A DNA stretch of 64,000 nt, from positions 62,001 to 126,000 of the forward strand of contig NZ_JAKCFB010000012.1 in NCBI RefSeq assembly GCF_024198235.1, given 5' to 3'. The stretch is from Myxococcus dinghuensis. GTDB taxonomy: Bacteria; Myxococcota; Myxococcia; Myxococcales; Myxococcaceae. The notes below the pieces were generated by a model that was not told the DNA's origin, did no database searches, and saw only the letters and a program-made list of their open reading frames with translations. This document shows, piece after piece, positions 1 through 64,000 of the stretch; position 1 is the stretch's first letter; each line of letters opens with the position of its first letter. A program made the translations under genes and the position numbers.

Positions 1-207
1 CACGAGGGCGTCGAGGTCCTCCGGCTCGACGTCGGCACCTCCGAGGGGCGGCGGGCCGCGACGGACCATGGCATTCGCGGTGTCCCCACCTTCCTCTTCC
101 TGGACGCGCTGGGACAGGAGGTGTCCCGCCGCGTGGGTGAACAGCCCCTCGACTCCTTGCGACAGGGATTGGAGTCCATCGCGGGGGGGCGTTGCGCCGG
201 GTCGTGA
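1..207 (+). CDS. Thioredoxin-fold protein, C-terminal part (partial)
   Basis: The reading frame is open from the first base of the window and stops with TGA at 205-207, leaving 68 residues of a protein whose start lies outside. The visible part has a GIRGVPTFLFLD segment, which is the cis-proline loop and following beta strand of the thioredoxin fold, then the usual C-terminal helix (LDSLRQGLESI). The CXXC redox motif would lie upstream and cannot be checked, so it may be a thiol-disulfide oxidoreductase, or a membrane protein ending in such a domain (DsbD-like). The fold is fairly safe; the exact function is not. Confidence 0.7.
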   Translation, partial: HEGVEVLRLDVGTSEGRRAATDHGIRGVPTFLFLDALGQEVSRRVGEQPLDSLRQGLESIAGGRCAGS

Positions 208-233
208 TGACGGGGACGCGGGCCTGAATGGAA

Positions 234-272
234 GAGGGCCCCCCGGGGAGTGCCAGGGAGCCCTCGGGGGCC
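234..272. terminator. GC-rich hairpin between convergent genes
   Basis: Two alternative stems lie between the stop of the thioredoxin-fold gene and the stop of the DUF2147 gene: GAGGGC (234-239) with GCCCTC (260-265), and GGCCCCC (237-243) with GGGGGCC (266-272). The position suits a bidirectional terminator. There is no U-tract on either strand. Confidence 0.35.
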
Positions 273-291
273 GCGCATGGGGCGCGACGCG

Positions 292-807
292 CTACTCGGT
301 GGCGCGGACCCAGTGCTGGGTGCGGCCCAGCAGCGACATGCCGATGTAGCCGCGGACCTTGAGCTTCTTTCCGCCGTCCTCGACGGCGACCTTGCACTTG
401 TAGGTCTTGCCGTTCGCCGGGTCGAGGATGGTGCCGCCCGTCCACTCGTCGTCATCCTTCTTCAGGTTCTGGAGGATGGTCATCCCGATGATGGGCTGGT
501 TCTTCAGCGAGCCCTCGCACTTGTCGCAGACCGGGTTCTGCTCTTCCTTCGGATCGCGGAAGAGCTTTTCGATCTTCCCGAACAGCTTGCCGTTCTCCTC
601 GTAGATGGCGATGACGGACTTGGGCTTCTTCGTCTCGTCGTCGATGGTCGTCCACCGGCCCGTCGGCCCGGTCTCGGGGGCAGCGGCCGGGGCCGGCGCC
701 GCGGCGGGGGCCTTGGTCTCGGCGGCAGGGGCCTGGTCCTCGGCCAGGGCGTTCGTGGTCAGCAGCAGCGTCAGGGAAGCCAGTCCGAACCACCGGGTTG
801 CGATCAT
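292..807 (-). CDS. DUF2147 family exported protein
   Basis: A 171-residue protein. Residues 1-22 form a signal peptide (MIATRWFGLASLTLLLTTNALA), followed by an Ala/Pro-rich linker of about 30 residues and then the DUF2147 (COG4731) core: the GRWTTIDDE start, the PKEEQNPVCDKCEG segment with its CxxC pair, the IIGMTIL segment and the final GRTQHWVRA strand. The family is periplasmic and its function is unknown. I chose the ATG at 807 over an in-frame upstream codon at 870, because the signal peptide begins there and an AGAAGGA ribosome site lies about 8 bases upstream. Confidence 0.85.
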   Translation of the reverse strand: MIATRWFGLASLTLLLTTNALAEDQAPAAETKAPAAAPAPAAAPETGPTGRWTTIDDETKKPKSVIAIYEENGKLFGKIEKLFRDPKEEQNPVCDKCEGSLKNQPIIGMTILQNLKKDDDEWTGGTILDPANGKTYKCKVAVEDGGKKLKVRGYIGMSLLGRTQHWVRATE

Positions 808-1323
808 GTCTCGATGTCCTTCTGCGCGAGGGGCCGACGTCGGCGGGGGCTTGCGCTCGAGCACCCACATTACGTCGTTTGTACTCCAGCGGTGTCGCGC
901 GAGGCACTGCTTCGTGACGAAGTGTGCGCCGTTCGAACGTGGCGCCCTGCGGCATGGAGTGACCGCCGGGCCGGGTGGGGCGGACCGGGAGCGCGTCCCG
1001 GGGCGGGAGTGTGGTAGCCGCGGCCGCGCTCATGACAGCGAATGGTCTCCGCGACCCCCACGAGACCGAAGGCAAGGCCGACTCGCAGGGGCACGTGGTC
1101 TATTCCTCTCTCCCCCCAGGACGCCTACGGCGCCACGGTGCTGCTCCAGGTCCGTCTGTGAGCTACGCCGCGTGAGGGCGACGTGCTTGTCAGGGCTTGC
1201 GGTGGCTTCTTGTTCTTGCCCTCTCACGTCGGGATAATTCGTGGCGCAGCGTGAAGCTGTGACCCGGATGTTTCACTCCTGAGCCCTGGCCTGGGGTGCG
1301 CGAGACATGGTCTCCCTTCGAGC
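808..1323. other. Gene-free stretch
   Basis: About 515 bases between the DUF2147 start and the next lipoprotein. Open frames here have no recognisable protein, no convincing ribosome site and no signal peptide. It should hold the promoters of the two flanking genes, but I cannot pick out a clear -35/-10 pair. Confidence 0.5.
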
Positions 1324-1578
1324 ATGCGACGAATCTTGTTCATGCTTGTGGCGGTCCCGATGTTGGCTGCGTGTGGGAGTGACTCGGACGACAACGGCGG
1401 CTCTTGCGACGACAACGCGGCGCCCACCACGTATCGCGGTGCCCGCCAGGTCACCTGTTCGGGCACGGCGGCGGACCCCATCGCGTGTTGCGGCTACCTC
1501 GGCGAGAGCTGCAACTACACGCTCTGCCGCAAGAGCCAGTGCGGGGAGTGGACGGAGGACAGCTGGTCCTGCGTCTGA
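1324..1578 (+). CDS. Small cysteine-rich lipoprotein
   Basis: An 84-residue protein with a lipoprotein signal peptide (MRRILFMLVAVPMLAACGS, lipobox LAAC with Cys17). The mature part is short and acidic at first (SDSDDNGGSCDDN), then has six further cysteines spread over about 45 residues (motifs CSGTA, CCGYLGESC, LCRKSQC), which suggests disulfides in an outer-membrane-anchored protein. I do not recognise the family. The ribosome site is weak; the start rests on the signal peptide. It is probably monocistronic, with a hairpin directly behind it. Confidence 0.6.
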   Translation: MRRILFMLVAVPMLAACGSDSDDNGGSCDDNAAPTTYRGARQVTCSGTAADPIACCGYLGESCNYTLCRKSQCGEWTEDSWSCV

Positions 1579-1601
1579 GGTCCTGACCTCGACCGTCACG
1601 G

Positions 1602-1620
1602 AGGCCCGCGCCGCGGGCCT
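1602..1620 (+). terminator. Hairpin terminator behind the small lipoprotein
   Basis: AGGCCCGCG (1602-1610) and CGCGGGCCT (1612-1620) are perfect reverse complements around one base, so the real loop must open a few pairs. It sits 23 bases after the stop codon at 1578. Confidence 0.5.
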
Positions 1621-1735
1621 TCTGGGGGGCTCCTGGGCGTCCCCCCGGGTTGAATCCTCCGTGCGCACCCGTGGCTCTCACCTGGCAGAGTGTCGGCCCG
1701 GGGCGTCTGGCCCCGGGCGCAGGAGGTGCCCCGCC

Positions 1736-2077
1736 ATGAAGCTCCGGTCGCTCGTCTCGGCCGTCTGTGTCGGCCTGTTCGTCAGTGCCTGTGCCAGCCA
1801 TCCGCCCGTCCGTCAGGAAGCGCATCGGCGCGTCCAGGAGGGCGCCACGCTGGTCGATGTCCGCTCCCCCGAGGAGTTCGCCGAAGGGCACCTGCCCGGC
1901 GCGGTGAACATCCCCGTGGACGACCTGTCGGCGCGTCTGGGCGAGCTCGGCGGGCCGGACACGTCCATCGTCGTCTACTGCCGCAGCGGCGCGCGCAGCG
2001 GACGGGCCGAGCGCCTGCTGAAGGAGCAGGGCTTCCGCAACGTCCTGAGCCTGGGGGCCATGTCGAACTGGGAGTAA
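1736..2077 (+). CDS. Rhodanese-like domain lipoprotein
   Basis: A 113-residue protein: signal peptide with lipobox (LFVSAC, Cys near residue 20), then a single rhodanese domain. Visible motifs are VDVRSPEEFAEGHLPGAVNIP (CH2A-like start) and the active-site loop CRSGARSGRA with the catalytic cysteine, ending in a shortened GAMSNWE tail. Single-domain rhodaneses move sulfane sulfur or bind it; the lipobox places this one outside the cytoplasm. An AGGAGG ribosome site lies about 9 bases before the ATG at 1736. The gene is followed after 85 bases by an ECF sigma factor on the same strand, possibly co-transcribed. Confidence 0.85.
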   Translation: MKLRSLVSAVCVGLFVSACASHPPVRQEAHRRVQEGATLVDVRSPEEFAEGHLPGAVNIPVDDLSARLGELGGPDTSIVVYCRSGARSGRAERLLKEQGFRNVLSLGAMSNWE

Positions 2078-2162
2078 TCGCCGGGGGACTGCTCGGCGGT
2101 GCGGCACACGGGCACGGTCGGCGATATCTCTCGGGAGGACCGGAGCCCGCCGAGGAGTGCCC

Positions 2163-2744
2163 ATGACGTCCGCGCGAACCACCGACCAGCTCATCGAGGC
2201 CGCCCGCTCGGGCGAGGCGGGCGCCGTGGAGGAGCTGCTCGCCCGGCACGAAGGACAGGTCTACCGCTTCGGCCTGCGGCTGTGCGGCTCGGAGGAGGAT
2301 GCCCGGGACGTCCTCCAGGAGACGCTGTTCGCGGCGTTCCGGGGGCTCGGCGGTTTCCGCGGCGAGGGGGCCCTGTCCACCTGGTTGTTCCAGGTGGCGC
2401 GGACGCACTGCCTCCGCCTGCGTCGCCTCCGCAGCGGGGCGCCGGAGTCCTTCCACTCCCTGGACTCGCCGGAGGCGGCGGTCGTGGCCTCCGACGAGGA
2501 GGCGCCGGACCTGCGCTCCCATGCGCGACAGGTGGGCACGGTGCTCGAGGCCGCCATCCGCGCCCTGCCCGAGCCCCAGCGACAGGCCCTGCTGTTGCGC
2601 GACGTGGAGGGCCTGCCCGCGGAGGACGCTGCCCGCGTCGTGGGCATCGAGGTCCGGGCCCTCAAGAGCCGCCTGCACCGCGCGCGGCGCCACGTGCGAG
2701 CGCACCTGGACGCGGTGCTCGGGGACGAGGCGCGGCCCGGGTAG
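2163..2744 (+). CDS. ECF-type RNA polymerase sigma factor
   Basis: A 193-residue sigma70-family factor of the ECF group. Region 2 covers roughly residues 10-85 (HEGQVYRFGLRLCGSEEDARDVLQ, the -10 recognition helix, then ALSTWLFQVARTHCLR), and region 4 residues 125-185 (LPEPQRQALLLRDVEGL, then the HTH ending in LKSRLHRARRHVR). I prefer the ATG at 2163, with GAGGAG 5 bases upstream, over the GTG at 2157. No anti-sigma factor gene lies next to it: the next gene is convergent, with only 5 bases between the stops. Its partner is therefore elsewhere, or it is controlled by expression. It should direct a small regulon, probably envelope or stress related. Confidence 0.88.
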   Translation: MTSARTTDQLIEAARSGEAGAVEELLARHEGQVYRFGLRLCGSEEDARDVLQETLFAAFRGLGGFRGEGALSTWLFQVARTHCLRLRRLRSGAPESFHSLDSPEAAVVASDEEAPDLRSHARQVGTVLEAAIRALPEPQRQALLLRDVEGLPAEDAARVVGIEVRALKSRLHRARRHVRAHLDAVLGDEARPG

Positions 2745-2749
2745 TCGCC

Positions 2750-4195
2750 TCACCCCGTGCGCGACGAGACGTCTCCGGAGACGGCCTTCTCCTCCACGCC
2801 GAAGATGGCGTGCGAGGCGAGGACCTGCCAGTGGGCATGCTGCTCGAGCCCCTCGATGTCGCGCGCCGACAGCCCCGTCCACCCCGTGGCGACCTCGTTG
2901 AGCTCCTGGACGCGCGTGCGTCCCCCCATGTCGTCATAGACGCGCCTCGCGGCGCCCAGGTCGACGCCGTGCGTGCGCAGGAACACCATGCGCTCCTCGT
3001 AGCCGCGGGGGATGGAGCCACCCGTGCCTCCCTCGGGCCTGGCGCTCCGCAGCTCCACGAGCCGCCAGAGCGGCAGGCCGGTGACGAAGTCCTCCAGGCA
3101 CTGGTTGACGCGGATGAACCACAGGCGACGTCGGGTGCGCCGGGGCTCCGGTTGGAGGTAGCGCTGGATGCCCTCGCCCGCAGCCGGGTGGCTGCCCGCG
3201 GACAGCCGCTGCCCCAGCTCGTCCTTGAGCCAGCTCGTCTCGAACTCCTGCACGGTCGCCGAGCGCATCCAGCGGTTCTGCTTGCTGTTCATGATGAGCA
3301 GGAGCTGGGTGAGCACGCCGCCGCTCACCAGGGGCACCGCGAGGTCCTTGAGGACGTTGAGGAAGCCCTTCTTCCACGCCTCCTCCTTCGTCCCCGCGTC
3401 GCTGACGATGAGGTCCCAGGTGCCGAAGCGGTGGCTCATGAGGAGGGTCTGGACGCCCAGGTTCTCCAGGACGCCTCCATCCGTCAGGGTGAGCCGGTCG
3501 TGGTTCTCCAGCTCCTCGAAGAACAGCGCGTTCTTCAGGTCCTTCTTCCTCGACAGCGTCATCGGCGGCAGGCCGACGGGGAAGGCCGCGGACGCGGCCA
3601 CCGCGCGCGACAGGCGGAAGTCGGGCAGGGCGATGGGCAGGTTGTTGCGGGCGTCGTAGGGGCGGGGAGGGTCCTCCCGGGGACGGACCCTCGGCGCGGA
3701 GAAGCCGTCCTTGCTGAACTTGGCCACCTGCCCGTTGTTCACGAGCGTGGTGTTGACGCACAGCGCGGGGTGGTCCGGCAGGTCGGCGAGGCGGGTGCTG
3801 CGCTGCTTCTTCCCGGCCTCGCGGCGCTGGAAGACGAGCGCGTCGAACAGGTCCGCCATCAAGTCGGAGCGGTTGTACCAGGGCAGCAGCATCTTGAGCC
3901 CGCGCAGGCTCGCCAGCGCGCGCAGCACGAAGCCCTTCTGCAGTTGCGCGCCGAACTCGGAGAGGAAGTCCACGTCCGCCGTCCCGTTCGCGCGCGCCGC
4001 CATCCACGCACCGCCGAAGAGCGAGCCCCCGGACACCGTGGAGACGACGTCGACGCGAGGCACCAACTGCAACTCGATGAGGCCACGCAGGATGCCGCGG
4101 TGGAAGGCCGCGGCCCGGCTGCCGCCTCCCGAGAGCGCCAATCCCAGACGTCGAGGTGGAGGAGAATCGGAGAGGTCCAGCGGTTCCATGGACAT
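2750..4195 (-). CDS. Patatin-like phospholipase, last gene of the caspase/MBL operon
   Basis: A 481-residue patatin-family lipid acyl hydrolase. The oxyanion segment LSGGGSRAAAFHRG is at residues 21-34, the nucleophile Ser55 sits in STVSGGS (a variant of GxSxG lacking the first Gly), the SAAFP block is at 202-206, and the catalytic Asp239 is in the DGG motif of TDGGVLENLG. It has no signal peptide, so it acts in the cytoplasm, probably on inner membrane lipids. The start at 4195 has AGGAG six bases upstream. It follows the metallo-beta-lactamase gene by 49 bases on the same strand. Patatins act as membrane-degrading effectors in several bacterial immune systems (for example CBASS CapV). That role here is an inference from the neighbours; housekeeping lipase activity is the alternative. 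Confidence 0.85.
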   Translation of the reverse strand: MSMEPLDLSDSPPPRRLGLALSGGGSRAAAFHRGILRGLIELQLVPRVDVVSTVSGGSLFGGAWMAARANGTADVDFLSEFGAQLQKGFVLRALASLRGLKMLLPWYNRSDLMADLFDALVFQRREAGKKQRSTRLADLPDHPALCVNTTLVNNGQVAKFSKDGFSAPRVRPREDPPRPYDARNNLPIALPDFRLSRAVAASAAFPVGLPPMTLSRKKDLKNALFFEELENHDRLTLTDGGVLENLGVQTLLMSHRFGTWDLIVSDAGTKEEAWKKGFLNVLKDLAVPLVSGGVLTQLLLIMNSKQNRWMRSATVQEFETSWLKDELGQRLSAGSHPAAGEGIQRYLQPEPRRTRRRLWFIRVNQCLEDFVTGLPLWRLVELRSARPEGGTGGSIPRGYEERMVFLRTHGVDLGAARRVYDDMGGRTRVQELNEVATGWTGLSARDIEGLEQHAHWQVLASHAIFGVEEKAVSGDVSSRTG

Positions 4196-4244
4196 ATCGG
4201 CTCCTGGAGAGCGGATGGGGGTGTGGGGGCGCCGCGCGGCGCCG

Positions 4245-5300
4245 TCAGGACAGGTCCAGCGTGATTCCGCCCGCGTCGAGGGGCGGGTACCGCGTCGTGT
4301 AGCGCCACTCGCCGCGCAGCGCGTCGCTGTCCCAGGCCTCGGTGTGCGCGCTGCGGTAGTTGAACCACAGCTCCGCGGGTTGCGTGTTCGCGACGACGCG
4401 GGCGACGGCCTCGCGGTCCGGGTGGCGGTAGCGGCTGCCGCTGGTGGAGAACAGGTAGCGGGGCGTGTCCACCAGCGCGAGCAGCTCCCGGCTCACGTTC
4501 TTCCGGCTGCCGTGGTGCGGGAGCTTGAAGGCATCCACCTTCGCGCGCCCCCCCGCGAGCCGGGCGATGGAGGCGCACAGGACGCTCGGGTGGGCATCCG
4601 CGCCGAAGAGCACGGAGCGGCCGCCGTGCTCGGCGATGAACGCGATGGAGCTGCCATTCGCCTCCGCGTCGTCCTCCTTGAACCGGCCGGAGAGCAGCGT
4701 GGCGACGTCGATGCCGCCCATCACCTCGAGGCCCTCGGGCGCGGGGGGATGTGGCTCCACCTCCGGGACCAGGCCCGCCTCCTCGCACTTCTTCGCCCAG
4801 ACGCCCCGGAGCTTCTTCAGCCGCTCTCGCGTGGGCGACAGCAGCGTGAGCCGCATCCCGCCCGGAAGCTCGCGCGTGGGCAGGGGGCCCGTGTCCGGGA
4901 CGACCACCGCGCGTCGGCCGAAGTGCTGGTTCCACGCCGGCACGGTCCACAGGTGCCGCGTGAGGACCTCGCCTTGGAGCGGGCCGAAGTCCTCCAGGTC
5001 GCTCTCCTCCAGGTGCTTGTAGCCGTTGAACCAGATGTCGTCGAACGAGAGCCCCTCGGGTGGGGACTTGAACAGCGACAGCGCCCCCTCGATGTGGTCC
5101 TGGTCGATGTGCGTGACGACGAGGAGGTCGAACCGCCGCTGCTCGACGGGCAGCGCCTCGATGAGGGGCTTCAGGTGCTTCCACGTACCGGCGATGCCGC
5201 CGTCGATGAGCACGCGATGCGGGCGCTCCGGGCGGCCGTACTCGATGAGGATGCAGTCACCTTGCTGCGCGGGGAGCAGGTGGACGCGGTAGAGCGACAT
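4245..5300 (-). CDS. ComEC/Rec2-like metallo-beta-lactamase fold hydrolase
   Basis: A 351-residue cytoplasmic protein of the metallo-beta-lactamase fold, closest in motif pattern to the C-terminal hydrolase domain of ComEC. It shows QQGDCILIE at residues 12-20, the metal motif THIDQDH (His64, Asp66, Asp68, His69), a GADAHPSVL segment with a metal Asp, and the LPHHGSRKN motif typical of ComEC-type enzymes. No membrane segments, so it is a free-standing nuclease or phosphodiesterase candidate. Only two bases separate it from the upstream gene's stop, and GGGAGGAC precedes the ATG, so translation is probably coupled. Free MBL hydrolases of this kind pair with a protease in the AVAST type I defence system; here the protease is a caspase. 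Confidence 0.85.
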   Translation of the reverse strand: MSLYRVHLLPAQQGDCILIEYGRPERPHRVLIDGGIAGTWKHLKPLIEALPVEQRRFDLLVVTHIDQDHIEGALSLFKSPPEGLSFDDIWFNGYKHLEESDLEDFGPLQGEVLTRHLWTVPAWNQHFGRRAVVVPDTGPLPTRELPGGMRLTLLSPTRERLKKLRGVWAKKCEEAGLVPEVEPHPPAPEGLEVMGGIDVATLLSGRFKEDDAEANGSSIAFIAEHGGRSVLFGADAHPSVLCASIARLAGGRAKVDAFKLPHHGSRKNVSRELLALVDTPRYLFSTSGSRYRHPDREAVARVVANTQPAELWFNYRSAHTEAWDSDALRGEWRYTTRYPPLDAGGITLDLS

Positions 5301-5302
5301 GG

Positions 5303-6745
5303 TCAGTCCTCCCGGGGGATGCGCAGCGTGGTGAAGGGCTCCCGAGGGTCCACCCACGTCGCCCACTGCCGGACGGTCCGCAGGGCGTGCCGGTAGGGCT
5401 CGCGCTGGTCCTGGGAGAGCGCGCCCGGGTCGAAGTGGAGGAGCCCGTCGAGCAGCATCCGCAGGCTGACGGAGAAGTAGGGCACGCCTCGCTGGAAGGC
5501 CTGGAGGAAGCACGCGAGCGCCTCGGCGGCCTCCTCGTCGGTGTCGGTGCTCTCGTCGGTGAGTCGCAGCCAGCCCTCGAGGATGGCCGTGTCCGGGATG
5601 TTGGGTGTCCACGTGGTGAGCAGATGCACCCAGCTCCGCCACTCGACCTGGACCTTGGGCAGGTGGGACTTGATGAGCTCGAGGATGTGGGGCGCGTCCT
5701 TGTCCAGGAAGCGGAGCCACTCGTACCACTTCGCCTCGTGCTCGGAGTTCCCCGACAACATCGTGCGGGCCAGGACCAGGGCGCTGATGGCGGCGGCGAA
5801 CGGGTCGTGCTCGTCGCGCTCGAGTCGCGAGAACGGCACGGCGGTCCGCAGGGTGTGCGCCGCCTTCTCGAGCTGACCGGAGGTGAGGTAGCCGAGAATG
5901 GGACCGAAGATGGGGTCCGCCACCATGGCGGACACCGTCTGGGTCGACAGGTTCACCACGAACTCGATGCGCGCGTCTGCGGACGACCCGGGCAGCCCCT
6001 CCCAACGCGCCACGGGAATCAGGACGAGCTGCTGGTCCCACCGGATGACGAGGGTGCCGGTCGCCGGGAGCGGACCAGGAGGGCGGGGCAGCGCATAGGT
6101 CACGAGCGTGCCGTCGTGGCTCAGGAAGGGAAGCCGGTCGGGGAAGGGCTGGTCCTGGAGGTCGCGTTCACCGGCCAGCGCCGCCGTGGTGGGCGTGGGG
6201 TCGGGCGCGCGGGGGTTCCGCCAGAGGACGGAGACCACGGGGAGCGGCGCCTCCTCTCGAATCCCGAGCGCGCCGAAGAACGGGGGCTCCTCGTACGGTC
6301 GTTCGGTTTCGTAACCATGCCCTTCTCTCGGTGGCGGTGTGCTCGAGGGGGGGCGGGAGGGAACCCGGGTCTTGGTTCCCCCCGCCACGCCGGTGAATGA
6401 CAGGAGCGGAGAGAACGGCGGCGGTGGTGCGGGGCGCAGGCGCTCCGCGGGCATGAGCAGGTGCTGTCGCGAGAGCTTCGCGTTCGGCGCGCGCAGGGGC
6501 TTGAGGCTGACGTCGACGGGGGGCGCCCCCTCGCGGAGGTCGGCGGGCCGTCGCAGCCGCTCGCCCGAGGGGAGGCTCGCTTCGATCAAGTACTGTCCTG
6601 GCTCCAGTTGGACGCGCGCGACGTCGCCCACGAGGACCAGCACCTCCTGTCCCTCGCCGTCGGCCAGGTTGCGGACCGTCGTGGAGATGGCGGTGCCCCG
6701 AGCGTGCTCTTCTCCGTCGATGTGGATGCGAAGCTCTACGGGCAT
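5303..6745 (-). CDS. Unrecognised 480-residue caspase-operon protein
   Basis: I do not recognise the family. Residues 1-85 look like a beta-sandwich of PEGA type (VRNLADGE, then LEPGQYLIEASLPSGE). Residues 105-150 are a low-complexity Pro/Ser/Arg linker. Residues 160-270 seem to be beta-rich (PVVSVLWRNP, GTLVIRWDQQLVLIPVARW), and from about residue 275 to the end the chain looks alpha-helical, with many Leu/Trp heptad-like stretches (GYLTSGQLEKAAHTLR, WYEWLRFLDKD, ALACFLQAFQRG). There is no signal peptide or membrane segment. Its start overlaps the caspase gene's end by 10 bases and its stop lies 2 bases before the MBL gene, so it is made in fixed proportion to both. A scaffold, sensor or caspase substrate would fit; none is shown. 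Confidence 0.75.
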   Translation of the reverse strand: MPVELRIHIDGEEHARGTAISTTVRNLADGEGQEVLVLVGDVARVQLEPGQYLIEASLPSGERLRRPADLREGAPPVDVSLKPLRAPNAKLSRQHLLMPAERLRPAPPPPFSPLLSFTGVAGGTKTRVPSRPPSSTPPPREGHGYETERPYEEPPFFGALGIREEAPLPVVSVLWRNPRAPDPTPTTAALAGERDLQDQPFPDRLPFLSHDGTLVTYALPRPPGPLPATGTLVIRWDQQLVLIPVARWEGLPGSSADARIEFVVNLSTQTVSAMVADPIFGPILGYLTSGQLEKAAHTLRTAVPFSRLERDEHDPFAAAISALVLARTMLSGNSEHEAKWYEWLRFLDKDAPHILELIKSHLPKVQVEWRSWVHLLTTWTPNIPDTAILEGWLRLTDESTDTDEEAAEALACFLQAFQRGVPYFSVSLRMLLDGLLHFDPGALSQDQREPYRHALRTVRQWATWVDPREPFTTLRIPRED

Positions 6746-7869
6746 GGCAGCACCACCTCCGTGTGGGGCGGAAAGACCAGCTCGGTGTGGACGTGCCTGG
6801 GGGTGTCGGGGGGCGCCCCCTCGGGCGCCGCGATGAATTCATACGTGCCGTAGGGCAGCACCAGGTTCCACGGCGGCGAGGAGGCCGCGTGCTCGTGCGG
6901 CGTCGCGCCTCCGACGACGCGGAGGACCGCGTTGGTCAGGTCGACCTGGGTGACGCAGCTCACCGTCACCGGAATCTCGGGAGGGGAGGGGAGGCGGTGG
7001 AACGGGAAGTCGACGACGTTGTTGGCGTTGCAGTTCTGCGTGGCGCCGGCGGCCTCCGCCTCGCGCGCGAGCAGGTCATCCAGCGCCGTCAGGAGCGTGG
7101 TGGGGCGTATCTCCCAGGCGTTCCCCTTGCGCATGGCCCCCGCGCCCTTCATGGCCTTGAGCAGGGCGCTCGTGTACAGGCTGGGCTGGTCGGCGCGGCC
7201 GAACGCCTGGGTCCCGAGCATGGTCGAGTAGAACACCGGCGCGCGCCGGGCGGGCGTCGAGTGCTTGCGCGAGGGCGTGAGGACGGACTCCCCGAAGGTG
7301 TCGATCTCGAACAGCGTCCGCGAGGCCACCCGACACGCGTCGACGAAGTAGCACTGCGTGCGGGCCGGGCACGGGTCCATGCCCAGGTAGAACCGGTCGA
7401 AGTCGAGCGCGTGCGCGAACGCCGCGTGGGGCACGTCCCCGAAGTCCTCGAGCAGGAGCGTGGTCTGCAGCCCCGCGGCGAGCCCATGCCCGCAGAAGTA
7501 GAAGACGGCGTGATTGTCGGGAGAGGTGCTCAGCGCCGCGTACCAGCGCAGGACGGCCGCCTTGAAGTTGTCGAAGGTGGCGCGTTCCACGACCTGGGCC
7601 TGGGCGCCGGCCACGGCGGGTTGGTAGGTCAGCGGCGCGCCACCGGAGACGAGCACGTCGATGGAGCGCAGGGGATGCGTCGGCGGCTGGTAGGTGCTGG
7701 TGAGCCAGTCCGCGAAGGCCGTGGCCGACACGGGCGCGGAGGTCAACTGGCCCATGCCCCCGTGGTCCGGGAAGGGCGTGCCGCCCCCTCCCAGCAGGTG
7801 CGGATAGCGGCCAACGCCGACCACGAGCGCATGGGTCCCCGGTCCCGTGCTGAAGTTCCAGACGGTCAT
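6736..7869 (-). CDS. Caspase-like (C14-type) cysteine protease, first gene of the operon
   Basis: A 377-residue protein with a caspase-fold domain in residues 1-260. It begins HALVVGVGRYPHL (first strand), has catalytic His128 in FYFCGHGLAAG and catalytic Cys179 in YFVDACRVASR, followed by the PVFYSTMLGTQAF strand and ALLKAMKG helix usual for the p10-like part. The C-terminal 80 residues are a beta-sandwich with LPYGTYEFIA, resembling the PEGA-like start of the next protein. It has no signal peptide. The ATG at 7869 is the first codon where homology to the fold begins; the ribosome site (AGGGAAC) is modest. It heads a minus-strand operon with three likely partners. Bacterial caspases cleave specific partner proteins, often as part of suicide immunity; metacaspase-like Arg/Lys preference cannot be judged. 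Confidence 0.87.
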   Translation of the reverse strand: MTVWNFSTGPGTHALVVGVGRYPHLLGGGGTPFPDHGGMGQLTSAPVSATAFADWLTSTYQPPTHPLRSIDVLVSGGAPLTYQPAVAGAQAQVVERATFDNFKAAVLRWYAALSTSPDNHAVFYFCGHGLAAGLQTTLLLEDFGDVPHAAFAHALDFDRFYLGMDPCPARTQCYFVDACRVASRTLFEIDTFGESVLTPSRKHSTPARRAPVFYSTMLGTQAFGRADQPSLYTSALLKAMKGAGAMRKGNAWEIRPTTLLTALDDLLAREAEAAGATQNCNANNVVDFPFHRLPSPPEIPVTVSCVTQVDLTNAVLRVVGGATPHEHAASSPPWNLVLPYGTYEFIAAPEGAPPDTPRHVHTELVFPPHTEVVLPCP

Positions 7870-8138
7870 CTCGTTCCCTGCCCCACGTTGCGAGGAGACA
7901 CGCCGACACCAAAACCTAACACGCCCCGGCCCACGAATGCGGAGGTGCCCGAGCGCCGTGAGTCTCGTTGACCCCAGATGGTCAGCAATTGACGGATGCG
8001 GGCTGGCGTTGGAGCCGCGAGGGAGCTTGCCTTCCGCTTCGTGTTCAGCGACTCCCCCACTGGGGCTGCGGGCTGGCCGTCGTGCGATGCCCCGAGATGC
8101 TCGGGTGGGAGTACTGTCGAGCGGTAGTGGAGGCCTGA
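7870..8138. promoter_or_regulatory. Promoter region of the caspase operon
   Basis: The 269 bases between the divergent caspase and small membrane protein genes carry no gene. An inverted repeat TGACC-N6-GGTCA lies at 7969-7984, about 100 bases upstream of the caspase start, and could bind a dimeric regulator. No regulator gene accompanies the operon. Confidence 0.3.
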
Positions 8139-8408
8139 ATGCACACGCTGGCGCGACTCTCCCAGATTCTAATCGCCATCGTGGGCGCATGGGCCGGAGT
8201 CATCGTGTTCCTCTTCGTGATGGAGTTCGTGACCCCGGCACTGTTCCGATGGCTCGACCGCAGCTTCATTCCACTCGAAGGGGGCGGGGAGTTTCCATTC
8301 CTCGCGCTGGCGTGGCTCGGCGCGGCAGCGGCGGGCGCCACCCTCATGACGATTGTCTGGCGAAGGCGCGTCATCGGCCGCTACCTCGGCACTCCGGGAG
8401 CGGAGTGA
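8139..8408 (+). CDS. Small two-helix membrane protein
   Basis: An 89-residue protein with two predicted membrane helices, about residues 8-32 (QILIAIVGAWAGVIVFLFVM) and 52-71 (ALAWLGAAAAGATLMTIVW), joined by an acidic loop, with a basic cytoplasmic tail (RRRVIGRYLG). GGAGG lies 6 bases before the ATG. I do not recognise the family. It is transcribed away from the caspase operon and sits alone. Confidence 0.6.
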   Translation: MHTLARLSQILIAIVGAWAGVIVFLFVMEFVTPALFRWLDRSFIPLEGGGEFPFLALAWLGAAAAGATLMTIVWRRRVIGRYLGTPGAE

Positions 8409-8490
8409 CATCGGGCTCGTTGGTCCCCAGCGGCTTGCGTGACGTCTTCGAGCCGGGACATCCCGCACTGCAGTCTCAGGACGAGCCTCC

Positions 8491-9420
8491 TCAGCTCCCG
8501 GCGATGCGCTTGGGAGCCAGCCCCTCCAGCACGGCCGCCAGACGGAGGGCGGGGGCCTCTACCTGCCGCCGGTAGGCGAGCCGCCACGTGCGCACCAGGG
8601 GCCCCGAACCCAGTCGTCTGGTGACGAGTGTCCCATCTCGCAGGTGGGGGCCGATGATCCACTCCGACAGCATCCCGATGCCCAGCCCCGCGCGGGCCAT
8701 GTCGAGGATGGCCTCCGTCAAGGGGAGCCGCTCGACGCGCAGCGTGGGCCGCTCACGGCCGAAGACGCGTGACACGAACCAGACGTCCTCCCTGGGCGGC
8801 GTGGGGGAGGTCAGCAGGGGATGGGCCTGGAGGTCCGCCCGCGTGAGGGTCTTCTTCCGCGCGAGCGGATGACCGGCGGCGAGGACGAAGACGATTTCGT
8901 CGGTGAAGAGGGTCCGCGTCTCGAGGCGCTCGCGCGGGACGGTCGACGTGGTGACCAGCGCCATGTCGATGTCGCCCGCCTCCAGCGCGGGGATGGGGTC
9001 TCGCGTGTGCTCCACCGCCAGTCGGACCTCCAGCCCGGGGAGGCTCTGGCGCAGCGAGAGCAGCGTCGACGGCAGCCAGTGGTAGGCCGTGTAGCAACCG
9101 CAGACGAGGCGCAGCCGGGTGGGGGCCGGCTCCGGTGCGCGGACCCCGCGCTCCAGGTCGCCCAGCTCCACCAGCAACCGTGAGGCGCCCTCGATGAGCT
9201 GCCGGCCCGCGGCGGTGGGCACGAGCCCCCGAGGTGTCCGGTCGAAGAGGCGTGTCGCCAGCTTCTCCTCCGCGCCCAGCAGGGCCCGGCTCACCGCGGG
9301 TTGGGTGAGGTGGAGTCGCGCCGCCGCCTTGGCCGTGGTCCCCGCGGTGGCGAGCGCGAGCACGACGCGCAGGTCCCTCACGTCGAGACTGGAGGTGGGA
9401 GGAAGGGGAATGTCCGCCAT
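8491..9420 (-). CDS. LysR-family transcriptional regulator
   Basis: A 309-residue LysR-type regulator: a winged HTH in residues 13-72 (LRVVLALATAGTTAKAAARLHLTQPAVSRALLGAEEKL, here in two parts around TTAKAAARLHLT), followed by the periplasmic-binding-protein-like inducer domain from about residue 95 to 300 (RLRLVCGCYTAYHWLP, LALVTT-type hinge, GIGMLSEW). It is divergent from a glutathione S-transferase gene with 102 bases between the starts, the classic LysR arrangement, so it most likely controls that gene and itself. The inducer is unknown. Confidence 0.92.
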   Translation of the reverse strand: MADIPLPPTSSLDVRDLRVVLALATAGTTAKAAARLHLTQPAVSRALLGAEEKLATRLFDRTPRGLVPTAAGRQLIEGASRLLVELGDLERGVRAPEPAPTRLRLVCGCYTAYHWLPSTLLSLRQSLPGLEVRLAVEHTRDPIPALEAGDIDMALVTTSTVPRERLETRTLFTDEIVFVLAAGHPLARKKTLTRADLQAHPLLTSPTPPREDVWFVSRVFGRERPTLRVERLPLTEAILDMARAGLGIGMLSEWIIGPHLRDGTLVTRRLGSGPLVRTWRLAYRRQVEAPALRLAAVLEGLAPKRIAGS

Positions 9421-9440
9421 GCATCGAGCCTATGCGAACG

Positions 9441-9455
9441 ATGCGTTGGACGCAT
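9441..9455. promoter_or_regulatory. LysR-type operator (T-N11-A palindrome)
   Basis: ATGCG-TTGGA-CGCAT, a perfect 5-base inverted repeat with T at 9442 and A at 9454, fits the T-N11-A consensus of LysR boxes. It lies 21 bases upstream of the LysR start and 68 bases upstream of the GST start, where it can serve both divergent promoters. Confidence 0.6.
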
Positions 9456-9522
9456 CAGGGCGCGGAGGGGAGAGTCCACGCGTTCCCACGCCGGGAACGC
9501 AGGGCCTGCCCGGAGAGACACC

Positions 9523-10161
9523 ATGAAGCTCTATTTCTCGCCGCTCGCCACCTCGATGGCGACCCGCATCTCCTTGTACGAAGCGGGAGTCCCCGCGACG
9601 TTCGTGGAGGTGGATACGCGGGCGCGGCGCACGCACGACGGAGGCGACTACACGCCCATCCACCCGCTGGGCATGGTGCCGACGCTGCTCACCGATGGTG
9701 GAGAGCTCCTGTTGGAGAACATCGCCATCCTCCTGCACGTCGCCGAGTCACACCCGGAGGCGGGCCTCATCCCGGTGGACCCCGTCGAGCGCTCCCGGCT
9801 CCACCGCTGGCTGGCCTTCGTCGGCACGGAGATCCACAAGGCCATCTTCTTCGAGTGGTTCGACCGGAGCGCTCCCGACGCCGTCAAGGCCCATGCCGTG
9901 GAGCGGTGTGGGCCGCGCTTCGCTTTCCTGGAGCAGCACCTGGCGGAGCGCGAGTTCCTGCTCGACCGCTTCAGCGTCGCGGATGCCTATCTGGTGACGT
10001 TGCTGAACACCTGCCCGGCGACGCCCATCAAGCTGTCGCAGTGGCCCGTGCTCAAGGCGTACTACGCGCGTCTGCGGGAGCGTCCGAGCGTCGCGAAGGC
10101 CATCTCCGAGGAGCTTCCGCTCTACCTGGCCGCGCAGGCCCGTCTCCAGGCCGCCAGGTGA
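9523..10161 (+). CDS. Glutathione S-transferase family protein
   Basis: A 212-residue GST. The N-terminal thioredoxin-like domain (residues 1-80) has the MKLYFSPLATSMATRISL start with a Ser/Thr-rich catalytic region, the GMVPTLLTDGGELLLENIAI segment with the cis-Pro and the Glu-Asn glutathione-binding turn, followed by the all-helical C-terminal domain with FSVADAYLVTLL at about 150-162 (N-capping box). It conjugates glutathione or reduces peroxides in the cytoplasm. A GGAGA site precedes the ATG at 9523. It is divergent from the LysR gene and likely regulated by it. Confidence 0.9.
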   Translation: MKLYFSPLATSMATRISLYEAGVPATFVEVDTRARRTHDGGDYTPIHPLGMVPTLLTDGGELLLENIAILLHVAESHPEAGLIPVDPVERSRLHRWLAFVGTEIHKAIFFEWFDRSAPDAVKAHAVERCGPRFAFLEQHLAEREFLLDRFSVADAYLVTLLNTCPATPIKLSQWPVLKAYYARLRERPSVAKAISEELPLYLAAQARLQAAR

Positions 10162-10176
10162 ACCACCGTGACGGCC

Positions 10177-10752
10177 TCAGGTCGTCGTCCACGGGAAGAC
10201 CCGGGCGAGCCGTGCCCGGGTCTCGCGAGCCTGCTGTCGTGCGCACCCGTGAGGAAGGAGCTCGCTGCCGGCGCGGGCCAGGGCCTCGGTGCGGTCCGCG
10301 GCCTCGATGAGCGCGCCTTCCTCGAAGCGCAGCTCGTGGGCCTCCGCGTAGGGCCAGAGCGGGGCGGGGTGCTCGAAGTCGAGGACGTGACGATGGAGGT
10401 AGCCCACGCCGATGCGCATCGCGCCCGTGAACGGGACGGGCCAGTGGAGATCGTCGTACTGGACCTGCAACCCGAAGGATTCGACGAGGCGGGGATGGAC
10501 GCCGAGGAGCGGCCTCGCCCTGCCGTACCGGAGCCTGAGGTGCGTGGCCCTGTCTCCAATCAGCAGCGTCTCCAGGAACAGCCTGCCTTCAGTGATGGAG
10601 AAGTCGCGCACGAAGCCACGGTGGCCGCTGGTCGCGAACGGCGCGGGCTTCAGGCCATGCTCGACGGGGTCGAACATCCCGGAGCCCACCACGGTCGTGA
10701 CGACGAACTGACGTTCCAGGAAGCGAATGCCGTCGAGAATCGGTGTCGTCAT
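10177..10752 (-). CDS. Hypothetical protein, 191 residues
   Basis: I do not recognise the family. The protein is soluble, with no signal peptide or membrane helix, and looks beta-rich in the first 140 residues (FVVTTVVGSGMFDP, LFLETLLIGDRATHLRLRYG, GAMRIGVGYLHRHVLDF) with a helical end rich in Glu and Arg. A strong GAGGAGGG ribosome site lies about 8 bases before the ATG at 10752. Its stop is only 15 bases from the convergent GST stop. The codon pattern and start site support a real gene; no function can be given. Confidence 0.65.
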   Translation of the reverse strand: MTTPILDGIRFLERQFVVTTVVGSGMFDPVEHGLKPAPFATSGHRGFVRDFSITEGRLFLETLLIGDRATHLRLRYGRARPLLGVHPRLVESFGLQVQYDDLHWPVPFTGAMRIGVGYLHRHVLDFEHPAPLWPYAEAHELRFEEGALIEAADRTEALARAGSELLPHGCARQQARETRARLARVFPWTTT

Positions 10753-10906
10753 GGGGCGCCCTCCTCGAGAAGTGCCCTGACGGACGAGGTCTGTTCCGGC
10801 GCCTGACCCGGTCGTTGCTCGGGGCGCGTCAGGCTTTGACAGACGCGTTTCCGGGGATTAGTGAGTTTCCCAGCGCGACACGGGCCGGGCGCGCTGGAGC
10901 GTGAGC

Positions 10907-13423
10907 ATGACGTCTCGTCCTGTCTTCGTCGACTCCCGCCGAGGCACTCGGGCATCCCCCGTCCTCCTGGCATCGCTGGTCTGTCTGATGAGCGGGTGCC
11001 CCGGGACGGAGTCCCCGCCTCCGGTCAACGATTCGCGTCCTCCCGGTGTCGCACGGCTGGAGCTGGATCGCGCCCGCCTCGAACCGGGAGCGTCCATCCG
11101 GTTCTCCTGCACGGCCAGTGACCCCGAAGGCGACGCGGTGACGTACGTCTTCGATTGGGGCGCTGGAGGGACGCTCGCGTCGTCGGAGCAGGTGGCGAGC
11201 GGCGTGTCCGCGCAGGTGGAGGTGTCCATCCCCCACGAGGGGAACTACCAGGCCCGGTGCCGCGCGGTCGACGTCCACGGGGGCCTGGGAGGTTGGTCCC
11301 CCGCGCTCGACTTCGCCGTGGTGGACTCCAGGCCCGAGGGGACCGCCACGCTGACGTTGGAGGTGGTGGGGCAGGGGACGCTGTCGAGCCTGGTCGGCGG
11401 ACTCGACTGCCCGGGCACGTGCGCGACCCGGCTCGCCACGGGCGCGATCGTCGTGCTGGAGGCCACGCCCGCGCCGGGGTGGCGCTACCTGGGGCTCTCC
11501 GCGTGTGAAGGCACGTCCCGTCGCTGCGAGCTGAGGCTGGAGGGCGACCGGGTCGTCACCGCGCGCTTCGCGCCGGAGGTCGACACGGTGCTGGAGTGGC
11601 AGCGCACCGGCGCGACCCGTCCCGGCGTCCCGACGTGGAGCCCGGATGGCGAGAGCCTGGTCGTCCTGGACGGGGGCGTCTCCGGAGGTGTGCTCCGCAT
11701 CTGGGACGTGGCGAGCGGGCGGGTGAAGCGGGTGATTCCTCCCATCGAGGAGGCGCGCTTCCTGTCCGCCGCGTGGAGTCCCACGCGCAACAGGTTGGCG
11801 GCGGGCCTGACGGACGGGACGCTCGTCCTCCTGGACCCGTCGACGGGCACCGTCCTGCGCCAGTGGGCCCTCCCGGAGGGCGTGGTGCGCGCGCTGGCGT
11901 GGAGCCCGGAGGGGACGCGGCTCGCGACCGCGACGGACGTGGGGACGGAGATCCGGATCTGGGAGGCCGACACGGGGACGCTCCTGGGCGAGCCGGTGGT
12001 GGCCGTGGGCCAGGTGCGGCGCCTCGTCTGGAGCCCGGATGGCGCCCGCCTGGGGCTCGAGGCGGGACCGGTCTTCGACCCCTGGGTGGAGGTCCACGCG
12101 CTCGGGCGTCCGAAGGTGGAGTCCCTGGTGTCGCACGCGGCGGGCTTCACGTGGGCACCGGATGGCTCGCGCTTCGCGGCGGGGCTCATGGGCGAGGTCT
12201 CCATCCACGTCGCCGCCGACGCGCGCGTGGAGTCTCGACACCAGGGGAGCTGGGGCTTCGCCACGCTCCTGGACTGGAGCCAGGACGGTCGCTGGCTCGC
12301 GGTGGGGGATGCCTCGCGGAGGTTGTTCGTGCTGGACGCCGCCACCGGCGAGGCGCGAGTGGACGCGAGCCAGGCGCCACCGACGGGCTCCTCCATGGGC
12401 TTCGACGCCGTCCGCTTCCACCCCACGCGGCGCGAGCTCGTCGTCGTGGACGACTTCCCCAACCAGCTCGACGTGCTCTCGCTGGATGTCGAGGCCCGGA
12501 CGTATCTGCGCCGCGAGCTGCTCGCGCACACGACCTTCGTGGAGGCCACCGCCTGGAGCCCCACCGGCGCGCTGCTCGCCTCGAGCGGCTACGAGGGCGT
12601 CGTCCAACTGTGGAGCCCCGAGGGCGACGCCGTGCGGACGCTCTCCGCGCACGGGGGCAAGCGCGTGCGCGCGTTGGACTGGAGCCGGGACGGGGCGCTC
12701 CTGGTGACGGGGGGCGATGACGGCATCGTGAGGATCTGGCGCGCGGCGGAGGGCACGCTCGCGTACCTGCCCTATCGGCACGACGCGGGGACGTCCGCGG
12801 CCACGCAGGAGGTCTACCGCGTGGCGTTGAGCGGTGATGCGCGGTTGATGGCGAGCGTGGGGGGCTCCTCGCTGCTGGCGAACCAACGCGGGGTCATCAA
12901 GGTCTGGAGCGTGGTCGGCAACACGGAGCTGTTCCGCTTCCCGGATGGGACGCAGGAGGTCCTCGCGCTGGGATGGACGCCCGACGGGCGCTACCTCGTC
13001 GTGGTCTACGCGGGCGTGAGCTGGAGCATCTGGGACAGCCAGACCCGCCGCATCGACACGGTGGACCCCGGCGTGGACGTCGTGTCGCTCGCCGCCGCGT
13101 TGAGCCCGGACGGGACGCAGGTGGCGGTGGGCGGACGGCCAGGGCTGTCCATCCGCGAAATCGCCACGGGGCGGCTCGTGGCCGAGTCGTCCGCCGCCAT
13201 CGTGCCGTCCGCGCTCTCCTGGAGCGCGGATGGGCGACGCCTGGGCGGAGGCGGGTGGGGAGGGCAGGTCTTCGTCTGGGACACGACGACGCCCGACCTC
13301 TCCCGCCAGGTCATCGGCTTCCACGACGAATCCCTGTCGGGGGTTTCCTGGAGCCCGACGGGCGGCCTGCTCGCGACGGCGGGACGGGACACGGCGCTGC
13401 GGGTGTGGCGCGTGGAACACTGA
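10907..13423 (+). CDS. Exported lipoprotein with a 14-blade WD40-type propeller
   Basis: An 838-residue lipoprotein: signal peptide with lipobox LMSGC, an Ig/PKD-like domain at about 35-120 (FSCTASDPEGDAVTYVFDW, then YQARCRAVDVHG), an InlB-B-like/divergent repeat with paired cysteines at about 125-200 (GLDCPGTC, GWRYLGLSACEG), and then a long WD40-type region to the end. Fourteen blades can be counted by their W-S-P/D-G turns (WSPDGE through WSPTGG), which would make two seven-bladed propellers. I chose the ATG at 10907 because GGAG lies 7 bases upstream; the GTG at 10901 is too close to it. It is probably a surface scaffold for protein binding. Partner unknown. Confidence 0.88.
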   Translation: MTSRPVFVDSRRGTRASPVLLASLVCLMSGCPGTESPPPVNDSRPPGVARLELDRARLEPGASIRFSCTASDPEGDAVTYVFDWGAGGTLASSEQVASGVSAQVEVSIPHEGNYQARCRAVDVHGGLGGWSPALDFAVVDSRPEGTATLTLEVVGQGTLSSLVGGLDCPGTCATRLATGAIVVLEATPAPGWRYLGLSACEGTSRRCELRLEGDRVVTARFAPEVDTVLEWQRTGATRPGVPTWSPDGESLVVLDGGVSGGVLRIWDVASGRVKRVIPPIEEARFLSAAWSPTRNRLAAGLTDGTLVLLDPSTGTVLRQWALPEGVVRALAWSPEGTRLATATDVGTEIRIWEADTGTLLGEPVVAVGQVRRLVWSPDGARLGLEAGPVFDPWVEVHALGRPKVESLVSHAAGFTWAPDGSRFAAGLMGEVSIHVAADARVESRHQGSWGFATLLDWSQDGRWLAVGDASRRLFVLDAATGEARVDASQAPPTGSSMGFDAVRFHPTRRELVVVDDFPNQLDVLSLDVEARTYLRRELLAHTTFVEATAWSPTGALLASSGYEGVVQLWSPEGDAVRTLSAHGGKRVRALDWSRDGALLVTGGDDGIVRIWRAAEGTLAYLPYRHDAGTSAATQEVYRVALSGDARLMASVGGSSLLANQRGVIKVWSVVGNTELFRFPDGTQEVLALGWTPDGRYLVVVYAGVSWSIWDSQTRRIDTVDPGVDVVSLAAALSPDGTQVAVGGRPGLSIREIATGRLVAESSAAIVPSALSWSADGRRLGGGGWGGQVFVWDTTTPDLSRQVIGFHDESLSGVSWSPTGGLLATAGRDTALRVWRVEH

Positions 13424-13483
13424 CCCCGGGGGGGCGCGACATCGGGTGGCGGACCGCGCGCGGCGGCGCTAGGCACTCGCGCC

Positions 13484-14491
13484 ATGCGAGCCTACGAACT
13501 CCAGAAGCCCGGGCGCGACGCCCGTTGGGTCCAGGTCGAACGCCCCGATCCCCGGCCCGGTCCCGGTCAGGCCGTGGTGCGGATCCGCGCCGTGTCGCTC
13601 AACTACCGCGACGCCATCATCTCCCAGGGCCGCTACCCGGGCCTGGGCTCCATGCCCCTCGTCCCCACGTCGGATGGCGCGGGCGAGGTGCTGGCGGTGG
13701 GGCCGGGTGTCACCCGGGTGAAGCCCGGGGACCGCGTGGCCCCCACGTTCTTCCAGACCTGGACGGACGGTCCCCGCCCGCCGGGCGGCCCGGCCGCGCT
13801 GGGCGGAGGCGTCGACGGCGTGCTCGCCGAGCAGGTGGTGGTGGACGCCGAGGGGCTGGTGCACCTCCCCACGCACCTGTCCTTCGAGGCGGGCGCCACG
13901 CTCCCCTGCGCCGCGGTGACGGTCTGGAACGCGCTGGTGTCCACGGGGGGGCTCCAGGCCGGGCAGACGGTGCTGGCGCTCGGGACGGGCGGCGTGTCCA
14001 TCTTCGCGCTCCAGTTCGGCAAGGCCCTGGGCGCGCGCGTCCTCGTGACGTCGAGCCAGGACGCGAAGCTGGAGCGCGCGCGGGCGCTCGGCGCGGACGG
14101 CACGGTCAACTACCGGACACAACCAGACTGGGATGCCCGGGTCCTCGCGATGACGGGCGGGCAGGGCGTCGACCACGTGGTGGAGGTGGGCGGGGAGAAG
14201 ACCCTGCCGCAGTCCATCGGGTCCACCCGCGAGGGGGGCCAGCTCTACCTCATCGGCCTGCTCAGCGGCGCGCCCGGGAAGCCGAACGAGGCGCTCGTCG
14301 CGTCGAGGAAGGTGCGGGTGCACCCCATCTACGTCGGCAGTCGCGCCATGTTCGAGGACATGAACCGCCTCATCACCCAGCATCGCATCGAGCCCGTCAT
14401 CGACCGGGTGTTCCCCTTCGCCGAGGCGCCCGAGGCCTTGCGCTACCTCGAGTCCGGCGCCCACTTCGGCAAGGTGGTCATCTCCGTCTGA
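13484..14491 (+). CDS. Zinc-independent MDR alcohol dehydrogenase/quinone oxidoreductase
   Basis: A 335-residue medium-chain dehydrogenase/reductase. The N-terminal GroES-like domain (1-130) lacks the structural-zinc cysteine lobe; the NAD(P)-binding Rossmann domain has the variant glycine motif LGTGGVSIFALQF at about 165-178, then the ALGADGTVNY segment that contacts the cofactor. This pattern fits the NAD(P)-dependent alcohol dehydrogenase/quinone oxidoreductase subgroup. It is cytoplasmic. The ribosome site is poor. It stands alone between the WD40 lipoprotein and a kinase operon, and a strong hairpin lies downstream. Substrate unknown. Confidence 0.87.
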   Translation: MRAYELQKPGRDARWVQVERPDPRPGPGQAVVRIRAVSLNYRDAIISQGRYPGLGSMPLVPTSDGAGEVLAVGPGVTRVKPGDRVAPTFFQTWTDGPRPPGGPAALGGGVDGVLAEQVVVDAEGLVHLPTHLSFEAGATLPCAAVTVWNALVSTGGLQAGQTVLALGTGGVSIFALQFGKALGARVLVTSSQDAKLERARALGADGTVNYRTQPDWDARVLAMTGGQGVDHVVEVGGEKTLPQSIGSTREGGQLYLIGLLSGAPGKPNEALVASRKVRVHPIYVGSRAMFEDMNRLITQHRIEPVIDRVFPFAEAPEALRYLESGAHFGKVVISV

Positions 14492-14522
14492 GGCCCCGGG
14501 CCCTCATGGTGTGAGGCGGGAG

Positions 14523-14561
14523 GTCCCGGCTCACCGGGACGGGGAGTGTGCTCCCCGTCCC
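14523..14561 (+). terminator. Two overlapping, mutually exclusive hairpins
   Basis: A perfect 11-bp stem, GGGACGGGGAG (14536-14546) with CTCCCCGTCCC (14551-14561) around TGTG, is preceded by a 7-bp stem, GTCCCGG (14523-14529) with CCGGGAC (14534-14540). Both use bases 14536-14540, so only one can form at a time. It sits 32 bases after the dehydrogenase stop. Probably a terminator; there is no U-tract. Confidence 0.5.
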
Positions 14562-14786
14562 GAGGTGTGCAGGGCTGGGCGCGAAGCGTAAGGAAGCCGA
14601 CAGTGTGCGCGACCTGGCGCCGGGACAGGGCCAGGGGGTGTGCTACTCGGGCGCGGTTGCGCCGCTCATCCCCGCTCCGGTCGCGCTCTCCATGACAGGT
14701 GTTCTCCAGTGCCGTGTGTGCGGACGTCATGTCCGCCAGCTCCGTCCCCAGGGATTCCGTCCGTTCGTCGCCGCAGGGAGGGGTGG

Positions 14787-18284
<3,498 letters not shown>

Positions 18285-18299
18285 GGACGCTCCACCGAC

Positions 18300-19118
18300 A
18301 TGGATTCCAAGGACCTGGACATCGAGCTCAAGCTGCTGCTCGACGCCATCTACCTGAAGTACCACTATGACTTCCGCGGCTACGCGCCGCAGTCGCTCCA
18401 GCGGCGGCTGCTGCAGGCCGCGGAGAGCGTGGGCTGTCGCACGCTGTCGCAGCTCCAGGACCGCATCATCCACGAGCCGGCCCTGTTCCCCACGATGCTG
18501 GACTACCTCACCGTGCAGGTGAGCGAGATGTTCCGGGACCCGTCCTTCTTCCGCTCCCTGCGCGAGCGCGTCGTCCCGTTCCTGAAGACGTACCCGTCGC
18601 TCAAGGTCTGGGTGGCGGGCTGCAGCACCGGCGAGGAGGTCTACTCCCTGGCCATCCTGCTGCGCGAGGAGGGGCTGTTGGAGCGCACCCTCATCTATGC
18701 GACGGACATCAACCCGGTCGCGCTCCAGCGCGCGGAGGCGGGCGTCTACGCCGTGGACCGCGTCGCCACCTTCACGCGCAACCACATGGAGTCGGGAGGG
18801 CGGGGCTCCTTGTCGGACCATTACACGGCGGCCTACGGCAACGCCGTGTTCGACCGCTCCTTGAAGAAACACATCGTGTTCTCCGACCACAGCCTGGCCA
18901 CCGACAGCGTCTTCGCGGAGGTGCAGCTCCTCTCCTGTCGCAACGTCCTCATCTACTTCGACCGGGACTTGCAGGAGCGGGCGGTGGGGTTGTTCAAGGA
19001 GTCCCTCTGTCGCAAGGGCTTCCTGGGCCTGGGGGCCCGGGAGTCCCTGCGCTTCTCCCAGCATGAGCCGGCCTTCTCGGTCGTCGACCGGGAAGATCGC
19101 ATCTTCCAGAAGGAGTAG
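18300..19118 (+). CDS. CheR-type protein glutamate methyltransferase
   Basis: A 272-residue CheR-family S-adenosylmethionine-dependent methyltransferase. The N-terminal helical CheR_N domain (1-75) carries the VQVSEMFRDPSFFRSLRE segment, and the catalytic domain has VWVAGCSTGEEVYSLAI (SAM motif I), YATDINPVALQRAE (motif II acidic ribose ligand), and the LLSCRNVLIYFD strand. It normally methylates glutamates of chemoreceptors; the CHASE3 kinase encoded 15 bases upstream is a candidate substrate because its coiled coil is Glu/Gln-rich. No CheB methylesterase is present in the operon. Two bases separate its stop from the next gene. Confidence 0.92.
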   Translation: MDSKDLDIELKLLLDAIYLKYHYDFRGYAPQSLQRRLLQAAESVGCRTLSQLQDRIIHEPALFPTMLDYLTVQVSEMFRDPSFFRSLRERVVPFLKTYPSLKVWVAGCSTGEEVYSLAILLREEGLLERTLIYATDINPVALQRAEAGVYAVDRVATFTRNHMESGGRGSLSDHYTAAYGNAVFDRSLKKHIVFSDHSLATDSVFAEVQLLSCRNVLIYFDRDLQERAVGLFKESLCRKGFLGLGARESLRFSQHEPAFSVVDREDRIFQKE

Positions 19119-19120
19119 AC

Positions 19121-20272
19121 GTGAGCGCTCCCGGGAAGGAACACATCAGCATCTCGCCACGGGTGAAGTGCCTGTTGGTGGACGACCTCGAGGAGAACCT
19201 CATCGCGCTCGCGGCGCTGTTGCACCGCGACGACGTCGACGTGCTCCAGGCTCGCTCCGGCGCGGCGGCGCTCGAGCTGCTCCTCCAGCACGACGACGTG
19301 GCCCTGGCGTTCCTCGACGTGCAGATGCCGGAGATGGACGGCTTCGAGCTGGCGGAGCTGATGCGGGGCATGGAGCGCACGCGCCACATCCCCATCATCT
19401 TCGTGACGGCGGGCGCCAACGACAAGCGGCGCCAGTTCAAGGGCTACGACGCGGGCGCCGTCGACTTCCTCTACAAGCCGCTGGAGCCGCTCGTGCTGCG
19501 CAACAAGGCGGAGGTCTTCTTCCAGCTCCACCGGCAGAAGCAGCAGCTCGCGCGACAGTTGGAGGAGCTGACGCAGACGCTGCGGCTCAACGAGATGTTC
19601 ACCGCGGTGCTCGGGCACGACCTGCGCAACCCGCTCAGCGCCATCCTCACGGCCGCGGATCTGCTCCAGCGTCGCTCGGAGGACGAGGCGGTGCGGCGCA
19701 GCGCGGGGCGCATGCTGGCCAGCGGCAAGCGCATGGGGCGGATGATTGAAGACGTGCTCGACCTGGCGCGCGCGCGACTGGCCGGCGGCATCCCCCTGCG
19801 GCGCGGCGAGACGGACTTCGGGGCGCTCGTGCACCGCATGGTGCAGGAGCACCAGGCCGCCTCACCCAAGCACCCCATCGAGATGTCCCAGGATGGGGAC
19901 CTGGTGGGCGACTGGGACTCGGATCGCCTGGCCCAGGTGGCGTCGAACCTCATCGGCAACGCGCTCCAGCACGGGGACGCGAACGCGCCCGTCCAACTGC
20001 GCCTGGATGGCACCCAGGCGGACGCGGTCTCCTTCACCATCCGCAACGTGGGGGTGATTCCCCCGGCGCTCCAGCCCCACCTGTTCGACCCGTTTCGCGG
20101 CGGCGCCCAGCGGCGCGGCCGAAACGGGGGGCTGGGCCTGGGGCTCTACATCGTCCAGCAGATCATCCAGGCCCACCACGGTCAGGTGGAGGTGGAGTCG
20201 GGGATGGAGGGCCCCTACACCGTGTTCCGCGTGAGCCTCCCGCGACGGGGGACGGAGGTCATCAAGCTGTAG
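19121..20272 (+). CDS. Response regulator-histidine kinase (REC-HisKA-HATPase)
   Basis: A 383-residue soluble protein with an N-terminal receiver (15-130: LLVDDLEENL, acceptor Asp in AFLDVQMPEMDG, conserved Lys in LYKPLEP), then HisKA with His166 in GHDLRNPLSA, and a HATPase domain with a relaxed N-box (NLIGNALQHG) and GLGLGLYIV. It starts with GTG at 19121, supported by AAGGAG 5 bases upstream, and is translationally close-coupled to CheR. The receiver probably takes phosphate from the hybrid kinase two genes up and tunes its own kinase domain, giving a phosphorelay. A bidirectional hairpin overlaps its stop codon. Confidence 0.92.
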   Translation: MSAPGKEHISISPRVKCLLVDDLEENLIALAALLHRDDVDVLQARSGAAALELLLQHDDVALAFLDVQMPEMDGFELAELMRGMERTRHIPIIFVTAGANDKRRQFKGYDAGAVDFLYKPLEPLVLRNKAEVFFQLHRQKQQLARQLEELTQTLRLNEMFTAVLGHDLRNPLSAILTAADLLQRRSEDEAVRRSAGRMLASGKRMGRMIEDVLDLARARLAGGIPLRRGETDFGALVHRMVQEHQAASPKHPIEMSQDGDLVGDWDSDRLAQVASNLIGNALQHGDANAPVQLRLDGTQADAVSFTIRNVGVIPPALQPHLFDPFRGGAQRRGRNGGLGLGLYIVQQIIQAHHGQVEVESGMEGPYTVFRVSLPRRGTEVIKL

Positions 20273-20296
20273 GCCCCGGGCGTGCTCCCCGGGGCC
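20272..20296. terminator. Bidirectional terminator hairpin
   Basis: GGCCCCGGG (20272-20280) and CCCGGGGCC (20288-20296) form a perfect 9-bp stem with a 7-base loop between the convergent kinase and aldo/keto reductase genes. The stem begins at the last base of the kinase stop codon. Confidence 0.6.
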
Positions 20297-20307
20297 CAGG
20301 CCACGCC

Positions 20308-21291
20308 TCAGGCGTAGAGGTGCTCGTTGACGGTGATGCCGGCGCCGCGGGGCAGCAACTGCTCCAGCGCGGTCCAGTCGGCGGCGGATGGCTTCCACAT
20401 GCCGGCGCGGACGTTGGCCTTGACCTGCTCGGCGGACGTGGCGCCCGCGATGACGGACGCGACGGTGGGGCGCGAGGCGAGACCGCCCATGGCCACGTCG
20501 AGCAGGGTGATGGAGCGCTCGCGGGCGAAGGCCTCCAGCTTCTCCACGACGTCGAACACCTGGTCGCTCAGCAGCGGGTTCATCTTCTTCCAGCGCTGGA
20601 TGCGGCCGGCGCCCTCGGTGCCGACGCCGCGCTTGTACTTGCCGGTGAGCAGCCCGCTGGCGAGGGGGAAGTAGGGCACCAGGCCGATGCCGTGCTGCTC
20701 CAGCGCGGGCACCAGGTCCTCCTCCACGCCGCGCCCGATGATGCTGTACTCGTTCTGGGCGCTGACGAAGCGCTCCAGGCCGCGCGTGCGCGACGTCCAC
20801 TCCGCGTCCGTCACCTGCCAGCCCTTGAGGTTCGACGAGCCGATGTAGCGGACCTTGCCCTCGCGCACGAGCTCGGTGAGGGCGGTGAGCGTCTCCTCGA
20901 TGGGGGTGGCCGGGTCGGGCCAGTGGAGCTGGTAGAGGTCGATCCAATCCGTGCGCAGCGTCTTGAGCGAGCGCTCCACGGCGCGGCGGATGTAGCGGCG
21001 CGAGCCGCGCGCGCCCCAGTCCTCGCCGTTCTCGCCCTTGAGGTTGCTGCCGAACTTCGTCGCGAGGATGACGTCCCGGCGGCGCGTCCCCAGGGCCTGG
21101 GAGAGCAGGTCCTCGGAGCCCTCGTAGGAGTCCGACGTGTCGAACAGGGTGACGCCCGCGTCGAGCGCGGCGCTGACGACGTTGCGCGTGCCGGGAAGGT
21201 CCACGCTGGTGCCGAAGTTGTTGCAGCCGAGGCCGATGGCGGACACGGTCAGTCCGGAGCGTCCGAGGCGGCGGTAGGTCATCTGGGTCAT
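20308..21291 (-). CDS. Aldo/keto reductase
   Basis: A 327-residue TIM-barrel NADPH-dependent oxidoreductase. The catalytic tetrad is visible: Asp and Tyr in FDTSDSYEGSE (about 49-57), Lys in LATKFG, and His in LYQLHWPDP. The NADPH-binding GSSNLKGWQV and final SVIAGATSAEQVKAN segments are present. It belongs to the YdjG/Tas-like branch that reduces small aldehydes and ketones in the cytoplasm. Physiological substrate unknown. GGAG lies 6-7 bases upstream of the ATG at 21291. It stands alone. Confidence 0.92.
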   Translation of the reverse strand: MTQMTYRRLGRSGLTVSAIGLGCNNFGTSVDLPGTRNVVSAALDAGVTLFDTSDSYEGSEDLLSQALGTRRRDVILATKFGSNLKGENGEDWGARGSRRYIRRAVERSLKTLRTDWIDLYQLHWPDPATPIEETLTALTELVREGKVRYIGSSNLKGWQVTDAEWTSRTRGLERFVSAQNEYSIIGRGVEEDLVPALEQHGIGLVPYFPLASGLLTGKYKRGVGTEGAGRIQRWKKMNPLLSDQVFDVVEKLEAFARERSITLLDVAMGGLASRPTVASVIAGATSAEQVKANVRAGMWKPSAADWTALEQLLPRGAGITVNEHLYA

Positions 21292-21507
21292 GTGGGGCTC
21301 CTGTCCCGGGTGGGAAATGGGCCGCGCATGCTAGCGCGCGCTCCGGGTGTCGAGGGGAATGGATGGGGCCATGGGGATGTCCCGGTGTGAACGCTTCCGT
21401 TAGCCGGGATGCGCTTCACGCGCCACGAAAACGCGCGGGACGATACGCAGGCGCGATGGAGCGGGGCGCGCTCCATGCGTCCGCTGGAGGCCCGTGTGTC
21501 CTGGTCG

Positions 21508-22911
21508 ATGAGCCGCTCTCGTTCCAAGTCGCTGCTGTTCGTCCCGGTGCTGGGCCTCCTGGCGTGTGCCCGCCATGCCCCCGGGTCGCCTCGTCCCCTG
21601 GAGGAGTCGCCGCGGCGAGGTGGGGTCCAGGTGCTGAAGGGCGCGCGGCTCATCGACGGACGGGGCGGGGCGCCCCTCGAGGACGCGACGCTCGTGGTGG
21701 AGGGGCGGACGTTGAAGGCGGTGGGGCCGTCGGACGTGGTGCAGGTGCCGGCCTCCGCCCAGGTCATCGACCTGCGCGGCAGGACGGTGCTCCCGGGGCT
21801 CGTCGTGAACCACGCGCACCTGGGCGTGGTGGATGGCACGGACTCGGGCGCGGGGCACTACACGCGGGAGAACGTGGGGCGGCAGGCCCGTCAGTACGAG
21901 GCGTATGGCGTGACGACGCTCCTGTCGCTGGGGTTCAACCCGGCGGCGTTCCAGCAGTTCCAGAAGGAGCTGGCGGCGGGCGCAGCCCATGGCGCGGACA
22001 TCCTCGGGGCGGACCGTGGAATGGGGGTGCCGTCGGCGGCGCCCCCGGTGAACGTGGGGGAGGATCAGCTCTACCGTCCGAAGACGGTGGACGAGGCCCG
22101 GGTGGCGGTGCGCGAGACGGCGTCGAGGCACCCCGCGCTGGTGAAGCTCTGGGTGGATGACTTCCACGGGACGATGCCCGCGAAGATGTCACCAGAGGTC
22201 TACGCGGCCATCATCGACGAGTCGCACCGCCAGGGGCTGCGGGTGGCCGCGCACGTCTACTACCTGGAGGACGCGAAGCGGCTGGTGCGGGATGGGGTGG
22301 ACGTTCTCGCGCACGGCGTGCGCGACGTGCCCGTGGACGCGGAGCTCATCCAGGAGATGAAGAAGCGCGGGACCTGGTACGTGCCGACGCTGGGGCTGGA
22401 CGAGACGTTCTACATCTTCGCGGAGCGGCCGGCCTTCATGGGCACGCCCTTCTTCCAGCACGCCGTGCAGCCGGCGCTGGCCGAGCAGTTCGAGGACGAG
22501 GCGTGGCGGGCGAAGGTGCTGGGGAATGCGAAGACCCTGGTCGAGAACAAGGCTTCGTTGGACATGAACCTGCGCAACCTGAAGACGCTGCACGACGCGG
22601 GGGTGAACATCGGGTTCGGCTCGGACTCGGGCGCCAATCCCTTGCGCATCCCGGGCTTCGCGGAGCACCGGGAGCTGGAGCTGATGGTCCAGGCGGGGCT
22701 GACCCCGGTGGAGGCGCTGACGCATGCCACGCGCGACGCGGCCGCGCTGCTGAAGCTCGACGACCGGGGCACGCTGGAGCCCGGCAAGCGCGCGGACTTC
22801 ATCATCGTGGACGGCAACCCGGACGCGAACATCGAGGCCGTCCACCGCATCGTCGAGGTGTGGCACCGGGGCCAGCGGGTCAGCGGGCGTGTGGAGGATT
22901 TCAGCCCCTGA
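21508..22911 (+). CDS. Exported amidohydrolase (lipoprotein)
   Basis: A 467-residue amidohydrolase of the imidazolonepropionase-like group. A lipoprotein signal peptide (MSRSRSKSLLFVPVLGLLAC) is followed by the beta-sandwich (VLKGARLIDGRGG) and the metal-dependent barrel: VVNHAHLG (HxH metal pair, with Asn in front), Lys in LVKLWVDDF (bridging position), His in RVAAHVYY, His in VLAHGVRD, and Asp in GFGSDSGAN. It ends with GKRADFIIVDGNP. It probably cleaves a dipeptide or cyclic amide outside the cytoplasm. In-frame ATGs at 21475 and 21409 exist, but the signal peptide fits 21508 best even though the ribosome site is weak. Confidence 0.87.
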   Translation: MSRSRSKSLLFVPVLGLLACARHAPGSPRPLEESPRRGGVQVLKGARLIDGRGGAPLEDATLVVEGRTLKAVGPSDVVQVPASAQVIDLRGRTVLPGLVVNHAHLGVVDGTDSGAGHYTRENVGRQARQYEAYGVTTLLSLGFNPAAFQQFQKELAAGAAHGADILGADRGMGVPSAAPPVNVGEDQLYRPKTVDEARVAVRETASRHPALVKLWVDDFHGTMPAKMSPEVYAAIIDESHRQGLRVAAHVYYLEDAKRLVRDGVDVLAHGVRDVPVDAELIQEMKKRGTWYVPTLGLDETFYIFAERPAFMGTPFFQHAVQPALAEQFEDEAWRAKVLGNAKTLVENKASLDMNLRNLKTLHDAGVNIGFGSDSGANPLRIPGFAEHRELELMVQAGLTPVEALTHATRDAAALLKLDDRGTLEPGKRADFIIVDGNPDANIEAVHRIVEVWHRGQRVSGRVEDFSP

Positions 22912-22983
22912 GTCTCCACACCTGTGTTCGTGAACGCGACCGCGCTGATGCTCGGATGGGCGACGCGCTGACTCGCGCCCGCC

Positions 22984-23658
22984 TCACTCCACGCGCGCGA
23001 GCCACTCGGTGAGCAGGCCCCGCTCGCCGTTCGTGAACTGAGGAAGTGTGGGCAGGCTCGCGATCAACGTGGTGGCCGCCTGGGCGACCGCGTCCGTGCC
23101 GTCGTCTCGTCGATCCGAGGTGATGGCGCGCCGCACCATCTCGAAGCCCTCGTGCGTGAGCCGGTCGCGCTCGGTGCCCCTGGGATACTTCGCGAGGGAC
23201 AAGACGGTCCCCGTTCCTGCGACGTGGACGAGGTGCGTCGCGACGGGCTCGGGGACGGTGAGCCTTCCGGCTTCGGCGATGCGGTGGATCATCTCGCGGA
23301 GGATCGACTCCGACGCTTCGGCGGCGGAGGACGAGGCGTCACGCTTGCTGGCGTAGAGCGCGGCGTAGGCATCGGGGTTCTCGAGCCCGAACCCGATGTG
23401 CAGATCCCAGCCCCGGCGCAGGTCTTCGACGGGATCGTCGGTGGGCGGCAAGGCCGCTTTGCGCTCCAGGTACGACGCGAGCACGTAGGCGGCGACCGCG
23501 TCCATGAGCTCGTTCTTGTCGCCGAACAGGCGGTAGAGCGTCGGAGCGTGGACGCCCGCGGCGGCGCTGACCGCGCGCGTGCTGACTGCGCCGGCGCCGC
23601 CCTCGGCGAGGAGCCGGCTCGCGGTCTCGAGGATACGGGCGCGCAGGTCCTCACTCAT
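22984..23658 (-). CDS. TetR-family regulator divergent from an SDR
   Basis: A 224-residue TetR-type repressor. The HTH is in residues 6-52 (ARILETASRLLAEGG, then STRAVSAAAGVHAPTLYRLFGDKNELM), and the remaining 170 residues form the helical ligand-binding and dimer domain (HIGFGLENPDAYAALYA). It is divergent from a short-chain dehydrogenase, with 104 AT-rich bases between the starts that carry two identical-geometry inverted repeats, so it very likely represses that gene and itself until a small lipophilic ligand binds. Confidence 0.92.
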   Translation of the reverse strand: MSEDLRARILETASRLLAEGGAGAVSTRAVSAAAGVHAPTLYRLFGDKNELMDAVAAYVLASYLERKAALPPTDDPVEDLRRGWDLHIGFGLENPDAYAALYASKRDASSSAAEASESILREMIHRIAEAGRLTVPEPVATHLVHVAGTGTVLSLAKYPRGTERDRLTHEGFEMVRRAITSDRRDDGTDAVAQAATTLIASLPTLPQFTNGERGLLTEWLARVE

Positions 23659-23701
23659 GTTTCCGACGTTACCAGGACGATTCGTACTTGCGATAATAGC
23701 G

Positions 23702-23719
23702 ACGATACTACAATATCGT
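23702..23719. promoter_or_regulatory. Probable TetR operator, site 1
   Basis: ACGATA-CTACAA-TATCGT, an inverted repeat with 6-base arms and a 6-base spacer, lies in the TetR/SDR intergenic region 43 bases upstream of the TetR start. Its centre is 23 bases (about two helical turns) from that of site 2. Confidence 0.55.
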
Positions 23720-23724
23720 TGATA

Positions 23725-23742
23725 GCGTTACGATGTTAACGC
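23725..23742. promoter_or_regulatory. Probable TetR operator, site 2
   Basis: GCGTTA-CGATGT-TAACGC has the same 6-6-6 geometry as site 1 and ends 20 bases before the SDR start, where a bound repressor would block transcription. Confidence 0.55.
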
Positions 23743-23762
23743 TGCCACGGAGGAAGCCAGGC

Positions 23763-24476
23763 ATGTCATCGAGCAAGACCGTCCTGATCACCGGTGCCAC
23801 CAGCGGCATCGGAGCCCACACCGCCCGCCTCTTGTTGGAGCGCGGTCACCGCGTCGCGGTCACCGGGCGCGACCGAGGAAAGCTCGACGCCTTCCTCGGG
23901 TCCGTCGATGCCGCTGACCGCGTCCTGGGGATCGTCGCGGACGCGGCCGACTGGAAGGCCACCGAGGCAGCCGTCGCCCGCACCGTCGAGCGCTTCGGGT
24001 CGCTCGACGCGGCGGTGGCCAACGCCGGCTTCGCCTCGGCGGACCACTTCCGCGGCGGCGCTCCGGTGATCGAGCAGGGTGATCCCGAGCTCTGGCCGTC
24101 GATGGTGCTCACCAACGTGCTCGGGCCCGCGCTGCTCGCCAAGGCCGCGCTCCCGCACCTGGCGCGGACGAGCGGCCGACTCGTGCTCCTGGGGAGCGTC
24201 GCCGGGGTGAAGAACAGCCCGGCGAATCTCTACTCGGCGACCAAGTGGGCCGTCGTGGGGCTCGCCGAGAACATCCGCTTGCACGCGACCGCTCGCGGCA
24301 TCGGCGTCACCCTCGTCAACCCGGGGATGATCGACACGGCGTTCTGGCACGGCGCGGCGCCCCCGAACGCGCTCGCGCCGGAGCGAATCGCCGAGGCGAT
24401 CTGCTTCGCGCTCGACCAGCCGTCGGGCGTCGACGTCAACACGCTGACGATCCGCCCGATCGGGCAAGCGGTGTGA
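23763..24476 (+). CDS. Short-chain dehydrogenase/reductase
   Basis: A 237-residue classical SDR. It has the cofactor motif TGATSGIG (residues 10-17), an Arg after strand 2 (TGRDRGK) that favours NADP, the NAG motif (VANAGF), catalytic Ser in LLGSVAG and the YSATK active site. The end (VNTLTIRPIGQ) is typical of the NADP-preferring serine 3-dehydrogenase/YdfG-like subgroup. GAGGAAG precedes the ATG at 23763; an in-frame ATG at 23733 overlaps operator 2 and is less likely. It is controlled by the divergent TetR gene. Substrate unknown. Confidence 0.9.
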   Translation: MSSSKTVLITGATSGIGAHTARLLLERGHRVAVTGRDRGKLDAFLGSVDAADRVLGIVADAADWKATEAAVARTVERFGSLDAAVANAGFASADHFRGGAPVIEQGDPELWPSMVLTNVLGPALLAKAALPHLARTSGRLVLLGSVAGVKNSPANLYSATKWAVVGLAENIRLHATARGIGVTLVNPGMIDTAFWHGAAPPNALAPERIAEAICFALDQPSGVDVNTLTIRPIGQAV

Positions 24477-24620
24477 CGCTCGGCGGCAGAAGGGCTCGGC
24501 GACGCAGGTGCCGCCGACGCTGAGCAGGGGTGCGTAGCACTCGGTCACCGCTCGGCGGCAGAAGGGCTCGGCGGCGCAGGTGCCGCCGACCCTGAGCAGG
24601 GGCGCGCGGCGATCGGTGTC
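24477..24620. repeat. Two tandem copies of a 72-base hairpin-bearing repeat
   Basis: Starting at the base after the SDR stop codon, a 72-base unit (24477-24548) is repeated at 24549-24620; the first 58 bases differ at three positions, and the rest more. Each unit holds an inverted repeat CGGCGGCA-N20-TGCCGCCG (24481-24488 with 24509-24516, and 24553-24560 with 24581-24588). The period is a multiple of three and both copies are open on the minus strand with an AEPFCRRA motif, but no gene can be supported. Confidence 0.75.
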
Positions 24621-24736
24621 AGGTTGGTGGCGATGCGGCGGCTGGGCTCGGGCGCCACGATGTGTCCGCGCGGCGTCTCGTCGGGCTCTCGGTCGCGCGC
24701 GAGCACGAGGCCGTGAGCGCGCAGCATCGCATGATT
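24600..24736 (-). pseudogene. Fragment of an IS3-type transposase
   Basis: A short minus-strand frame reads MLRAHGLVLARD, then GHIVAPEPSRRIATNLTPI, which resembles the stretch from the RLMRxHGLL helix to the first strand of the DDE core (PNRRWATDLT) of IS3-group OrfB transposases. The frame then runs into the 72-base repeat and is lost, and nothing upstream continues it. I take it as a decayed transposase scrap. A chance resemblance over about 45 residues is possible. It directly abuts the truncated immunity gene. Confidence 0.35.
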
Positions 24737-24765
24737 GCTGCCTCATTCTCCTGCGCCGCCTCTAC

Positions 24766-25159
24766 CCTGACTTTCGTTGGGTGCGCTTGCTCCAGTCGTC
24801 AGTGAGCACGTGGCGTCTGTTCTTCGCGAGATGGCGCCTGGCGACGTGCGGCTCGTCCCGGTTGCTGTCGAGGGACTGCCCAATTCCTTTTCATCCTGAG
24901 CATGGCTCGGGAAGTCCGCTGTGTTGATGCTTCCGCGTGCAGGGAAGGCCAATACATCCCAGCCAATGAGTCGCTTCACGCGGACCTCGTTGGGCAGCAC
25001 AGGTCTGTCGTGGGTTTGCGCATCGACAAGTCGAAGGTCGGTGAATCTCGAGTGTTTCGACTCTGGGGATGGCCATTGCCGAGCATCGTCGACGACGAAC
25101 AAATCAAGGATGCCCTGGAGGCCAACGGCATTTTCGATGGGAAGTTCGGAGAGGTCTGA
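24766..25159 (+). pseudogene. Truncated, twice-frameshifted imm11 (DUF1629) immunity gene
   Basis: Three successive frames together spell the C-terminal part of an Imm11/DUF1629-type protein, a family abundant in myxobacteria: PDF at 24766-24774, then a frame reading LGALAPVVSEHVASVLREM and DVRLVPVAVEGLPNSF up to about 24890, then FILSMAREVRCVDASAC, GLRIDKSKVGESRVFRLWGW and a final ALEANGIFDGKFGEV. Both shifts fall in T-runs (24772-24774 and 24887-24890) and each would be repaired by adding one T. The N-terminal half is missing where the transposase scrap begins. The intact tail also has its own ATG at 24902, so an 85-residue product is possible but unlikely to work. Confidence 0.6.
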
Positions 25160-25344
25160 CCCGCCGCGTCGCAACCGATGAACTCTCCCCGGCGCCCGTT
25201 GCGGACACGCCGGGGGCGTGCGCGTTCTTGCTCGGATGTACTGACTCAATGAGGCTCATTCGGTGAGAAACTTGGACGGTATCTCGTGACACCAGGGCGT
25301 GCGTCTTTGACCCAGGTCAGATCATCGGGCTGCAGTCTTCATAC
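25160..25344. other. Gene-free stretch
   Basis: No gene seen between the immunity pseudogene and the AT-rich promoter of the next gene. Confidence 0.5.
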
Positions 25345-25388
25345 CAATATTTGTAGTATTGATCTTGTTTTGCATTTTGGTCTAGATT
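25345..25388 (+). promoter_or_regulatory. AT-rich promoter with overlapping palindrome
   Basis: In a patch far richer in A and T than its surroundings, TTGATC (25359-25364) and TAGATT (25383-25388) are separated by 18 bases and fit a sigma70-type promoter for the gene at 25447. A palindrome CAATA-N7-TATTG (25345-25361) overlaps the -35 box and could be an operator. Confidence 0.4.
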
Positions 25389-25446
25389 TTCTCGGCCGGC
25401 ATTGCAGTTTCACTTCTTGCCGGCGCAGAAAATAAGAGGGGTCAGC

Positions 25447-25842
25447 ATGAAGCTGTTCACGAAGCCGGTAGCGATTGTGTGTTCCATCTTGGGGCTGATG
25501 GGCACCGCGCATGCCGGGGCGAAGCTCATTTCCGATGTCACGGTCAACACGGCAAGCCGCATTGCGGGCGGCAGTATGGCGGATGCGCGCAAGAGCGCGG
25601 ATGTCTTGCAGTACATCGCGTGTCGCACGGTTGCACAGCGCGCCGGTGCGTCCTATGCGGTCTGTGAGGCGCGGGACGCCTGGGGAACCTATGGGCAGTG
25701 TACGACCTGGGATACCGGCTTGATTGCGGCGGTCCAGGGGATTGGCCCGAGCTCCTACGTCCTCTTCAAGTGGGACGCGGCCGAAGTCTGCACCAACATC
25801 GAGGTGCACAATTCCTCCCAGTACGCGCCCATGACGCCGTAG
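25447..25842 (+). CDS. Small exported protein with four cysteines
   Basis: A 131-residue protein with a clean Sec signal peptide (MKLFTKPVAIVCSILGLMGT, cleavage after AHA). The mature part of about 108 residues has four cysteines (IACRTV, AVCEAR, GQCTTW, EVCTNIE), enough for two disulfides, and no known motif. AGAGGGG lies 5 bases before the ATG at 25447; an earlier in-frame ATG at 25402 would spoil the signal peptide. Its AT-rich upstream region and its place beside a decayed immunity gene suggest it arrived by transfer. Family unknown. Confidence 0.65.
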   Translation: MKLFTKPVAIVCSILGLMGTAHAGAKLISDVTVNTASRIAGGSMADARKSADVLQYIACRTVAQRAGASYAVCEARDAWGTYGQCTTWDTGLIAAVQGIGPSSYVLFKWDAAEVCTNIEVHNSSQYAPMTP

Positions 25843-25863
25843 TCGTCGATGCTCTCAGCGGCG

Positions 25864-25892
25864 GAGCGGTCCTCCCTCACGGTGGTCCGCTC
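25864..25892. terminator. Bidirectional hairpin
   Basis: GAGCGG (25864-25869) pairs with CCGCTC (25887-25892), extended inwards past one T-T mismatch by two more pairs. It lies between the convergent small exported protein and hydrolase genes. Confidence 0.45.
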
Positions 25893-25935
25893 TGTCTGTC
25901 ATGAGGTTGGTGAGCCAGGGCCTTCAGGCGCTGGC

Positions 25936-27012
25936 TCACTCTCGCGCGGAGAGAAAGAAGGAACAGAGCTTCTCGATGACTCGCGCGTCCACGTGGCCCG
26001 GCACCGAGTACTCGGCGGGGCCTGATTTGCCTTCGCCGTGGATGAACAGGTGATTGCTGCCGGGAACCGTCACGACGTCGACGCCGTCGACCTGGGCGAG
26101 CCCGCGCCGCCACGTCGCCAGATCCTCCTCGGTGACCTGGTAGTCCCGCTCCCCTTGCATGATGAGGATGGGGCGCTGGAGCTTTCGCGCCATCCCGACG
26201 CCGTCGCGCGAGTCCAGGTCCTTCCAATACGCCATCGGCACGCCGAGGAAGGTCCCGGAGCTGGCCGTTCCGGACTTCAATGGCTCGGCTTCCTTCTCAA
26301 TCAACGCGATCTGTTCCGCCGGCACGCCCAGATACCGGAGCTGCGCGGGAATCAACTGCCACATGGGACGCCCCGGTGGGGCCAGCAAGACCGCGCCCGC
26401 GACCGGCGCCGAGCGATGGGCAATCTCCGGCGCCAGGAGCGCTCCCAGGCTGTGCCCCGCCACGAACACGCGCGTGGCGTCCACGGCCCGGTTCGTCTTG
26501 AGCACGCCCATGGCCGAGACCGCGTCCAGCACCACCTCCTCATCGATGGAGATGCCTCCCGCGAACCGGTCCTTGTATCGGAAGGTCCGCTTGTCGTAGC
26601 GCAGGACGGCGATGCCACACGTCGAGAGCCCCTCGGCGACATCCTTGAAGGGGGTGTTGGGTCCGATGCGCTCGTCCCGGTCATGCGGGCCGGAGCCCTG
26701 AACCAGCACGACACCCGGGAAGGGGCCCGTCCCCACGGGCACCGTCAGCGTGCCTTGCAGCAGGAAGGGCTCCTGCCCCACGACGACCTCTTCGCTCCGG
26801 AATGCCGCGCCGTTCACGTAGGGACGTCGTTCCTCGGACTTCACCTGTGTGCCAGCGGCCACCTCGGAACGTGGAGCCGCTGTCTCCGCGGGCCTGGGCT
26901 CCACTCCGTCGGGGAGTGGCGCGCTCGCGCAGGCTGTGAGCGTGAGCGTGACCGCGCCCAGGCAGGCACCTCGAGTCCGCTTCTTCAATACGTCACGGGT
27001 CTTGTGGAACAT
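25936..27012 (-). CDS. Alpha/beta hydrolase lipoprotein
   Basis: A 358-residue exported hydrolase. The signal peptide ends in a lipobox (LTLTAC); a linker of about 60 residues follows, then an alpha/beta-hydrolase domain with VVLVQGSGPHDRDE (oxyanion loop, typical of the COG1073 group), nucleophile Ser in VAGHSLGALL, Asp in MQGERDYQVT and His in VPGSNHLFIHGEG. It is probably an esterase or peptidase facing the periplasm. The ATG at 27012 has a GGAGGAGGAG site directly upstream; an earlier in-frame start at 27054 overlaps the next gene. It is the last gene of the sdpR-sdpI-like operon, 13 bases after sdpI. Confidence 0.87.
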   Translation of the reverse strand: MFHKTRDVLKKRTRGACLGAVTLTLTACASAPLPDGVEPRPAETAAPRSEVAAGTQVKSEERRPYVNGAAFRSEEVVVGQEPFLLQGTLTVPVGTGPFPGVVLVQGSGPHDRDERIGPNTPFKDVAEGLSTCGIAVLRYDKRTFRYKDRFAGGISIDEEVVLDAVSAMGVLKTNRAVDATRVFVAGHSLGALLAPEIAHRSAPVAGAVLLAPPGRPMWQLIPAQLRYLGVPAEQIALIEKEAEPLKSGTASSGTFLGVPMAYWKDLDSRDGVGMARKLQRPILIMQGERDYQVTEEDLATWRRGLAQVDGVDVVTVPGSNHLFIHGEGKSGPAEYSVPGHVDARVIEKLCSFFLSARE

Positions 27013-27025
27013 GGCTCCTCCTCCT

Positions 27026-27709
27026 TCACGCAGAACGATGAGAGCCCGCCCCATCCGTCGGCCCGCGGTGGTCCCCCTCGAGGCGGCGGTAGAGGACGTA
27101 CGAATAGACCACGGGCGTCACCGTCGCGACGGCGACCGCCGCGAGCACGGGGACGGGGCCGCCGCCGAGGAGCCCCGCGACGACGACGATGCCTCCCGAG
27201 AGGACGAACAGCCGTCCCCCGAGGCGATGCGTGCGCAGCCAGACCTCGTCGCTCGCGAGCGTCCAGGGCGTCCGGATTCCACAGAAGAAGTTCTTGGTGA
27301 ACTTCCCCATGTAGTTGCCGATGATCATGAAGAGCAGACCCACGGCCACGGGGACCACGCGAGTCATCGGCACGGGAACGCCGATGCCCGTGAGCAGCAC
27401 CAGGACGTGGAGCAGGAACAGGAACGCGATCACCGCCAGCTGGATGCCCTCGAAGACTCCCTGGAATCGCGCCACGCGAAAGCCCCATGGGGAGATGCGC
27501 GGCACGGCCACCAGGACCACGGATGCAGCCGTCATCACCAACGGGAGGACGAAGGGGCCCCAGGGCTTCGGCGTGTGTCCGTCCACCACGCCCTCGGCAT
27601 TCCAGTGCGTGGGGATCGACTCCGGTAGTCGGCCATAGAGAAAGAAGGCCATCGCGAACGCCGCGATGACGAGTCCCAGGCTCAGCACGGTGGCTCGGCT
27701 CATCCTCAT
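27026..27709 (-). CDS. SdpI-family membrane protein
   Basis: A 227-residue polytopic protein with about six membrane helices. Residues 12-75 form the DUF1648 part (LPESIPTHWNAEGVVDGHTPK, the hallmark of SdpI/YhfL-type proteins), and the C-terminal part contains the SdpI signature GNYMGKFTKNFFCGIRTPWTL. In Bacillus, SdpI protects against the SdpC toxin and also senses it to pull the SdpR repressor to the membrane. Here no SdpABC toxin genes are seen. Its start overlaps the repressor's stop as ATGA, the same coupling as in B. subtilis sdpRI. Confidence 0.87.
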   Translation of the reverse strand: MRMSRATVLSLGLVIAAFAMAFFLYGRLPESIPTHWNAEGVVDGHTPKPWGPFVLPLVMTAASVVLVAVPRISPWGFRVARFQGVFEGIQLAVIAFLFLLHVLVLLTGIGVPVPMTRVVPVAVGLLFMIIGNYMGKFTKNFFCGIRTPWTLASDEVWLRTHRLGGRLFVLSGGIVVVAGLLGGGPVPVLAAVAVATVTPVVYSYVLYRRLEGDHRGPTDGAGSHRSA

Positions 27710-27993
27710 GACGGCTCTCCATTCCCCTTGTCGACCTTGAAGAGGTCGAGCAGGACTGCCGCTACGTCCTCGAACACGGTCGTGTTGAGGGAGTAGACGA
27801 TCTGCTGTCCTCGGCGCTCACAGCGAACCAGGTCCGCCGCCTTGAGCACGTTGAAGTGATGCGACAGCGACCCCTTCGTGATGTCGAACGCCTCCGCGAG
27901 CTCTCCCGCGGACTTCGAGCCGCCCTGCAGGAGCTTGAGCACCTTGCGCCGGGTCGGATCTGAAATGGCCTTGAAGACCTCCTGCGTCCGCAT
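27706..27993 (-). CDS. ArsR-family repressor, SdpR-like
   Basis: A 95-residue winged-helix repressor. The whole protein matches the SdpR pattern: FKAISDPTRRKVLKLL at residues 7-22, the recognition region ITKGSLSHHFNVLKAADLV at about 39-57, and the wing with GQQIVYSLNTTVF. It has no ArsR-type metal cysteines, as expected for the SdpR branch. I use the ATG at 27993 (AAGG upstream) rather than the GTG at 27996. It heads a three-gene operon and probably represses it through the inverted repeat just upstream. Confidence 0.88.
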   Translation of the reverse strand: MRTQEVFKAISDPTRRKVLKLLQGGSKSAGELAEAFDITKGSLSHHFNVLKAADLVRCERRGQQIVYSLNTTVFEDVAAVLLDLFKVDKGNGEPS

Positions 27994-28009
27994 CACGACC
28001 TTTCGATAG

Positions 28010-28025
28010 TTTGACGAACTTCAAA
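28010..28025. promoter_or_regulatory. Probable SdpR-type operator
   Basis: TTTGA-CGAACT-TCAAA is a perfect 5-base inverted repeat with a 6-base spacer, in a locally AT-rich patch 17 bases upstream of the repressor start. It suits autoregulation. Confidence 0.5.
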
Positions 28026-28109
28026 ATAACGATCGGAAGAATCCTGTCAAGGGGTGCTTGTCCCTGGCGCGATCCATCCTGGGGTGAAGCGGGGTACCAG
28101 GGAGGTGAG

Positions 28110-28144
28110 CCCTGCGCCAACGCGTGGTCCCACGTGGCGCAGGG
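28110..28144. repeat. Long perfect hairpin of unknown role
   Basis: CCCTGCGCCA (28110-28119) and TGGCGCAGGG (28135-28144) are perfect reverse complements; inside them CGTGG (28123-28127) pairs with CCACG (28130-28134). The result is a nearly continuous 15-bp stem with a 3-base bulge. It lies about 115 bases upstream of the SdpR-like gene and not directly behind any gene. Confidence 0.5.
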
Positions 28145-28275
28145 AGGCCAGGGAACCCCCGCGCCGCGACAGCGCTGCAAGTTGGGAGTGATGGAGCATG
28201 TCCATCCCGCCATCCAGATGCCCGGCGCGGACGCGGCGGACGAGACGAGGAGAGCCGGCTGGCGGGAGACGTCTG

Positions 28276-28574
28276 GGGCAGGTGGTGGAGTACACCCTGA
28301 CGGATGACAAGGAGCGCTTCGTCTCCTCGCTCGAACGGGGACCGCGCGACGGGAGTCTGTGGATTGGTCACCTCTGGGGGCGGGGGCTGATGCGCCTGCA
28401 CACCGAGGGCACCCTCATCACCACGACGAGGTGCTGGCCGAGCAGCCCATCATGGACATCCAGGTCGCGGGCGGAGGCGACGCGCGCATGATGCGGGTGG
28501 CCTTCGGGGCGTCGCGCGACGACGCGAACGGCATCACCCGAACCGGCGCCATCGGCGGCTACACCGGTCGTTGA
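28276..28574 (+). pseudogene. Decayed propeller-domain fragment
   Basis: Two overlapping frames look like one broken protein. The first, from about 28276, reads VVEYTLTDDKERFVSSLERG and DGSLWIGHLWGRGLMRLHTEG, which resembles a blade of two-component-regulator propellers (DGSLWIGT). The second, to the stop at 28572-28574, reads DEVLAEQPIMDIQVAGGG and TRTGAIGGYTGR. One added base near 28420 would join them. There is no good start codon or ribosome site. A chance frame cannot be excluded. Confidence 0.3.
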
Positions 28575-28692
28575 AACAAGCGGGTGACGTGCCGTTCGTC
28601 GACCGGGATTCCGCGCGACATTCTCCAGGAGGGGGCGTTGAGGGAGGACAACGCCCCTGGGTTTCCCGGGCGACCTGGAGAGCCCTCGCATC

Positions 28693-31600
28693 ATGAGAAC
28701 ACTCGTCCTCCTCCTGACAGCGGCGCTCGTCGGTCTTGGCGCCGCGGGCTGTGGTGAGAAGTCCTCCGAGGACACCACGAAGCCTGGCGACAATCCCCCG
28801 TCGGACGCCGGGCCCACCGACGCGGGCGGGCCGGACTCGGGGCAGCCCGAGCAACCCGAGCAACCCGACGCGGGCGCGCCGGACGCCGGGCGCGGTGACG
28901 CGGGCTCGCCCGATGCGGGCCAGCGCGACGGAGGCTCGCAGGAGCTGGCCGTGCCCACGGGCGTGACGGCCACGCCGGGCATCCGCGAGCTGGCCGTCGC
29001 CTGGAGCTTCACCCCTGCGGGCTCCGGCAGCGCGCTGGCCTCCTTCGAGGTCGTCGCCGCGCCCTCGGGGCCCAAGGTCACCACGGGGGCCGCGGCTCGC
29101 ACGGCGGTCGTGACGGGGCTGGCGAACGGCACTCAGTATCGCGTCACCGTCACCGCGGTCTTCGCGGATGGCACCCGACAGGCCTCCAGTCCCTCGGCCT
29201 CCGTGCGCACCTCCGACGTCCCGGGGACGCCGTCCTGGTCGCGGTCGAAGGGCGGCGACAGGCAGGTGGAGCTGGAGTGGACCACGCCCTCGAACGGTGG
29301 GCAGCCCATCCAGGGCTACACCCTCACCGTCGCGCCGGGCGGGCAGAGCCTCACCACCACGCAGCCGTCCGCCGTCGTCACCGGCCTCACCAACGGGGTG
29401 AGCTACACGTTCACGTTGGTGGCCACCAACGCGGTGGGCAACTCCTCGCCCACCACCAGCTCGTCGGTCCGGGCCGCCGCCGTTCCCAGCGCGCCCCAGG
29501 ACGTCACGGCGGTGCCCGGTGTCGGCTCCGCGACGGTGAAGTGGAACGCGCCCACGAGCAACGGCGGCGCGACCATCACCGGCTACGTCATCACCACGCA
29601 TCCGGTCGGCACGTCGCAGACGGCCTCCTCCACCTCGACGAGCCTCTTCGTGTCGGGCCTCACCCATGGCGCCACGTACAGCTTCAGCGTGGCCGCGCAG
29701 AACTCGTCGGGTGTGGGCGCCGTCGCCACCAGCGCCTCCGTGACGCTGCCCGCGCTCCCCTCGGCCCCCGTCGGTCTCACGGGCGTCTATCACCAGGGCC
29801 AGGTGGAGCTGGACTGGCGTCCTCCGCTTTCCGACGGTGGCAGGCCTGTCACCGGTTATCGGCTGACGTCCTCTCCCTCGGGTGTGGATCAGAGCCTCCC
29901 CGCGTCGCCCACGGTGGTCCGGCTCTCCGGGCTCCCCGCCGACGCCACCTATACCTTCACGCTGACCGCGAGGACGGACGTGGGGGCGGGGCCGCCCGTC
30001 ACCTCCGAGCCCATCCTCCTGCGCGCCCAGCCCCGAGCACCCACGGACGTGCGCGTGCTCTCCACGGTCGGGGGCGCCGTGGTGCGGTGGAACGCGGCCT
30101 CCGCGCCCGCCACGGACGCCGTCACCGAGTACGTCGTCACCGCGTCACCCGGTGGAGGTTCCGTCACCGTCCCCGCTGGCACGCTCGTGGCGACGATTCC
30201 GGGGCTGACCTCCGGCACGACGTATCTGTTCCAGGTGAAGGCCCGCAACGCCGCGGGCCTGGGCCGGCCCTCCGCTCCCGCGTACCACCGCCACGTCGTG
30301 CCCCTGGCGTGTGAGTCCACTTCGTTCACGCCGGTGTCGAGCTTCGACCTCCCGACCGTGGTGCAGTTCGTGGGGGCCGGAGACTTCAACGGGGACTCGC
30401 GCGTGGACGTCGTCGTGGGCAACCTGTTCAACATCTTCGTGCTCACCAGTGGCCCTGGTCGGACCTTCACCCGACTGGCCGACTCCGTCAGCGCCGGCAA
30501 CAGCCTGAGTCACTCGCCGCCCGTGGTGGCGGACTTCAACGGGGATGGGAAGCTGGACGTCGCCGCCATCCTGGAGACCGACAGCACGTACAAGACAGGT
30601 GGCTTCACCGTGTATCTGGGGCGGGGGACGGGCACGTTCCAGTCGCCGCTCGCGACGCCCCTGGGCACCAACCGCACCACCACCTTCGATTGCCTCACCG
30701 CCCGCGACTTCAACGCGGATGGGGTGCTGGACCTCTTCGCGCACGTCGAACTCGGCCCGACGCTGCTCTATCGAGGCAAGGGCGACGGCACCTTCTTCGC
30801 GCCCACCACCATCGTCTCGTCCAACACGCTCGACTGTCCCGTGGTGGCCGACTTCAACGGGGACGGGTACCTGGACTACGCCCGGCTCGACAGCGCCAAC
30901 AACCGCATCGTGCAGGCCAACGGCACGGGGACGGGCTCCTTCAAGGTCCCCGTGTACGCGCCGTGCACCAGTTGCTACGGGAACCTGATCGCGGGAGACC
31001 TCGACCACGATGGCGCGGAGGACGACCTGGCCCTCCTCGATACGGAGAAGGTCCGCATCTTCAGCCCCTCCGGTGGGACGCTGGCCCTGGTGAGCACGGT
31101 CGCGCATCCCCGGACCCAGGGGAACCTGTGGACCGGCCCCCTCCTGGTGGATGTCACGGGCGACGGCAGGAAGGACCTGTTCTGGACCAGCAGCCCGGGT
31201 TCCCAGATGCATGTGCTGCCAGGCAGCGCCGCTCCGACGCCCTTCTCGGCGCTGCGCAGCTTCGGCTTCAGCGGCAGTGTCTACTCGCCCGCGTCGGGGG
31301 ACTTCGATGGCGACGGTCGAGCGGATGTGGCGCTCGCGGACACCTCCGCCGTCCGGCTGTACTGGGGCGGAGCGTTGACCCCCGACAGCATCCAGTTGGA
31401 CGGTGCCCCGGGCGGGCTCGCCAGCGGCGACTTCAACGGGGATGGGGCGACGGACCTGGCTGCCGGCAGCCGGGAGAAGAACGCGATCCACCTGTCGCTG
31501 TCCGGGAGCACGGACAGGAGCACCACGATGCTCTCTCCCGTGTTCGTGCCTCCGACGGGCAGCACGGCCACCGGGGGCGTGCAGGACGTCGTCGCGGTGG

Positions 31601-32457
31601 ACCTGGACGAGGATGGTCGGGAGGACCTGGCCGCCATCACCACCACGCCGGTGGGGACCTCGCCCCAGCTCGTCATCTACAAGCGTCTGTCGAGCGGCGG
31701 CTTCGCGCCCCCGGAGCGCTACGTGGAGGTCAGCGACCAGACGGAGCTCATCGCCGTGGACCTGAACGAGGATGGCCGCTTCGACCTGGTGTCGACGGAG
31801 CGCTACACGTCCTCGAAGATCATCCTGAGCGTGTGGCTCAACACGGGCGGTGGACGGTTCGCGCCCCGCGTCTCCGTCGAGGTGACGGCCAACTACACCG
31901 TGGACACGCTGATCGCCGCGGACCTGGACCGGGACGGGCACATGGACCTGGCGCTCATGCGCCCGGGGAACCCCAGCATCGACCTGGGCCAGGTCTACGT
32001 GCTCTGGGGCAAGGGAGATGGCGGCTTCGCCAGCCAGACGACCTTCACCGGCGAGTACACGCACCGCAACATGGGCCGCGTGGACCTGGACGGGCAGGGC
32101 ACCGTCGGTCTGCTGCTCGACCGGGGCGCGGTGGGGTTGCTCACCTTCGATTCGGCCCGGCAGCCCACGCTGACGCCGCGACACACCCTGGGGCTCGGTG
32201 CGGGCCTCGGCATCCTCGCGGCGGACTTCAACGCGGACGGCCTGATGGACGTGTTCTCCTTCACCGAGCAGGAGAGCCGACTGGTGCTGCAGCAGCCCTC
32301 CAGCACGTTCGCCCTGGGGCCGCAGGCCTCCTGGGGCTTCTATGCCCAGGACGCGCTCATCGCGGACTGGAACGCGGATGGTCTGCCGGACCTCGCCTTC
32401 AACGACGCGGAGGCAAAGACCGCCACGTTCGTGCTGAACGTCTGCCTGCCTCCCTGA
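28693..32457 (+). CDS. Giant lipoprotein: five FN3 domains plus 14 FG-GAP repeats
   Basis: A 1254-residue surface lipoprotein. The signal peptide ends in a lipobox (GLGAAGC); residues 25-80 are a linker of repeated DAG (Asp-Ala-Gly) and Glu-Gln-Pro motifs. About five fibronectin type III domains follow (85-535), each with the VTGLTNGVSYTF-like end strand. From about 545 to the end are FG-GAP/VCBS repeats: fourteen calcium-loop motifs such as DFNGDGKLDV, DFDGDGRADV and DLNEDGRFDL can be counted, enough for two seven-bladed integrin-like propellers; one (DLDGQGTVGL) is degenerate. It probably binds calcium and an extracellular polymer or partner cell. It is monocistronic and convergent with a secreted protease. 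Confidence 0.88.
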   Translation: MRTLVLLLTAALVGLGAAGCGEKSSEDTTKPGDNPPSDAGPTDAGGPDSGQPEQPEQPDAGAPDAGRGDAGSPDAGQRDGGSQELAVPTGVTATPGIRELAVAWSFTPAGSGSALASFEVVAAPSGPKVTTGAAARTAVVTGLANGTQYRVTVTAVFADGTRQASSPSASVRTSDVPGTPSWSRSKGGDRQVELEWTTPSNGGQPIQGYTLTVAPGGQSLTTTQPSAVVTGLTNGVSYTFTLVATNAVGNSSPTTSSSVRAAAVPSAPQDVTAVPGVGSATVKWNAPTSNGGATITGYVITTHPVGTSQTASSTSTSLFVSGLTHGATYSFSVAAQNSSGVGAVATSASVTLPALPSAPVGLTGVYHQGQVELDWRPPLSDGGRPVTGYRLTSSPSGVDQSLPASPTVVRLSGLPADATYTFTLTARTDVGAGPPVTSEPILLRAQPRAPTDVRVLSTVGGAVVRWNAASAPATDAVTEYVVTASPGGGSVTVPAGTLVATIPGLTSGTTYLFQVKARNAAGLGRPSAPAYHRHVVPLACESTSFTPVSSFDLPTVVQFVGAGDFNGDSRVDVVVGNLFNIFVLTSGPGRTFTRLADSVSAGNSLSHSPPVVADFNGDGKLDVAAILETDSTYKTGGFTVYLGRGTGTFQSPLATPLGTNRTTTFDCLTARDFNADGVLDLFAHVELGPTLLYRGKGDGTFFAPTTIVSSNTLDCPVVADFNGDGYLDYARLDSANNRIVQANGTGTGSFKVPVYAPCTSCYGNLIAGDLDHDGAEDDLALLDTEKVRIFSPSGGTLALVSTVAHPRTQGNLWTGPLLVDVTGDGRKDLFWTSSPGSQMHVLPGSAAPTPFSALRSFGFSGSVYSPASGDFDGDGRADVALADTSAVRLYWGGALTPDSIQLDGAPGGLASGDFNGDGATDLAAGSREKNAIHLSLSGSTDRSTTMLSPVFVPPTGSTATGGVQDVVAVDLDEDGREDLAAITTTPVGTSPQLVIYKRLSSGGFAPPERYVEVSDQTELIAVDLNEDGRFDLVSTERYTSSKIILSVWLNTGGGRFAPRVSVEVTANYTVDTLIAADLDRDGHMDLALMRPGNPSIDLGQVYVLWGKGDGGFASQTTFTGEYTHRNMGRVDLDGQGTVGLLLDRGAVGLLTFDSARQPTLTPRHTLGLGAGLGILAADFNADGLMDVFSFTEQESRLVLQQPSSTFALGPQASWGFYAQDALIADWNADGLPDLAFNDAEAKTATFVLNVCLPP

Positions 32458-32511
32458 GGCTCGCGGACACCCCGTCGATGGCGGGCCCACCGCGGCCTGG
32501 AGTCGGGTCGG

Positions 32512-34812
32512 TCACCAGGTCGCCGTCGCGCAGGTACAGTAGCTGGTGGGGGTGAAGCAGGCCCCGCTGCTCGCGGCGACGACGGTGTAGCAGGTGTTGC
32601 GCCCGTTGAGGACCTCGGTATCCACGAAGCCCGGGGTAGTGACCGTCGCGACACGGGCCATTCCAAGGCGACAGGCATTGAACCCGTCCGACTTCATGAC
32701 CCAATACTCAGTGGCGTTCGGCACGGCGGCCCAACTCAAGGTGATCGTGTCGGACGAGGCGGCGGCCAGGGCGCTCGGTCTGGTGGTCGGCCCCGTGGCG
32801 CATCCACTGTTCCCAGGCGGAATCAAGTGGCAGGCGATGTTGTGCCGGTTGAATGCGTTGTAGAGGGCGGTCATGTGCGGGGTGCCGTCGTTGAGGTTGC
32901 CGTTGTCGTCGTCCGCGGCGAGCCACTGCATGTACCCGTGCGTGGCCCCGCACCCATCTGCCGTACCGGCGCTACAATTACAGCTATGCCATGCGCCTAC
33001 GTTGCCACTGCCTTGGTAGAAGAGCTTGTTTCCGATGAGCAGGGCCGTGAACAGGTCGTAGTTGAAGGGCGGCGCGGTGAGATCGCGGTAGACGAGGTCA
33101 TAGGCCGTCTGCCCCATGATGAGGGACGCACAGTGGATGTTCCTGGCGCAGGGCCCAACCCCGGAATTGCAGTTCGCACAGACACGTTGCGGCGTGGAGG
33201 GGAGGCCGCGAGAGTCTCTCTCGAAGTTCAGTTGCCGTGTGGTGTAGTTCGGATTGTTGCACGTGGTGACGGGGTCTGGTCCCACTCCCATCCCGATGCA
33301 TGAAATCGACAGGCGGAACGCCGCGGCGATATCGCCATAGGTCTCTGGAGAATTGCTCAGCGTCCCCGTCGTGTCGTTGTCATCCAGGCCATGACCCCAT
33401 TCGTGGCCCAGGACGTCAGCGGCCTCTCCCGTGTTCCTGCATCCGCCGCCGCTGCGATAGAAGTTGAGGGTCGTCCCGTTCCAGAAGGCGTTGCAGGTCG
33501 ATACGATGTCGACATTGGCCGTGATCGTCTGATTGAGCCAGGCGTTGTTGGGAAGCCATCCACGGCCGACCTGGGCGAACCGGTTCAGTTGGTAGAAGGC
33601 CGTTCGCGCCGCGGCTGTATTTCCGGCGCTGAGGCCCGCCGGGACGATACAGTCATGCTGGTTGTTGGCGCCGCCCAGGGCAATCCTCCCCGTCCCATTG
33701 ACCCGGATGGCGCCGCAACTGCTCTGGATGCGGAAATAGCGCCCGGACAGCGTGGTCACGGTGGGGCCTGACTCCCAGGGGAACATCCCGGCGCTGTCCG
33801 CGTAGACGCCGTTCCCGACGTCCGCCCATGGCATGGGAGTGTCGGGCTGCATCGTCCCGCAGGCGCTGATGTCCGAGCACTCGCCCGAGTTCGTCACCGG
33901 ATAGATTCCGCCCGTGACCGACTGGTCGACATGGTGGTTGTCGTCCTCGATGGCGAGGACCACCCCCGAGCTGGCATCGACCGTCACCTTCCACCGCGCG
34001 TGCATGCCTGGGAGCGTCAGGCCATAGGCCCAGACGAGGCGGTGCTGCTGGCCTTTCCCGAACCCCGCGTTCGCCGCGGCCACCGGGGCCCACTCCAGGA
34101 TGGGCTCCAGCCACAGCTCGGATGGACTCGTGGCCAGCCCAAGCCGCTCGATTCCAGCCTCCATGGCCCGCTCCGAATCCACCAGGGGCATGGGGGAGAC
34201 GTCCACGTTGCTCCAGGACTCGGTCCCGAGGAGGACGAGGTTGCCGTGGCCCACGGTCGCCGCCAGTCGTCCGTGCCGCACGGGGATCCCCCGATGGATC
34301 TGCGGGAAGGAGAGCTGCCACAGGTCATCGGAGATCGGGTGGACGCGAGGCGCCCCGAGCTGGCGCATGTCCACGCCGATGGCGACGTGGTTGGACTCGA
34401 CGAACCGGCGGACGAGGTTGGCGACCACGTCTTCATCCACCACATCCACTTTCGAGCCGAGCTTGTCGCCCAACTCCATCAACGTCACCGTGTTTCCAGT
34501 CCCGCGCCCGGGAATCAACGGAACAGCACCCACGATGTTCGCGGCCGTCCCCGTCTGCGCGTCGATGAAGACGGTGAAGTCCTTTCCGTTGCGCGCGAAG
34601 AAGTCCTCCCACGCCTTCTGTGCTCCCTGACCGAGCTTCGGCAATGCCTCCTCCAGTGGGACCTGCCCGCTGGGGAGCGCGAGCTCCGGCACGAAGTATT
34701 CCTCAGGGCCTCGCGGGGCCTCCGGGGTCGAGACAGAGGGCGCGGACGCCCAGGCGGAGGCCCCCGCGGCGAGAACAGCCAGACAGACGCGACGAGTCCA
34801 AACGGAGCGCAT
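32512..34812 (-). CDS. Secreted zinc metalloprotease (gluzincin-like) with C-terminal FN3
   Basis: A 766-residue secreted protease. Signal peptide at residues 1-23, a propeptide of about 290 residues of FTP/PepSY type (FTVFIDAQTGTAANIVG, QIHRGIPVRHGRL, WKVTVDASSGVVLAIEDD), then the catalytic domain with HEWGH at 470-474 and a likely third zinc ligand Glu490 in SPETYGDIAAA. Glu is followed by YGD, as in M4/M36-type enzymes (Gxx-E-xxSD). Paired cysteines are frequent. The last 90 residues are FN3-like (ITLSWAAVPNATEYWVM). A GGAGGGGG site precedes the ATG. It should be exported inactive and self-process; likely a predatory or nutritional exoprotease. Confidence 0.82.
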   Translation of the reverse strand: MRSVWTRRVCLAVLAAGASAWASAPSVSTPEAPRGPEEYFVPELALPSGQVPLEEALPKLGQGAQKAWEDFFARNGKDFTVFIDAQTGTAANIVGAVPLIPGRGTGNTVTLMELGDKLGSKVDVVDEDVVANLVRRFVESNHVAIGVDMRQLGAPRVHPISDDLWQLSFPQIHRGIPVRHGRLAATVGHGNLVLLGTESWSNVDVSPMPLVDSERAMEAGIERLGLATSPSELWLEPILEWAPVAAANAGFGKGQQHRLVWAYGLTLPGMHARWKVTVDASSGVVLAIEDDNHHVDQSVTGGIYPVTNSGECSDISACGTMQPDTPMPWADVGNGVYADSAGMFPWESGPTVTTLSGRYFRIQSSCGAIRVNGTGRIALGGANNQHDCIVPAGLSAGNTAAARTAFYQLNRFAQVGRGWLPNNAWLNQTITANVDIVSTCNAFWNGTTLNFYRSGGGCRNTGEAADVLGHEWGHGLDDNDTTGTLSNSPETYGDIAAAFRLSISCIGMGVGPDPVTTCNNPNYTTRQLNFERDSRGLPSTPQRVCANCNSGVGPCARNIHCASLIMGQTAYDLVYRDLTAPPFNYDLFTALLIGNKLFYQGSGNVGAWHSCNCSAGTADGCGATHGYMQWLAADDDNGNLNDGTPHMTALYNAFNRHNIACHLIPPGNSGCATGPTTRPSALAAASSDTITLSWAAVPNATEYWVMKSDGFNACRLGMARVATVTTPGFVDTEVLNGRNTCYTVVAASSGACFTPTSYCTCATATW

Positions 34813-35317
34813 GGTGCCCCCTCCTCATTGTGGAAGACTGGCCATGATGACGTCGGAGTTCTGGACGACAGGGGACCGGCGGAGCGGTGTCTGAAGCAAT
34901 GGTTGTGGGATTGCCCCACGGTCACGATGTGTCAATTCGAGAGTTCGATAAATAGCGGAAAGTCCTTAGTGTATCCGTGTGACGGAGCCACGACGCATGC
35001 GGGGCATTCGCGTGTCGACGCGGCACGGGACCGCGCCGTGCCGACACGCGGAGAGTCGCCGTGTGGTCTCTCCATTGCCGTCCTCCACTTCGTGGAAGGA
35101 CTCAGCCTGACCGGCGTTCGTGGGGGGCGCAGGCTCCGCAGATGCCCTTCGAGAAGAACGCTCGTGGTTGACGCAGGGCGATGCTCTCCGGAAGTGGGCG
35201 GTCCCGACCGGACTCTCGCAGAAGAAATACGGACCCCACATGGTGGAGCGTCCTGTCGGCCGCGCGTACCTTCGGAGCATCAACGCCGCACGAATCGCGG
35301 CGATGCAAGGAGCCGAC
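34813..35317. promoter_or_regulatory. Gene-free divergent promoter region
   Basis: About 505 bases between the divergent protease and monooxygenase genes. A locally AT-rich stretch near 34930-34980 probably holds the protease promoter. I see no gene; the open frames on both strands lack start signals. Confidence 0.4.
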
Positions 35318-35647
35318 ATGAAGGCAACGTACGGATTCCGGGCGACCATGACTGCGCTCCCGGGCAGAGGCGATGAACTGGTGGCCCTGTTGCTCTCCGC
35401 CACGCGCAACACGGGCCTCGTCACCAACACGGACTGCGTCCTCTATCTCGTGGGTCGCTCCGCGAGCAATCCGGACGTGGTCCACGTCACGGAGGGGTGG
35501 ACCACGCAGGCGGCGCACGCCGCGAACCTCGCGAGCCCCCGAGCCCAGGCCCTGGTCGTGGAGCTCGCCTCGCTCGTTACTGGCGAGGCTCGGTACCAGG
35601 ACGAAGTCCCCGCCGGTGGAAAGCTCGGCGCCGGAGGCGGGGCATGA
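35318..35647 (+). CDS. Antibiotic biosynthesis monooxygenase-like (quinol monooxygenase) protein
   Basis: A 109-residue ABM-fold protein (dimeric ferredoxin-like barrel). It has the characteristic pattern MTALPGRGDELVALLL (first strand and helix), NTDCVLYLVGRS (strands 2), and VVHVTEGWTTQAAHAANLASP, where the E-x-W-x-x-x-x-A-x-x-A-H-like segment marks the putative monooxygenase group. No cofactor would be needed. AAGGAG lies 7 bases before the ATG at 35318. The metallophosphoesterase gene follows 67 bases later on the same strand. Substrate unknown; family confident. Confidence 0.82.
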   Translation: MKATYGFRATMTALPGRGDELVALLLSATRNTGLVTNTDCVLYLVGRSASNPDVVHVTEGWTTQAAHAANLASPRAQALVVELASLVTGEARYQDEVPAGGKLGAGGGA

Positions 35648-35714
35648 GGACGGTGCTCATGATGGGATGCCCCTCTGGTCATGGCCTCGATGCGGCTTCG
35701 CTGGAGCCGTCGGC

Positions 35715-36893
35715 GTGAGCAAGCTCTCCGAGGCATGGACTTCGCTCAGCGGGTTTCTGCTGCTCGGGGTGGGATGGCTCGCATTCGAGCACTACTACTT
35801 GTGGGCGCGACTGGTCCGGGATGTTGGCCTCCCCAAACCAGCCACATGGACGCTGACCCTGAGCCTGGGCGTGCTCGCGGTCAGTATTCCCCTGGGGGTG
35901 TTCGTGAGCCGGCTGGTGCCTCCCGCGTGGTCGGTGTGGTGGCTCACGCCGGTCTACGTGTGGATCGGCGTGTCCACGCTGTTGCTCATGTCGGTCGTGG
36001 TGGTGGACGTGCTGCGGGTGGGCGCCTTGTTGGCGAGCGGGGGCTCCCCGCCGATGGAGGCCGACCGTCGGGAGGCGTTGGCGCGGCTGGGCGCGTTGGC
36101 CGCGGTGACGGTCGGCCTGGTCGCCAGCGGTTGGGGGCTCCGAGAAGGCCGCAGGGTTCGCGTCAAGCGGGTCGAGGTTCCGCTGAAGAAGCTGCCACCC
36201 GAACTCGACGGACTGAGCATCGTTCAACTGTCGGACATGCACATCGGGCCGATGATTGGCCGGGATTTCGTCGAGCACGTCGTGAAGACGGTGAACGCGC
36301 TCGCTCCAGACGTCGTTGCCATCACGGGAGATCTGGTGGATGGCAGCGTCGAAGACCTCGCGCTTCAGGTCGCGCCGCTCGCGAACCTCACCTCCACCCA
36401 TGGCTCCTACTTCGTCACGGGCAATCACGAGTACCACGCGGACGCGAGTCGATGGTGCGAGCACCTCGGTCAGCTCGGCGTGCGGGTCCTGCGCAACGAA
36501 TACGTGGAGGTGGGACGCGGGGAGCACGTGCTCCACCTGGCGGGCATCGACGACTACGAGTCGACCCGTTTCGACATCGGCCACCGGGTAGACCTCCCAG
36601 GCGCCGTGGCAGGCAGAGACACGCGTCGAGCGTTGGTCCTCCTGGCGCACCAACCCAAGGCCATCCACGAAGCCGTCCAGCACGAAGTCGACTTGCAGTT
36701 GTCGGGGCACACCCACGGGGGGCAGATTTGGCCGCTGGGCTGGCTGCTGCGCCTGGGGCAACCGGTGGTCGCGGGGCTCGCCAGGTTCGGCGCGACCTGG
36801 GTCTACGTCAGCAGTGGCACGGGCTTTTCGGGGCCGCCCATGCGGCTCGGCTCACCCGCGGAGATCACGCACCTCATCCTGCGGGCGGCCTGA
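35715..36893 (+). CDS. Membrane-anchored metallophosphoesterase (YkuE-like)
   Basis: A 392-residue protein: about three to four membrane helices in the first 150 residues, then a calcineurin-like phosphoesterase domain. Metal and catalytic motifs are in order: SDMHIG (DxH), ITGDLVDG (GD), VTGNHEYH (GNHE), LLAHQP and SGHTHGGQIWP (GHTH). The closest pattern is YkuE/YaeI, which cleave phosphodiester or pyrophosphate bonds of lipids such as UDP-diacylglucosamine, but the substrate is not shown. I chose the GTG at 35715 because GGAG lies 8 bases upstream and the first helix begins there; the ATG at 35667 is an alternative. Confidence 0.87.
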   Translation: MSKLSEAWTSLSGFLLLGVGWLAFEHYYLWARLVRDVGLPKPATWTLTLSLGVLAVSIPLGVFVSRLVPPAWSVWWLTPVYVWIGVSTLLLMSVVVVDVLRVGALLASGGSPPMEADRREALARLGALAAVTVGLVASGWGLREGRRVRVKRVEVPLKKLPPELDGLSIVQLSDMHIGPMIGRDFVEHVVKTVNALAPDVVAITGDLVDGSVEDLALQVAPLANLTSTHGSYFVTGNHEYHADASRWCEHLGQLGVRVLRNEYVEVGRGEHVLHLAGIDDYESTRFDIGHRVDLPGAVAGRDTRRALVLLAHQPKAIHEAVQHEVDLQLSGHTHGGQIWPLGWLLRLGQPVVAGLARFGATWVYVSSGTGFSGPPMRLGSPAEITHLILRAA

Positions 36894-36911
36894 AGACCCT
36901 CCGAGGCCGGT

Positions 36912-36940
36912 GGCGGCTCGTTGTAGATTCCCGAGCCGCC
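36912..36940. terminator. Bidirectional terminator hairpin
   Basis: GGCGGCTCG (36912-36920) and CGAGCCGCC (36932-36940) form a perfect 9-bp stem around 11 bases, between the convergent phosphoesterase and lipoprotein genes. Confidence 0.55.
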
Positions 36941-36967
36941 GTGTGCCTTTGCGGTACCTGGCGAACG

Positions 36968-37591
36968 TCAGTCCAGGAGGTCTGGATCGTAGTGGATGCT
37001 GTTGAGGCAGCACGCACTCCCTCTGAACGGGGGGCGCTCGCTGCTGTTTCCACCAACGCAGCTTCTGCAGAACTTGATCTGGCCGTCGCCGCAGCAGCGG
37101 ACTTGCATCGGTGGGTCGTACGTATCGGTGTCCGGGGTATCGACGCGGATCGTCCCGACGCTCAGGGAAACCGTCATGAGCCCGGCGCTGTTGCTCGTCA
37201 GAGGGGCGAACTGGGGGTGCACCATGGTCCCTTCTGGAAGACCGAGCGCGCTCGTTGTTGCCTCGTCCAGCGGAATCGCCTCCTTCACAGCCAGACCTCC
37301 TCTGCCGAGGAGGAAATCCGGCTTCTCGAGGTAGGTGAGTTCGACCCTGTCCTCTCCCACCGCGGTAAGGATCTCCGTGGGGTCGGTCGTACCAAAGCCG
37401 AAACTGCAGACATTCGTCCCTTTGTCTCCACATCCGCCGTCTTTGTCCAGGTAGCGGGTCCTTGCGCCGACCGAGGGACTGGTTGCGGCGCTCTCGTGCT
37501 GGCCAATCGGGTCGACGCTATCCGTGGAGTTGCATGCGAGTAGGGACAGTGAGGTGAGGACTGATATGGCGAGCGCGCTCATCTTTCTCAT
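36968..37591 (-). CDS. Cysteine-rich lipoprotein of unknown function
   Basis: A 207-residue lipoprotein with lipobox LSLLAC (Cys20). The mature protein has a beta-rich middle (RVELTYLEKPDFLLGRGGLAVKEAIPLDE) and two cysteine clusters: GGCGDKGTNVC near residue 53 and, at the end, RCCGDGQIKFCRSC followed by SACCLN. The clustered cysteines suggest several disulfides or metal binding. AGAAGGAG lies a few bases before the ATG at 37591. I do not recognise the family. It precedes nothing on its strand; its neighbours upstream are two other cysteine-rich exported proteins. Confidence 0.68.
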   Translation of the reverse strand: MRKMSALAISVLTSLSLLACNSTDSVDPIGQHESAATSPSVGARTRYLDKDGGCGDKGTNVCSFGFGTTDPTEILTAVGEDRVELTYLEKPDFLLGRGGLAVKEAIPLDEATTSALGLPEGTMVHPQFAPLTSNSAGLMTVSLSVGTIRVDTPDTDTYDPPMQVRCCGDGQIKFCRSCVGGNSSERPPFRGSACCLNSIHYDPDLLD

Positions 37592-37694
37592 CTGTGGCTC
37601 CTTCTGGGCGGAGGTGACGACGTTCTGGGTGTGGCTGTGATTGTTGTGGTTTCCATCCAGGACAAGCGGTCGAGCTTCCTTCTGGGCTCGAGCG

Positions 37695-37722
37695 TGGAGG
37701 CTCGCCGTCTGACGGGCCTCCA
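37695..37722 (-). terminator. Terminator-like hairpin behind the first cysteine-rich paralogue
   Basis: TGGAGGC (37695-37701) pairs with GCCTCCA (37716-37722), and inside it CCGT (37705-37708) with ACGG (37712-37715), leaving a 3-base bulge and a 3-base loop. It lies 24 bases beyond the stop of the gene at 37747-38244. Confidence 0.5.
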
Positions 37723-37746
37723 GGTGCTCGATGACCGGGCCTGGGC

Positions 37747-38244
37747 CTACGGCTGGGTCGTCCCGGTGCCTGGGATGCCCGACTCGAGCAGCCGGGCGCC
37801 GATCTCCGCGATGGTGTGCCGGTCGCCCGTGCTGAGCGGGGCCACCGCCGCGTCCAGGCTGTGCATCGCGGCCACGTACGCCTCGTCATTGCCCATCCAC
37901 AGGGCCTGCTGGGCCTGGAGCGTGGCGGCCTTCACCTCGGCGACGGCGTTCTTGTCGGCGATCTTCTCGTCCACCTGCGTGATGAAGGATTGGGCATAGG
38001 TCTGCATCAGCCGCTGGACGTCCGCGTCGGACATCGCCACCGAGTTGCTGCCGGAGCACGAGGCGTTTCCCGTCCACCAGCTACACGAACACGAGCAACT
38101 GGTGCCGCTGGCGTTACAGGTGGTGCCGTTGTCGCAGGTGATGCTGCAACTGCAGTTGGCCGCTCCCTCCGAGGACATCGGGACCAGCGCGCTGGACACC
38201 AGCGCGAAAGCGGACACCACCGACCGCAGCATCGGGCTCTTCAT
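37747..38244 (-). CDS. Exported cysteine-rich protein, paralogue A
   Basis: A 165-residue exported protein. The signal peptide (MKSPMLRSVVSAFALVSSAL) is followed by a 45-residue cysteine-rich head: CSCSITC, then NGTTCNASGT, then SCSCSCSWWTGNASCSG, about ten cysteines. The remaining 100 residues are a cysteine-free helical tail (MSDADVQRLMQTYAQSFI, VKAATLQAQQALW) that reads like a membrane- or partner-contacting bundle. It is about 55% identical by eye to paralogue B, 229 bases upstream on the same strand. Family unknown. The start at 38244 has GAGG 8 bases upstream. A sigma54-type promoter at 38303-38319 is well placed. Confidence 0.75.
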   Translation of the reverse strand: MKSPMLRSVVSAFALVSSALVPMSSEGAANCSCSITCDNGTTCNASGTSCSCSCSWWTGNASCSGSNSVAMSDADVQRLMQTYAQSFITQVDEKIADKNAVAEVKAATLQAQQALWMGNDEAYVAAMHSLDAAVAPLSTGDRHTIAEIGARLLESGIPGTGTTQP

Positions 38245-38273
38245 GAGGCCATCCTCGAGAGAATGAACAGACA

Positions 38274-38290
38274 CCGCGAACAATTCGCGG
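38274..38290 (-). other. 5'-end mRNA hairpin of paralogue A
   Basis: On the minus strand CCGCGAA-TTG-TTCGCGG is a perfect 7-bp stem with a 3-base loop. From the sigma54-type boxes, transcription should start near 38293, which puts this hairpin at the very 5' end of the message. A counterpart stands at the same place before paralogue B. Confidence 0.5.
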
Positions 38291-38302
38291 CACGGGTAGG
38301 TC

Positions 38303-38319
38303 AAGCAGTCTCCATGCCA
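38303..38319 (-). promoter_or_regulatory. Sigma54-type -24/-12 promoter of paralogue A
   Basis: The minus strand reads TGGCATGGAGACTGCTT, with GG (38318-38317) and GC (38306-38305) exactly 10 bases apart, as sigma54 promoters require. The same 17 bases, with two changes, occur at the equivalent place before paralogue B. Confidence 0.6.
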
Positions 38320-38472
38320 GCCATGCTTCAAACCCTATCGTCAGGACGCCTCGTCTTGGCCGCCGCATGGGTAGCGCTCCAAGTCACAGGTGCCACTCCG
38401 TTGTAGCGGGAGAGGCCACAGCGGAGCGCTGATGTCATTCGAAACCCATGCGGTCGTCGAACCTACCCGAGC

Positions 38473-38967
38473 CTACTGTTGCTCGGGCTCCGCGGGTGCC
38501 CCGGTGGCGAGCAGTTCGGCGGCAATCTCCGCGATGATGTCCCGGTCGCTCGTGCTGAGCGTGTCCACCGTCGCCTCCAGGGCAAGCATCGCGGCCTGAT
38601 AGGCCTCGTCGTCTTCGAACAGCAGGGCATTCTTTGCCTGGAGGACGGCGGTCCTCACTTCCGCGGCCGCGATCTTGTCGCTGAGCCTCTCGTTCACTCG
38701 ATCGATGAAGGTCCCGGGGTAGGTCCGCACGAGCCGGGGGACGTCCAACTCGCTCAGCCCTCTGGATGCGGTACCCGAGCATTTGGCATTGCCCGTCCAC
38801 CAGCTACAGGAACAGGAGCAAGAATCCCCACCGGCGCCACATTTCGTGCCATTGGGGCAGGTGATGGAGCATGTACAGGCGGGCGCGCCCTCCGCGGACA
38901 TCGGGAGCAGGGCGCTGGACGCCAGCGCGAACGCGGACACCACCGACCACAGCATCGGATTCTTCAA
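38473..38967 (-). CDS. Exported cysteine-rich protein, paralogue B
   Basis: A 164-residue paralogue of the gene at 37747-38244, with the same layout: signal peptide (LKNPMLWSVVSAFALASSAL), a head with CTCSITC, NGTKCGAGGD and SCSCSCSWWTGNAKCSG, then a helical tail (LDVPRLVRTYPGTFIDRVNE). Every head cysteine is conserved between the two copies. The TTG at 38967 aligns with the ATG of paralogue A and has GAGAAGG just upstream, giving proteins of nearly equal length; a further TTG at 38982 and an ATG at 38958 are alternatives. The tail is more acidic than in A, suggesting divergence after duplication. Confidence 0.72.
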   Translation of the reverse strand: MKNPMLWSVVSAFALASSALLPMSAEGAPACTCSITCPNGTKCGAGGDSCSCSCSWWTGNAKCSGTASRGLSELDVPRLVRTYPGTFIDRVNERLSDKIAAAEVRTAVLQAKNALLFEDDEAYQAAMLALEATVDTLSTSDRDIIAEIAAELLATGAPAEPEQQ

Positions 38968-38991
38968 GGGGCCTTCTCGCAAGATGAACGA

Positions 38992-39012
38992 CGCCGAGAG
39001 TCATTCGCGGCG
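38992..39012 (-). other. 5'-end mRNA hairpin of paralogue B
   Basis: CGCCG (minus strand, 39012-39008) pairs with CGGCG (38996-38992), with further GA/TC pairs inside. The sequence differs from the hairpin before paralogue A but pairing is kept, and it again falls at the expected transcript start. Confidence 0.4.
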
Positions 39013-39021
39013 AGAGGACCA

Positions 39022-39038
39022 AAGCAGTCTCTGTGCCA
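39022..39038 (-). promoter_or_regulatory. Sigma54-type -24/-12 promoter of paralogue B
   Basis: The minus strand reads TGGCACAGAGACTGCTT, close to the full consensus TGGCAC-N5-TTGCW, with the GG and GC dinucleotides 10 bases apart. The expected start, about 39012, is 45 bases upstream of the TTG start codon. Confidence 0.65.
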
Positions 39039-39178
39039 GCCGTGCCCCAATCCCTACCACCACGGCGGCCCCGCGCTGTCTTCTACCCCGGTAGCGCTTC
39101 CGGACACAGAATCCGCGACGTTGTAGCCCTGGGGGTTACGCTGGGCGCAGTGGAATCCCAGACAGAGGTTCCGCCGTC

Positions 39179-40240
39179 TCAACGGAGCAGCGGTGACGGG
39201 CTCCGCGTCGACGCGGTGGGGGCTGGTTCCGGGGCTCGGGCGGGGCGGCTGCTGGCGGTGGGGTGCTGGGGTCGCCAGCTCACGAGGAAGCGCAGATAGG
39301 GGGCTGGCTTCGTCGAGCCCGGGAGGTCGGGGTAGATGCGCTCCCGCTCCGAGTCGAGCAGGGCGTAGTCGTTGATGAAATCGAGCCCTCCGGAGGCGCT
39401 CAGCCACACGTTGCTGGACCCCAGCCGGAGGTTGGCCACCGGGCCGACGCGCAGCTCCGTCTGGCTCACGTAGCGCACGCCCGCCGTCGAGTCGGTGTCG
39501 GGCAGGTCCGCGCGGAAGACCTGTCGCTCGAACGCGGCGGTGAGTCCCAGCTCCAGGTTGTTGCCCACCTTCCGGAGCAGCGTGGTGCGTGGCGCGCCGA
39601 GCTCCAGGATGTACGGGTCCACGCGATAGGAGAAGCCCACGATGGGGAAGACGGGAATCTTCTCGAACGGGTACTGCGCCGCCAGGCCCAGCGTCAGCGT
39701 CTTCCTCGGGTCCCCACCCAGGAAGTAGCTGCCCATGGCGATACCCGTCCACGCGATGTCCCGCTGGGCGTCGAACTCCTTGAAGCCCTTGGAGAAGTCC
39801 GGGCGGATGTTCGTGGTGATTCCGGTCAGGAGCAGCGCCCGAGTCGAGATCGGGGTCAGCAGGGAGAGCCCGAGCTGGAAGCGGTGGACGTTGCCGGTCT
39901 TCTCGACGTCCTCCGTCTGCAGCGGCGCGGTGCGGCGCTCCATGCCCATCCATCGCGTCTCGAAACCCAGGCTGGGGATGAGCTTGAGCTTCCCCAGCGA
40001 CACCACGGGGATGAAGGGCCGGACGTCGAGGCGGAGCTGCTCCTTCAGCTTTCCGCCCTGCGAGCCGATCTCCGTCCCCCGAGTCCAGGTGAAGCCCACG
40101 TAGGCGCGGTCCAGCGTGTTCTGCGCGCTGGCGATGCCTGACGTCAGCAGGGCGAGGGTGAAGACGGTGGCGCGGGTCGTGGTCCGGAGCGTCCTGGATG
40201 AGTCGCGCTCGGCGTGAACGGAGAAGTGGAGGTCGGGCAT
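39179..40240 (-). CDS. Outer-membrane beta-barrel-like protein (DUF6268 type)
   Basis: A 353-residue protein. After a signal peptide (TRATVFTLALLTSGIASAQ, about residues 20-40) the sequence is a series of alternating amphipathic strands (YVGFTWTRGTEIGSQGG, LKLIPSLGFETRWMGME, RFQLGLSLLTPISTRALLLTG, YILELGAPRTTLLRK) ending in YLRFLVSW plus a Pro/Ala-rich tail. This fits the DUF6268 outer-membrane family. The ATG at 40240 leaves a long n-region and a weak ribosome site, so the true start may be further in. It stands between the cysteine-rich pair and the RND operon. Role unknown. Confidence 0.72.
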   Translation of the reverse strand: MPDLHFSVHAERDSSRTLRTTTRATVFTLALLTSGIASAQNTLDRAYVGFTWTRGTEIGSQGGKLKEQLRLDVRPFIPVVSLGKLKLIPSLGFETRWMGMERRTAPLQTEDVEKTGNVHRFQLGLSLLTPISTRALLLTGITTNIRPDFSKGFKEFDAQRDIAWTGIAMGSYFLGGDPRKTLTLGLAAQYPFEKIPVFPIVGFSYRVDPYILELGAPRTTLLRKVGNNLELGLTAAFERQVFRADLPDTDSTAGVRYVSQTELRVGPVANLRLGSSNVWLSASGGLDFINDYALLDSERERIYPDLPGSTKPAPYLRFLVSWRPQHPTASSRPARAPEPAPTASTRSPSPLLR

Positions 40241-40353
40241 GGCGCGGGCGGCCTTTGCAGGGGGGCGTGGAGCGGAGGGTGGGGTTGCGAGACGCGGGTG
40301 GGCCGGCCTTCCGCCGCGAGGTTCGTGTCGAGGTCGATATGCGTCGACCCGGG

Positions 40354-40551
40354 TCAACGCGCTCTGGGCGCGCGGGGAGCCTTGCGTCGACGCGCGATGG
40401 CTCCGGGCCGGGGGACGGTGGGCTTGGGGGCCTTCGCGCGTCGGCGGGACGGAGGAGGGTGACGGGGACGCCCCCCGTCCCCGGTGGTCTTTCCTGCGTC
40501 CGGGCCCGCCCCCTGGGGCAAGACCATGTACATGGCGAACAGGATGAACAT
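40354..40551 (-). CDS. Possible small basic protein downstream of the RND pump
   Basis: A 65-residue frame with a hydrophobic start (MFILFAMYMVLPQG) and a very basic Pro/Arg tail (PPPSRRRAKAPKPTVPRPG). GGAGG lies 9 bases before the ATG at 40551, and the frame begins 35 bases after the pump's stop on the same strand. There is no homology I can name, and in GC-rich DNA such a frame can arise by chance. Confidence 0.3.
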   Translation of the reverse strand: MFILFAMYMVLPQGAGPDAGKTTGDGGRPRHPPPSRRRAKAPKPTVPRPGAIARRRKAPRAPRAR

Positions 40552-40586
40552 GACGGTCGGCCTCCGGGGACGGGGTTCTCGGTTCG

Positions 40587-43500
40587 TCAGCTCCCGCTCG
40601 ACGAGGCGGAAGGCTCCACGGGCAGGGGCTCCGGGCGGTCGAGGTGGATCAGCTCTCCCTCGCCCCGGTCCACGACGGCCCGGTTCGCCCGGCGACGGCG
40701 CCACCACTCCACGGCGTCGTCCAGCAGCGAGTACAGGACGGGGGTGGCCAGCAGGGTGAGCAGCAGTGAGAGCGTCTGTCCGCCCACGACGATGCCCGCG
40801 GTGGCGCGGTTGATGCCCGCGCCGATGCCCTTGGAGGTGACGAGCGGCACCATGCCCGCGACGAACGCGATGGTCGTCATCAGGATGGGGCGCAGTCGGT
40901 CGCGGTTGGCCTCCAGGATGGCCTCGGCCCGAGCCATCCCCTTCGCGCGCAGGTTGTTGGTGTGGTCCACCTGGAGGATGGAGTTCTTCTTCACCACGCC
41001 GAAGAGCACCAGCAGGCCGAGCGCGGACTGGAGGTTGAACGTCTGCCCGAAGATGAGCAGCGACAGCAGCGCGAACGGCACGGTGAGTGGCAGGCAGAAG
41101 AGGATGGTGAAGGGGTGGATCCAGCTCTCGAACTGGGCCGCCAGGATGAGGTACATGAAGATGAAGGACAGGGCGAACGCCGTCATGAACGACACCATGG
41201 TGCGCCCCATCTCACGGGACTGCCCGGTGGGCGCCGCCGAGTAGCCGGACGGGAGCTCCAGCGTCTTGACGATCTCCTCCAGGCGCTTGGACACCACGCT
41301 CTGTCCCACGCCGGGCTGGACGTTGGCGGCGACGGTGACCTGCCGGCGGCGGTTGAGCCGGGCGATTTCGGACGGGCCCGTCTCCTGGGTCAGCTCGACG
41401 ACGTCGCGCAGCGGCACCGTGCCGAGCCGGTTGGACGGCACCGTCATCCGCAGGAGGCGCTCCACGTGGTTCCGGTCGGACGCCTGGGCCCGCAGACGCA
41501 CGTCGTAGTCCTCGCCGCCGTCCTGGAACGTGGAGACGTCCATGCCGCCCACGAGCAGTCGCAGGGTGTTGGCGATGTCCGCCACCTGGACGCCCAGGTC
41601 CGCCGCCTTGTCGCGCAGCACGTGGACGCGCACCTCGGGCTTGCCCAGCACCATGCTGGAGTCCACGTCCGCGGCGCCGGGGAACTTCCGCAGCTCCTCG
41701 ACGATGCGCTGGCTGTACCCGCCCAGCATGTCCAGGTCCGGCCCGTTGAGGATGTACTGCACGGACTTGCTGGAGCCTCCGGAGAAGGCGCTCACGTCGG
41801 AGACGTCGATGCGCAGCTCCTTGGGCTGCTTGGAGATGATGTCGCGTCGGACGCGCGCCCCCAGCTCCTGCTGGCTCTGTGTCCGTTCGACGGGGTCCAC
41901 GAGCCGCACGTAGATGTTGGCCACGTTGGGCGTGCGCCGGGCGCCGTCACCGATGGTGGTCAGCGTGTGGGCGACGCCTGGAATCCGCCGCGTCTCCCGG
42001 GCGATGCGCTCGGCGACGATGAGGGTTGACTGGAGGCTGGTGCCCTCCGGGGTGCGGATGTTGATGGCGAAGTTCGCCTCGTCGTTGGGCGGCTGGAAGC
42101 TGACCGGGACGGCCTTGAAGATGGGGACACAGGAGCCCAGCGTCACCACGCACGCCACGACGACGAGCCAGCGATGGCGCATCACGTAGCGCAGCATCGC
42201 CATGTAGACGTCCTCGATGGGTTGGTAGAAGCGGTCCACGAGCTTCTGGAGCACCGTCTTCTTCGCGTGACCTCCCTCGGGAGCCGGGTCCAGCCACCGC
42301 GCCGCCAGCATGGGCGTCAGGGTGAAGGAGACGATGAGGGACACGCCGATGGCGTAGGCCATGGTGAGGCCGAAGCCCTTGAGGAACCGGCCGACGATGC
42401 CCGTCATGAAGGCCACGGGGATGAACACCGCCATGAGGCTCAGCGTGGTGGCGAGCACCGCGAGGCCGATGTCCCGCGTGGCGAGGATGGCGGCGGGGAA
42501 GGGCTTGAGCTTCTTCTCCTCGATGAAGCGGACGATGTTCTCCAGCACCACGATGGCGTCGTCGATGACGATGCCCACCGCCAGGGCCAGGGCCAGCAGG
42601 GTGATGATGTTGAGCGTGAAGCCCTGCAGCCACATCAGGGCGAACGTCCCGATGATGGAGATGGGGATGGCGAGCGCCGCGATGAGCGTGGAGCGCACGT
42701 TGCCCAGGAAGAGCAGCACCACGAGCGCGGAGAAGAGCGCGCCGAGCACCAGGTGCTCCGTCACGGAGTGGACCTGCGTCTGGATGGTGCCGGACGTGTC
42801 CCGCACCACGTCGAGCGTGTATCCCTGGGGCAGGAGCTTGCGGACGCGGTCGATCCGCCCGCGCACCGCCTTCACCACCGCGACGGTGTTCTCGCCGCTC
42901 TGCTTGCGCACCGTCAGCACGACGGTGGATTCGCCGTCCAGGCGCGCCGCCGTCTGCTCCTCCACCTCGCCGTCCTCGACGCGGGCGACGTCCCGGATGC
43001 GGACGGGGCGACCCTCCACGTTGCGGATGACGATGCGGCCGAGCGCCTCGACGGACTCGACGCGCCCCTGCACGCGCAGGCTCAGGTCCTTGGGTCCCGT
43101 TTGCAGCGTCCCGCCGGGGGCCTCCAGGTTCTGCGCGGCCAGGGCGCGCTGGACGTCCGCCGCGGTGACGCCGAAGGCGCGCAGCGCCTCGCTCTCCAGC
43201 CACACGTTGACCTGCCGGTCGCGCCCGCCGACGACGGCCACCTCGCCCACGCCGGAGACGTTCTCGATCTCCCGCTTGAGGCGCTTGTCGGCCAGCTCGG
43301 TGGTGTCGCGCAGCGACGCGCCCGGCGGGCTCTTCAGCGCGATGTAGAGGACGGGGCTGGCATCCGGGTCCATCTTGGTGATGACGGGCTGGTCGATGCC
43401 GGTGGGGAGGTCGTTGAGGACGACGGAGACGTGGTCGCGCACGTCCTGGGCGGCCACGTCGATGTCCTTCTCGAGCGTGAAGTTGATGATGACCTGGCTC

Positions 43501-43766
43501 ACGCCGTCGCTGGAGACGGAGCGCAGCTCATCGATGCCGGAGATGGTGTTGACGGCCTCTTCGATCTTCTCGGTGATCTCCGTCTCGACGACCTCGGGCG
43601 AGGCGCCGTCCAGGCGGGTGGTGACGGTGATGACGGGGACGTCGACCTTGGGGAAGGCGTCCACGCCCAGGTTGGCGTAGCCGGCGATGCCGACGACGAC
43701 GATGGCGATCATCAGCACCGACGCGAAGACGGCGCGTCGGACGGCGAGGTTGGCGAGCCATTGCAT
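40587..43766 (-). CDS. RND efflux pump inner-membrane subunit (AcrB/HAE1 family)
   Basis: A 1059-residue RND transporter. Twelve membrane helices are expected in two sets: helix 1 at residues 10-30 followed by the porter domain (ITVTTRLDGASPEVVETEIT), and helices 2-6 from about 340 (VLFLGNVRSTLIAALAIPIS, GIVIDDAIVVLENI with the proton-relay Asp pair). The second half repeats the plan (AFALSFIFMYLILAAQFES). The C-terminal tail is basic. It exports drugs, lipids or secondary metabolites by proton antiport, together with the adaptor and channel encoded directly upstream. The hydrophobic relay residues suggest the multidrug (HAE) rather than heavy-metal branch. Confidence 0.94.
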   Translation of the reverse strand: MQWLANLAVRRAVFASVLMIAIVVVGIAGYANLGVDAFPKVDVPVITVTTRLDGASPEVVETEITEKIEEAVNTISGIDELRSVSSDGVSQVIINFTLEKDIDVAAQDVRDHVSVVLNDLPTGIDQPVITKMDPDASPVLYIALKSPPGASLRDTTELADKRLKREIENVSGVGEVAVVGGRDRQVNVWLESEALRAFGVTAADVQRALAAQNLEAPGGTLQTGPKDLSLRVQGRVESVEALGRIVIRNVEGRPVRIRDVARVEDGEVEEQTAARLDGESTVVLTVRKQSGENTVAVVKAVRGRIDRVRKLLPQGYTLDVVRDTSGTIQTQVHSVTEHLVLGALFSALVVLLFLGNVRSTLIAALAIPISIIGTFALMWLQGFTLNIITLLALALAVGIVIDDAIVVLENIVRFIEEKKLKPFPAAILATRDIGLAVLATTLSLMAVFIPVAFMTGIVGRFLKGFGLTMAYAIGVSLIVSFTLTPMLAARWLDPAPEGGHAKKTVLQKLVDRFYQPIEDVYMAMLRYVMRHRWLVVVACVVTLGSCVPIFKAVPVSFQPPNDEANFAINIRTPEGTSLQSTLIVAERIARETRRIPGVAHTLTTIGDGARRTPNVANIYVRLVDPVERTQSQQELGARVRRDIISKQPKELRIDVSDVSAFSGGSSKSVQYILNGPDLDMLGGYSQRIVEELRKFPGAADVDSSMVLGKPEVRVHVLRDKAADLGVQVADIANTLRLLVGGMDVSTFQDGGEDYDVRLRAQASDRNHVERLLRMTVPSNRLGTVPLRDVVELTQETGPSEIARLNRRRQVTVAANVQPGVGQSVVSKRLEEIVKTLELPSGYSAAPTGQSREMGRTMVSFMTAFALSFIFMYLILAAQFESWIHPFTILFCLPLTVPFALLSLLIFGQTFNLQSALGLLVLFGVVKKNSILQVDHTNNLRAKGMARAEAILEANRDRLRPILMTTIAFVAGMVPLVTSKGIGAGINRATAGIVVGGQTLSLLLTLLATPVLYSLLDDAVEWWRRRRANRAVVDRGEGELIHLDRPEPLPVEPSASSSGS

Positions 43767-43808
43767 GCGGGAAGGTCCTCGGTGGAGAGCGGGGGAGGGG
43801 GCTCGCGG

Positions 43809-44873
43809 TCAGTTGACCGGCGTGCCGTCCTTCACCTGGGGGCCGGGTTGACTGACGACGCGCTCGCCGGGCTTCACGCCCTCGACGACCGCGACGCGAC
43901 CATCACGCTCGGGGCCCGTCTGGACGACGCGCTCCTCGATGTGCCCCTCCACCACCGTGAAGAGGCGCGTGGTCTCTCCGTCCACGACGAGGGTGGCCTT
44001 GGGAACGGAGGGCAGCGCGTGCTCGGTGAGCTGCAGGTGCGCGGTGGCGAACATGCCGGGGCGCAGCTTGCGGTCCGGGTTGTCCACCACGGCCTCCACC
44101 ACGAGGTCGCGGCTGTCGGCGCGAACGGTGGGGCCGATGTACTTCACCGTCCCGGTGAAGACCTGACGGGGGAACGCGGACACGTCGAAGGCCACCTGCT
44201 GGCCCTCCTGGATCTGCTGGATGTCGGCCTCGCCCACCAGGAGCTGGATGCGCAGCGGGTCCAGCTCCACGACGTGGGCCACCTTGGAGTTGGGCTGCAC
44301 GTACTCACCGACGCTGACGGAGCGCTCGTCGACCATGCCCGCGAAGGGGGCGCGGACGATGGCATCACCGAGCGTCTTCTGCGCCAGCTCCACCCGGGCG
44401 CGCGCGGCCTCGGCGGTGCCGGTGGAGGCCTTGCACTGGGAGGAGATCTTCTCCCACTCGTCGCGGCTGATGGCGCCCTTGTCGAGCAGCTTCTGGTAGC
44501 GCTCGCACTGGGACCTGGCCAGCTCCTGCTGCGCCTGGGCGTTGCCCAGGTTGGCCCGCGCCTCGGCCTGGGACAGCACGGCGTTGCGCGTGTCGAGCTG
44601 GACCAGGGGCTGACCGGCCTTCACGAAGGTGCCGCGCTCGACGAAGGTCTTGATGACGACGCCGGAGGCGTTGGCCGCCACGTCCGACTTCTGGTTGGAC
44701 ACGAGCGAGCCCGTCAAGGGGAGCGCCCGGGGCATCGGGTGGGCCTCGACGGTGACGGTGTCGACGTGGATGGCGGGAGGGGGCGGGGCGGCGGCGGGCT
44801 CGGCCTCCTGGCGGGAGCAGGCGGACAGCGACAGCAAGAGGAGCGCGCAAGGCGTGGACGCGGAGGTCTTCAT
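43809..44873 (-). CDS. RND periplasmic adaptor (membrane fusion protein)
   Basis: A 354-residue lipoprotein adaptor. The lipobox is LSLSAC, so it is anchored to the inner membrane by lipid. It has the barrel-sandwich half motif GVVIKTFVERGTFVKAGQPLVQLD (split around the helical hairpin of about 95-175), the second lipoyl half IVRAPFAGMVDERSVSVGEYV, the beta-barrel domain (IQLLVGEADIQQIQEGQ) and the membrane-proximal domain (LRPGMFATAHL). It links pump and channel. It follows the channel gene by 14 bases and precedes the pump gene by 42, so the three are one operon. Confidence 0.93.
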   Translation of the reverse strand: MKTSASTPCALLLLSLSACSRQEAEPAAAPPPPAIHVDTVTVEAHPMPRALPLTGSLVSNQKSDVAANASGVVIKTFVERGTFVKAGQPLVQLDTRNAVLSQAEARANLGNAQAQQELARSQCERYQKLLDKGAISRDEWEKISSQCKASTGTAEAARARVELAQKTLGDAIVRAPFAGMVDERSVSVGEYVQPNSKVAHVVELDPLRIQLLVGEADIQQIQEGQQVAFDVSAFPRQVFTGTVKYIGPTVRADSRDLVVEAVVDNPDRKLRPGMFATAHLQLTEHALPSVPKATLVVDGETTRLFTVVEGHIEERVVQTGPERDGRVAVVEGVKPGERVVSQPGPQVKDGTPVN

Positions 44874-44887
44874 GAGGGGGCTCGGAT

Positions 44888-46228
44888 TCAGGTGTCGGAG
44901 GGAGTGGAGGGCGAGAACGGGTCCTTGCCGGCGGCGATGCGGAGCTGGGCGCGCGCGTTGGCCAGCTCGGCGTCGGCCTGGATGCGGGAGACCTCGGCGC
45001 TGAAGGCATCGCGCTGGGCCTGGAGCAGGTCGAGCTGGGTGGCGGCGCCGACCTGGTAGCGGTCCAGGGCCAGCTCCGAGGCGTGGTTCGTCGCCTGCAC
45101 CTGGGCGCGCGCCGAGCGGCTCTTCGCGATGTTGGCGGAGACCTGGCTCCACGCGCGGTGGATGCCGTCGGACGCGCTCCGACGGGTGCGCTCCTCGCGG
45201 GCCCGGGCCACCGCGAGCGCCGCGTCCTGGCTCTTCATGCTGGCGAAGGTGGTGTAGTCGAGCATCCAGTTCAGGGAGAGCCCCGCCGTGTAGGACGCCT
45301 TGTTCCCGGCGAAGCCCGCGGCGTTGGTGATGCGCTCCGTCACGTTGCCGGACAGGGTGGGCAGGAGCGTGAGGCGTTGCGCGCGGGCCTGCTGCGCGGC
45401 GGCGCGTGTGTTGGCCTGGGCCGCGGCCAGCGAGGGCAGCTCCAGCTCCGGGGTCGCGAACGTCTCCAGCCCGGGCTCGGGGTGCAGGTCGTCCTGGATG
45501 GGCCCCACGGGGGCGTCCAGCTCCGGGGCGAGCCCCGACATCGATTCCAGGGAGCGGGCGGAGAGGGAGAGGGACAGCTCGGACGAGGCGAGCTGCTGGA
45601 CCTGTCGCTCCACCTCCGCGCGGGCGCGGTCCACCTCGAGCGACGAGGCGGTGCCCGCCTCCTGGCGGTCCTCGGTGAGCGTCAGGCTCGCGCGGGCCAC
45701 GTCGAGCGCCTGTCGCGAGGCCTCCACGAGCGCCGCGTTGGCGACGAGCTGGTAGTAGCCCTGCACCACGTTGGCCTCGACCTGGAGGCGGGTGGCCTCG
45801 GCTTGATGCTCCGCCGCTCGAGCGCCGGTGCGCGCCGCGGAGATGCGCTGGAAGCGGGCGAGGTCCACCAGCGGCACGTTCAGGGTGATGACCGCGTCCA
45901 GCTGGTCCGAGGGCGTGAGGACGGCCCGGATGGGCGGCGCGTTGGGGTCGAGCTGGAGGTTGATCTCCGCGGTGGCCTGGTTGCGCGTGTAGGTGCCTCG
46001 CGCGGTGAGGTTGGGGAGCGCGCCCCCGAGCGCCACCTGCGCCTGCGCCTGCTGCTGCGCGGCGGTGGCGCGGGCCTCCTGGTTGTCAGGACTCCCCTCG
46101 CGCGCTGCGCGGACGAACGTCTCCAGGGGTTGGAGCGCCCACGCTCCTGGTGCGAGGCCCAGCACCGCCATCGCGAGGACCCTGATTATTGATTTTCCGC
46201 TCATTAATTCGGCGCGAAGAAGTGGCAT
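44888..46228 (-). CDS. TolC-family outer-membrane channel of the RND system
   Basis: A 446-residue outer-membrane factor. A signal peptide (SIIRVLAMAVLGLAPGAWA) is followed by the internally duplicated TolC fold of two long coiled-coil arms and barrel strands (QLDAVITLNVPLVDLARFQRI, ASYTAGLSLNWMLDY). The helical segments rich in Ala, Gln and Glu and the conserved YQVGAATQLDLLQAQRD near the end are typical. The ATG at 46228 and one at 46204 are both possible; neither has a good ribosome site. It is the first structural gene, 143 bases after a TetR gene on the same strand. Confidence 0.92.
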   Translation of the reverse strand: MPLLRAELMSGKSIIRVLAMAVLGLAPGAWALQPLETFVRAAREGSPDNQEARATAAQQQAQAQVALGGALPNLTARGTYTRNQATAEINLQLDPNAPPIRAVLTPSDQLDAVITLNVPLVDLARFQRISAARTGARAAEHQAEATRLQVEANVVQGYYQLVANAALVEASRQALDVARASLTLTEDRQEAGTASSLEVDRARAEVERQVQQLASSELSLSLSARSLESMSGLAPELDAPVGPIQDDLHPEPGLETFATPELELPSLAAAQANTRAAAQQARAQRLTLLPTLSGNVTERITNAAGFAGNKASYTAGLSLNWMLDYTTFASMKSQDAALAVARAREERTRRSASDGIHRAWSQVSANIAKSRSARAQVQATNHASELALDRYQVGAATQLDLLQAQRDAFSAEVSRIQADAELANARAQLRIAAGKDPFSPSTPSDT

Positions 46229-46371
46229 TCGAGGAAGTCTCGGTGTGTGAACGAGGAGAGCGGCCAGGTCAGGAGCGCATCCCGTGAGAGCCCCGGAATC
46301 GGTGATTTATTGAATGGGGACTCATTAATGGGGCGTGCGCGGGGGAGGTCTTGCGGTGAGGAGGGAGCGGG
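46229..46371 (-). promoter_or_regulatory. Spacer between tetR and the efflux genes
   Basis: This AT-rich spacer probably carries an operon promoter. An imperfect inverted repeat (ATTGAATG-GGGACT-CATTAAT) lies at 46309-46329, and CTCATTAAT recurs at 46200-46208 at the start of the channel gene. Either could be the TetR operator. Confidence 0.35.
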
Positions 46372-46992
46372 TCAGCGGCGGCGGGGCGGCTCGGGTGTGA
46401 GCTGGGCGCCGCGCATCAGCAGGTCGAGCAGGGCGCGGATGAAGGCGGGCACGGTGAGGGCCCTGAGGGGAGTCGTGTCGGCGCGGAACGTCTGCCCGAC
46501 GACGTAGTCGTTGATGCCGCCGATGAACGCGCAGGCGAACAGGTCGGGGTCGACGTCCCGCAGGCGCCCCAGGGCCACCTCCCCGCGGGTGTAGTTCGCG
46601 AGGATGGAGGAGTAGGCCTCCCGGGGATTGGGCCTGGCCCGACTGCCGATGGGCCCGGAGCGGCTGGGGTTGCTCAGGGCGAGGACGTTGAGGGGGACGA
46701 GCAGCCGGAGGATCCCCACGAGCGCGACGCCCGCGTCGTGCAGGTTGTCGACGACGGTGCCCTGGCCCACGCGCTGCTCCAGGTCGGCGATCTCCGGCGG
46801 GTCCACGAGGTCCAGGTCGAGCGCGGCGCGGAACAGCCCGTCCTTGGTCTTGAAGCGGCGGAAGATGATGCCCTCCGACACGCGTGCCCGCTCGGCGACC
46901 ATGGCGGAGGTGGCCCGGATGCCGTGCGCGAGGAAGACCTCTCGCGCCGCATCGAGGATGTCTTCGTCGCGGATGGAGACGGGACGGGCCAT
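46372..46992 (-). CDS. TetR/AcrR-family regulator of the efflux operon
   Basis: A 206-residue TetR-type regulator. The HTH spans residues 8-53 (RDEDILDAAREVFLAHGI, then SAMVAERARVSEGIIFRRFKTKDGLF), with a helical ligand domain behind it. It sits directly upstream of the channel-adaptor-pump genes on the same strand, the usual place for an AcrR-like repressor that responds to pump substrates. An inverted repeat GAGT-CGCT-ACTC at 47002-47013, 10 bases upstream of the ATG, could be its own operator. Confidence 0.9.
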   Translation of the reverse strand: MARPVSIRDEDILDAAREVFLAHGIRATSAMVAERARVSEGIIFRRFKTKDGLFRAALDLDLVDPPEIADLEQRVGQGTVVDNLHDAGVALVGILRLLVPLNVLALSNPSRSGPIGSRARPNPREAYSSILANYTRGEVALGRLRDVDPDLFACAFIGGINDYVVGQTFRADTTPLRALTVPAFIRALLDLLMRGAQLTPEPPRRR

Positions 46993-47239
46993 GGGGTTAT
47001 CGAGTCGCTACTCAACCAATCCTTAGGCAGGGGCCACGCAGGGTGTCAAGTCACGGACCGCGTCACGGAGGCAATCGAGCCGCCGAGGGGCTGGCCCCGC
47101 GTCCAGGCCGCGAGGACGGGGGCGTGTCGCGAATCGTGAAGAGTCGTCCCGGCTTCGTCGTGCCGGGCACAGTGGGGCGACTGCGGGAGCTTCGTGGCGG
47201 GCCTCCGGCTCCCTATACCGCGCTGGACGGAGGCAGCAC

Positions 47240-47584
47240 ATGGCGCACACGACACACACGAACCACGAGCACGTCCACGGCGGTAACTGCGGTCACACCC
47301 CGGTGAAGCACGGGGACCACGTCGACTACATGCACGAGGGGCACCTTCACCACAGCCACAACGGCCACACCGATGAATGTACCATCGCGGTGGACGCGAC
47401 CAACCCGAGTCGCTGTACGCCGTCTCATCAGTGTTCGGGCCACGCGCAGGGGCACACGCACGGCCCGGACTGCGGACACGAGGGCGTCCCCCACGGGGAT
47501 CACGTCGACTACCTCGTCGAGGGGCACCTGCACCACGTCCACGACTCGCACTGCGACGACCACGGTCCGCTGCGCACGATGTGA
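47240..47584 (+). CDS. His-rich metal-binding protein with internal duplication
   Basis: A 114-residue soluble protein with about 30 histidines. Two repeats are clear: residues 11-47 (HVHGGNCGH, HGDHVDYMHEGHLHHSH, TDEC) and 72-108 (HTHGPDCGH, HGDHVDYLVEGHLHHVH). Each contains a conserved CGH, a central HGDHVDY and a final EGHLHH. The pattern indicates cooperative binding of Zn, Ni or Cu. It lacks a signal peptide. GGAGG lies 5 bases before the ATG. A metal store, chaperone or buffer is likely; the exact metal is unknown. The gene stands alone, with a hairpin behind it. Confidence 0.75.
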   Translation: MAHTTHTNHEHVHGGNCGHTPVKHGDHVDYMHEGHLHHSHNGHTDECTIAVDATNPSRCTPSHQCSGHAQGHTHGPDCGHEGVPHGDHVDYLVEGHLHHVHDSHCDDHGPLRTM

Positions 47585-47595
47585 CGCCTGACGGG

Positions 47596-47619
47596 GTGTG
47601 ACCACTCCTCGGGTCGCAC
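47596..47619 (+). terminator. Hairpin behind the His-rich gene
   Basis: GTGTGACC (47596-47603) pairs with GGTCGCAC (47612-47619), with one G-U pair and an 8-base loop, 12 bases after the stop codon. Confidence 0.4.
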
Positions 47620-47709
47620 GGGATGTCAGATGCAGATGCTACCCGATTGCCATAACCAGGGCATTCGGGGGAAGCCTGCCTCGAGGGCCCGTCACGTCTC
47701 GAGGACCTC

Positions 47710-50700
47710 GTGAACCGTCGTCCATGCATTCTCCTGCTCGCCGGGGCGCTGCTCCTGGTGAGCGCCTGTGGTGGTGAAGCTCGCACCTCGGAGTCGGACT
47801 CCTTCGGTGGCCTGTCCGGGGCATTGGAGGCCGGCGTCCTGGTGCCGGACACCCCCGTCTACTTCCTGGCGGCACCTGTCGGCACCCAGTTGCTCTACCG
47901 GCTGGACGTCCCGGTGGACCAGAACACCGTCACCTTCACCACGAGCGGCGGCCCGGGGAACGCGGACATGCGGGTCGCCTTCGGCGCCGCGCCGACCGAC
48001 ACCCAGGCGCAGTGCGTCTCCTCGGGGTCGGACAGTGTGGAGCGCTGCACCGTCTCCGGCAGCACCACGGCCGGCGCCTGGTACGTGCTGCTCACCGCCA
48101 CGACCTCCTTCTCCAACGTGGTGCTCACGGGGAGCTACAGCGCGTCGGGGCCGCGTCCACAGCCCATTCCCGTGCTCACCCCGGGCCTGCCGGTGACGGA
48201 CGTCTCCGGCGCGGTCGGCGATTGGGTGACGTACTCGTTCCAGGTCCCCGCGGGGCAGGCGCAACTGGACGTGGTGCTCTCGGAGGGGACGGGGGACGCC
48301 GACCTCTATCTGCGGCGCAGCGGGATGCCCGGGCTCACGAGCTACGACTGCCGCTCGTGGAACACCGGCAACACGGAGAGCTGCCGGGTGAGCGCGCCCC
48401 AGGCGGGTACCTGGTACGTGATGTTGCGCGGCTACGAGGCCTTCGCCGGCGCGAAGCTCCTCGCGTCGCTGGTGTCGCCGCTGGCGGTGCTCACCCCGGG
48501 CCAGCCCGTCTCGAACCTCTCGGGGGCGAAGGATGCGCAGCTCCTGTATGCGCTGGAGGTCCCCGCGGGGAAGTACTCGCTCGACGTGACGCTCACGGGC
48601 GGAACGGGTGACGCGGACCTCTATGTCAAGCGGGGGAGCATGCCCACCACGAGCAGCTACGACTGTCGCTCGTGGGTGGGCGGCAACGCGGAGACGTGCT
48701 CGATGACGCTTCCCCAGGCTGGCACGTACTTCATCGTCGTGCGCGGCTTCGCGGCCTTCAGTGGGGTGACCCTCCTGGGCGCGGTGGGGATGGGGCAGGG
48801 CACCGCGTTGGTGAACGGGGAGCCGGTCTCCATTGCCTCGAGCGCCAGCGGCGGGCCGTTCCTGTATCGGCTGGACGTCCCGCCGGACGTGGGCAACGTC
48901 CGGTTCGTGGTGCCGTCCCTGAAGACCGGCTCCTTCAAGATGGACGTGCGCTTCGGCGCGCCTCCCGTGGGGACCACCTACGATTGTCGACTGACCAGCA
49001 CCCAGGGGGCCTGCGACTTCACTGAGCCCGCCGCGGGGCCCTGGTATGCGCTGATCACGCCGGGCTCGTCGCCCAGCTCCTTCACCAATCTGTCGATGAA
49101 GGGCACCTATCGGGGCGTGGTGCGCACCCAGGCGCTGACGAACGGCCAGGCCGTGTCGGGCATCGGCGGCGAGCCCTACGACCGCTATTACTTCACCCTG
49201 GAGGTCCCGGCGGGACAGCGGCGGTCGTCCTTCTGGGTCGAGGGCGGCGCGGGCTTGGGGACCCTCTACGGTCGTCGCGGCGCCAGGCCCACCTCGTCCA
49301 CCTTCAACTGCAAGGGGAGCGATTCGAGCTCGTGTGACGTCGAGAATCCCCAGGCGGGGACCTGGTACTTCCTGGTGGAGTCCAACCCCGCCATGCCCCT
49401 CCAGGGGCGGACGGTGACGGCGCGCCACACGGCCGAACCCGCGGCCCCTCCCGTCGCGCTGGTCGCCGGGCAGCCCTCGTCCGAGTTCTCCGGGACGCCG
49501 CTCGATGACCGGGTGTTCGCCGTGGAGGTTCCACCGAATCAGGCACTCCTCGAGCTGTCGCTGAGCGGCGGCACGGGCAGCGTGTCACTGGTGCCGAAGC
49601 CCGGCGAGGTTCCTCCGTTCGGGAGCACCTCCTCCTGTGGCCGGTCCACGAGTTGCTCCTTCGAGCGCCCCGCACCGGGCCTCTGGTACGTGCGAGTCAT
49701 CGGTGAGACGTCCTTCACGGGGACGCGGCTCGTCGCGAAGCTCACCGCCCCCCGGGAGATCCGGACCCACCAGACCCAGTGGGGCATCACCACGAAGCGT
49801 GCCCTGAACTACTTCCGTCTGGAGGTCCCTCCTGGTCAGGTGGGGATGCGGTTCTCCCTGTCGGGGGGCAATGGCGTCGGGGCGGACCTCTACGTCAAGC
49901 GGGGCTCGTTGCCCACGGAGTCGGACTACGATTGCGCCTCGGCGCGCGCGTCGACCTCCAACGAGTCGTGCAGCTATTTCGACCCGCAGGCGGGGATCTG
50001 GTTCGCGTTGGTGACGGTGTCCTCCGTCGCGGACCCCGGAGAGCTGTCGATGCTCACCCTGCGCGCCACGTATTCGCAGACGGGCCCCGTCCTGTCGGCC
50101 GCCGAGGATGCCGTCGTATCCCTCTCCTCCCTGGAGCACCTGTCCCAGACCTTCCGGGTGGAGGTCCCCGAGGGGCGGCCCTATCTCTTCGCGGAGGTGC
50201 TCCGGTCCAAGAAGGATCCGTTCGCCGATGGCAGCGTCTGGATCCAACGGGGCGGATTCCCAACGGACTTCGCCTCGCGCTGCGAAGCCGTCAATGCCTG
50301 CGGTGTTCCCAACCCGGAGGCGGGCGTCTGGTACGTCACGGTCCACCTCCCTCGCGACTTCGAGGGCGCGCTGCGCCTCACGACGACGAACAGGGAGGTG
50401 CGGACGCTGGTCAATGGCCTGATGGAGAACGAGCTGGAGGCCGCTGCCTCCACGATGACCTACTGGAAGATGGAGGTACCCGAGGGGGTCAGCGACCTGA
50501 ACTTCAACCTCCGGGGATGGACGGAGGGGGTCGCTGACGCGAACCTCTTCGTCCGACGTGGAGCGCTGCCCACCGCGACGACCTACGACTGCGCCTCGAC
50601 GCGTCCGGGAGGGCACGAGGAGGATTGCGACTTCGTCCAGCCCCAGGCGGGGACCTGGTACGTGGGTGTGCTGTCGCGCGAGACGTATTCGTACTCACAG

Positions 50701-51726
50701 GTGTCCGGGACGTATGCCCTGACACCGGGCGAGGACGTTCCAGAGCTCGCCTCACACGTGCCGATCACGATTCCGTTCGCGCGTCCCAGCGCTCGCAAGC
50801 TCTGGAAGATGGAGGTTCCCCCGGGGCAGGCGTCGTTGTGGTTCACGACGGAAGACGGCTGGGGTGGACCTCCCGCGCTGAAGGTGAAGTTCGGCGGGCG
50901 CCCCGTGGCGGGCGCGAGCCTGGATTGCACGGTGACCTCCACGGTCCGGGGGCGGCAGTGCCTCATCCAGAATCCTCGCGCGGGGACCTGGTTCGTGTCG
51001 CTCGACGAGGGCGCGTCATACGAGCAGCAGTCGCTGATGGGGGGATTCCTCGGCGCAGGGAGCGTCACCGCGCTCTCCAATGGACTCCCCATTCCCCACC
51101 TCGCCGTCCAACCCGGGCAGCCGCAGTTCTTCAAGCTGGAGGTCCCCGCCGGAGAGGCCGTGTTGACGTTCGATGCGAAGTCGTCGTCGAGCACGACGGG
51201 AGACCTGGCTGTCCATCTGTCGCGGGGCTCGCTCCCCACGACGGGGAGCCTGCGTTGCCCGGAGCCCTCCGCGGGGAGCGTGCGCTGCAAGGTGCTCTCT
51301 CCGGAGGCGGGCACCTGGTACGCGATGGTGCGGTCCACGTCGTATGCCCATTCCCATACGCAGGTCGTGGGCTTCCATGGCGCGTGGGTGGATGACGCGA
51401 CGTTCCTCCTCCCTGGGCTGTTGTTGAAGGGGCTTTCGGGGACCCCGAGCCAGGTGCGGACCTACAAGTTCATGGTGCCGGAGGGGACCCCGACCCTCGC
51501 GGTGAGGACGGGGCGCTCCGGCTCCAGCCCCCAAGGGTCCGTCCTGCTCTCGCTCCAGCAGGGCGCGCCTCCGACGCCGGTGGACGGGGTCTGCGCCGCT
51601 CCAGATTCCGCGGGGCGCCAGGGCTGCAACGTCTCCCATCCAGCGCCGGGCCCCTGGTACGTCACCCTGACGCCCACGGGCGCCCACAGCGGCATCTGGT
51701 TGACCGTCGAGGCGCCGCTCCGATAG
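47710..51726 (+). CDS. Giant lipoprotein of twelve PPC-type repeats
   Basis: A 1338-residue lipoprotein starting with GTG at 47710 (GAGG upstream; lipobox LLLVSAC). Nearly the entire chain is a tandem array of pre-peptidase C-terminal (PPC) beta-sandwich domains of about 108 residues. Twelve end-strand motifs of the type AG-x-WY are visible (AGAWYVLL, AGTWYVML, AGTYFIVV, AGPWYALI, AGTWYFLV, PGLWYVRV, AGIWFALV, AGVWYVTV, AGTWYVGV, AGTWFVSL, AGTWYAMV, PGPWYVTL), most after a paired-cysteine YDC...C segment. No protease domain is attached, which is unusual since PPC domains normally end secreted proteases. It is probably a surface adhesin or scaffold. A 12-bp hairpin follows. Confidence 0.87.
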   Translation: MNRRPCILLLAGALLLVSACGGEARTSESDSFGGLSGALEAGVLVPDTPVYFLAAPVGTQLLYRLDVPVDQNTVTFTTSGGPGNADMRVAFGAAPTDTQAQCVSSGSDSVERCTVSGSTTAGAWYVLLTATTSFSNVVLTGSYSASGPRPQPIPVLTPGLPVTDVSGAVGDWVTYSFQVPAGQAQLDVVLSEGTGDADLYLRRSGMPGLTSYDCRSWNTGNTESCRVSAPQAGTWYVMLRGYEAFAGAKLLASLVSPLAVLTPGQPVSNLSGAKDAQLLYALEVPAGKYSLDVTLTGGTGDADLYVKRGSMPTTSSYDCRSWVGGNAETCSMTLPQAGTYFIVVRGFAAFSGVTLLGAVGMGQGTALVNGEPVSIASSASGGPFLYRLDVPPDVGNVRFVVPSLKTGSFKMDVRFGAPPVGTTYDCRLTSTQGACDFTEPAAGPWYALITPGSSPSSFTNLSMKGTYRGVVRTQALTNGQAVSGIGGEPYDRYYFTLEVPAGQRRSSFWVEGGAGLGTLYGRRGARPTSSTFNCKGSDSSSCDVENPQAGTWYFLVESNPAMPLQGRTVTARHTAEPAAPPVALVAGQPSSEFSGTPLDDRVFAVEVPPNQALLELSLSGGTGSVSLVPKPGEVPPFGSTSSCGRSTSCSFERPAPGLWYVRVIGETSFTGTRLVAKLTAPREIRTHQTQWGITTKRALNYFRLEVPPGQVGMRFSLSGGNGVGADLYVKRGSLPTESDYDCASARASTSNESCSYFDPQAGIWFALVTVSSVADPGELSMLTLRATYSQTGPVLSAAEDAVVSLSSLEHLSQTFRVEVPEGRPYLFAEVLRSKKDPFADGSVWIQRGGFPTDFASRCEAVNACGVPNPEAGVWYVTVHLPRDFEGALRLTTTNREVRTLVNGLMENELEAAASTMTYWKMEVPEGVSDLNFNLRGWTEGVADANLFVRRGALPTATTYDCASTRPGGHEEDCDFVQPQAGTWYVGVLSRETYSYSQVSGTYALTPGEDVPELASHVPITIPFARPSARKLWKMEVPPGQASLWFTTEDGWGGPPALKVKFGGRPVAGASLDCTVTSTVRGRQCLIQNPRAGTWFVSLDEGASYEQQSLMGGFLGAGSVTALSNGLPIPHLAVQPGQPQFFKLEVPAGEAVLTFDAKSSSSTTGDLAVHLSRGSLPTTGSLRCPEPSAGSVRCKVLSPEAGTWYAMVRSTSYAHSHTQVVGFHGAWVDDATFLLPGLLLKGLSGTPSQVRTYKFMVPEGTPTLAVRTGRSGSSPQGSVLLSLQQGAPPTPVDGVCAAPDSAGRQGCNVSHPAPGPWYVTLTPTGAHSGIWLTVEAPLR

Positions 51727-51734
51727 CCGGCGGG

Positions 51735-51768
51735 CACCCGGGCGCCTCGAGGGATGGGCGCCCGGGTG
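51735..51768 (+). terminator. Perfect 12-bp hairpin
   Basis: CACCCGGGCGCC (51735-51746) and GGCGCCCGGGTG (51757-51768) are exact reverse complements around 10 bases, directly behind the PPC-repeat gene. No U-tract. Confidence 0.6.
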
Positions 51769-51861
51769 TCCGGAGCGTGAGCACACCCAGGAGGTCCTCC
51801 GCTCGGGTGGGGTGGCTCCGGGACCTTGCTCCGGTCGGGATGCTGGACATAGGTTCAGTCC

Positions 51862-52446
51862 ATGGCAGAGCTCCGCTCCATTCCACTCGGCGACGGTCAT
51901 GAGGTCCTGGTGGGGCAGTTGCCTCGCGAACTCGTGCTCTTGGACGAAGCCTTCGAGGCGCTCTGGGGGCTCCATCCCGTGGAGTTCCACGAGATCCAGA
52001 TCCATGGGCGGCGGGTCCGCACGCCACGGTGGCAGCAGGCCTATGGCGCGGACTACCACTACACGGGGCGCGTCAACCGGGCCTTGCCCCTCACCCCGTC
52101 CATGGAGCAGTGGCTCCAGTGGTCGCGAACCGAGTTCGACGCGCGCCTCAATGGCCTGCTGTTGAACTGGTACGAAGGCACGGAGGACCACTACATCGGC
52201 AAGCATCGCGACAGTGACGTCAACCGCGTCGAGGGCACCCCCATCGTCACGCTCTCGTTCGGAGAGCAGCGCGCGTTCCGCATGCGGCCCTGGAAGGGGG
52301 AGGGCTTCATCGACATCCCCGCGGTGAACGGCGGCGTCATCGTGATTCCGTGGTCGACGAACCGCGCCTTCACCCACGAGGTGCCGCCCTCCGCGCAGGC
52401 ACGCGGACGGCGGATTTCGGTGACGATTCGCGCGTTCAGCGCTTGA
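51862..52446 (+). CDS. AlkB-like 2-oxoglutarate/Fe(II) dioxygenase
   Basis: A 194-residue dioxygenase of the AlkB family. The iron ligands are His115 and Asp117 in IGKHRDSD and His172 in FTHEVP, and the 2-oxoglutarate contacts are Arg184 and Arg190 in GRRISVTIR, matching the RxxxxxR signature. The NWYEG segment ahead of HRD and the TLSFGEQRAFRMR strand are typical. It removes alkyl groups from nucleic acid bases or modifies protein. Short AlkB homologues without the N-terminal DNA lid vary in substrate. It stands alone between the PPC protein and a convergent hydrolase. Confidence 0.88.
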   Translation: MAELRSIPLGDGHEVLVGQLPRELVLLDEAFEALWGLHPVEFHEIQIHGRRVRTPRWQQAYGADYHYTGRVNRALPLTPSMEQWLQWSRTEFDARLNGLLLNWYEGTEDHYIGKHRDSDVNRVEGTPIVTLSFGEQRAFRMRPWKGEGFIDIPAVNGGVIVIPWSTNRAFTHEVPPSAQARGRRISVTIRAFSA

Positions 52447-52495
52447 GTCGATGCCGGGGCTCAGCGCCACCCGTCTGTTGATGGGGCCGTCGGGC

Positions 52496-53953
52496 CTATG
52501 GCCGCGTGACGTGAACGAGGCTGGTCATCGCATCCACGTACAGGGTCGTGTCGGTGGCATACAGCGGGAGCAGCGGGGTGACGGAGACCTGGTTCAGCTT
52601 CGTCTTGCGGAGCTGCCGCGTGGCGGGGTCCTTGAAAACGGCGTACGGGACGTCCTGGATGACGTAGGGCTCGCCGTTCACGTGGCCGATGATCATCAGC
52701 ACGTGGCCCGGGACGACGACGAGGTCGCCCACCTGGGCCTGTTCCAGGGCGCGCACCCGTTCGGCATGTGAGTCCTGTTCCGTGAAGAGGCGGTGGTTCA
52801 GCGCCGCGCTCTTCCCCTGCAGTCCCGAGTTGGGGGGCAGGTGCAGCCCCATGCTGCGGTACACCTCGCTCGTCAGGCCGCTGCAATCCCGCGCATTGAA
52901 CTGGTGCCCCCAGCCATAGCGCTCGCCGAGGAACTTGAACGCCTGACGGAGGATGTTGGCCCGCGTCACCGGGAGATAGCCCGGTGCCGTATCGGCGGTG
53001 CGGCGCAACAGCGCGTTGCCGAAGGCCAGCGTGCCGTCCTGCTGGCGCACCGGCAGTTGCACCGGCCATGACGCGTAGCTGCTGGCGCCGTTGATGGGCT
53101 CGTCGGGCGCGACCTCGGCTCGGGGCAGGGCGGTTCCCATGTCGAGCTCGAGTTCGGACACGGCGGGTGCTTCTGGCGTGAAGACCGTGCGCACCTGGTC
53201 TCCGGTGACGACCCGTCCGGGCGCCTTCTCCACGTACGCGAAGACGGCGTCCGCCGTACCTTCCGCGATGTCGCCGCTCCGGACCCAGGCGGGCCCCTGC
53301 GTCGTCATGACGAGCAGCCATCGCTGGTCCGCGCTGTGGTGCGCGATGACGACCGGTTCGCCCGGGAACAGGACGCCAGCCTGGAGGCTCTCGTAGTCGC
53401 GCTGGTCCTCCGCCGCGAAGAACTGTCGGTCGGACGGCAGCGATCGCAGGTGTGTGCGCCGCACGCTGAGGCCGTAGCGCGCGGCGGAGGTGTCGGGGAT
53501 GTGCTCGGTCGCGGCGTTTCGGCGGAGCGCGTCGAGCGTCGCCGCGGTCACCGGCTGGCCCTGTTCGTCGATGACGGCCTGGATGGGCGTCCGCTGTGCG
53601 TCGTCGACCCAGCCGGTGACCTGTTCCCGCGTCAGCGCGGCGGGGATGCGCTTCAGGTCGACCAGGCCCCCCTCCGGACCGGAGGCGCGCAGGCGCTTCT
53701 CCGCCACCTGGCTCGAATCGAGCAACACGTCATCCGGCGCGGGGGCGCGGCGGATCCAGAACTCGGGCGACAGCATCTCGTCGCTGAATGCCGGCACCCC
53801 GGCGGGTGACACGGCGAGCGTGGACGGTGTGGCGCACGCCGCGATGCCGGTGCTGGCCCCCATCACCACGAGGGACCGCACCCACGTGTGCCATGCGCGA
53901 GCGCTGGCCCGGCGTGTCGTCGCGCGAGCTGACGTGGATGTGTGGCGGTTCAT
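52496..53953 (-). CDS. NlpC/P60 peptidoglycan hydrolase with SH3 domains
   Basis: A 485-residue exported enzyme. The N-terminus has a basic region and a hydrophobic stretch ending in IAACAT, perhaps a lipobox. An N-terminal helical part (60-150) is followed by SH3b-like domains (LSVRRTHLRSLPSD, then FPGEPVVIAHHSADQRWLLVMTTQGPAWV) and a C-terminal NlpC/P60 domain with catalytic Cys in ARDCSGLTSEVYRSMG, His in VPGHVLMIIG and a polar third residue. This layout matches SH3-NlpC endopeptidases that cut stem peptides between D-Glu and meso-diaminopimelate. It may serve cell wall remodelling. Confidence 0.88.
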   Translation of the reverse strand: MNRHTSTSARATTRRASARAWHTWVRSLVVMGASTGIAACATPSTLAVSPAGVPAFSDEMLSPEFWIRRAPAPDDVLLDSSQVAEKRLRASGPEGGLVDLKRIPAALTREQVTGWVDDAQRTPIQAVIDEQGQPVTAATLDALRRNAATEHIPDTSAARYGLSVRRTHLRSLPSDRQFFAAEDQRDYESLQAGVLFPGEPVVIAHHSADQRWLLVMTTQGPAWVRSGDIAEGTADAVFAYVEKAPGRVVTGDQVRTVFTPEAPAVSELELDMGTALPRAEVAPDEPINGASSYASWPVQLPVRQQDGTLAFGNALLRRTADTAPGYLPVTRANILRQAFKFLGERYGWGHQFNARDCSGLTSEVYRSMGLHLPPNSGLQGKSAALNHRLFTEQDSHAERVRALEQAQVGDLVVVPGHVLMIIGHVNGEPYVIQDVPYAVFKDPATRQLRKTKLNQVSVTPLLPLYATDTTLYVDAMTSLVHVTRP

Positions 53954-54215
53954 GTGCTCGACTCCCGGAGGGCGCTGGTGGCCGGCTGCTTGCTCTCCGG
54001 AACAACGAACCTTCAGGGCCCGCTATTTCGCGGAATGATGGCGTTCACTCTTGGTGACGCCCGGAGTTGCCGTGGGTGCTCATGGCGCCTCAGGTGGGAG
54101 CGGAGTAGACGGTGATCACCACTTCCGCCCGAAGCTGGATGACTTCCGCCGGAGTCTCGGGTTGACCATCGAGCTCGAGGGTGGCCTCCCAGCCTTCAGC
54201 GAATGTGGAAGCCCT

Positions 54216-55604
54216 TCAGATGAACTGACTGCTCTTCACGGGAGAGTCGGTCAGGTGTCGGGGCCGGAAGCCCGCGGGGCGCGCCCAGCCTGGTGCGGCG
54301 TCGCCCGTGAGGTCCTCCAGGCTGTCGACCAGGGCGAGAAGCGTGGGCAGGTCGTCCAACGCGTTCGCCTCCAGCTCCGCTGAGAGGAGGTCGTTCGCCA
54401 GCGCCTCGACGGGGCGGTCATCGGGCTGCGTCCGCTCCACCTTGCGCGTCTCGGGGTTCATCATCAGGCGCTCGCCCCAGGGCGTCGTCTTGTTCTGGTA
54501 GAGGTACGTGGTCAGGTCCGCCGCGAAAGGGCTTGCCTCGGTCCAGCACGTGAGGTGGCTCCAGAGCACCTGCCCCGGCTGATGGTTGCGCAGCGACGAA
54601 AGCAGCTCTTCGTCCAGGTCCGACAGGTCGTAGGCGACCAGCAGTCCGGGGGCATCGCTTCCTCCCTCCGGCCATGGCTCGGCGGGCACACCCAGGTGCT
54701 TCGCCGCCGCGTGGGCGAGGATGGCGCTGTTCTGGTCGGGAAGGACGAACACGCGTGGGACGCGGACCCCCGCGTGCTTCAGGCTCGCCTCCACGCGGCG
54801 GAGCCCCTCCATGCAGAGCCCCTCGGAGTCCTGGATGAAGGCGTACCGTCCGGTCATCCCCTCATCGAAGCCATAGGGAGACAGGTGGAGCAGCACGGTT
54901 CCGGTCGTGACGAACTGCCAGCCGCGCAGGTCGGTGAGGTCGAGCGGCGTCGCGCGATGGACGGCCTCGGCGCGGGCCAGGAAGCGCCGCAGGCGCACCG
55001 TCATGGCGTCCAGATGGACGTGCTGCTCGGGCGGTTGGTCTGGGAGCGCCTCCGGGATGTGGCGCAGGCGCTCCAGGAGGGGAAGTCGGCGCCGGAGTTC
55101 GTCGAGGTCGCCGGTCATCACCGAGTTGTACGCGAGCAGGTAACAAGCCATGAACCGCGTGTCGACCAGCCCCGGCGGGGCACGCAACGTGCGCACCGCG
55201 TGGCCGTGCGCCCCGATGCGCTCCAGGGCCGACACGAGCTCGTAGACGATGCCCTCGGAGTCCGGGGCCAGCTCGAACGCGCGCCGCAGGACGGTCGCCG
55301 CGAGGTCGTTGAGGCCCTGCTCGATCAGCTCATATCCGAGGTCGTAGTACGGCTCCGGGTCCTCAGGCAGAGGGGCGACGTCACGGACCTGTTGCGCCAG
55401 CTCCTCACCCGCGAATTCGGCCGCGATGCGGGCGAACACCTCCCACGACTCGCTCCAGTTTTCCTTCGTCCGCAGCTCGGGCATTCCAGGGTAGCGGAGG
55501 ACGCTTCGGAGGGTCCGGAACGCCTTGTTCGTCTCCTGCGAGTCGAGGGCGGCGAGCGTCTGATCACGGAGGTCGGCGTACGAGTGTGGCACGTGGGCTC
55601 CCAT
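54216..55604 (-). CDS. Alpha-helical-repeat hypothetical protein, 462 residues
   Basis: I do not recognise a catalytic domain. The first 200 residues are helical with TPR-like pairs (DPEPYYDLGYELIEQGLNDLAATVLRRAFELAPDS, split here over two repeats). The middle (210-330) looks like an alpha/beta fold (FVTTGTVLLHLSPYG, VRVPRVFVLPDQNSAILAHAAAKHLG, LLVAYDLSDLD), and the end is acidic and helical. It is cytoplasmic. The ribosome site is unclear, so the start at 55604 is tentative. It is divergent from a HEAT-repeat protein. In myxobacteria such pairs often sit in variable loci, but nothing here proves that. Confidence 0.68.
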   Translation of the reverse strand: MGAHVPHSYADLRDQTLAALDSQETNKAFRTLRSVLRYPGMPELRTKENWSESWEVFARIAAEFAGEELAQQVRDVAPLPEDPEPYYDLGYELIEQGLNDLAATVLRRAFELAPDSEGIVYELVSALERIGAHGHAVRTLRAPPGLVDTRFMACYLLAYNSVMTGDLDELRRRLPLLERLRHIPEALPDQPPEQHVHLDAMTVRLRRFLARAEAVHRATPLDLTDLRGWQFVTTGTVLLHLSPYGFDEGMTGRYAFIQDSEGLCMEGLRRVEASLKHAGVRVPRVFVLPDQNSAILAHAAAKHLGVPAEPWPEGGSDAPGLLVAYDLSDLDEELLSSLRNHQPGQVLWSHLTCWTEASPFAADLTTYLYQNKTTPWGERLMMNPETRKVERTQPDDRPVEALANDLLSAELEANALDDLPTLLALVDSLEDLTGDAAPGWARPAGFRPRHLTDSPVKSSQFI

Positions 55605-55717
55605 GGAGTCGGGTGACGGCGCGGACGGCGTGCGGCGCGGCTTCTGACGCGAGACGGGGAATTCCTTCGGGGGCTGGATCCGCTCGCGGTACCTCGATGG
55701 GAGCTACACTGCGCCCG

Positions 55718-56905
55718 ATGTCGACAGTATTCGATGCGCTCGAACTGACGGACTGGTCGCGACTGCTTCACGCCTACGGTCGCGCGACGGAGACGCCGGC
55801 CCACCTCCGCGCCCTGCTCGAACTCGAGCCACGTGGTCGTCACGCGGCGATGAACCACCTCTGGTCGGCCATCCTCCACCAGGGGACGCCCTGGCCCGCG
55901 ACGGAGGTGGTCGCCCGAGTGGCCGTGGGACTCCTCGACGACCCGCGACTCGACCAGGGAGCGGCCCCGGTCCGCGCCGCGCTCCTGGGGTTCCTCGCCG
56001 GAGTCCTCCAGGTCTGCGACCGTGCCCACGACACGGAAGCCACACTGGAGCACCAGGCGCGGTTCGACCTCACGCCGTTCATCGAAGCCGGGGACGACGA
56101 CGCCCTCTACGACGATGAAGAGGCCTCGGATGCCCTCCATGCCCAGTCCATGCTCGGCTGCCTGCGCGTCCGTCCCATCATCCTCGCTGCCGTCCGTGAC
56201 GGACTCGACAGCCCCGATGCGGCGCGCCGGGTTCGGGCGGCCATGGCCTTCGCGGCCTTCGCGCAGTCCGTACCCGAGCCGCCGCGGAAGGACCTCACGA
56301 CTCGCGTGTGGACCCTTGCGCGGACCACGCGGGACGTGGACGAGCGGGCTTCGCTGGTCCTCGCTCTCGGAGACCTGGGGGAACTTCCCGTGGAGTTCAG
56401 CGAGGACCCCTCTCCAGGCGTGCGCCTGTGCGCCGCGCTCGCGCTCGTTCCCGCGCAGACACCCGATGACCCCTCGACGCGGTGGCTCATCGAGCTCCTC
56501 GAGCGCCAGTCACGCGACGTGGACGGCTGGTTCGGCCACAAGCCTCCCCAGCTCGCGGGACCTGTCCGGTTCGTCGTGTTGGAGCGATTGTCGAAGCACC
56601 TGCGCGAGTTCGAGCCGCTCGCCGGCGCGGCGGAGGCCCTCGCGCGTGCATCGAGGCGGGAAGACGCCGACGAGGAGTGGGGCCCGCTCCTCGCCTTCGC
56701 GTTGCGCGGCGCGGAGGGGAGGGCGCTCACCGTCGCACAGCAGCGACTCCTCGCGGCGCTCGTAGAGAACGAGCGCGTGTGGGTGCCCGGCGACGCGAAG
56801 CCGCATCCCTGGTTCAACCAGGTCGGACTTCCGTTCAACCGGGAGGCCTGTGCCCAGGCGCTCGCGCAAGGGCGCATCCCGCGGAGGCCCACGCGCGACG
56901 GATAG
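55718..56905 (+). CDS. HEAT-repeat-like protein, 395 residues
   Basis: A helical solenoid. Residues 85-330 hold several HEAT-like helix pairs (VRAALLGFLAGVLQVC, ARRVRAAMAFAAFAQSV, DERASLVLALGDLGELP, SPGVRLCAALALVPAQTPDD). The last 60 residues are a separate helical tail. It lacks a signal peptide and any catalytic motif and would act by binding another protein. The ATG at 55718 has no good ribosome site; an in-frame ATG at 55697 is the alternative. It is divergent from the 462-residue protein and followed by a hairpin that encloses its stop codon. Confidence 0.72.
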   Translation: MSTVFDALELTDWSRLLHAYGRATETPAHLRALLELEPRGRHAAMNHLWSAILHQGTPWPATEVVARVAVGLLDDPRLDQGAAPVRAALLGFLAGVLQVCDRAHDTEATLEHQARFDLTPFIEAGDDDALYDDEEASDALHAQSMLGCLRVRPIILAAVRDGLDSPDAARRVRAAMAFAAFAQSVPEPPRKDLTTRVWTLARTTRDVDERASLVLALGDLGELPVEFSEDPSPGVRLCAALALVPAQTPDDPSTRWLIELLERQSRDVDGWFGHKPPQLAGPVRFVVLERLSKHLREFEPLAGAAEALARASRREDADEEWGPLLAFALRGAEGRALTVAQQRLLAALVENERVWVPGDAKPHPWFNQVGLPFNREACAQALAQGRIPRRPTRDG

Positions 56906-56919
56906 CCTCCGTCACGCGT
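56891..56919. terminator. Hairpin with the stop codon in its loop
   Basis: ACGCGCGACGGA (56891-56902) pairs with TCCGTCACGCGT (56908-56919) with one mismatch in 12. The 5-base loop contains the TAG stop of the HEAT-repeat gene. It separates that gene from the convergent aib operon. Confidence 0.5.
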
Positions 56920-56941
56920 GGCCCCGACAAATCACGACGGA

Positions 56942-58198
56942 CTACGCGCCCTCGACGTAGAGGCGCTTGTGGTCTCGAATCTCCGCGAGCCGGAACGCGC
57001 CCGGCGCCGGGGTCTTCGCCTCGGGGGTGTCCGAGGGCAGCTTCATCAGCCGCTCGTACTCCTCGATGGAGACGCGCTCGCGGCGCGCCAGCACGCCGTC
57101 CAGGTCCGCCCGGGCGATGCGCTCCGCGGCCTTCTCCCCGACGACGCCGGAGTAGAACTCCGCCATGCAGCCGCTGCCGTAGGACAGCAGGCCGATGCGC
57201 TGCGACGCCAACTGCGCGGCCTCCTTCTGCAGCAGGCCCGCGATCGCCAGATACAGCGAGGCCGTGTACACGTTGCCGATGCGCGCGTTCAGCCCCAGCG
57301 ACGAGGCCACCTGCGCGTCGTAGCTCGCGGCCGACTTCGCCACCTCCTCGCGCGCCTCGGGCGTCCCCGGTCCGGGACCCACCGCGTCCTCCAGGTCGCA
57401 CAGGCGGAGCTGCGTGTGCGCCTTGCGCGCCATCTTGCAGAAGGGCACGTGGTACGCGATACGCGCCAACTGCTCGCCCGGCAGCGTGCCGGCCCAGCGC
57501 ACCAGCCCCGCCGCCAGCGCCTTCTCGCGCCAGCCCCGGTACGCGCCGGAGAGGGCCTCCAGGTAGCAGTTGATGGAGTAGTGCCCGTCCACCAGCGCCT
57601 CGCGCCGGCCGATGGGCCGCCAGAAGTCATACACGTCCATGGTGCAGGCGCCGTTCAGGCCCACGTCCACGGCCAACAGGTCCGGCTGCTCGGAGACCAG
57701 CAGGGCCACGGCGCCGCCGCCCTGCGTGGGCTCGCCCGCGGTGTTCAAGCCGTAGCGCGCGATGTCCGAGCAGATGACCACGGCCACCTTGCCCCCGCTC
57801 GCGCCGGAGGCGATCCACTCCGTCGCGGCCATGAGCCCGGCGGTGCCGCCGTAACACGCGTGCTGCGTGTCGAAGGTGCGCAGGGTGCGCGGCAGCTTCA
57901 GCAGGCCCTGGACGTGGGAGGCCACGGGCTTCGAGTGGTCGATGCCCGTCTCCGTGCCCACCACCAGCATCCCGATGCGCGACGGGTCCACGTCCTGCTG
58001 ACGCAGCAGCCGCGCCGCCGCCGTGGCCGCCAGCGAGACGGTGTCCTCGCCAGGGTCCGTGACGGCCATCTCCTTGGCGCCCAGGCCCGCGGTGAACTTC
58101 GCCGGGTCCACGCCGCGCGCCCGCGCCAGGTCCTCGATGTCCACGTACCGGGACGGCACCGCCACCGCCAGCGCTTCGATTCCAACCCGCCTCTTCAT
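56942..58198 (-). CDS. mvaS: Hydroxymethylglutaryl-CoA synthase of the aib operon
   Basis: A 418-residue HMG-CoA synthase, which condenses acetyl-CoA with acetoacetyl-CoA. Thiolase-fold motifs: catalytic Glu near GAKEMAV (about 42), active-site Cys in FDTQHACYGGTAGL (about 114) and His in YHVPFCKMARK (about 239), with GSGCMAEFYSG near the end. Length matches the bacterial family. It lies last in the operon, 58 bases after aibC, with AGGAG before the ATG at 58198. In M. xanthus this enzyme supplies HMG-CoA for dehydration and decarboxylation to isovaleryl-CoA precursors. It could also feed isoprenoid synthesis. Confidence 0.93.
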   Translation of the reverse strand: MKRRVGIEALAVAVPSRYVDIEDLARARGVDPAKFTAGLGAKEMAVTDPGEDTVSLAATAAARLLRQQDVDPSRIGMLVVGTETGIDHSKPVASHVQGLLKLPRTLRTFDTQHACYGGTAGLMAATEWIASGASGGKVAVVICSDIARYGLNTAGEPTQGGGAVALLVSEQPDLLAVDVGLNGACTMDVYDFWRPIGRREALVDGHYSINCYLEALSGAYRGWREKALAAGLVRWAGTLPGEQLARIAYHVPFCKMARKAHTQLRLCDLEDAVGPGPGTPEAREEVAKSAASYDAQVASSLGLNARIGNVYTASLYLAIAGLLQKEAAQLASQRIGLLSYGSGCMAEFYSGVVGEKAAERIARADLDGVLARRERVSIEEYERLMKLPSDTPEAKTPAPGAFRLAEIRDHKRLYVEGA

Positions 58199-58256
58199 GG
58201 GACTCCTCGCTTCCTCGACTCGTGCGTCGAATGCTCGTGGGCTTGCCTGCGCTGCT

Positions 58257-59294
58257 TCACGCCTCGGGCGGCACCAGCACCAGCCGGCCCGCCACCTCGC
58301 GGTTCTCCAGCCGGAAGTGCGCCCGCGCCGCCTCGGCCAGCGGCACCTTGTCCGTGACGAACTGGCGCACCCCTCCGGTGGCCGTCAGGCGCAGCGCTTC
58401 GTCGAGCTCCGCCTGGTTCGTCGCATACGCGCCGATGATTTCAAGCTCCTTCACGATGACCAGCCCGGGGTTGACCTGGACCAGCCCGGACTCCAGGTTG
58501 CCCACCACCACGAGGCGGCCACCCGGCGCCAGCGACTTCAGCGTCTGGTCGAACGTGGCGCTGCCGACGATCTCCACCGCCAGGTCCACGCCCTGGCCGG
58601 AGGTCCGCTTGCGCACCTCCGACGCGAACTCCAGTCCGCGCGAGAGGATGACCTCGTCCGCGCCCGCCTCGCGCAGCGGCTGCACCTTCGCCTCGCCGGA
58701 CGTCACGGCGATGACGCGCGCCCCGTCCAGCTTCGCGAGCTGCACGGCCGACATGCCCACGCCGCCGCTGGCGCCGGTGATGAGCACCGTCTCACCCGCG
58801 CGGACCTTGCCCCGCGTGCGCAGCGTGTGGACGGCCGTGCCCGTGGTGCAGCACACGGTGGCGGCCTCCTCCCACGGCAGCGACGCCGGGACGCGGCCCA
58901 GGCCCCGGACGGGGGCGATCATGAACTGCGCGTAGCCGCCCTGCAGCTCCTCGCCGAAGAAGCGGTTGTCCGTCTTGCACAGGCTGTTGCGCCCGCTGCG
59001 GCACAGGGCGCACTCGCCGCAGGACAGCCGCTGCAGCGTCGCCGCGCGATCTCCCGTCTTCCATCCCGGCGTGTCCGGACCCACCGCGATGACCTCGCCG
59101 GCGGCCTCGTGGCCGAGGATGGCGGGGACGCTGGTGCGCGGCAGGTTGCCGCGGCGGTTGATGACGTCGTGGTAGCAGACCCCACAGGCGTGAACGCGCA
59201 ACAGCACCTCGCCCTTGCCCGGGGTGGGGACCGGAGCGGTCTCCAGCTTGAGGTTGCCCGCTTCACCGAAACTGCGCAGAACGACGGCCTTCAT
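58257..59294 (-). CDS. aibC: AibC, 3,3-dimethylacryloyl-CoA reductase
   Basis: A 345-residue zinc-type MDR enzyme. It has the GHEAAGEVIAVG catalytic-zinc helix, the structural-zinc lobe CGECALCRSGRNSLC (four cysteines), the nucleotide motif TGASGGVGMSAVQLAK and the usual C-terminal lobe. By position between aibB and mvaS it corresponds to M. xanthus AibC, which reduces 3,3-dimethylacrylyl-CoA to isovaleryl-CoA using NAD(P)H. GGAGGTACGGAG lies just before the ATG at 59294. Without the operon it would only be called a generic alcohol dehydrogenase, so the assignment rests on context. Confidence 0.88.
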   Translation of the reverse strand: MKAVVLRSFGEAGNLKLETAPVPTPGKGEVLLRVHACGVCYHDVINRRGNLPRTSVPAILGHEAAGEVIAVGPDTPGWKTGDRAATLQRLSCGECALCRSGRNSLCKTDNRFFGEELQGGYAQFMIAPVRGLGRVPASLPWEEAATVCCTTGTAVHTLRTRGKVRAGETVLITGASGGVGMSAVQLAKLDGARVIAVTSGEAKVQPLREAGADEVILSRGLEFASEVRKRTSGQGVDLAVEIVGSATFDQTLKSLAPGGRLVVVGNLESGLVQVNPGLVIVKELEIIGAYATNQAELDEALRLTATGGVRQFVTDKVPLAEAARAHFRLENREVAGRLVLVPPEA

Positions 59295-59336
59295 CTCCGT
59301 ACCTCCGAGAAACTCGATTGCGAATGCTGAGAAGGG

Positions 59337-60077
59337 TCAGGCCCCGACGAGCTGGTCGCGGAGGCCACGAGGGTCCAGGGCGCGGATGGCGGCGACGGTG
59401 CCCGCATCCGGCAGCGGGGTGACGGGGAGGTCGTCCTCCACCGTGAAGTCGAAGCCCGTGCGCTCGGCGATGCCCTCCACCGTCGCCCACGGGTGGCGCG
59501 CCACGAGCCGCGCGCCCGAAGCGCCCAACTCGAAGATGCCCAGGTCGGAGATGAGGCTCACCGGACGGCGCGGGTCCCGCGTCGTCGCCACCTGCACCTC
59601 GGGCACCAGGTTGCGACGCGACTGGCGGGGCACCAGCAGCACCGGCTTCCTCACCCACTGGCGCAGCGTCGCCGCGCCCGCCACGCCGGGGAACTTCGTC
59701 CGCGGCCGGTCCAGGCTGCCGCTGGCCGTCATGTTGGTGCGGCCGATGGCATCGACCTCCGCCGCGCCGAAGAAGACGTTGTCCACCCGGCCGCGCCGCG
59801 CGTGGTCGAACAGGTCCGGGATGGAGATCTCCGCGGAGCGGCCGTCCAGGTAGCTCAGGTCCTCGGAGGAGGGGAGCAGCGAGGGGATGTCCGGGTCCAA
59901 CGAGCCCACGCAGGCCAGGTACGTCAGGTTCGGCGCATGGGTGGCCCGCGCCACCGCGATGGCGAGGATGGCCAGGGGCGAGGCGACGCCCGTCGCCACC
60001 ACGGCGCCGTCGTCGATCTGCTTCGCCAGGACGGAGACCACGGTCTCCGCGGGGGTGATGTCCACCGTTGCGGTCAT
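59337..60077 (-). CDS. aibB: AibB, 3-methylglutaconyl-CoA decarboxylase subunit
   Basis: A 246-residue protein of the CoA-transferase family I beta-subunit fold. Instead of the catalytic Glu of true glutaconate CoA-transferases it has Cys56 in TYLACVGSLD, which is the change reported for AibB and fits a decarboxylase. The GAAEVDAIGRTNMTASG segment and the IISDLGIFEL-like strand are typical. With AibA it decarboxylates 3-methylglutaconyl-CoA to 3,3-dimethylacrylyl-CoA. Its ATG overlaps the aibA stop as ATGA, so the two subunits are made together. Confidence 0.92.
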   Translation of the reverse strand: MTATVDITPAETVVSVLAKQIDDGAVVATGVASPLAILAIAVARATHAPNLTYLACVGSLDPDIPSLLPSSEDLSYLDGRSAEISIPDLFDHARRGRVDNVFFGAAEVDAIGRTNMTASGSLDRPRTKFPGVAGAATLRQWVRKPVLLVPRQSRRNLVPEVQVATTRDPRRPVSLISDLGIFELGASGARLVARHPWATVEGIAERTGFDFTVEDDLPVTPLPDAGTVAAIRALDPRGLRDQLVGA

Positions 60078-60871
60078 GCGGCCCTCCGGGCCTTGAGCGA
60101 CTCCAGGAACTCGGCCTCGCGGCCCGTCTCCGCCAGCGACAGGTAGCGCGCCAGGGCGGCGTCATCGTGGGGGTAGAGCCCCGCGCACCCCGTGGGCAGC
60201 GCGCCGCCGGGGGCCAGGACGATGCGGTCCACCTGGAAGCCGGGGATGGTGGCGCGGGGCAGCTTGGCGACGCGCTCCTCCACCGTGGCGATGACCCGCC
60301 GCGCGGCGCCCGCGACCAGCAGGTCCGTGGTGGGGTCCTCCATGTAGAGGTTGCCGCGCTCGTCCGCCGCGCGCGCGTGGATGAGGGCCACGTCCGGGAA
60401 GAAGGCGGGCTCCACCGGGACGCTCTCGCCCGTGAAGGGGTCCACCACCCTGCGCGGCGGCTCCGCCTCCGCCAGCCCCGACACGTCCGCGTCCGGCGCG
60501 GGGATGAAGGGCAGGCCCATGGACGCGGCGCGCAGCCGCTGGACGACGCGGTAGCCGTCGTGCTCGCGCCACGCGATGGTGTTCTGCTCCATGGCCCGCT
60601 TGAGGCAGGGCATGGGCCGCACGCGCCCCTCCAGGCTCAGCGCCGCGAACGCGATGTCCACGCGCGCCAGGCACCCGCCGGCCACCAGCAGCTCCGCGGG
60701 CAGGGGATTGGGCAGCGAGATGAGGCTCAACCCGCGGCGCTGCTGGGCGACGAGCTCCAGCACCAGCGCCATGGGGGCGCGCCCCAGCATGAAGCCGCCC
60801 GTGGCGAGCGACGCGCCGTCGGGAATCGACGCGACGGCCTCCTCCAGCGAACACCACCGCGCCGTCTTCAC
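60074..60871 (-). CDS. aibA: AibA, 3-methylglutaconyl-CoA decarboxylase subunit
   Basis: A 265-residue protein of the CoA-transferase family I alpha-subunit fold: GASLATGGFMLGRAPMALV (glycine loop) at about 19-37, LAAELLVAGG-like helix, EPAFFPDVALIHARAADERGNLYME (about 155-180) and a final helical segment. It pairs with AibB. It starts with GTG at 60871, overlapping the aibR stop as GTGA, with GGAGGAG just upstream. Alone, the sequence would read as glutaconate CoA-transferase subunit A; the operon and AibB Cys56 identify it. Confidence 0.92.
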   Translation of the reverse strand: MKTARWCSLEEAVASIPDGASLATGGFMLGRAPMALVLELVAQQRRGLSLISLPNPLPAELLVAGGCLARVDIAFAALSLEGRVRPMPCLKRAMEQNTIAWREHDGYRVVQRLRAASMGLPFIPAPDADVSGLAEAEPPRRVVDPFTGESVPVEPAFFPDVALIHARAADERGNLYMEDPTTDLLVAGAARRVIATVEERVAKLPRATIPGFQVDRIVLAPGGALPTGCAGLYPHDDAALARYLSLAETGREAEFLESLKARRAA

Positions 60872-61548
60872 GACTCCTCCGCCTGACCGGAGCCGGACGC
60901 CGCGGCGCGGGGGACGACGCGCAGCGAGGAGACGCCGGGCTGGCCGTCGACGGCCGCCGCGACGATGGGCGGGAAGAGCAGCTCCACCATTCCGTCGGCG
61001 ATCTGCTCGTCCGTCAGCCGCCCGTCCGGCTTGAACCACTTGTAGACCCACAGCACCATGCCCAGGAACGAGAACGCGCCGATGGTGGGGTCCACCGGGC
61101 GGATACGTCCCTGCTGCGCGGCCTGCGCGAAGGCCTCCTCCAGGAAGTCGACGTAGCGCTTCTTGCGGCTGTCGATGAAGGCGCGCGCCTCGCCGGTGAG
61201 CGTGGCGTGCTCGTGGAGGATGATGATGACCTCCTTGCTCCACCCCCGCGTCACCAGCAGGATGTTGTGCCGCATGCAGGCGCGCAGCCGCTCCACCGGG
61301 TCCGCGATGTCCTGGACGCGCGAGAGGACCTGCTCCTCGAACAGGTCCATCCCGTAGTTCATGATGGCGAAGAGCAGCTGCTCCTTGTTCTGGATGTGGT
61401 GGTAGAGCCCCGCCTTCGTCATCCGGCACGCGGCGGCGATCTCCTGCATCGACGTGCCTTCGTAGCCGCGCTCGCAGATGAGCCGTGCCGCCGTCTCCAG
61501 GATGACCCGGTACCGCTCACCCTCGTCCGGCTTCCGTCCGTGCGTCAC
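60868..61548 (-). CDS. aibR: AibR, TetR-family regulator of isovaleryl-CoA synthesis
   Basis: A 226-residue TetR-family protein. The HTH lies at about 14-60 (RYRVILETAARLICERGYEG, then MQEIAAACRMTKAGLYHHIQNKEQLL) and the rest is a helical acyl-CoA-binding domain. In M. xanthus AibR represses the aib genes and is released by isovaleryl-CoA. It starts with GTG at 61548 (GGAAGGGG upstream); in-frame codons further up cross the operator and are unlikely. It is the first gene of its operon, with the operator about 45 bases upstream. Confidence 0.92.
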   Translation of the reverse strand: MTHGRKPDEGERYRVILETAARLICERGYEGTSMQEIAAACRMTKAGLYHHIQNKEQLLFAIMNYGMDLFEEQVLSRVQDIADPVERLRACMRHNILLVTRGWSKEVIIILHEHATLTGEARAFIDSRKKRYVDFLEEAFAQAAQQGRIRPVDPTIGAFSFLGMVLWVYKWFKPDGRLTDEQIADGMVELLFPPIVAAAVDGQPGVSSLRVVPRAAASGSGQAEES

Positions 61549-61589
61549 GTGTGCCCCTTCCTGGAGACTGTAAATTTTGCAACGCCACC

Positions 61590-61607
61590 ACCTACCGACC
61601 GGTAGGT
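61590..61607. promoter_or_regulatory. AibR operator palindrome
   Basis: ACCTACCG-AC-CGGTAGGT is a perfect 8-base inverted repeat around 2 bases, 42 bases upstream of the aibR start. AibR of M. xanthus is known to bind a 16-base pseudo-palindrome in this promoter. TTGCAACG (61577-61584) and CTGCAACG (61614-61621) flank it. Confidence 0.7.
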
Positions 61608-61921
61608 AGCATGCTGCAACGCAGGGTGTCAACGCGAGAGCCCGTCGACAAGGGGCGCTCAAGGCCCGTGCGGGCCTGGAGTTACGGGCATTTGTGAGAG
61701 TGCCGGGCCTGGGGGAAGGCCGCAGGGCGCCCGAGGCGTGGCTCGTCGGGCAGGCGTCCTCGGGGAGAGGTCCTCTGGGGCGCGTGGTACCAGGCAGTCA
61801 TGCGGCTCACCCCGGCGTGAGTGGGTCTGTTCCCTTGTTCGTCGCCGGGGCAGCTTCGGCGAACACGCGTCGCGGCCACGTCCAGGCGTGGCGCCGGGGC
61901 GGCTCGTGTCGGGGCGTGTCG
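61608..61921. other. Gene-free stretch
   Basis: About 310 bases between the aibR operator and the next stop codon. The aib promoter should lie at its left edge. Open frames on both strands lack start signals; I see no gene or repeat. Confidence 0.5.
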
Positions 61922-63715
61922 TCAGCCCGGAGTGGTTCGCGCCCGCCGCTCCGCCTTCGCGCGCGCGAGCGTGGCGTGGGCTCGGGCCAGGGTGCCTTGG
62001 GGGTCCTCCTCGCCCTCCACCATGGCCACCGCCGTGTGGACGAGCGGCGCGTCCGTCTCGGCGAGGAGCTGTTCGCGCAGGGCCTCCACGCCCACCGCGT
62101 CCCCGCCGGGCAGGGCGACCAGCAACGTGCCGCCCTCCCAGCGCACGGTGAAGCCCGAGGTCCCGCCCACGCCATCGAGTCGCCGGGCCACGTCGCGCAG
62201 CGCCTGGTCCCCCGCGTCGAAGCCCCGGGTCACGTTGATGCGCCCCAACCCCACGAGGTCGACGAGCAGGAGCCCGCAGGGCAGGCCGTCCCTCCGGCAC
62301 CGGCCAATCTCCCGCAGCAGCCGCTCCTCTCCCGTCCGCCGCGTGGCGAGCCCCGTGAGCGCGTCGACGCGCAGGCCCCGCTCGCGCTCCTCGCGGGGCG
62401 CGACGCCGCCCAGCTCGATGATCGTCAGGAGCTGCGCGACGCCGCCTGGAATCGGGAAGGGGCGCGCCACCCAGCGCACGCGGCGCGGGCGCGGCAGCTC
62501 CAGCGCGAGGGTGAGGTGCAGGCCCCGGGAGGACTCCGCCGCGAGGTCCAGCTCGGGCACCCGGCCGGAGGGGGAGGCCGTCAGCCCCTCGACGTACTGG
62601 CAGAAGGCGTCGAACGGCATCCCGGGGAACCGGTCCATCGGCACGCCGAGCAGCTCCGCCATCGCCGCGTTGCAGGCGAACGGTCGACGCCCCGGGGCCA
62701 CCAGCAGCGTCGCCACGTCCAGGGCCTGGATGGCCTCACGCAACTGCGCGAGCGCCGTGGCCTCGGTGAGCACGGGCTCCTTCGCCGCCCGGACGGATTC
62801 CTTGAGGGCGGGGTGGCCGCGCGACTTCATCTCCAGGTCGCCAGCCACGCGTCGCGCCAGCTCGCGCAGCGCCGCCAGGTCCTCGGTGCCGAGCATCAGC
62901 GGTCGCGTGTCGATGACACACAGCGTGCCCAGCACCTCGCCCCCGGGCGTCACCAGCGGCGCGCCCGCGTAGCTGCCGACGATGCCGTCGCGCACCAGCG
63001 GGTTGTCCCGGAACACCGGGTGGCGCGTGGCGTCCGGCACCACCAGCGATTCGCGCCCCTGCACCACGTGGTGGCAGAAGGCCCAGTCGCGGGGCGTGCC
63101 GCGGTCCTTCGCGAGCGAGGGCGGCAGCCCCACGTGGGCCTTGAACCACTGCCGGTCACCCAGCACCAACGTCAGCAGCGCCACGGGCACCGCGAAGGCG
63201 TGGGCCACCTCGGTGACCAGCCCCTGGAGCTCCGCCTCCGGTGGGCCCTCGTCGACCAGCCGCATCGAGGCGATGCGCTCCAGGCGACGCTTCTCCTCCT
63301 CGTCGGAGACCTCCGCCGGCGCCGCGGGCAGCGGGCGCTGTCCGGACAACACCCGGCGCACCGTCTCGCGCACGGTGTCGACGGGGGCCCGGCGGCTGAG
63401 CAGCGAGTGGATGCCGAGCGCGTCCTTGAGCTGCCACGCGCGCACCCGCAGCTCGTCGAAGGCCGTCACCACCACCACCTGCGTCGCGCTGGCGTCCTTG
63501 CGCTCGCGCAGCCACGTCAGCAGCGTGAAGCCATCCACGCGCGGGAGCGCGAGGTCCGTGACGAGCAGCACGGGCGCGTTGCGCTGGCGCACCACCTCCT
63601 GCGCCTCCGCCCCGTCTCGCGCGAGCACCCCCTCCAGGCCCTCTCCCGCGACGAGTGAGAGGAGTCCTGCGGCGCGGTGGGGATCGGGCTCGGCGATCAG
63701 GGCGTAGGGAACCAT
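61922..63715 (-). CDS. REC-GAF-PAS protein with degenerate GGDEF domain
   Basis: A 597-residue cytoplasmic signalling protein. A receiver (1-125: YALIAEPDPHRAAG, acceptor Asp in LVTDLALPRVDG) leads into a GAF domain (about 145-305, with RDWAFCHHVVQGRESLVVPD), then a PAS-like part (325-440) and a diguanylate-cyclase-like domain (445-597). The latter keeps the DALTGLATRR start but has EGGTLLVAL where GGDEF should be, so it is unlikely to make cyclic di-GMP; it may bind GTP or partner proteins. The conserved Lys of the receiver is not obvious (SLLSRRA). No membrane segment. It stands alone. Confidence 0.87.
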   Translation of the reverse strand: MVPYALIAEPDPHRAAGLLSLVAGEGLEGVLARDGAEAQEVVRQRNAPVLLVTDLALPRVDGFTLLTWLRERKDASATQVVVVTAFDELRVRAWQLKDALGIHSLLSRRAPVDTVRETVRRVLSGQRPLPAAPAEVSDEEEKRRLERIASMRLVDEGPPEAELQGLVTEVAHAFAVPVALLTLVLGDRQWFKAHVGLPPSLAKDRGTPRDWAFCHHVVQGRESLVVPDATRHPVFRDNPLVRDGIVGSYAGAPLVTPGGEVLGTLCVIDTRPLMLGTEDLAALRELARRVAGDLEMKSRGHPALKESVRAAKEPVLTEATALAQLREAIQALDVATLLVAPGRRPFACNAAMAELLGVPMDRFPGMPFDAFCQYVEGLTASPSGRVPELDLAAESSRGLHLTLALELPRPRRVRWVARPFPIPGGVAQLLTIIELGGVAPREERERGLRVDALTGLATRRTGEERLLREIGRCRRDGLPCGLLLVDLVGLGRINVTRGFDAGDQALRDVARRLDGVGGTSGFTVRWEGGTLLVALPGGDAVGVEALREQLLAETDAPLVHTAVAMVEGEEDPQGTLARAHATLARAKAERRARTTPG

Positions 63716-63806
63716 TCACCCCGAATGCTGCCACGGATGCGGCGTTCCCGGGACCTGCCGGATGAGCGGGGGCTCCCTCCTCACCCGCGTCCAGGACGAC
63801 GCGTTT

Positions 63807-64000
63807 CTAGCGGGGCTCGCCAGGAGGCGCGGAGCTGCCGGGAGCTGTCTGCGGATACCGGATGAACAGCTTGCGCAGCGCACCGCGTTGTCGCCCCAGC
63901 TCCTCCGTGCGCGCCGCGTAGTCCACCACCAACATCAGCACCAGCCCGACCACCGCAGGCACCAACGGCATCACCCAGCCCAGGTCCGCGGCCAGCCATC
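63807..64000 (-). CDS. C-terminal end of a membrane sensor protein (partial)
   Basis: The minus-strand frame entering at the window edge encodes about 64 residues: a membrane helix (WVMPLVPAVVGLVLMLVV), then YAARTEELGRQRGALRKLFIRYP and a Pro/Ser-rich tail to the TAG at 63807-63809. The juxtaposition of a helix with a basic R-E-x-R-R-LRxxFxRY segment resembles the region between CHASE2 and output domains of adenylate cyclases and kinases, but here no output domain follows. The start lies outside the window; the family call is tentative. Confidence 0.5.
   Translation of the reverse strand, partial: WLAADLGWVMPLVPAVVGLVLMLVVDYAARTEELGRQRGALRKLFIRYPQTAPGSSAPPGEPR

Follow-up and report, generated by a model that had tools for sequence, protein, structure and literature searches.

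P0001, the protein encoded at 5303-6745 of the 64,000-nucleotide stretch of DNA analysed here (the window), is in our reading a regulatory subunit of CanB type in a Canu-like defence operon, working with a caspase rather than being cut by it, and we give this a probability of roughly 0.7. The Canu-like reading is drawn from the type of caspase, the gene order, the metallo-beta-lactamase (MBL) family, the Gly residues of the MBL insertions and the predicted parts of the middle protein. The role of CanB is an open point in Canu, and the present analysis supplies a sequence family and a predicted domain layout for the middle protein. It also supplies cases in which this protein accompanies the caspase at loci lacking the nuclease, together with a putative cleavage motif that is found twice in the nuclease.

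The caspase, P0001 and MBL genes

P0001 is read from the minus strand, from an ATG at 6745 to a TGA at 5303, giving 480 residues as the earlier note had stated, and its homologues in other genomes and on plasmids indicate that it is a gene and not a chance open reading frame. It is the second of four genes on the same strand, following caspase P0002 and preceding MBL P0003 and patatin P0004. The P0001 start and the caspase stop overlap by 10 bases, the MBL starts 2 bases past the P0001 stop and the patatin starts 49 bases past the MBL stop. The features are as follows.

2750..4195, minus strand: patatin-like phospholipase P0004, 481 aa (Pfam Patatin PF01734, 1.5e-20)
4245..5300, minus strand: CanC-like MBL P0003, pro-nuclease candidate, ATG at 5300 (Pfam and PADLOC); P0003 as printed starts at 5315, five residues ahead of this ATG
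4716..4727, minus strand: MBL loop 2 motif EVMG, residues 197-200 of P0003 as printed (E-x-[FLM]-G)
4983..4994, minus strand: MBL loop 1 motif EDFG, residues 108-111 of P0003 as printed (E-x-[FLM]-G)
5303..6745, minus strand: P0001, CanB-like caspase partner, 480 aa by translation; middle gene in 44/44 caspase-linked MBL loci
5354..5911, minus strand: P0001 TPR-like helical part, residues 279-464 (AF2 helices, TPR rows in fold searches)
5921..6232, minus strand: P0001 second beta region, residues 172-275 (AF2 strands)
6233..6436, minus strand: P0001 Pro-rich linker, residues 104-171 (hypervariable, with predicted disorder from 111 on)
6491..6745, minus strand: P0001 N-terminal transthyretin/CnaB-like sandwich, residues 1-85 (AF2, Foldseek)
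6736..7869, minus strand: CanA-like caspase P0002, 377 aa; start picked by alignment, frame open to 8190
6739..6990, minus strand: caspase C-terminal beta tail, residues 294-377 (AF2 strands and profile similarity to the P0001 N-domain)
7486-7488 and 7333-7335, minus strand: caspase P0002 dyad, His128 and Cys179 respectively

Canu (for caspase-nuclease) is a recently described anti-phage system, represented by CanABC from Klebsiella aerogenes (PMC12799240). According to that report, CanA is a MALT1-like caspase that ends in an Ig-like fold, and CanB, whose role is unclear, forms a soluble complex and co-purifies with CanA. CanC is described there as a gated MBL pro-nuclease with two insertions that carry a conserved Gly, CanAB turns it into a potent nuclease in vitro, CanABC protects against T4, and Ig-like and TPR domains are listed for canu loci (PMC12799240). 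Within the collection of papers searched by text for CanABC or canu and for CanB, nothing beyond this paper was returned. The window shares with Canu a MALT1-like caspase, a middle protein with predicted Ig-like and TPR-like parts, and a downstream MBL that has Gly-bearing insertions and is related to the Avs1a and Lamassu MBLs; it differs in the patatin that follows as a fourth gene and in the long Pro-rich linker of P0001. By its position and predicted domains P0001 is a putative counterpart of KaeCanB.

The same report bears on the idea that P0001 acts chiefly as an inhibitor or chaperone, holding the caspase in a soluble and silent state until the two dissociate. CanC was the only one of the three Kae proteins to be obtained by itself (PMC12799240), CanA being soluble with CanB, and the overlap of the two genes here suggests matched synthesis. 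However, CanAB activates CanC in vitro, so the complex itself is competent, and we regard this explanation as unlikely.

The caspase assignment was examined in an alignment of P0002 with 26 of 44 caspases, the others being omitted mostly for overlong open reading frame starts. P0002 matches Pfam Peptidase_C14 (1.9e-8), the 27 aligned caspases show no variation in the GHG motif or at D, C and R in DxCR, and the His128, Cys179 dyad is intact. Its model was best matched by the MALT1 paracaspase 3uo8_C (Z 23.1, rmsd 2.8, 218 aligned) and next by metacaspase 9 (Z 21.1). The EACC1 caspases of bacteria (NCBIfam NF047832; Kaur et al. 2021, PMC8195603) likewise belong to predicted conflict systems; P0002 matches them weakly (8.7e-6), scoring 25.4 bits against a cut-off of 140. 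P0003 matches Pfam Lactamase_B (8.3e-9) and the PADLOC profiles LmuA (1.6e-69), Avs1a (1.4e-44) and RTasMBL (2e-39), and by these sequence matches it is close to the anti-phage defence MBLs. The trypsin-activated MBLs (HamM of Hachiman, Avs1a of AVAST and LmuA of Lamassu) belong to the same MBL family as P0003, but their activator is a trypsin-like domain fused to a sensor, whereas here the putative activator is a separate caspase with P0001.

To describe how the genes travel together, an MBL alignment was run against one genome per species and the best 80 of 164 relatives were taken, with P0001 and the caspase detected by separate profiles. A P0001 homologue was present in 44 of these 80 MBL loci and a caspase in the same 44, none of the 80 having only one of the two. 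The order and strand caspase-P0001-MBL held in 44/44 caspase-linked loci, which by record title come from Acidobacteria, Dyadobacter, Aquimarina, Streptomyces (13), Mycobacterium, Pseudomonas and others. In 39/44 loci P0001 could start at a codon that shares 4 bases with the end of the caspase gene, a count of codons present and not of codons used, given that the start picker favoured this overlap. Support for P0001 and the caspase acting together, as the earlier note had supposed, comes from their joint presence in those loci, the overlapping genes, a Bosea protein that fuses a caspase with the P0001 family and the published co-purification of KaeCanA with KaeCanB.

The patatin was rejected as a caspase-specific partner, with phmmer matches to P0004 in 7/44 caspase-linked loci versus 6/36 others and thus no enrichment. 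It is a possible second effector.

In the other 36 census loci neither a caspase nor P0001 was found with the profiles. Ten upstream proteins from these loci gave one CHAT, one Mrr_N and eight without a Pfam match. One locus (L066) carries a large CHAT-domain protein at 5221-8013, upstream of its non-caspase MBL, and in five others (L051, L053, L063, L078 and L095) proteins of 925-1006 aa with no Pfam match precede the MBL. These loci possibly contain MBLs activated by a CHAT protease.

Predicted parts of P0001 and the caspase tail

As a single sequence, P0001 matched nothing in Pfam, PADLOC or NCBIfam (E up to 1) or among PDB sequences (E up to 10), and a 36-row family profile reached only E 0.057 (FimD) as its best PDB match. 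That profile was built from P0001 and 35 of 44 homologues on genome contigs; L058, L060, L073, L100, L104, L108, L111, L113 and L114 were omitted, L060 for being split by an insertion and the others as redundant by eye. A Pfam scan of the 36 sequences returned FANCE in 2/36 (best 2.5e-5) and other single weak matches.

AF2 run on these 36 sequences predicts residues 1-85 as a seven-strand sandwich with a mean pLDDT of about 96. A Foldseek search of the P0001 model against PDB folds gave no row with E <= 0.001; the best rows for the sandwich were 6hif_Y at 3.1e-3 and CnaB2 at 5.5e-3, and VIA returned transthyretin/CnaB-like rows at Z 9.4 to 8.0. It had been suggested that this region is a PEGA-like sandwich. 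The fold type was borne out, as PEGA, CarboxypepD_reg and CnaB transthyretin-like domains are of the same type, but the PEGA name is loose: PF08308 did not match P0001 at E up to 1 and matched 1/36 family sequences at E 0.028. CarboxypepD_reg matched 2/36 family sequences (best E 0.041), and the family profile also matched the CarboxypepD_reg domain of a TonB receptor. In relation to these known domains the sequence matches are marginal, and the P0001 domain sits in a predicted defence protein.

Beyond the sandwich, confidence falls below pLDDT 50 at 111-136, 138-171 and 181-200, with values of 39-45 across 111-170, and the linker is therefore predicted to be disordered from residue 111, as had been proposed. 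Between linker and helices lies a second beta region that the earlier description did not include, with AF2 strands at 172-176, 207-210, 214-219, 230-236, 239-245, 260-265 and 270-275; fold-search rows hardly cover this region (172-275). Helices span 280-464, where the best TPR row (Z 9.4, rmsd 3.9, 137 aligned) is middling for helical repeats. This TPR-like part is the most conserved part of P0001 relative to its homologues in two other genomes, G011 (85% identity) and G024 (51%).

RAMA is a predicted DNA-modification reader. In two P0001 homologues (L065 and L083) about 100 C-terminal residues are weakly RAMA-like, below the Pfam cut-off. A C-terminal RAMA in the Aquimarina homologues is no more than a lead, since two of them score 21.7 and 13.6 bits where the cut-off is 35.2, and a third has no match.

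The earlier note had claimed that a beta-sandwich is common to the P0001 N-terminus, where LEPGQYLIEASLPSGE lies within the first 85 residues, and the caspase tail, where LPYGTYEFIAAPEGAP lies within the last 80 residues of P0002. Fold-search rows for the caspase model cover residues 7-294 only, and for the tail AF2 (27 sequences) predicts six strands in 298-374, at 298-305, 314-320, 334-339, 341-349, 359-365 and 370-374. The predicted strand order of the two segments agrees for six of the seven strands when compared by eye rather than by superposition. A profile-profile comparison of P0001 1-88 with caspase 294-377 scored 28.1 (probability 75.6%), compared with at most 12.8 (1.2%) for 200 column-shuffled tails and 8.8 for the reversed tail. 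The signal was also local: of 20 windows along P0001 those starting at 1, 21 and 41 matched the tail (65-77%) and the other 17 gave <=0.6%, and of 14 caspase windows 13 gave <=0.2% against the P0001 N-domain and one, overlapping the tail, 5.2%.

The similarity occupies only 33 columns around L-x-x-G-x-Y. It was not found by single-profile HMMER, where the best E was about 0.5 in either direction, and a full-length profile comparison of P0001 and the caspase ranked the same place first with a probability of only 3.8%. From the models, the sandwich and the tail probably have the same fold, in keeping with the claim, and the short similarity could reflect a common fold type. Against a specific relation stand the weak ordinary profile searches and the commonness of the fold (CnaB2, transthyretin-like); a common origin is a possibility. 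The sandwich may serve as a docking surface between P0001 and the caspase.

Candidate caspase sites in the linker and the MBL

It had been proposed that the caspase cuts the Pro/Arg/Ser linker of P0001 and that the freed helical domain acts as effector or signal. The predicted disorder would make the linker accessible, and the caspase and P0001 genes overlap. The linker is, however, the least conserved part of the protein. Compared with G011 it shows 50% identity and 27 inserted residues, where the other parts of P0001 show 72-85%, and compared with G024 it shows 28% identity with 32/68 residues gapped, where the other parts show 35-51%. Across the 36 sequences, the segment aligned to P0001 88-205 is 33 to 121 residues long and contains E-x-[FLM]-G in 3/36 sequences only, P0001 being among those that lack it. 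In addition, the reported caspase substrate in Canu is the MBL. We therefore reject the linker as a caspase site, find no support for release of the helical part and consider the linker-cleavage model highly improbable; the best explanation of the linker is a spacer or tether rather than a caspase substrate.

The likely caspase substrate is instead the MBL, at both gating loops, because the motif occurs in both loops and is absent from P0001, and because the MBL is Canu's reported substrate; this assignment is made from sequence and by analogy. E-x-[FLM]-G occurs at loop 1 in 42/44 caspase-linked MBLs (not in L088 or L096) versus 5/36 others, and at loop 2 in 40/44 (not in L073, L083, L088 or L096) versus 3/36 others. 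The loop 1 Glu is present in 44/44 caspase-linked MBLs and the loop 2 Glu in 41/44, with Asp in the other 3; by alignment column, the conserved Gly is G111 in 43/44 and G200 in 24/44. The motif was chosen after inspecting this same alignment, and what it marks may be a clade of MBLs and not a protease. Relatedness is not taken into account in the Fisher values calculated in this analysis (1.4e-23; 1.1e-14 and 1.2e-14), and 13/44 loci are from Streptomyces by record title. At the two motif places a Leu-Gly pair is seen in many of the MBLs that are not caspase-linked.

In Plesiomonas HamM, EPIG aligns with the P0003 EDFG at loop 1, and HQI, without a Glu, stands at loop 2. The published cuts in Pseudomonas HamM fall after Ile, and by this analogy a Canu cut would lie between F/L/M and G; the Canu paper points to Gly for the cut (PMC12799240). 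Elsewhere in the operon, the patatin has one ENLG at 244, beside DGG, which we take to be the catalytic Asp motif, and this ENLG was not read as a loop because it adjoins DGG. The caspase itself has one EDFG at 141, which was set aside as a cleavage site because relatives keep DFG or DYG there without the Glu.

Under the CanB-type reading, and by analogy with Canu, P0001 would bind the caspase, probably via the sandwich, in the way that KaeCanB binds KaeCanA, and its TPR-like part might sense an infection signal or present the substrate. Upon a trigger the caspase would cut both MBL gating loops at E-x-[FLM]-G, and the MBL so released would act as a DNase, halting phage growth because the cell dies or is arrested. 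The patatin encoded downstream may contribute damage to the membrane.

Spread and variants of the caspase-P0001 pair

P0001 was matched in at least 3/61 genomes (its own, which is counted, G011 and G024), a lower bound given that G010 was missed in this search and found by a six-row profile. That profile matched 7/195 genomes of the phylum, or 5/195 after removal of G144, where the open reading frame encodes a receptor of TonB type that carries a CarboxypepD_reg domain, and of G158, where the match lies only at the C-end of a 467-aa open reading frame. The same four genes, patatin included, occur in G011, and G024 has the caspase, the P0001 homologue and the MBL followed by a TPR-CHAT protein. 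Caspase-P0001 genes are also carried on plasmids of rhizobia, Agrobacterium, Streptomyces, Caballeronia and Bosea. Phage records yielded no P0001 match, and viral contigs yielded 3 MBL relatives at 23-28% identity.

In six caspase-P0001 loci (L020, L021 and L028-L031) the stretch read contains no MBL, which argues that P0001 is not dedicated to the nuclease. Among these MBL-free loci, L021 has the P0001 family fused to a subtilisin, L028 encodes at 5356-10722 a 1788-aa protein in which the P0001 family is joined to trypsin-like peptidase and PLD-like domains, and in L020 a phosphorylase-STAND-TPR protein follows. The L028 fusion adjoins a caspase gene and an M12 peptidase gene. In L032 (Bosea), which has an MBL, the P0001 family is fused to a caspase.

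Such loci bear on whether P0001 is mainly a substrate-presenting adaptor, whose TPR-like part or sandwich brings the MBL or other effectors to the caspase while sensing takes place elsewhere. The MBL-free fusions to subtilisin and trypsin-PLD would put enzymes beside the caspase, but nothing points to binding of the MBL, and members of the P0001 family also occur at loci in which no MBL was found. We hold this to be possible, at well under even odds. A somewhat more tentative proposal is that the caspase-P0001 pair is a free-standing, exchangeable immune protease module and more than a nuclease activator, in which one caspase specific for E-x-[FLM]-G loops is coupled through the same sandwich-TPR adaptor to varied executors (MBL DNase, subtilisin, trypsin-PLD and STAND-TPR proteins), here to a DNase and a patatin phospholipase together. 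If true, this would be the bacterial equivalent of a single initiator caspase serving several executioners.

Two plasmid loci outside the census look like decayed copies. L027 has a 142-aa P0001-like fragment (5962-6390) and an MBL with no caspase detected, and L038 has caspase fragments (4827-5865) beside an IS21 element and no P0001. In L069 and L074 the gene immediately before the caspase encodes an S8 peptidase; this subtilisin-like gene (3180-5591 and 3161-5578, respectively) overlaps the caspase gene start and is preceded by a 396-431 aa open reading frame.

E. coli DNA searched for Canu with a Pseudomonas locus gave no match, 2/369 gammaproteobacterial genomes searched for Canu were positive with the centre included, and no Klebsiella record was among the matches listed. 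A search for the LysR and sigma-factor neighbours in 27 genomes, the own genome included, gave no clean empty site; outside G000 and G011, both neighbours were present in G002, G003, G005, G010 and G012, far apart or on different contigs. Elsewhere in the window and outside the operon, 10901-13423 encodes an 840-aa protein with a lipoprotein-like start and, by eye, WD40-like repeats.
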